From a virus: a DNA stretch of 20,089 nucleotides. Position numbers and translations under genes: made by a program. The notes under the pieces are model-generated. The model saw only the letters and a list, made by a program, of their open reading frames with translations, made no database searches and had not been told where the DNA came from. The stretch is from positions 1 to 20,089 of the IMG/VR virus record IMGVR_UViG_3300027467_000592. One strand, written 5' to 3'. This document shows, one piece after another, positions 1-20,089 of this stretch (position 1 is the first letter of the stretch; each line of letters starts with the position of its first letter).

Positions 1-497
1 CGTTCTACCGGAGCGTCCGGGGCATCCTCGGGCATCTGCGGGATCGCCGCGACTGGCGGGCATTCCGCAACGAGTTCAACGGCTACCTGGCCGAACTCGA
101 CAGCGGCAGCGACGGCCGCGCCTGGGCGATGCGCTGCGGGCGCGGATGGTCACCGGCAGCAGCCGAGCGGCGCCTGGTGAAGCACCTGCGCATCCGGCAC
201 CGCTTCATCGACACCGCCCACGAGCTGTCCGAGCGCGCCGACATTCCGCTCGAGGCCGCCGTGCGCATGCTCTCGCGGGCACTCCGCGCCGGCTCCCGAC
301 GTCTGCGCCGCCGCGCCGAGTTCCACTCGCTCGGCTCGACCGGCACCGAGGGGCAGACCCCGACCGACGTCACCCCGTCGATCGCGTCCGACCCGGAGGG
401 CTGGATATGCGGCAAGTGTGCCCGCGCTGGCCTCCTCGGCGTGGACGACGACACGATCCCGCAGCACCACCGCAGCTGCGCGAAGGCGATCGCATGA
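1..497 (+). CDS. Partial hypothetical phage protein with C-terminal Cys/His cluster (5' end outside window)
   Basis: The frame is open from the first bases of the window to the TGA at 495-497, so the gene starts upstream; 164 residues are visible. An internal ATG at 129 exists, but the in-frame sequence before it (FYRSVRGILGHLRDRRDW...) reads as normal protein, so I do not use it as the start. The middle is Arg/Ala-rich and helical. The last 35 residues contain WICGKCARAG and, after an Asp-rich spacer, HHRSCAK, that is CxxC followed by HHxxC, which looks like a small zinc-ribbon or finger. I recognise no family. The next gene starts in its stop codon (ATGA, 494-497), which suggests translational coupling. 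A DNA- or RNA-binding role is only an inference from the putative metal site. Confidence 0.7.
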   Translation, partial: FYRSVRGILGHLRDRRDWRAFRNEFNGYLAELDSGSDGRAWAMRCGRGWSPAAAERRLVKHLRIRHRFIDTAHELSERADIPLEAAVRMLSRALRAGSRRLRRRAEFHSLGSTGTEGQTPTDVTPSIASDPEGWICGKCARAGLLGVDDDTIPQHHRSCAKAIA

Positions 498-1033
498 GCG
501 CCCGGGCACCGATCCGCACGGCCAGCGCAGCGCGCCGACTCCGGGTGGAGGTCACAGCGCTGATCCGTCGCCGAGCGGCGTTCGAGGAGCGCCAGCGGTT
601 CGAGGCGCAGAACGCCCTGCCGCCTGAGTACCCGCGGGGACCCGGCGACCGTTGCGACCAGCACCCACAGTGGCGGCTGAACTCGGGCCGTGAGGTCCCG
701 CGCTGCATCTACCGTGCCGGGCACCGCAACCGACCGCACCGCGCAGGCGAGGCATGGTGGCAGGACGAATTCGGTGTCAGCACTGCGGTGGTCGAGGCGC
801 ATGAGCGCACTGACGCCGTGAACCGACTCCTGGCCGTGACCATCGACCCCGCGATGATCGACGCCCTCGCCGAGCTGGTCGCCGCCGGCATCCAGCCGTG
901 GCAGGTGCGGATCATGGCGCAGGCGGGCCGACCGCATCGGAGCCTGCGCGACATCGACCTCGACCGCCTCGGGCAGCGCCTCGGCTACCGGCTCCGCGAC
1001 GAGGACCCCGTAGCAGGGAGGACAGACGCATGA
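494..1033 (+). CDS. Hypothetical protein, 179 aa, with CX5HX4H motif
   Basis: The ATG at 494 overlaps the preceding stop (ATGA), and the gene ends in TGA at 1031-1033, which again overlaps the next ATG. A longer reading of this frame from 146 lies over the previous gene and is rejected. Residues 1-45 are basic and helical. Residues 54-83 hold C54, C71, H77 and H82 in the context RCIYRAGHRNRPHR. The C-x5-H-x4-H arrangement resembles the short 'C..p.GH.g.H' metal-binding motif frequent in small actinophage proteins. Residues 115-165 form an amphipathic helical segment rich in Leu/Ile/Val. The function is unknown. It belongs to the coupled small-gene string upstream of terminase, where phages often place small regulatory or nucleic-acid-binding proteins. 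Confidence 0.75.
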   Translation: MSARAPIRTASAARRLRVEVTALIRRRAAFEERQRFEAQNALPPEYPRGPGDRCDQHPQWRLNSGREVPRCIYRAGHRNRPHRAGEAWWQDEFGVSTAVVEAHERTDAVNRLLAVTIDPAMIDALAELVAAGIQPWQVRIMAQAGRPHRSLRDIDLDRLGQRLGYRLRDEDPVAGRTDA

Positions 1034-1119
1034 AGGTCAAGGTGACGGCACCACCACCTGGGCCGACTGGTTCGAGAACGCCCACCAATGGACACCCGAC
1101 CGCTAGAGTGCCCGCATGA
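1030..1119 (+). CDS. 29-aa ORF, probably a frame-disrupted small gene
   Basis: The ATG at 1030 overlaps the previous stop (ATGA), and the TGA at 1117-1119 overlaps the next start, so position alone supports translation. The encoded peptide (MKVKVTAPPPGPTG...) is Pro/Thr-rich and unlike a folded protein. Reading one base back after the GTG codon at 1042-1044 gives a far more protein-like sequence, DGTTTWADWFENAHQWTPDR, ending at TAG 1104-1106. That frame has a stop at 1011-1013 and no ATG, GTG or TTG start of its own. The simplest explanation is loss of one G near 1044 in a 25-codon gene, or a sequencing error. No slippery heptamer is seen, so programmed frameshifting is less likely. Confidence 0.4.
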   Translation: MKVKVTAPPPGPTGSRTPTNGHPTARVPA

Positions 1120-1217
1120 CCGAGGAATACCAACAACCCGACCACACCGAACTCTGCGCCTCCTGGCAAAACATCCACGGCCCCGCCACCCCCTGCCAAT
1201 GCAACCCCCGCCGGTAA
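1116..1217 (+). CDS. 33-aa Cys/His-containing microprotein
   Basis: The ATG at 1116 overlaps the preceding TGA, and the stop is TAA at 1215-1217. The peptide starts MTEEYQQPDH and contains C14, H21, C27 and C29 in the pattern LCASW..NIHG.....PCQC, enough ligands for one zinc ion. Codons are C-ending and the peptide has balanced polar and aromatic composition, which argues for a real gene despite its size. It is the last gene of the coupled upstream string, and a 143-bp non-coding stretch follows before the terminase. Function unknown. Very small Cys-rich proteins are common in actinophage genomes. Confidence 0.6.
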   Translation: MTEEYQQPDHTELCASWQNIHGPATPCQCNPRR

Positions 1218-1235
1218 CATAGACCCCGAACACCC

Positions 1236-1281
1236 GCGACCCCCAGAGCACCGCACACCAGCGGCCAGCTCCGGGGGTCGC
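1236..1281. repeat. 14-bp inverted repeat upstream of terminase
   Basis: GCGACCCCCAGAGC (1236-1249) and GCTCCGGGGGTCGC (1268-1281) are complementary over 14 positions with one mismatch, leaving an 18-nt loop. No T-run follows. It could be a terminator for the upstream small-gene string, a protein-binding operator, or part of a packaging (cos/pac) site, since it lies about 80 bp before the terminase small subunit gene. Confidence 0.65.
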
Positions 1282-1306
1282 ACGCATCCACCCCCGCACA
1301 CCAGCG
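1251..1306. repeat. 13-bp direct repeat pair in the pre-terminase gap
   Basis: CCGCACACCAGCG occurs exactly at 1251-1263 and again at 1294-1306, 43 bp apart. The first copy lies in the loop of the inverted repeat at 1236-1281. Spaced direct repeats beside terminase genes can be terminase-binding sites, but this is inference. The rest of the 1218-1360 gap holds a minor 5-bp hairpin near 1322-1336 and the terminase ribosome binding site GGAGG at 1347-1351. Confidence 0.6.
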
Positions 1307-1360
1307 CCAGGAGCGCCGGAAGCCCCCCGGAGGGGCGACGACCTCGGGAGGTCCGACAGA

Positions 1361-2011
1361 ATGGCCCAGGCAAACGCGCACAACGAACGCGACCTCGGCG
1401 GAGACCGCGCAACGACCGCCGCGCAAATGAGCGCGAGAGAGCGCGCGGCGCAGGCGTTGCATCTGCGGTCGCTGCGGTGGAAGTACGCGGACATTGCGCG
1501 GGAGCTCGGCTATCGGACGACCTCGGCGGCGTTCAAGGCGTGCGAGCGTGCGATGAAGGAGATCACGAAGGAGCCGGCGGAGGCGCTGCTGCGGCAGGAG
1601 CTGGAGTCGTTGGACGTGATCGAGCGGGAGGCGTTGTCGGTGCTGCTGGACGTGTCGGCGTCGGGGAAGCGGCCGTCTCCGGGTGTGCGGCTCCGGGCGA
1701 TCGACCGGGTGTTGCGGGTGAAGAAGCAGCGGGCGGAGTACACGGGGATTGCGGATCTCCGGGCGAAGGGGCCGGACATGTCGGCGGTGGCGGCATCGCT
1801 GGGGGCGCTGGTGGCGGCGTCGGTGGAGTATGCGCAGCAGGTCGATGCGGATCAGTTGCGGCGGGAGGCGGCTGAGGGTATCGGGGTGCAGCCGGGGCCG
1901 GCGGTGGAGGATGCGGAGGCGGAGGAGCGGGCGCGGGCGGCGCGTGCTGCTCGGCGTGCGCGGCGCGCGGCAAAGGCGGCGGCTGAGGTCGGGGAGGCGG
2001 GGCAGGGGTGA
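1361..2011 (+). CDS. terS: Terminase small subunit
   Basis: 216 aa. ATG at 1361 is preceded by GGAGG at 1347-1351, a 9-nt spacing. Terminase small subunits bind the phage packaging site and hand DNA to the large subunit. Residues 25-70 contain a helix-turn-helix-like segment (RERAAQALHLRSLRWKYADI, then ARELGYRTTSAAF), typical of the DNA-binding domain of this family. A central helical region, residues 73-135, would form the oligomerisation core. The C-terminal 50 residues are Ala/Arg/Glu-rich and likely disordered or large-subunit-binding. The stop overlaps the GTG of the large subunit gene (GTGA at 2008-2011). The family assignment rests on HTH, size and position. From here on codons are strongly G-ending, unlike the C-rich stretch before it. 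Confidence 0.85.
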   Translation: MAQANAHNERDLGGDRATTAAQMSARERAAQALHLRSLRWKYADIARELGYRTTSAAFKACERAMKEITKEPAEALLRQELESLDVIEREALSVLLDVSASGKRPSPGVRLRAIDRVLRVKKQRAEYTGIADLRAKGPDMSAVAASLGALVAASVEYAQQVDADQLRREAAEGIGVQPGPAVEDAEAEERARAARAARRARRAAKAAAEVGEAGQG

Positions 2012-3345
2012 CGCTCTCGCTGGAGCAGCAGCGGCTGTCCCCGAAGCAGCTGCGGAGCCTCGGGGCGGCGCTGGGGCGCGTGAACTTGTGGACGGGCTCG
2101 ATCAGGTCGGGCAAGACCTACGTTTCGCTCCTCGCGTGGATCGCGTTCATCGCCACGCTGCTGGACACGCCGCCCGGGGGTGAGCTGGTCATGGTCGGGC
2201 GCACCCGGGACTCGCTGTTCCGCAACGTGTTCGCCCCGATCGCGTCGGAGCCGTCGCTGGCCTGGCTGGCGGCGATCGTGAAGTACCGCAACGGGGCGCC
2301 GACTGCGACGATCCTGGGGCGGGTCGTCCACGTCCTCGGCGCGAACGATGCGCAGGCCGAGGCGAAGATCAGGGGCATGACCGTCGCCGGCTGCTACGTC
2401 GATGAGGTCACGGTGCTGCCAGCGGCGTTCTTCAAGCAGCTGCTGGGCCGCATGAGCGTGGCCGGCGCGCGCATGTTCGCCACGACGAACCCGGACAGCC
2501 CGGCGCACTGGCTGAAGGTGGACTACCTGAACCCCTACGCGGCGGGGCAGCTCGCGGAGTGGCGGGTGTTCCACTTCGTGCTGGAGGACAACCACGCGCT
2601 CGATCCGGGCTACATCGCGTCGATCAAGGCCGAGCACTCGGGCCTCTGGTACGACCGGTACATTCTCGGCCGCTGGGTGGCCGCGTCGGGTGCGGTGTTC
2701 GGCATGTGGGACCCGACCCGGCATGTGATCCCGTGGGCGACGGTGCCCCCGATCCGCACGCTCCTCGCCGTCGGCATGGACTGGGGTGCGGTGAACGCCT
2801 CGGCGGCGCTGCTCCTGGGCCTGACCCGCGAGTGGATCGACGGGGTGCTGCGGCACCGGCTGATCCTGGTGGACGAGTTCAGGCACGACTCGCGGAAGCA
2901 GCAGCGGCAGCTCACAGACGGCGAGCTCTCGGCGCAGTTCCGGGCCTGGCTGAACGGGCCGCACTTCCCCGAGGGGCACCACGCGAACGGCATGCGCCCC
3001 AGGTTCGTGGTGCTCGACCCGGCGGCGGCCGGCTTCCGGGAGCAGCTGGTGCGCGACGGCGTGAACGTGTGGAAGGCCGACAACGGGGTGCAGCGCGGCC
3101 TGTCCCTGATGGGGTCGCTGCTCGCGCATGAGCGGCTGATCGTCACCGACCGCTGCCCGGGGTTCATCCAGGAGGCTCCGGGGTACGCCTGGGACGAGAA
3201 GAAGGTCGAGCGCGGCCGGGAGGAGCCGGTGAAGGTCGCTGACCACTCGCTGGATGCTGGCCGGTACGCGGTGCTCACGACCGAGCAGTTCTGGCGGCCG
3301 CAGCTCGACTGGCCGGAGTCGCTGATCACGAAGGAGGCCGCATGA
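2008..3345 (+). CDS. terL: Terminase large subunit (packaging ATPase/nuclease)
   Basis: 445 aa from GTG at 2008, overlapping the small subunit stop by four bases. The protein is the ATP-driven DNA-packaging motor that docks on the portal and cuts the concatemer. The N-terminal ATPase has Walker A GSIRSGKT (about residues 30-37), Walker B CYVDE (129-133, catalytic E133) and a coupling-motif-like FATTNPDSPAHW (157-168). The C-terminal RNase H-like nuclease shows acidic candidates in GMDWG (D258), VVLDPAAAG (D337) and ADHSLDAGRYA (D412/D416). Length and motif order fit the PBSX/SPP1-type terminase family. It is complete, and its stop overlaps the next ATG. Confidence 0.96.
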   Translation: MTLSLEQQRLSPKQLRSLGAALGRVNLWTGSIRSGKTYVSLLAWIAFIATLLDTPPGGELVMVGRTRDSLFRNVFAPIASEPSLAWLAAIVKYRNGAPTATILGRVVHVLGANDAQAEAKIRGMTVAGCYVDEVTVLPAAFFKQLLGRMSVAGARMFATTNPDSPAHWLKVDYLNPYAAGQLAEWRVFHFVLEDNHALDPGYIASIKAEHSGLWYDRYILGRWVAASGAVFGMWDPTRHVIPWATVPPIRTLLAVGMDWGAVNASAALLLGLTREWIDGVLRHRLILVDEFRHDSRKQQRQLTDGELSAQFRAWLNGPHFPEGHHANGMRPRFVVLDPAAAGFREQLVRDGVNVWKADNGVQRGLSLMGSLLAHERLIVTDRCPGFIQEAPGYAWDEKKVERGREEPVKVADHSLDAGRYAVLTTEQFWRPQLDWPESLITKEAA

Positions 3346-3461
3346 CGTGGGCTGAGGAGATGCTGGGGGAGGCGCGGGCGGATCGGACTTCGGACGTGCG
3401 CCGGGTCGAGGTTGCGGAGGGCATCATGGTCGCGGGGCTGATTCTCGGGGGTGCTCGATGA
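3342..3461 (+). CDS. 39-aa hypothetical protein
   Basis: The ATG at 3342 overlaps the terminase stop (ATGA), and the TGA at 3459-3461 overlaps the next ATG, so the ORF exactly bridges two neighbours by coupling. The peptide begins MTWAEEMLGEARADRTSD and ends in a short hydrophobic patch, IMVAGLILGGAR. The patch of about 11 residues is too short for a membrane helix, so I do not call it a holin. No family recognised. Confidence comes from the exact overlaps and matching codon use. Confidence 0.55.
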   Translation: MTWAEEMLGEARADRTSDVRRVEVAEGIMVAGLILGGAR

Positions 3462-3775
3462 GCGACGACGGCTTCGACCTGTCCCGCCTCGGTGAGCGTT
3501 CGCCGGCGGAGGTAGAGTTCGATGAGGCCCGCGCCGAGCTGGGCCGGGCGGTGCAGCGGGCGCTGCGGGCGCAGCTGCGACTCGCCGCCGAGGACGGGGA
3601 AGCGTTCGATGGGGACGAGACACCGCTAGCCTGGCTGGTGTCGGTCGCGTACTCCTCGCGCCTGATCGAGTCGAACGATCGGTGGGCGGGGGCCGCGGCG
3701 GTGATCGTGCCCGACGGGCAGATGCGGGTCGCCAGCTATGGTTTGGCGCACGATGCGGTGGATCTCACTCGATGA
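3458..3775 (+). CDS. Hypothetical protein, 105 aa
   Basis: Starts at the ATG overlapping the previous stop; no strong Shine-Dalgarno sequence is visible, consistent with coupling. The N-terminal 50 residues are acidic/basic and helical (PAEVEFDEARAELGRAVQRA). The C-terminal half (LAWLVSVAYSSRLI, then AAAVIVPDGQMRVASYGLAH) looks like a small alpha/beta fold. There are no Cys or catalytic motifs I recognise. It lies between terminase and endolysin; its function is not predictable from sequence alone. Confidence 0.72.
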   Translation: MSDDGFDLSRLGERSPAEVEFDEARAELGRAVQRALRAQLRLAAEDGEAFDGDETPLAWLVSVAYSSRLIESNDRWAGAAAVIVPDGQMRVASYGLAHDAVDLTR

Positions 3776-3788
3776 AGGGAAGCACACC

Positions 3789-4736
3789 ATGAGCACGAAC
3801 GGACGACTGCCGGCCTCGGCCCTGACCTCGATCGGTGGCGGGAAGCGGCTGGAGCACGCGAGCGCGGCGCAGTTCAAGCTGCTGACCGCGGCAGTGAAGA
3901 AGGCGACCGGGCGGGCGCTCACGGTGAACTCGGCGTATCGCACCTACGCGGAGCAGGCGGCGCTGTGGAACGGCGGGAAGAACAAGCTCGCGGCCGCGCC
4001 GGGGTACTCGAATCATGGGCTGGGTAAGTCGGTGGACGTGAACCGCACGGGCAGCGACACCCGCTACCTGTCGGCGCTCGACGCGCTCGCCGGCCTCTAC
4101 GGCTTCGTCCGGGACGTGGCGAACGAGTCCTGGCACTTCACCCGGCGTATCCCGGCGGCGATCACGGACAGCTCGGGGCGGATGATCCCCAGGGTGCCGG
4201 CGGCGACGGCGAAGCGCTCGAGCGCGTACTCGGATCGGGCGGCACAGCTCCAGGCGCTGCTGAACGTCGGCCGGCTCTGGGGCTGGTACGGCGGCGGGGC
4301 GCTGCTGGTCGATGGTCGGTTCGGTGCGGCGACCGAGGCGCAGCTGCGGCGCCTGCAGGGCTTCCTCGGGGTGAGCGTCGACGGGGTGTTCGGGCCGGTG
4401 ACTCGGGCGGCGGTGGTGAAGGCCGTGGATGCTCGGGTCGCTGCCGAGGCGGGCACGGGTGGCGGCACGACTCCGACGGCTCCGGCTCGGCCGAAGAAGC
4501 CGAAGCTGCCGACGGCGACGCTGCGGCAGGGTTCTTCGGGGACGCAGGTGCGGCGCTGGCAGGAGTTCCTGAACTGGGCGCGCACCGTCGGGATCGTGAA
4601 GGGCGATCGCCTGGTGCTCGACGGCAAGTTCGGGCCGGCGACGGACAAGGCCACGCGCGCGTTCCAGCGGGCGCGGAAGATCGGGGTCGACGGCATCGTC
4701 GGCCCGCAGACTCGGGCAGCGGCGAAGGCTGCGTGA
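3789..4736 (+). CDS. Endolysin: M15 (VanY-like) peptidase with two peptidoglycan-binding domains
   Basis: 315 aa. ATG at 3789 is preceded by GAAGGGA at 3774-3780; an earlier in-frame ATG at 3738 lies inside the previous gene and is rejected. Peptidase M15 enzymes cut peptide bonds in the peptidoglycan stem or cross-bridge. Zinc ligands are visible as H76 and D83 (SNHGLGKSVDVN) and H116 with catalytic E113 (ESWHFT). The upstream SAYRTYAEQAALW is typical of the family. Two PG_binding_1-type domains follow, about residues 148-212 and 243-312, each with paired DGxFGxxT / DGxxGPxT motifs, joined by a Gly/Thr/Pro linker (222-240). It acts on the host wall at lysis. There is no signal peptide, so it needs a holin, but none is recognisable nearby. 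Its place between terminase and portal separates it from a standard lysis cassette. Confidence 0.92.
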   Translation: MSTNGRLPASALTSIGGGKRLEHASAAQFKLLTAAVKKATGRALTVNSAYRTYAEQAALWNGGKNKLAAAPGYSNHGLGKSVDVNRTGSDTRYLSALDALAGLYGFVRDVANESWHFTRRIPAAITDSSGRMIPRVPAATAKRSSAYSDRAAQLQALLNVGRLWGWYGGGALLVDGRFGAATEAQLRRLQGFLGVSVDGVFGPVTRAAVVKAVDARVAAEAGTGGGTTPTAPARPKKPKLPTATLRQGSSGTQVRRWQEFLNWARTVGIVKGDRLVLDGKFGPATDKATRAFQRARKIGVDGIVGPQTRAAAKAA

Positions 4737-4765
4737 CCCGGTGATGCTGGTGCGGGCGCGTTCAC

Positions 4766-4783
4766 CCCTGGGTGCCTCCAGGG
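4766..4783 (+). terminator. Weak hairpin downstream of endolysin
   Basis: CCCTGG (4766-4771) and CCAGGG (4778-4783) form a 6-bp stem with a 6-nt loop, about 30 bp after the endolysin stop. No T-run follows, so termination would be weak. Confidence 0.35.
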
Positions 4784-4835
4784 CCAAGACCGGCCATGAT
4801 GCGCGGCAGCGGGGTTTCGGGTCCCCGGGCTGCAC

Positions 4836-4860
4836 GGCGCGGAGCCGAGCTCTGCGCGCC
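4836..4860 (+). terminator. GC-rich hairpin before the portal gene
   Basis: GGCGCGGAGC (4836-4845) pairs with GCTC and CGCGCC (4849-4852, 4855-4860) with a 2-nt bulge and a 3-nt CGA loop, giving ten GC-rich pairs. There is no U-tract, as is common for actinobacterial terminators. Together with the hairpin at 4766-4783 it may end transcripts of the terminase-endolysin unit. The rest of this 165-bp gap holds only the TACAAT box and the portal ribosome binding site. Confidence 0.45.
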
Positions 4861-4869
4861 CGCACCGCC

Positions 4870-4875
4870 TACAAT
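4870..4875 (+). promoter_or_regulatory. Possible -10 box (TACAAT) before portal
   Basis: TACAAT stands out as an AT-rich hexamer in a very GC-rich gap, 27 bp before the portal start codon and just after a hairpin. No convincing TTGACA-like -35 lies 16-18 bp upstream (the bases there are GAGCTC-like), so this is a candidate only. Confidence 0.3.
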
Positions 4876-4901
4876 CGGGGATAGACGAGAGGACACGGGG
4901 C

Positions 4902-6782
4902 ATGGATCAGGAAGCGCCGCTCACGGGACTGCCCGGCGAGGATGCTGCGGGGCGGGCGTGGCCGCCGAAGTGGATGGGGCCGGCACTGCTGCGGATGCAG
5001 GAGCACGACGCGCTCTACATCGGCACCCCCGAGCTGTTGTCCGGGGTCTACAGTGACGGGTCGCCGCAGATGGTGGCCCGCCAATCGCAGTATGCGGGAG
5101 GAATCGTCGGCTGGGCCTCGCGAATGTGGTGGGGTCGCCCGGTGGATCGGTCGAAGCGGAGCATGGCGCGCCTGCACCTGCCGCTGCCGTCGGACATCGC
5201 GACGGCCTCGGCCGATCAGCTGTTCTCGGAGGCTCCCCGCATCGTGATCCCGGATGCGTCGGAGGTCGCCGATGTCGAGGCCGAGCGGCAGGCGCTGGAT
5301 GCCGGCGAGCGTCCGAAGCGCGTGAAGGAGACCGCCGAGCAGCAGCTGCTGGAGCGCGTGGTGAACACGCCGGCGACGCACACCGTCCTGCTGGAGGCCG
5401 GTGAACTCGCGGCCGCGCTCGGTGGCGCGTATCTGCGGCTGGTCGTGGACACGGTGGCGCTCGATCACGTCGAGGTCGAGGCCGTCGATGCGGATGCGGC
5501 GGTGCCGGAGTTCCGCCACGGCCGCCTGGTCGCGGTCACGTTCTGGCAGGTGGTCGAGCGTGAGAAGAAGGGCGCGGTCTGGCGGTGGCTGGAGCGGCAC
5601 GAGCCGGGCATGATCGCGCACGCGCTCTACCTCGGCACCGAGGACCGGCTGGGTGTGCGCGTCCCGCTCGATCGGCAACCGGCGACCGAGTGGCTGGCGC
5701 GGGCGATCACCGACGGCCGTCAGCGAGCGCAGGGTGCGACTCGGGGCGCGATCCGCTGGGAGGAGGACGACCAGGCGGCGGTGCTGCGCATTCCGGGCCT
5801 GACGGGGCTGACGGCGGAGTACGCGCCGAACATGCGCCCGAACCGGGAGTTCCGCCGCGACCCGATGCTGCGCGACTTCGGCCGCTCCGACTTCGCCGGC
5901 ATCGAGCAGGCGTTCGACGCGATCGATGAGGCGTTCAGTTCCTGGCTGCGCGATATCCGACTGGGCAAGGGCCGCATCATCGTACCCGAGGAGTACCTGG
6001 ACAACCTCGGCGCGGGCCGGGGGTCGGCGTGGGACTCGGAGCGTGATGTCTACGACGGCGTGAAGATGCTGTCGAACGACCCGGCGAACACGTTCCAGCT
6101 GCGGCAGTTCGAGATCCGCGCGGAGGTGCACGAGCGCTCGATCGCGGAGTGGACGCGGTGGGCGCTGCGCTCGGCCGGGTGGTCGCCGGGCACCCTCGGC
6201 GAGGCCGGGGCGCGCTCGATGCGGACGGCAACAGAGGTCGCGGCGGACGAGAAGCAGTCGGAGCGCACCCGAGACAAGAAGGCGAACTACTGGCGCGAGG
6301 CGCTGACTCGGCTGGTGCGCACCTGGGTGGAGCTGCAGGTCGCGGTCTACGGTGACGGGCCGGAGGGGTCGGTGCAGCTCGCGCGGTTCGTGGAGCCGGT
6401 GGAGGTGCGGTTCCCGGCGCAGGCGCAGCAGGACATGGAGGTCGCGGCGCGGATCGCGACGATGCTGCGGGGCGCGAAGGCGGCGTCGACCATGACGCTG
6501 GTGCGGATGCTGCACCCCGAGTGGGACGGCGGCACTGTGAACGAGGAGGTCGAGCGCATCCTCCAGGAGCAGGGCGGCGGCGCGGCCGAGGACCCGGCGG
6601 AGTTCCGGGGCGACTTCGTGGAGCTGGTCGAGCAGATGAACGCAGCGTCCGAGCGGGAGCTGGAGGAGGCGGAGCAGGCTGCGTCGGCTCCTGGGTCGCG
6701 GCGCCCACCGGCCGAGCTCGCGGGCCAGGACGAGGCTGCGCCCGCGCCGCGCCGGCGGACTCGCACGCGCCGGGGGGAGTAG
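4902..6782 (+). CDS. Portal protein
   Basis: 626 aa. ATG at 4902 follows GAGAGGA at 4888-4894. Portal proteins form the dodecameric ring at the unique capsid vertex through which DNA enters and leaves. The sequence has the actinophage portal look: WASRMWWGRP (about 71-80), HLPLPSDIATASADQLFSE (92-110), a DHVEVEAVDAD... beta region near 185-195, and the EYLDNLG segment near 365. The long helical C-terminus ends in an acidic coiled-coil-like stretch (ERELEEAEQAAS) and a basic tail (RRRTRTRRGE). It best fits the SPP1 gp6-like superfamily and is longer than SPP1 gp6 (about 500 aa), mostly in the C-terminal tail. It sits directly before the MuF-like gene, the canonical order. Confidence 0.92.
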   Translation: MDQEAPLTGLPGEDAAGRAWPPKWMGPALLRMQEHDALYIGTPELLSGVYSDGSPQMVARQSQYAGGIVGWASRMWWGRPVDRSKRSMARLHLPLPSDIATASADQLFSEAPRIVIPDASEVADVEAERQALDAGERPKRVKETAEQQLLERVVNTPATHTVLLEAGELAAALGGAYLRLVVDTVALDHVEVEAVDADAAVPEFRHGRLVAVTFWQVVEREKKGAVWRWLERHEPGMIAHALYLGTEDRLGVRVPLDRQPATEWLARAITDGRQRAQGATRGAIRWEEDDQAAVLRIPGLTGLTAEYAPNMRPNREFRRDPMLRDFGRSDFAGIEQAFDAIDEAFSSWLRDIRLGKGRIIVPEEYLDNLGAGRGSAWDSERDVYDGVKMLSNDPANTFQLRQFEIRAEVHERSIAEWTRWALRSAGWSPGTLGEAGARSMRTATEVAADEKQSERTRDKKANYWREALTRLVRTWVELQVAVYGDGPEGSVQLARFVEPVEVRFPAQAQQDMEVAARIATMLRGAKAASTMTLVRMLHPEWDGGTVNEEVERILQEQGGGAAEDPAEFRGDFVELVEQMNAASERELEEAEQAASAPGSRRPPAELAGQDEAAPAPRRRTRTRRGE

Positions 6783-6785
6783 CCG

Positions 6786-7925
6786 GTGGCTGGCCCGTGG
6801 CGGGTCGCGGCTCCTGACCTGGTGGAGCTGACGGATCGGTGGGCGCGCTCGGTGCTCGATGGTCTGGCCAGGGCTGAGCAGTTGCTGGTGGCGCGGACGT
6901 GGCGGCGCATCACTCGGGGGCTGGCCGGGGTGGACTCGGAGGCGGAGCGCGCGCGGGTGCTGGCCGCGCTCGAGGCCGATGTTCGGCGTCTCATGATCGG
7001 CATGTCCCGGGAAGCTGCGGCCGCGCTGATCACGGCGGCGGGCCGGGCGGGCACGGCGCAGGCTGTCGCGGGTCTGGGCCTCGGCGGTGGCCTGGGACGC
7101 TCGGTCATGTCGCCGAGCATGGCACAGACGGCGGCGATCATCGCGGGCGACCTGTGGTCGAAGTTCGATGACGTGACGCGGCGCGTGCTGCGCTGGACTG
7201 AGGACGCGATCGACGTCTACCAGCAGGTCGTGGCCCCGGCGGCGACGTTGCGCACGATCGGGCTGGCATCGACGGACGAGGCGCGGCGCGCGGCCCTCGC
7301 GGACTTCCTCGAGCGGGGTGTGACGGGTTTCACGGATCGGCGGGGCCGGCAGTGGACGATCGGGGCGTACACCGAGATGGCGGTGCGGACGGCCTCGGCG
7401 CGGGCGTACACCGAGGCGAGCACGGCGCGGATGCAGGAGGCCGGCGTGGGGCTGGTGTCGATCCTGACGAACGCCGATGCGTGCTCGGTGTGTGGGCCGT
7501 GGTCGGGGAAGGTGCTGACGATCGGGGCGGGCGCGACGGGGCCGCGCATCGTGGAGGGGCCGGACGGGTCGCCCATGACGATCACGGTCGACGGGTCGCT
7601 CCAGGATGCGCGAGCGGCCGGCTGGGGGCACCCGAACTGCGCCTGCACGATCGCGGCATATGTCCCGGGCTTCGCGGTGCCGGTGGCGGCGCAGGGCTAC
7701 GATCCGACGGCGGAGCGGATGCGGGAGCAGCAGCGGGCGCTGGAGCGGCGGAAGCGTGCGCTGGGGCTGCGTCGGGAGCTCGCGCTGGCGCAGGGCGACG
7801 ACATGGAGGCGGCCCGGTTGCGGCGGCGTATCCGCGACACCGAGGCGCGCCTGCGTGAGTTGGTGGCCGCGTCGGGGCAGAAGCGCCGGTACGACCGGGA
7901 GCAGGCGGGTTGGGCGACGGGCTAG
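6786..7925 (+). CDS. MuF-like minor capsid protein (Phage_min_cap2 type)
   Basis: 379 aa from GTG at 6786, three bases after the portal stop. Proteins of this class (Mu gpF, SPP1 gp7) bind the portal, are packaged inside the head, and help assembly or DNA ejection. The diagnostic motif is present: CSVCGPWSGKVL (C233, C236), then GWGHPNCACTIAAYVPG (H282, C285, C287), a likely metal-binding core. The N-terminal 200 residues are helical, with Leu/Ala-rich segments that would contact the portal. Residues 305-379 form a highly charged Arg/Glu coiled coil. No toxin or enzymatic domain is fused at the C-terminus, unlike some MuF proteins. Confidence 0.9.
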   Translation: MAGPWRVAAPDLVELTDRWARSVLDGLARAEQLLVARTWRRITRGLAGVDSEAERARVLAALEADVRRLMIGMSREAAAALITAAGRAGTAQAVAGLGLGGGLGRSVMSPSMAQTAAIIAGDLWSKFDDVTRRVLRWTEDAIDVYQQVVAPAATLRTIGLASTDEARRAALADFLERGVTGFTDRRGRQWTIGAYTEMAVRTASARAYTEASTARMQEAGVGLVSILTNADACSVCGPWSGKVLTIGAGATGPRIVEGPDGSPMTITVDGSLQDARAAGWGHPNCACTIAAYVPGFAVPVAAQGYDPTAERMREQQRALERRKRALGLRRELALAQGDDMEAARLRRRIRDTEARLRELVAASGQKRRYDREQAGWATG

Positions 7926-7957
7926 CGCGCTTCCGGGGTGTATTATCCGCGCCCCGC

Positions 7958-7963
7958 TATACT
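7958..7963 (+). promoter_or_regulatory. Possible -10 box (TATACT) upstream of scaffold/capsid
   Basis: TATACT at 7958-7963, with a second AT-rich hexamer TATTAT at 7941-7946, lies in the 125-bp gap before the scaffold gene. The hexamer is one mismatch from TATAAT and is conspicuous in this GC-rich DNA. No good -35 is found at 16-18 bp spacing. If active it would start transcripts near 7970 and boost the scaffold and coat genes. Confidence 0.4.
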
Positions 7964-7976
7964 CGGAACTGTGATC

Positions 7977-8004
7977 GCCCCTGCCCGGGATTCTGGGTGG
8001 GGGC
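7977..8004 (+). promoter_or_regulatory. Leader hairpin before scaffold gene
   Basis: GCCCCTGCCC (7977-7986) pairs with GGGTGGGGGC (7995-8004) over 10 positions including two G-U pairs, with an 8-nt loop. A TTTT run follows six bases later (8011-8014). It could be a weak terminator for readthrough from the MuF gene, or a 5' stabilising hairpin on a transcript starting after the TATACT box. The strong AGGAGG ribosome binding site at 8037-8042 lies downstream of it. Confidence 0.45.
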
Positions 8005-8050
8005 ATCGCCTTTTCCAGGAGAAACGAACCAGGCCCAGGAGGTCGCCACC

Positions 8051-8914
8051 ATGTCCACTGCTCCCGCTGCGCCGGCCACTCCGGCACCCGCCGCTGCGTC
8101 GGCTCCTGCCGCGCCCGCCGGCACTCCGCTGCCGCCTGCTCAGGTGCAGGTCGCGGCCCCTCCGACTGTGCCGCTCCCGGGTGCTGCTGCCCCGGTCGAG
8201 GCGGCTCCCGCCGCGCCCGCCGCTCCTGCGGTGCCCGCTGCGCCCGTGCCGACCCCGCCCGCAGCTGCGCCGGTGGCCCCGGTGCCGACTCCCCCGGCAG
8301 CTCCGGCGGCGCCCGCCGCCCCGGCTGCGCCCGAGGGCGAGACCATCGAGGGCTTCGATCAGCTGCCGGCCGCGACGCAGACCGAGATCCGCCGGCTGCG
8401 CGCCGAGGCTGCCCGCTACCGCACCAGCGCCGAGCAGGCTGCGCAGGCCGCCGCCGAGCAGGCCCGCGCCGAGGCCGCGCGTCTCGCGGTGGAGCAGTTC
8501 GCCGCATCGGTCGGCTACCAGATTCCCGAGGGCACCGCTCCGGCGGCCGCCCTCGACGCGGCTTCCGCGTCCGCCCGTACCGCGAAGGTTGACCTGCAGG
8601 TGTTCCGCACCGCGGCGGCCCTGCCGGGCGTGAACCCCGACTACATCATCGACAGCCGTGCCTTCCAGGAGAAGGTCGCGGTGCTCGACCCCGCGGCCGC
8701 CGATTTCGCCACCCAGGTGGATGCGATCGTGCGCGCCGAGGTCGCAGCGAACCCGGGCAGGTACGGGTCGGGCCAGGAGCCCGCCCCGGTCGTGACCAGT
8801 CCGGGCCATGGGGTCCCCGTCGGCGATTCGCGTCCCGCCGGAGCCGAGACCATCCAGTCCGTATTGGCCAAGCTGAACGGCGAGGAGCCGCGCACCCCGG
8901 GTGTGCTGCTCTGA
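8051..8914 (+). CDS. Capsid scaffolding protein
   Basis: 287 aa. ATG at 8051 is preceded by AGGAGG at 8037-8042, the best ribosome binding site in the window; a longer frame from 7910 has no such signal and overlaps the previous gene. Scaffolds guide coat assembly and leave or are digested during maturation. Residues 1-95 are an extreme Pro/Ala low-complexity stretch with repeated PVPTPPAA units. Residues 105-155 form an Ala/Glu/Arg coiled coil (ATQTEIRRLRAEAARYR...). The C-terminus has PGVNPDYIIDSRAF and a terminal AETIQSVLAKLNGEEPRTPG helix that likely binds coat. The coiled coil plus a position directly before the coat gene supports the call. The Pro/Ala arm is unusually long. Confidence 0.85.
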   Translation: MSTAPAAPATPAPAAASAPAAPAGTPLPPAQVQVAAPPTVPLPGAAAPVEAAPAAPAAPAVPAAPVPTPPAAAPVAPVPTPPAAPAAPAAPAAPEGETIEGFDQLPAATQTEIRRLRAEAARYRTSAEQAAQAAAEQARAEAARLAVEQFAASVGYQIPEGTAPAAALDAASASARTAKVDLQVFRTAAALPGVNPDYIIDSRAFQEKVAVLDPAAADFATQVDAIVRAEVAANPGRYGSGQEPAPVVTSPGHGVPVGDSRPAGAETIQSVLAKLNGEEPRTPGVLL

Positions 8915-8952
8915 TCCGCGACGTGCGGCAATTCTGAGAGGAAGAACCAGTC

Positions 8953-9891
8953 ATGGCGAACGCATTCGCTACCCCGGACGTGATCGCGCAGCGCGCGCTC
9001 GCGTCCCTGATCAACCAGTCTGTCATGCTGCCCCTGGTCTACCGCGATGTCGAGAGCGACTTCGCGCGGGCCAAGGTCGGCGATACCGTGAACGTGCGCA
9101 AGCCGGCGGTGTTCGAGGCCAAGCCGTTCAACCGCGCCTCGGGCATCGAGATCCAGGACATCACCGAGACCACCGTGCCGGTGGTGCTCGACCAGTTCTG
9201 GGACGTGTCGTTCGCGATCACGGCCGAGCAGTTCGCGCTGGAGGTCGATCAGCTTCAGGAGCGGGTCATCAACCCCGCTATGGAGGCGATGGCTCTCGCC
9301 GTCGACCTGTCGATCCTGAGCCTGTGCGACGACATCACTAACGAGGTCGGCCAGGGTCCGAATGGCACCCCGCCGAGCGCGCACACCTACAACGATCCGA
9401 AGGTGCTGATCGACGCGGGCAAGGTGCTGAACGACTACGCGGTGCCCCAGGCGGGTCGCAACGCGGTCGTTGGCACCCAGGGCCAGGCCGACTGGCTCGC
9501 GACCGATACCCTGGTCAACGCCGGTGCCGCCGGTGACACCCTGGCTCTGCGCCAGGCGTCGCTCGGTGCCGCGCTGTTCGGCTTCCGCCCGTACTGGACC
9601 CAGAACATCAAGGGTCCGGCCGCGGGTTCCATCCCGGAGCCGGGCGACAGCCTGACCGAGGTCGGCGTGGCCTTCCACCCGACCGCCTTCGCGTTCGCCT
9701 CGGCGCCCCAGGAGCTCGCTCCGGGTGCGACCGGCTCGGTGCAGGACTTCCGCGGCCTCTCGCTGCGGGTGACCTGGGACTACGAGCAGCGGGCGAAGCA
9801 GACCATCTTCTCGGTGGACCTGCTCTGGGGGGTCAAGACCCTCGACGCGAACCGCGCGGTGCTGATCAAGGGCGCCGACGAGGAGTCCTGA
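8953..9891 (+). CDS. Major capsid protein (P22 coat-like, HK97 fold)
   Basis: 312 aa. ATG at 8953 follows GAGAGGAAG near 8935-8943. The sequence fits the P22 gp5-like coat family. The N-terminal VMLPLVYRDVESDFARAKVGDTVNVRKPA matches its pattern (an arm, then 'G.tV.vr.P'), followed by ITETTVPVVLDQFWDVSFAI and the spine-helix-like QLQERVINPAMEAMALAVDL. The C-terminal half has RVTWDYEQRAKQTIFSVDLLWG, where a P-loop or tail strand is expected. At 312 residues it is shorter than P22 coat (430), consistent with lack of the telokin-like insertion domain. Codons are highly biased (C/G-ending, GAG, AAG), as expected for the most abundant virion protein. A strong terminator-like hairpin follows directly. 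Confidence 0.93.
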   Translation: MANAFATPDVIAQRALASLINQSVMLPLVYRDVESDFARAKVGDTVNVRKPAVFEAKPFNRASGIEIQDITETTVPVVLDQFWDVSFAITAEQFALEVDQLQERVINPAMEAMALAVDLSILSLCDDITNEVGQGPNGTPPSAHTYNDPKVLIDAGKVLNDYAVPQAGRNAVVGTQGQADWLATDTLVNAGAAGDTLALRQASLGAALFGFRPYWTQNIKGPAAGSIPEPGDSLTEVGVAFHPTAFAFASAPQELAPGATGSVQDFRGLSLRVTWDYEQRAKQTIFSVDLLWGVKTLDANRAVLIKGADEES

Positions 9892-9897
9892 TCGGCG

Positions 9898-9941
9898 GCC
9901 CCGCCGGCGGCTCGGCTCGCTCCCGTAGCCGTCGGCGGGGC
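9898..9941 (+). terminator. Strong hairpin terminator after the capsid gene
   Basis: GCCCCGCCGGCGGCT (9898-9912) pairs with AGCCGTCGGCGGGGC (9927-9941): 15 bp with a single G-U pair and a 14-nt loop, starting seven bases after the capsid stop. Only TT follows the stem, so it is an actinobacterial-type terminator with a poor U-tract, probably partial, since the downstream genes need readthrough or another promoter. Confidence 0.75.
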
Positions 9942-9985
9942 TTCCCCGTATCTGGTCGATCGACACGCTGAGGAGGCACACCGGC

Positions 9986-10927
9986 ATGGATATCGTGTTC
10001 GTGGTCAGGGAGGGGGCGAACGAGGAGCTGCGGCACGCTCTCCGCTCGGTGGAGAGGTTCGTGCCGCATGATCGCGTCTGGATCGTTGGGGGCGGCCCGG
10101 AGTGGCTGCGCGGGGTGGAGCGGATGCGGCTGCCGCAGTCGAAGTCGAAGTACGAGGCGACGACGCGGAACCTGCTGGCGATCGCGGAGCACCCCGACCT
10201 GTCCGAGGACTTCCAGTACTGGAACGATGACTTCTTCGCGCTGCGGCCGGTGCCGGCGGCGGGGCCGGAGCCGATGCATCGGGGCACGGTCGCGTCGGTG
10301 CTGGCCGACTACCGGGCGCGGCTCGACACCGAGTCGCACTACGTCCGGGGCATGGACGCGACACGCTCGGCGCTCCTCGAGGCGGGGTTCGGGGAGCCGT
10401 TGTCGTGGGAGGCGCACGTCCCGATCGTGCTGAACCGGAAGCTGCTGCGCGAGTCGCTGCTCTGGGGTATCGAGCACGTCCGGGCGCCGGTCGTCCACAA
10501 GCGCACAATCTACGGGACGCTGGCCGGCCTGGAGGGGCGCGAGATCGCCGACCCGAAGGTGAACGACGTGGAGGGCTGGGTGGGGTCGGCGTCGGGCTGG
10601 TGCTCGACGTCGGATGCGGTGTTCCAGCATGGTGTTGCGGGGCGGGTGCTGCGCGACATCTTCGCGAGCCCGTCGCGGTTCGAGCAGCCGGTGGGCGAGC
10701 GCGCGGCACGCTCGGCGGCTCCGCAGGTGCTGTGGCGGCACAAGCTGACCGGGCGGGTGGTGCGTGGCGGGGAGCGGAAGTTCGCGCATATGGCCCGGTG
10801 GGAGCGGCTGGGGTGGGAGGAGTCCCGGGCCTGGGAGGCGCAGGAGCGCGCGGATCGGGCGCTGGCGGCGGCGAGGGCGGCCCAGGAGGCCGCTGAGGGT
10901 GTACCGGCCTACCAAGGCCGGGCGTAG
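9986..10927 (+). CDS. Stealth-type glycosyl/hexose-1-phosphate transferase
   Basis: 313 aa. ATG at 9986 follows AGGAGG at 9971-9976. The N-terminus MDIVFVV (1-7), then ELRHALRSVERFVPHDRVWI (14-33), then EHPDLSEDFQYWNDDFFALR (68-87) matches the order of conserved regions CR1 and CR2 of Stealth proteins, with the hallmark NDD at 80-82. WEAHVPIVLNR (141-151) resembles CR3 with its His. Family members transfer sugar-1-phosphate from a nucleotide sugar to a glycan, and related enzymes act as glycosyltransferases. Residues 246-280 look like a separate small module and residues 280-313 like an Ala/Arg/Glu helix. Its place between capsid and neck genes suggests a virion protein as acceptor, but acceptor and sugar are unknown. 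Alternatively it modifies host wall polymer. Confidence 0.75.
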   Translation: MDIVFVVREGANEELRHALRSVERFVPHDRVWIVGGGPEWLRGVERMRLPQSKSKYEATTRNLLAIAEHPDLSEDFQYWNDDFFALRPVPAAGPEPMHRGTVASVLADYRARLDTESHYVRGMDATRSALLEAGFGEPLSWEAHVPIVLNRKLLRESLLWGIEHVRAPVVHKRTIYGTLAGLEGREIADPKVNDVEGWVGSASGWCSTSDAVFQHGVAGRVLRDIFASPSRFEQPVGERAARSAAPQVLWRHKLTGRVVRGGERKFAHMARWERLGWEESRAWEAQERADRALAAARAAQEAAEGVPAYQGRA

Positions 10928-10966
10928 GGGCTGTGCGGAGCGCACGGCGAGCGAGAGGACGAGGAC

Positions 10967-11221
10967 ATGGCGACGAGGATCGAGCTGCCGGGTGTGCAGC
11001 GTGGTGAGCGGAGGATCGCGGGCGTGCTGTTCGTGGACGGGGTGGCGCGGGGTGCCCGTGTCGGGCCGAACGCGACGCGGCGGCTGCTCGACCTTGGCGC
11101 GCAGTTCATCCCCGAGGAGGAGCCGACGGTGGAGCCGGTCGAGGTCGTGCTGCCGGAGCCGGCCGGGATCGGTGTGGCCGCGCCGGTCGAGGACGTGCCG
11201 TCGGCGGACGAGGAGTCCTGA
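10967..11221 (+). CDS. Small acidic head-module protein, 84 aa
   Basis: ATG at 10967 follows GAGAGGACGAGG near 10951-10963. Residues 15-50 (RIAGVLFVDGVARGARVGPN then TRRLLDLGAQF) form a compact beta-rich unit with a 'dG.A...gpN..r.L..lGa.fi' pattern seen in small proteins behind actinophage capsid genes. Residues 51-84 are an acidic Pro/Val/Glu tail ending ADEES, the same last residues as the capsid protein. It may be a decoration or head-completion protein; no firm family call. Its 3' end carries the GAGGAG that serves the next gene. Confidence 0.75.
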   Translation: MATRIELPGVQRGERRIAGVLFVDGVARGARVGPNATRRLLDLGAQFIPEEEPTVEPVEVVLPEPAGIGVAAPVEDVPSADEES

Positions 11222-11223
11222 TC
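11207..11223. repeat. 17-bp repeat shared with the capsid gene end
   Basis: GACGAGGAGTCCTGATC is identical at 11207-11223 and at 9877-9893, in both cases spanning the last codons (DEES), the TGA stop and two more bases. At the second copy its GAGGAG is the ribosome binding site for the ATG at 11224. Confidence 0.6.
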
Positions 11224-11631
11224 ATGGCGCGGGTGTACGCGACGGTCGCGGAGGCTCGGGCGCTCTCGGGGCTGCCGCTGACGGATGAGGCGGCGGCGGC
11301 GCATGATCTGCGGCGTGCGGCGCGGCTGATCGACCGGGTTCTGCTCTCGGCGGTGTACCCGGTCGATGCGGACGGCTACCCGACGGACGAGGCGCTGCGG
11401 GAGCTGCTGCGCGACCTCTCGGCGGAGCAGCTGGTGTTCTGGGACGAGACCGGGGATGCGACGGGCGCGACGGTCGGCGGCTCAGGCGGCTCGATCGGTG
11501 ACGTGTCGCTGCCGGGCGGGAACTCGGCGAAGCCGTCGCCGGATGATCGGCAGCGGGCGCGGCTCTCGCCGGACGTGGCGGACACGCTGCGCTCCAGCGA
11601 GCTGGTGCGGTTCCGGGTGGCGGGGTACTGA
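11224..11631 (+). CDS. Head-tail connector (adaptor) protein
   Basis: 135 aa. ATG at 11224 lies three bases after the previous stop, using GAGGAG at 11210-11215. The opening MARVYATVAEARALSGLPLTDE plus the helical segment AAHDLRRAARLIDRVLLSAV is characteristic of HK97 gp6 / SPP1 gp15-type head-tail adaptors, which form a ring below the portal. The second half has ALRELLRDLSAEQLVFWDE, a Gly/Ser loop (GGSGGSIGDVSLPGG), and an ending VRFRVAGY seen in this family. Position immediately before stopper and gp10-like genes agrees. Confidence 0.82.
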   Translation: MARVYATVAEARALSGLPLTDEAAAAHDLRRAARLIDRVLLSAVYPVDADGYPTDEALRELLRDLSAEQLVFWDETGDATGATVGGSGGSIGDVSLPGGNSAKPSPDDRQRARLSPDVADTLRSSELVRFRVAGY

Positions 11632-11632
11632 C

Positions 11633-11968
11633 ATGGTGCGCATGCCGAAGCAGATGATGCCGCACGGGGGGCTGGTGCGGTTCGAGCCGTTCCTGGGCGT
11701 GACGGGTGCTGGCGAGCAGTTCGGGGCGGCGGTGACTCCTCGGCGGGCGGCGATCCAGTCGGGCACGAAGATCGTGAAGAACGCGGCCGGCCAGGAGGTC
11801 ATGGCCTCGGGCGGGGTCTGGTTCGACCCGGAGTACCTGCCGCCGGAGGGGTCGCGGATCACGGTCTGGCTGGGTGGCCCAGCGGAGCGCGAGACGCGGG
11901 TGGTCGCGGTGGAGTATCACGAGCACGGCGGGGCGTTGCCTGCGCATGTCCAGGTCTGGGTCGGGTGA
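11633..11968 (+). CDS. Head-tail stopper-like protein
   Basis: 111 aa. The ATG at 11633 comes right after the adaptor stop; a second ATG at 11642 is possible. The predicted beta-rich sequence (GLVRFEPFLGVTGAGEQFG, PEGSRITVWLGGPA, TRVVAVEYHEHGG, PAHVQVWVG) is compatible with the small beta-barrel of SPP1 gp16-like stoppers that plug the head after packaging. The RAAIQSGTKIVKNAAGQEVM segment ('k.v.n..G.e..s.g.v') is a pattern of this family. The call depends partly on gene order between adaptor and gp10-like genes. Confidence 0.75.
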   Translation: MVRMPKQMMPHGGLVRFEPFLGVTGAGEQFGAAVTPRRAAIQSGTKIVKNAAGQEVMASGGVWFDPEYLPPEGSRITVWLGGPAERETRVVAVEYHEHGGALPAHVQVWVG

Positions 11969-11974
11969 TCGGCG

Positions 11975-12352
11975 ATGTCGGTGCGGTGGCATGGTGACGA
12001 CGCGAAGCGGCTGACACGGCGCGGCGGGGTGCGGGGGCTGAACGTGGCGGCCGAGGCGCTGCTGGGGCAGTCGCAGGCGCTGACTCCGGTGGATACGGGC
12101 GACCTGCGACGTTCGGGGACGGTGTTCCCCGCCTCGGTGCAGGACCCGACGGCTGTGGTCGCGTTCCGGGTGCCCTACGCGGCATTCGTCCACGAGGGGG
12201 TCGACCTGCGGTTCCGCACGGTGAAGAACCCGCGGGCGCAGGCGAAGTTCCTCGAGCAGCCGCTCCGGCAGAACGCGGCCAAGCTCGCGGCGCTGGTGGC
12301 GCGGGAGATCAGGCGCGAGTTCGGCGCCCCGGTGGGAGGCGGTGCGGCATGA
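11975..12352 (+). CDS. HK97 gp10-like head-tail/neck protein
   Basis: 125 aa, ATG at 11975, six bases after the stopper stop. The helix AAEALLGQSQALTPVDTGDLRRS followed by PYAAFVHEG matches the HK97 gp10 family signature ('P.dtG.L..s' and 'YA.fvE.G'). Such proteins act at the head-tail junction or in tail completion. The C-terminal half (NPRAQAKFLEQPLRQNAAKL then LVAREIRREF) is the usual final helix. The stop overlaps the next ATG. Confidence 0.83.
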   Translation: MSVRWHGDDAKRLTRRGGVRGLNVAAEALLGQSQALTPVDTGDLRRSGTVFPASVQDPTAVVAFRVPYAAFVHEGVDLRFRTVKNPRAQAKFLEQPLRQNAAKLAALVAREIRREFGAPVGGGAA

Positions 12353-12801
12353 GCGGGTACTTCTCGGAGCTGCTGGCGGGCGTGGCGGTGCGGATCGCTG
12401 AGCGCACACCGGCGGTATGGCGGCCGGATGGGCCGGTGTACGGTGCGGGCGAGATAGGCATCGTCCTGGGCGAACTGCCGACGGGGCCAGCGGCTGCTGT
12501 GGCGCTGGCGGTCTACGATGACGCTGAGGCTCCGAGCGGGGGGGCCGGCTCGACGTACAACCCCGCGGTGGAGGTGGCGCTGACGTACCTGCAGGTGCGG
12601 TGGCGTTTCGCTGACTATGGGGACGCGATGGATTTCGGGTGGGCGGTGCGGAGTGCTCTGCACAAGAAGCCCTACACGATCCCGGCACTCGGACGAGTGA
12701 TCGGGTACGCAGTGTCGATGGGGCCGCTTGGCCGCGACGACAACAACCGCTGGATGTTCTCGCTGAACCTCCAGTTCAGGGCTCGCCGGGAGCGAACTTG
12801 A
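12349..12801 (+). CDS. Tail terminator / minor capsid protein
   Basis: 150 aa. ATG at 12349 overlaps the gp10-like stop (ATGA). The layout of an N-terminal helix (LLAGVAVRIAERT), beta strands with IGIVLGELPTGPAAAVALAVY, TYLQVRWRF and a C-terminal RWMFSLNLQFRARR is like the tail terminator fold (lambda gpU / SPP1 gp17 type), which caps the tail tube and joins it to the neck. It is the last gene before the major tail protein, as expected. A small 5-bp hairpin (12805-12819) follows the stop. The rest of the 98-bp gap before the tail tube gene shows only a 10-bp palindrome (GCGAGCTCGC, 12833-12842) and the AAAGGA ribosome binding site. Confidence 0.78.
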   Translation: MSGYFSELLAGVAVRIAERTPAVWRPDGPVYGAGEIGIVLGELPTGPAAAVALAVYDDAEAPSGGAGSTYNPAVEVALTYLQVRWRFADYGDAMDFGWAVRSALHKKPYTIPALGRVIGYAVSMGPLGRDDNNRWMFSLNLQFRARRERT

Positions 12802-12899
12802 GCAGGCGGTGATCCCGCCCGGAGGAGCCGGGGCGAGCTCGCAGGACGCGGCGGGTAGACCCTGGGGAGGCTGGGCATCGAGTAGAAAGGAAGATCGAC

Positions 12900-13394
12900 A
12901 TGGCAGAGTTCGAGGACATCGAGCCCACGCCGGGCGACAACGGGAACACCTTCGAGTGGCTGCTGGACATCAACACCGGCACCCGCGAGACGCCGGTGTG
13001 GACGAACCTCCCGGACATCACCGGGGTGAATCCGACGGGTGCGCCGAAGCTGAAGGACGTCACGACCTACGCGAACAAGGGCAACACTGCCCAGCGTAAG
13101 GTCGGCGAGGACTTCACCTTCGCGTTCGCCGTGCTGGGCATCCGGGACGACACCGGGGAGTTCCAGGCGGCGGTCATTGCGCTGATCGAGGCCGCGGACG
13201 CGATCGGCGAGGACAACGTGGTGGGCTACCGCTACTACCACGCGACCTCGCCGTCGCTGGCCTACGAGGGCACCGCTGCGGTGCAGTGGAACCGCCAGAA
13301 CACCGGGAACGACGACCCGGAGTTCTTCGCCTTCACGCTGACCGGGCAGGGTGACCGTGCCCGGATCACGAACCCGGCGATCCCGGAGTCCTAG
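12900..13394 (+). CDS. Major tail tube protein
   Basis: 164 aa. ATG at 12900 follows GAAAGGAAG near 12888-12896. The beta-rich sequence has TFEWLLDINTGTRETPVWTN, LPDITGVNPTGAPK, a K/E-rich loop (VTTYANKGNTAQRKVGEDF), and YRYYHATSPSLAYEGTAAVQW, and ends in PEFFAFTLTGQG..., matching the siphovirus tube protein pattern. Subunits stack as hexamers to form the tube around the tape measure. Highly biased codons and the directly following terminator fit high expression, and the chaperone and tape measure genes follow in canonical order. Confidence 0.87.
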   Translation: MAEFEDIEPTPGDNGNTFEWLLDINTGTRETPVWTNLPDITGVNPTGAPKLKDVTTYANKGNTAQRKVGEDFTFAFAVLGIRDDTGEFQAAVIALIEAADAIGEDNVVGYRYYHATSPSLAYEGTAAVQWNRQNTGNDDPEFFAFTLTGQGDRARITNPAIPES

Positions 13395-13406
13395 AGGCTC
13401 CCCCCG

Positions 13407-13444
13407 GGGCTGGCTCCGCACATATGGTGGCGCGGGGCCAGCCC
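13407..13444 (+). terminator. Strong hairpin terminator after the tail tube gene
   Basis: GGGCTGGCTCCGC (13407-13419) pairs with GCGGGGCCAGCCC (13432-13444): 13 bp with one G-U pair and a 12-nt loop (ACATATGGTGGC), beginning 12 bases after the stop. TCCCCC follows instead of a T-run. It sits where many tailed phages need to lower expression between the abundant tube protein and the chaperones. Confidence 0.7.
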
Positions 13445-13457
13445 TCCCCCGAATGAC

Positions 13458-13483
13458 AAGACCCGAGAGCAAGACCCGAGAGC
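13458..13483. repeat. Tandem 13-bp repeat in chaperone leader
   Basis: AAGACCCGAGAGC is repeated twice head-to-tail (13458-13470 and 13471-13483) between the tail tube terminator and the chaperone gene. The following GAGAGGA supplies the ribosome binding site. The function is unknown; it may reflect local slippage. Confidence 0.6.
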
Positions 13484-13498
13484 GAGAGGACAGACGAC

Positions 13499-14122
13499 AT
13501 GGCAATCACGGCGACCGAGGAGGGTCGGCACCTGGTGCTGACCCTGGGCGACGGCCAGAAGATCAGGATCAAGCCGGTGCCGGCGGCGAAGGGTGCGGAG
13601 CTGGCGGCGCAGTGGCTGAACATCACCTTCGGCCGGTTCCCGACGATCGAGGAGCTGGGCGAGGCGGGGCGCGAGTTCTCGCGCGGTGCGCTCTCCGGCG
13701 AGCACGAGGAGATCCTGGCTGAGCTGCGGGCGGCGGAGCTCGCGGAGGTCGTGAACGCGGCGTTCTACTGGAACGTGCAGGGCGGCGGCCTGAACCTGGT
13801 GCAGCGCATGCTCCAGGACGGCCACCCAAAAGGCGCGCAGCGGGAGCTGCTGGAGAGCATGGGACTCTGGGAGAACTTCGAGGCGGCGCAGGAGGCGGTG
13901 CGATCCGCCTTGCGCGGACAACTGCGGAACTTGCCCAGTGGGGAGTCGGAGAGCCCGATCCCGTCACCGGCCGCTACCCCCGATACGACCTCCCCGACTG
14001 GTATCGAGCCGAGCAGCGCCGGCAGCTCCGAGAGTTCGGACAGCGCGCCCACGGTGGCAAAGCTGCCCGCCGCGAAGCGGAGCATCCGGCAGAACGTCGG
14101 GAGGTCGAGCGCTTCACGATGA
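13499..14122 (+). CDS. Tail assembly chaperone G
   Basis: 207 aa in the zero frame. ATG at 13499 follows AGAGGA at 13485-13490. Lambda gpG-like chaperones coat the tape measure and recruit tube subunits, and are absent from the mature virion. The N-terminal beta segment (RHLVLTLGDGQKIRIKPVPA) is followed by helical LAAQWLNITFGRFPTIEELG, LAELRAAELAEVVNAAFYW and LVQRMLQDGHPK. The last 75 residues are Ser/Pro/Thr-rich and probably disordered. At codons 110-111 the gene contains the slippery CCA AAA pair; every other Lys codon in this gene is AAG. Its stop overlaps an ATG in the -1 frame (ATGA at 14119-14122). Confidence 0.85.
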   Translation: MAITATEEGRHLVLTLGDGQKIRIKPVPAAKGAELAAQWLNITFGRFPTIEELGEAGREFSRGALSGEHEEILAELRAAELAEVVNAAFYWNVQGGGLNLVQRMLQDGHPKGAQRELLESMGLWENFEAAQEAVRSALRGQLRNLPSGESESPIPSPAATPDTTSPTGIEPSSAGSSESSDSAPTVAKLPAAKRSIRQNVGRSSASR

Positions 14123-14379
14123 GCGAGCTGATCCGGGCAGGACTGGAGACCTGGGACCGTTCCACGGCCCCGGACCTCCACCAGTTCTTCGGCCTGGACG
14201 ACGAGCGCCCGAGTTTCTGGCGGCGGCCTTGGCGGTCGCTGGTGGGCCGGATGGTGGCGCTGCTGGATGTCGAGGGGTCCCGACTCTCTGCGGAGATGAC
14301 CCGACGGCAGGAGGCGAAGAAGAAGGCAGAGGAGGCACGGGCGAGCGAGGCCGAGCCGGGCGCACGGGCGCTCGGTTAG
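13499..14379 (+). CDS. Tail assembly chaperone GT (-1 ribosomal frameshift product)
   Basis: A -1 shift at C_CCA_AAA (13825-13831) joins codons 1-111 of G to the -1 frame, read from 13831, which is open to the TAG at 14377-14379 and gives about 293 aa. The frame is stop-free across the whole overlap. After a Gly/Ala-rich stretch it reads like a protein: TTAELAQWGVGEPDP, RYPRYDLPDWYRAEQRRQLR, DLHQFFGLDDERPSFWRRP, then the TRRQEAKKKAEEARA coiled coil. G/GT pairs made this way are near-universal in siphoviruses just before the tape measure, and the T part is thought to contact tail tube subunits. The exact slip site is inferred from the heptamer, not proven. Confidence 0.8.
13825..13850 (+). promoter_or_regulatory. 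-1 programmed frameshift signal (slippery heptamer plus hairpin)
   Basis: CCCAAAA at 13825-13831 is in the correct phase (C CCA AAA) for a canonical X XXY YYZ slip. Five bases later GCAGC-GGGA-GCTGC (13837-13850) forms a 5-bp stem with a GGGA tetraloop, a suitable spacing for a stimulator. The homopolymeric A run is exceptional in this GC-rich gene. Confidence 0.82.
14119..14379 (+). CDS. T part of the tail chaperone (C-terminal frame; possible independent start)
   Basis: This is the distal part of the -1 frame, 86 aa from an ATG that overlaps the G stop (ATGA). It contains MSELIRAGLETWDRS, LHQFFGLDDERPSFWRRPWR, a hydrophobic GRMVALLDVEG and a charged C-terminal helix (RRQEAKKKAEEARASEAEPG). 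It is mainly expected as part of the frameshifted GT fusion, but the ATGA overlap would also allow separate coupled translation. No own ribosome binding site is seen. Confidence 0.6.
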   Translation: MSELIRAGLETWDRSTAPDLHQFFGLDDERPSFWRRPWRSLVGRMVALLDVEGSRLSAEMTRRQEAKKKAEEARASEAEPGARALG

Positions 14380-14401
14380 ACGACAGGGAAGGGAGCGGCC
14401 G

Positions 14402-17400
14402 GTGGGCGGTTTCGACGTTGGCGAGCTTGTCGCCAGCATTCGGCTTGACGGCATCGACGCCTACAACCGTGGCCTCGATCAGGCGGAGCAGCGGCTGCGC
14501 TCGACCGACGTGCAGTCGGAGCGGACGAGTTCGCGCCTGAACTCGATGATGACGGGCGCGGCTGCGCTCACCACGGCCGCGACGGTCGCCCTCGGCGCCT
14601 ACATCGCCGGCCTGGCCCGGGTGGGCCTGGAGTACAACCAGCTGCAGCAGACGTCGAGGGCGGCACTGAACGCGATTCTCGGGTCAACCGAGGCCGTGAA
14701 CGAGCAGATGGCGCAGCTCGATGCGTTCGCGGCGACCTCGCCGTTTGCGAAGTCGGTGTTCATCACCGCGCAGCAGCAGATGCTGGGCTTCGGCATCGAG
14801 GCGCGGAAGGTGATCCCGTACCTCGACGCGATCCAGAACACGACGGCGGCGATCGGCGGCAACAACCAGACGGTCGCCGAGCTGACGTTCATCATGGCCC
14901 AGATCTCGGCGGCGGGGAAGATCACCGGGCAGGACCTGATCCAGTTCGGGCAGCGCGGTGTCAACGCGGCCGAGCTGATCGGCTCTCAGATGGGAAAGAC
15001 CGGCGCCCAGATTCGTGCGGACATCACCGCTGGCGCACTCGATGCGAACGATGCGCTCGACGCGCTCGCGGCCGCGATGCAGGAGCGGTACGGCGCGGCA
15101 GCCGAGAACGTGAAGAACACGATCGTGGGCGCGACGGACCGGATCAAGGCCGCGTCGCGCGACATCGGCGCGCTGCTCGCGGCACCGTTCGTGGACCCGC
15201 AGGGCGGCGGCTACTTCGTGACCTGGGGCAACCAGGTCGCGGACAACCTGCGGCAGCTCCAGCGGCTCACGGGGCCGATCGTGGAGGCGCTGGAGCGTCG
15301 GGCGCTTCCGGCGATCGTCGGCATTACGCGGGGTCTGGACTCGATGCGGGTGCAGCTGAACGCGGTGTCGGTGGACGACCTCGAGCGGGGTTTCTCTCGC
15401 CTCGCCGAGCATGCGCCAGCGGTCGGTGCGCTCGCGGGTGCGGTGTTCGGGCTGTCCACGAACATGCTGAACAGCATCCCGGTGATCGGGACCTTCGCTC
15501 GAGTGTTCGCGCCGATCCCGACGGCGCTCGCGGCGGCGGCGCTCGCGTCTCCGGAGCTGCGGGACGCACTCGGGGGACTCCTGGAGGAGTTGCGGCCGCT
15601 GCTGACGATCGTGGGGCGTGTGGCGGCCCTGTTCTCGGACGGGCTGAACGTGGCGATCCCGATCGCGACTGGGGTGGTGCGCGCGCTCGCGGTCGTGGTG
15701 GGGCCGATTGTGGACTTGCTGACGGCGATCCCTGCCCCGGTGCTCGCTGCCGTCGCGGCGTTCGTCGGGATGAACCGTGTCGCGCCGCAGGTCCTGGGTT
15801 TCTTCCGCGATGCGCGGTTCGCGGTCACGCACTTCCTCGGCCAGATGGGGCTGCTCCAGGGGCAGACGGCGATGGTCGGTGCCTCGCTCGCGACGGGGGC
15901 GACCCAGGCCGGTCTGTTCTCGCGTGCGGTGTCGGCGGCTGGCAACGCGCTGAAGGCCGCGTTCGTGTCGAACCCGGTGGGGCTGATCGTGACGGCGCTG
16001 GCGACGGCGGTGGGGCTGCTCACCTGGGCGTTCACGGCGAACGCGGAGGCCGCGCGGGAGCAGCAGGAGCGGGTGGATGCGCTCAAGGGGACTCTGACCG
16101 AGACGTCGGGCGAGGTCACCCGGGCGACGCAGAAGATGGTCACCGATGCGCTGCGGCCCGCGGCGGAGGGGTTCGCGCTGATCGGTTCCTCGGCGGAGGC
16201 GGCCGGGCAGGCTGTCACGGGTTCGGCGCGGCAGCAGGCGGCGCTCCTCGAGGCGATTCGGCTCCGGGCGCAGGACCTGGGCGACGCATACCGGGCGCAG
16301 GCCGAGGCGGCGGGCGGAGCGACGAAGCTGAGCGGCGACGTTACGCGGGCGTACTACGCGGAGTCCGAGGCGCTGCGGCAGGCGCGGGATGCGGTGATCG
16401 AGCAGGCGGAGGCGATCAATGCGGCGCGGGAGCAGCGGCGCGCGGAGATCGAGATGGTGCGCGAGTACCAGAGGAGCTTGGACGATGCTGCGCGGTCGAA
16501 TGCTCGGCTGAACGAGTCGGTGGAGATCGCGCGCGATGCCTACGAGGATGCGGGGTCGCGGCTCCGGGCGCTGAACCAGGCGCTGGACGAGCTCTCGGGC
16601 GGGTCGAGGTCGGCGGCGCAGGCCGAGCGCGACCTGAATGAGCAGACGGATCGGCTCGCGGCGGCGTTCTCGGAGACCGACAGCAAGGGGCGGAACCTCG
16701 CGCGCAGGCTGGTCGATGCGTCGGGCGCGATCGATACCACGTCGGTCGCGGGCCGGCGCATGTTCGACACGGTGGATGGTCTGAACACTCAGATGCAGCA
16801 GGCGCTGATCGAGGCTGACCGGCTCGCGAAGGCGAACGGTGAGGTCGGGCTGAGCTTCGAGGAGGCGAACGCGGTGGCGGCCCCGTACATCGACTCGCTG
16901 CGTGAGGTTGGCCGGGAGGCGGGCCTGTCCGACGAGCAGATTGAGGGCATGATCGGGAAGATGCTGGCGGTGCCGACCACGGTGTCGTTCCTGCTTACGG
17001 ACAACGGGTCGATCTCGGAGAACGACCAGGCGCTGCTGTCGATCGTGAACCAGCTGCAGACGATCCCGACGGGCACGATCCGGCTGCAGAACCAGTCGCC
17101 GGAGGTCCTGGAGGCGCTGCGGGAGCTGGGGTTCACTGTCGAGGAGCTGCCTGAGGGTGAGGTCGAGATCACGTCGAACGACGAGGCGATCGGCGCGGCG
17201 CTCGACATCCTCTCGAAGAAGATCGAGGAGCTGCCGCCCGGGGTGGTCGAGGTCGAGACTGACGGGGTGCCGGAGGCTGAGCGGGAGCTGAACCATCTGG
17301 CTCGGGATCGGGTGGCGGTGATCCGCACACGGGTGGAGCAGGCGAACGGCGGAGTCGTGGTGCCGCGCGCGGATGGTGGCATTCACTCGGTCGGGCGGGT

Positions 17401-17740
17401 GGTGCCGGCGGCGAGCGGGCGCCTGCGGGAGCCGCAGATCGTGCCTGGCGGGTCGAACATCCTCTGGGGTGAGCCGGAGACGTTCGAGGAGGCGTACATC
17501 TCGCGGAAGCCGGCGGCGCGCGCCAGGAACGAGGCGATCCTCGATCGGGTGGCGGGCTGGTTCGGTGGCGAGTACCTGCCCGAGGGTGAGGCGGGGCGGG
17601 CGTCGATGTTCCGCGGTGGCGACACGTTCCAGGCGACGTTCCAGCTGGCCCCGGTGCCGGGGCTATCGCCGGAAGCTCAGGCGCTCCGCGCGGCGGACGC
17701 GCTTATGGTCAAGACGGCAGCGAGGAGGCGACGTGGCTGA
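14402..17740 (+). CDS. Tape measure protein
   Basis: 1112 aa from GTG at 14402, with GGGAAGGGAG at 14386-14395 upstream. It sets tail length and is ejected with DNA. N-terminal features match the tape measure N domain: residues 1-45 (GELVASIRLDGIDAYNRGLD), a hydrophobic segment 52-76, then SPFAKSVFITAQQQMLGFGI (about 113-132) and KITGQDLIQFGQRGVNAAEL (about 178-197). Further hydrophobic stretches lie near 424-457 and 523-545 (VGLIVTALATAVGLLTWAF), and long coiled-coil helices span about 550-780. The C-terminus carries VVPRADGGIHSVG and the actinophage-type ILWGEPETFEEAYISRKP ending. At 0.15 nm per residue the tail would be about 165 nm. The stop overlaps the next gene's start region by eight bases. 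Confidence 0.95.
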   Translation: MGGFDVGELVASIRLDGIDAYNRGLDQAEQRLRSTDVQSERTSSRLNSMMTGAAALTTAATVALGAYIAGLARVGLEYNQLQQTSRAALNAILGSTEAVNEQMAQLDAFAATSPFAKSVFITAQQQMLGFGIEARKVIPYLDAIQNTTAAIGGNNQTVAELTFIMAQISAAGKITGQDLIQFGQRGVNAAELIGSQMGKTGAQIRADITAGALDANDALDALAAAMQERYGAAAENVKNTIVGATDRIKAASRDIGALLAAPFVDPQGGGYFVTWGNQVADNLRQLQRLTGPIVEALERRALPAIVGITRGLDSMRVQLNAVSVDDLERGFSRLAEHAPAVGALAGAVFGLSTNMLNSIPVIGTFARVFAPIPTALAAAALASPELRDALGGLLEELRPLLTIVGRVAALFSDGLNVAIPIATGVVRALAVVVGPIVDLLTAIPAPVLAAVAAFVGMNRVAPQVLGFFRDARFAVTHFLGQMGLLQGQTAMVGASLATGATQAGLFSRAVSAAGNALKAAFVSNPVGLIVTALATAVGLLTWAFTANAEAAREQQERVDALKGTLTETSGEVTRATQKMVTDALRPAAEGFALIGSSAEAAGQAVTGSARQQAALLEAIRLRAQDLGDAYRAQAEAAGGATKLSGDVTRAYYAESEALRQARDAVIEQAEAINAAREQRRAEIEMVREYQRSLDDAARSNARLNESVEIARDAYEDAGSRLRALNQALDELSGGSRSAAQAERDLNEQTDRLAAAFSETDSKGRNLARRLVDASGAIDTTSVAGRRMFDTVDGLNTQMQQALIEADRLAKANGEVGLSFEEANAVAAPYIDSLREVGREAGLSDEQIEGMIGKMLAVPTTVSFLLTDNGSISENDQALLSIVNQLQTIPTGTIRLQNQSPEVLEALRELGFTVEELPEGEVEITSNDEAIGAALDILSKKIEELPPGVVEVETDGVPEAERELNHLARDRVAVIRTRVEQANGGVVVPRADGGIHSVGRVVPAASGRLREPQIVPGGSNILWGEPETFEEAYISRKPAARARNEAILDRVAGWFGGEYLPEGEAGRASMFRGGDTFQATFQLAPVPGLSPEAQALRAADALMVKTAARRRRG

Positions 17741-18614
17741 GGTGGAGTTCAGGATCGAGCCGGTGCAGGGCAACGCTCTGCCGCTGGGCACCGATCTCGG
17801 GGTGCCGGGGCGGTGGCGGATGCTCTCGCCGAGCATCGGGCTGGGGTCGCCTGCGGAGGACCCGCAGACGGCGCGCTCGCCGATCGCGGGGTCGCGGTTC
17901 CTCGGCTCGCGCACGGTCGAGCGCGCGCTGATCCTGCGGCTGGAGTGCAATGGCTCCTCGAGGTCGGACACGGAGGCGGCGATCCGGTCGCTGGATCGTG
18001 CGCTGCATCCGGTGGGGCAGTCGATGCCTCGCCTGGTGGCGCGGTACACGTCAGGGGCTGAGTGGGAGCTGCCGTTCACCTACGAGTCGGGGCTGGAGGA
18101 GGCGTACCAGGCGTGGGGTGATCGGACGGCGGAGTTCACGGTGGCGCTGCTGTGTCCGCAGCCGTTCTGGGTGTCGCGCTCTTCGGTGCCGATCGGGCCG
18201 GTTGCGCCGCCGGAGGAGTCGGACCCGCTGCTGCCGCCGCTGATCGAGCTGAACGTGTCGAGCTCGACCGTGCTGGGGTCGGTGCAGGTCACGAACCCCG
18301 GGGACGTCCCGGTGGATGTCGCGTGGACGATCACGGGGCCGGGTGGCCCGACGCAGATCATGATCGGCGGCCGCGGGTGGCGGCTGAACACGGTGCTGGG
18401 TGTCGGTGACGTGGTGCGCGTCGAGCGGCAGCTCGGCCGCTGGGTCGTGCTCGATCAGGATGGTGAGAGTCTGCGGGCGGATATGGACCCGGCCCCGAAG
18501 TTCCCGCAGCTGCCGCCGGGCACATCGACGGTGCTGATCGAGATGGCGGACGGTGTGGCTGGGCAGTCGTCGGTGGCGGGCGCGTTCAACCCGCGCAGGC
18601 GGGTGGTGTTCTGA
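17733..18614 (+). CDS. Distal tail (Dit-like) minor tail protein
   Basis: 293 aa. I choose GTG at 17733, preceded by GAGGAGG at about 17722-17728 and overlapping the tape measure stop by eight bases; a much longer frame upstream lies over the tape measure gene. The N-terminal half (RWRMLSPSIGLGSP, ERALILRLECNG, AIRSLDRALHPVGQSMPRLV, FTVALLCPQPFW) has the pattern of Sipho_tail/Dit proteins, a hub joining tube and tip. The second half (VQVTNPGDVPVDVAWTITGP and GVGDVVRVERQLGRWVV) is the galectin-like C-domain pattern ('N.Gd.pv.p...i.G'). It ends one base into the next ATG (TGATG). Confidence 0.88.
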   Translation: MAEVEFRIEPVQGNALPLGTDLGVPGRWRMLSPSIGLGSPAEDPQTARSPIAGSRFLGSRTVERALILRLECNGSSRSDTEAAIRSLDRALHPVGQSMPRLVARYTSGAEWELPFTYESGLEEAYQAWGDRTAEFTVALLCPQPFWVSRSSVPIGPVAPPEESDPLLPPLIELNVSSSTVLGSVQVTNPGDVPVDVAWTITGPGGPTQIMIGGRGWRLNTVLGVGDVVRVERQLGRWVVLDQDGESLRADMDPAPKFPQLPPGTSTVLIEMADGVAGQSSVAGAFNPRRRVVF

Positions 18615-20089
18615 TGCAGATAGAGGACATTTCGGTCGAGATCCGCGATCGCGACATGCTGCGGCAGCACACGCTGCCGGAGCAGGACTTGGTGGGCGCG
18701 GTGTTCACGCGCGTCGGCAACGGGGTCGGGGCGTGGCGGCTGGTGCTGCCCGCGACGATCGAGGAGGCGCCGGGGCGGGTGGTGCCGTATCCGCCGGCGG
18801 AGGCGCTGCGGCAGCCTGGCGCGGGCATCATCGTGACGATCGGTGATGCTGTGTTCGTGTCGGGGCCGCTGGAGGCTCCGCTGCTGGAGTACACGGATGA
18901 GCATCCGCGCGGGCAGTGGACGTTCGAGGGGCCCACGGACGAGGCGTTCGTTGAGGACCCGGTGGCGTTCCCCGACCCGTCGGAGGCTGACCCGGGCGCG
19001 CAGTCGCGGTCGAATGACGTGCAGGCCGGGCCGGCCGAGTCGTTGCTGAAGTACTACGTCCGGGCGAACGTTGGCGAGGATGCGGTGCCGGAGCGGGCGT
19101 GCCCGTTCCCGCTGGTGTGTGAGGCGGACACGGCGCTGGGGCCGACGGTGGAGCGGTCGCCGCGGTTCACGAACCTGCTGGCGGTGCTCCAGTCGATCGC
19201 GGCCGAGTCGGGCTGGGCGTTCGACGTGGTGCAGCAGCGTGACCCGGTGGACGGGGAGCGGCTGGTGTTCCGCACGCGGCAGCCGCGCGATCTGCGCCTC
19301 GAGCTGGAGTTCGACACTGAGGCAGGGAACCTGGACGAGGGGTCGACGCTGGTGTCGCCGCCGATGGTGACGCGGGTGATCGTCGGTGGGCAGGGTGAGG
19401 GCACTGAGCGGCAGCTGCTCCAGGTGACGACGCTGGAGAGCGAGTCCGAGGAGGAGCTGTGGATGCGGCGGCGTGAGCTGTTCCTCGATCAGCGGCAGAC
19501 GGACTCGGAGGACGAACTGATCGGCGCGGCCAAGGCTGAGCTGGTGGAGGCGCTGCAGCTGCGGTACGGGATCAAGCTGGTGCTGCCGGCGGCGCTGGAG
19601 TACTCGGAGTTCGACGTCATGGATCAGGTGCGGGTGGTGCTCGGTGCGGAGCCGGTGGACACCTACATCGCGACGAAGACGGTGACGGTCACGACGGACG
19701 GTGTGCGCCTGTCTGCGACGGTGGGGAACCCGCAGGATGATGATGTGCAGGCGGCGGCGATTCGTGGCCTCCAGCGGGTGCAGGAGCGGCTGAGCGCGCT
19801 GGAGACGGCGGATGCAAACCCGGAACTGCAGCAGCTCCGGGAGGACGTAGAGGAGTTGCAGCAGGGCTACCGGCTGCTAGCGGTCGTCGCCTATACGTCC
19901 TCGGGTGTCTTTGAGAAGGCAGACTACCCCGGCATGGTGGCGGCGCGGTTCAGGATGGTCGGCGGCGGCGGCGGCGGCAGCACGACCACTACGACCTCGC
20001 GCGGTCGCGGTGGTGGTGGCGCAGGGGGATACGCTGAGAAGTTAGTGCTGGAGGCCGACCTCAGCGCGACTGAGACGATCACTGTCGGG
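18614..20089 (+). CDS. Gp37-like baseplate/tail-tip protein with glycine-rich tip domain (3' end outside window)
   Basis: ATG at 18614 overlaps the Dit stop (TGATG). The frame stays open for 492 codons to the window end, so the gene is partial. Residues 1-110 form the first beta domain (IEDISVEIRDRDMLRQHTLP). Residues 140-365 include LLKYYVRANVG, RFTNLLAVLQSIAAESGWAF, VTRVIVGGQGEG, a long helix (EEELWMRRRELFLDQRQT) and YSEFDVMDQVRVVLG, the layout of ReqiPepy6 Gp37-like proteins of actinophages, which sit at the tail tip after Dit. A coiled coil (about 372-423) follows, then YTSSGVFEKADYPGM and a Gly-rich stretch (GGGGGG at 450-455, SRGRGGGGAGGYAEK), typical of tail-tip glycine-rich receptor-contact domains. 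Codon choice loosens in this last part, with CTA, TAT, TTT and a TTA at 20042-20044. Confidence 0.85.
   Translation, partial: MQIEDISVEIRDRDMLRQHTLPEQDLVGAVFTRVGNGVGAWRLVLPATIEEAPGRVVPYPPAEALRQPGAGIIVTIGDAVFVSGPLEAPLLEYTDEHPRGQWTFEGPTDEAFVEDPVAFPDPSEADPGAQSRSNDVQAGPAESLLKYYVRANVGEDAVPERACPFPLVCEADTALGPTVERSPRFTNLLAVLQSIAAESGWAFDVVQQRDPVDGERLVFRTRQPRDLRLELEFDTEAGNLDEGSTLVSPPMVTRVIVGGQGEGTERQLLQVTTLESESEEELWMRRRELFLDQRQTDSEDELIGAAKAELVEALQLRYGIKLVLPAALEYSEFDVMDQVRVVLGAEPVDTYIATKTVTVTTDGVRLSATVGNPQDDDVQAAAIRGLQRVQERLSALETADANPELQQLREDVEELQQGYRLLAVVAYTSSGVFEKADYPGMVAARFRMVGGGGGGSTTTTTSRGRGGGGAGGYAEKLVLEADLSATETITVG

Follow-up and report, generated by a model that had tools for sequence, protein, structure and literature searches.

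The stretch of DNA analysed here (the window) comprises 20,089 bases of the IMG/VR virus record IMGVR_UViG_3300027467_000592, a fragment of an actinophage-like siphovirus that includes its late operon. A terminase gene (2008-3345) and a portal gene (4902-6782) are followed by genes for a MuF-type head protein (6786-7925), a scaffold and a major capsid protein of the P22 coat type (8953-9891, plus strand; PF11651, 2.2e-29; phrog_283, 2.7e-58). Between terminase and portal there is an endolysin-like gene encoding a VanY peptidase and peptidoglycan-binding repeats (3738-4736), an unusual location for a lysin. The capsid protein is 51% identical to that of Gordonia phage Morgana, and the nearest capsid proteins of named phages, from Gordonia, Streptomyces and Corynebacterium phages, show 45-51% identity. 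An open reading frame of 313 codons (9986-10927, plus strand) begins 94 nt after the capsid gene, with a ribosome-binding site, GAGGAGG (9970-9976, plus strand), 9 nt before its ATG. It is followed by a small head gene encoding 84 amino acids (10967-11221, plus strand), similar small genes occurring in the same order in three other loci (L102, L149 and L163), by a head-tail adaptor gene (11224-11631, plus strand; phrog_541, 2.8e-8) and, further on, by the tail tape measure gene (14402-17740).

In the gap between the capsid gene and this reading frame a simple scan found neither a promoter-like site nor an intrinsic terminator. The gene lies directly behind the major capsid gene within the late head operon, as the original prediction had it. 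Just 3' of the capsid stop codon there is a long GC-rich hairpin lacking a T tract (9897-9942, plus strand; RNA fold of -58.3 kcal/mol for the region), which could possibly act as an attenuator lowering downstream expression, albeit with a z-score of only -2.0 it is weak evidence, not clearly beyond chance. The GC content and codon use of the gene resemble those of its neighbours, and it thus shows no sign of recent import; since a second metagenome contig (L007) encodes an identical protein (100% identity), neither is it an assembly accident of this contig.

The original prediction took the gene product for a Stealth-type transferase on the basis of four motifs, all of which are present in the order proposed: MDIVFVV (amino acids 1-7), LRHALRSVERFVP (15-27), QYWNDDFF (77-84) and WEAHVPIVLNR (141-151). 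The conserved regions of the family are retained to different extents. Conserved region 2 (CR2), spanning amino acids 12-90 (10019-10255, plus strand) and ending in the NDD metal motif (amino acids 80-82, 10223-10231), was the sole Stealth region detected in a Pfam search of the protein, without a match to CR3, and its score (PF11380, E = 1.8e-6, 28.6 bits) lies below the Pfam gathering score of 39.4; a search of NCBIfam returned nothing useful. The same CR2 model is nevertheless matched separately by each of 54 aligned relatives. The CR3 equivalent, consisting of H144-x-P146 (10415-10423) and R173 (10502-10504) and thus spanning 10415-10504 on the plus strand, emerges from HMM-HMM alignment, in which these residues match His956 and Arg986 of the human enzyme. 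The CR4 equivalent, amino acids 205-233 (10598-10684, plus strand), ends in FASPSRFE and aligns in a global HMM comparison with canonical Streptomyces Stealth proteins, the Pfam CR4 model itself being matched by only three of the 54 family members (best value 0.079). Of the CR1 motif DxVYTWVDGxD, DIVF alone aligns in the HMM alignment, TWVDG and the segment behind it being absent. Hence the claimed set of conserved regions stands as regards CR2, by Pfam, and CR3, by alignment, whereas CR1 is reduced to a remnant and the profile check on CR1-CR4 detects CR2 alone, below its gathering score.

At the level of the whole family the profile evidence goes beyond chance. A profile of the phage family matches the zebrafish (1.8e-8), human (4.4e-7) and Drosophila (2e-5) GNPT proteins as well as CpsY (3e-6), and its HMM-HMM alignment with canonical Streptomyces Stealth proteins extends over 221 columns (E = 2.3e-12). 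The AlphaFold2 model of the protein has a mean pLDDT of 88, exceeding 90 over most of the N-terminal domain; in Foldseek searches the top PDB matches are Stealth enzymes, with CpsY at 1.6e-10, and in structural alignments, which list GT-A proteins only, eight Stealth entries reach Z scores of 16.8-18.6 over 206-229 residues (within amino acids 1-236), the next GT-A protein scoring 11.6. The model thus has a GT-A fold in the Stealth arrangement, and on this point the original prediction is borne out, with Stealth enzymes as the best matches and the catalytic Asp, His and Arg invariant. The domain concerned, amino acids 1-234 (9986-10687, plus strand), corresponds to the complete domain of a phage family, PHROG 7999 (1.3e-54), which is listed as of 'unknown function'. 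Its relatives occur in 47 phage records, where they are annotated as hypothetical proteins, and a scan of viral contigs confirmed at least 409 of them. The protein is a divergent, compact Stealth homologue belonging to this phage subfamily, and is not filed as a canonical member because the TWVDG of CR1 and the sugar-binding Glu are missing.

What such a protein might do depends on its active site. In human GNPT His956 is catalytic and Arg986 binds phosphate, while E389 (corresponding to E305 of CpsY) contacts the hydroxyls of GlcNAc; the key residues of GNPT/CpsY comprise R322, E389/E305, N406/N322, D408/D324, H956, R986/R419 and N1151 (PMC11418123, PMC10668966), the pairing of the two enzymes being our own, derived from alignments. 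Counted over the 54 aligned family members, R8, at the position of GNPT R322, is kept in 42, N80 of the NDD motif in 52, and D81 and D82 in all; likewise H144 (equivalent to H956), P146 and R173 (equivalent to R986 and to CpsY Arg419) are each invariant, as are S207 and E233. The position of the metal-ligand Asn is occupied by S207-T208, Ser/Thr replacing it in most of the phage family, and the sugar-contacting Glu has given way to L, V, M or I in each of the 54. From the invariant active-site residues we would expect the enzyme to be probably active. Since the Glu is hydrophobic throughout and the Asn is mostly Ser/Thr, the donor and the chemistry may differ from those of GNPT, and on sequence grounds neither a particular donor sugar nor even phosphate transfer is to be assumed.

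The loss of the Glu and of part of CR1 would also be in keeping with a catalytically dead Stealth fold with a structural role in the head or neck, a notion to which the adjacency to capsid genes and the fusion of some relatives to head-protein domains, described below, lend some colour. We regard this as improbable, given that the NDD aspartates, the His and the Arg are invariant in 54 diverse members, including those encoded far from head genes, and that many members lie within clusters of glycan genes.

The Stealth-like domain does not account for the entire protein. Amino acids 235-313, encoded together with the stop codon at 10688-10927 (plus strand), form a separate C-terminal extension, which the original prediction missed and which has no match in Pfam or PHROG; one phage match to it was dismissed as meaningless. 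For comparison we drew on 80 viral loci that encode related capsid proteins, in 61 of which a small protein, here termed gp8, starting roughly with 'xYRNxNTGxVVE...RLExLxNWERL', is encoded near the end of the capsid gene. The window has no separate gp8 gene, and the extension occupies the gp8 position, before the 84-amino-acid gene with its likely counterparts in the three loci mentioned above. It also weakly resembles gp8 in sequence ('TGRVV...ARWERL'): with one profile none of 2000 shuffles scored as well, and with a broader profile 171 of 20000 reached the score, so that the similarity, clear in the one case and modest in the other, is taken as suggestive only.

Among these capsid-related loci a Stealth gene was found in the window's own virus only, none being found, for example, in the L148, L155 and L102 records; the same place is used by other glycan enzymes. 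In five loci (L125, L148, L151, L155 and L156), whose capsid proteins are 45-47% identical to that of the window, a glycan cassette is inserted between the capsid gene and gp8 (5933-9167 in L148). It consists of genes for a GT-B enzyme (PF13524), which starts 0-44 nt after the capsid stop codon, a probable nucleotidyltransferase (our own reading of a gene lacking a Pfam match), an FkbM protein and a GT2-like transferase, the N-terminal part of which resembles GT-A glycosyltransferases (Z 12.4) in a modest model of mean pLDDT 62. In four of the five cassettes, the fifth (L125) being cut by the end of the contig, the GT2-like reading frame extends into gp8 without a change of frame (domain E 5e-19 to 5e-24); it contains an internal Shine-Dalgarno ribosome site and ATG, and may therefore yield both the fusion and free gp8. 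The GT-B of L125 is homologous to a GT-B found beside Stealth-like genes in freshwater phages (2.8e-20). A further arrangement is observed in L141, L154 and Streptomyces phage Keanu, where a shortened FkbM-like methyltransferase and two small uncharacterised proteins are encoded between the capsid gene and gp8. Phages seem to exchange glycan-modifying enzymes in the slot behind the capsid gene.

The genomic settings of the Stealth-like genes themselves are diverse. We grouped the relatives at 65% identity into 38 clusters and inspected their neighbour genes; several of the query proteins used were chosen from the loci by eye, and the counts are therefore descriptive and carry no test. A capsid gene lies within 150 nt of the Stealth-like gene in six of the 38 clusters (the window, L016/L018, L023, L015, L031 and L063), these being independent lineages whose capsid proteins are of the P22 type, the HK97 type and others, and within 1.5 kb in nine. 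Within 5 kb there is a structural gene in 18 clusters, another glycan gene in 15, and one or the other in 28. In L016/L018, a lineage separate from that of the window, a single fusion protein joins the Stealth domain to a head-tail connector domain (phrog_2322, 2.3e-12 and 3e-13), and in L015 the Stealth-like protein, encoded behind an HK97-type capsid gene, bears another long extension. In TurkishDelight and in Streptomyces prophages the order is tandem GT4 enzyme, major tail protein and Stealth-like gene, while in freshwater phages the latter has for neighbours two GT-B enzymes together with an epimerase (3.7e-58) and an FkbM methyltransferase. As to individual loci, gp20 of TurkishDelight (L002, 9119-11155) is a single protein with two glycosyltransferase domains of the GT4 type, its gene lying between those for the capsid and the major tail protein; L056, L050, L084 and some 30 near-identical freshwater contigs have epimerase, two GT-B, GT2-like and FkbM genes around the Stealth-like gene; and in the Streptomyces genomes L093-L096 a Stealth-like gene of the phage type adjoins tail genes in apparent prophages.

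Other relatives are placed differently. In cluster K mycobacteriophages the homologue lies upstream of the terminase gene; in the Gordonia phages OneUp and Yvonnetastic it adjoins WhiB/SSB genes, in Microbacterium phages it sits after rIIB and in Gaia it is found in the right arm, in these last four cases among early or middle genes and without glycan genes nearby. The original prediction had reasoned that a late gene ought to modify the virion, possibly masking it, and not the host surface. As a stand-alone proof this argument is ruled out by the homologues placed elsewhere; the preference for the virion rests instead on the comparative link to virion and glycan genes.

The same early-gene neighbours, in several phages, would suit an enzyme which, from the cytoplasm, modifies a host surface polymer such as wall teichoic acid, capsule or cell-wall glycan, for instance to block superinfection or to aid release. 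Those Stealth enzymes that are known from bacteria work on capsule or wall glycans, and canonical Stealth genes above the family cut-off are present in 20 of 61 sampled Streptomyces genomes (two Streptomyces genomes searched with Stealth_CR2 gave none, nor did 14 controls, the wider Streptomyces sample being positive). Nevertheless, the location in the head module both here and in many relatives, where the gene abuts unrelated types of capsid gene or is fused to connector domains, and the presence of other transferases in the same slot make a host-surface role unlikely. Glycosylation of modified bases in the phage DNA, or of another small intracellular acceptor, might be entertained for the homologues near DNA-replication genes, but we recognised no genes for base modification in the window, and in most clusters the placement and the partners are capsid or glycan genes; we would give this very little credence.

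Computation establishes the fold, the homology, the conservation of the active site and the genomic slot, which other glycan enzymes occupy in relatives. The link between phage glycan enzymes and virion genes that would be looked for in a virion-glycosylation system is apparent in the six capsid-adjacent clusters, the 15 of 38 with glycan genes and the slot transferases. On balance we favour, with somewhat better than even confidence, the view that the gene encodes a sugar or sugar-phosphate transferase directed at the virion. This reading draws on the Stealth-specific matches in structure and profiles, the invariant D81, D82, H144, P146 and R173, the adjacency to capsid genes across capsid types, the glycan neighbours, the slot transferases in relatives and the connector fusion in L016/L018. 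It is weakened by the homologues that isolated phages carry among early or middle genes with no glycan genes close by, by the replacement of the Glu and Asn, by the weakness of the match between extension and gp8 and by the fact that no separate glycan genes were seen within the 20 kb window, itself a fragment.

According to this virion-directed reading, the product would be a compact GT-A enzyme of the Stealth type, soluble and cytoplasmic, which takes a sugar, probably as sugar-1-phosphate, from a nucleotide-sugar and transfers it, presumably during head assembly, either to a structural protein of the phage or to a glycan that other enzymes have begun on such a protein. The metal held by the NDD motif (D82) would bind the donor diphosphate together with R8 and R173, and activation of the acceptor hydroxyl would fall to H144. 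Through its C-terminal tail, which takes the position of the small protein normally encoded after the capsid gene, the enzyme may be directed to heads under assembly. A more elaborate version, which we put forward only tentatively, is that a compact phage subfamily of Stealth enzymes attaches phosphosugars to capsid or neck proteins as a phosphodiester-linked glycan, being delivered by fusion to the small post-capsid protein in a slot that swaps unrelated transferases.

Stealth enzymes build capsules in bacteria and tag lysosomal enzymes in human cells. If the proposal is true, enzymes of bacterial capsules and animal lysosomal targeting extend to the viruses of bacteria. A phage protein family listed as unknown, with members in several hundred viral contigs or more, would thereby gain a testable function; the post-capsid exchange slot would help predict which phages have decorated particles, and such decoration bears on the way in which phages are seen by hosts and immune systems. 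The Stealth family is known and so is virion glycosylation, and it is their combination that appears to be new: our literature search found no paper describing Stealth proteins in phages, papers on cluster K phages yielded nothing on gp6, and BFVD already names giant-virus proteins Stealth.

With the canonical Stealth sugar-1-phosphate transferases, such as M. tuberculosis CpsY, animal GNPTAB and bacterial capsule polymerases, the phage protein has in common the GT-A fold, the ELRxxLRS and NDD of CR2, the His-x-Pro and Arg of CR3, a putative CR4 ending in FPxPSxxE and alignability over the 221 columns. It differs in its core of about 230 instead of about 310 amino acids, in a CR1 devoid of TWVDG, in scores below the Pfam cut-off and in the exchange of the sugar-contacting Glu for a hydrophobic residue and of the metal-ligand Asn for Ser/Thr. 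The actinophage proteins of PHROG 7999, for example TurkishDelight gp22 and Fionnbharth gp6, share the Stealth-like domain, to which the window protein adds the 80-amino-acid C-terminal extension. As to virion glycosylation, this is known to be carried out by phage enzymes in the mycobacteriophages Che8, Corndog and Myrna (Freeman 2023, as cited in PMC12363180, PMC11256854 and PMC12691614), and here too a phage-encoded transferase is proposed to decorate capsid or tail proteins. These citing papers do not present the mycobacteriophage glycosyltransferases as Stealth-type, and the enzyme of the window is set apart from those systems by a possible phosphosugar linkage.
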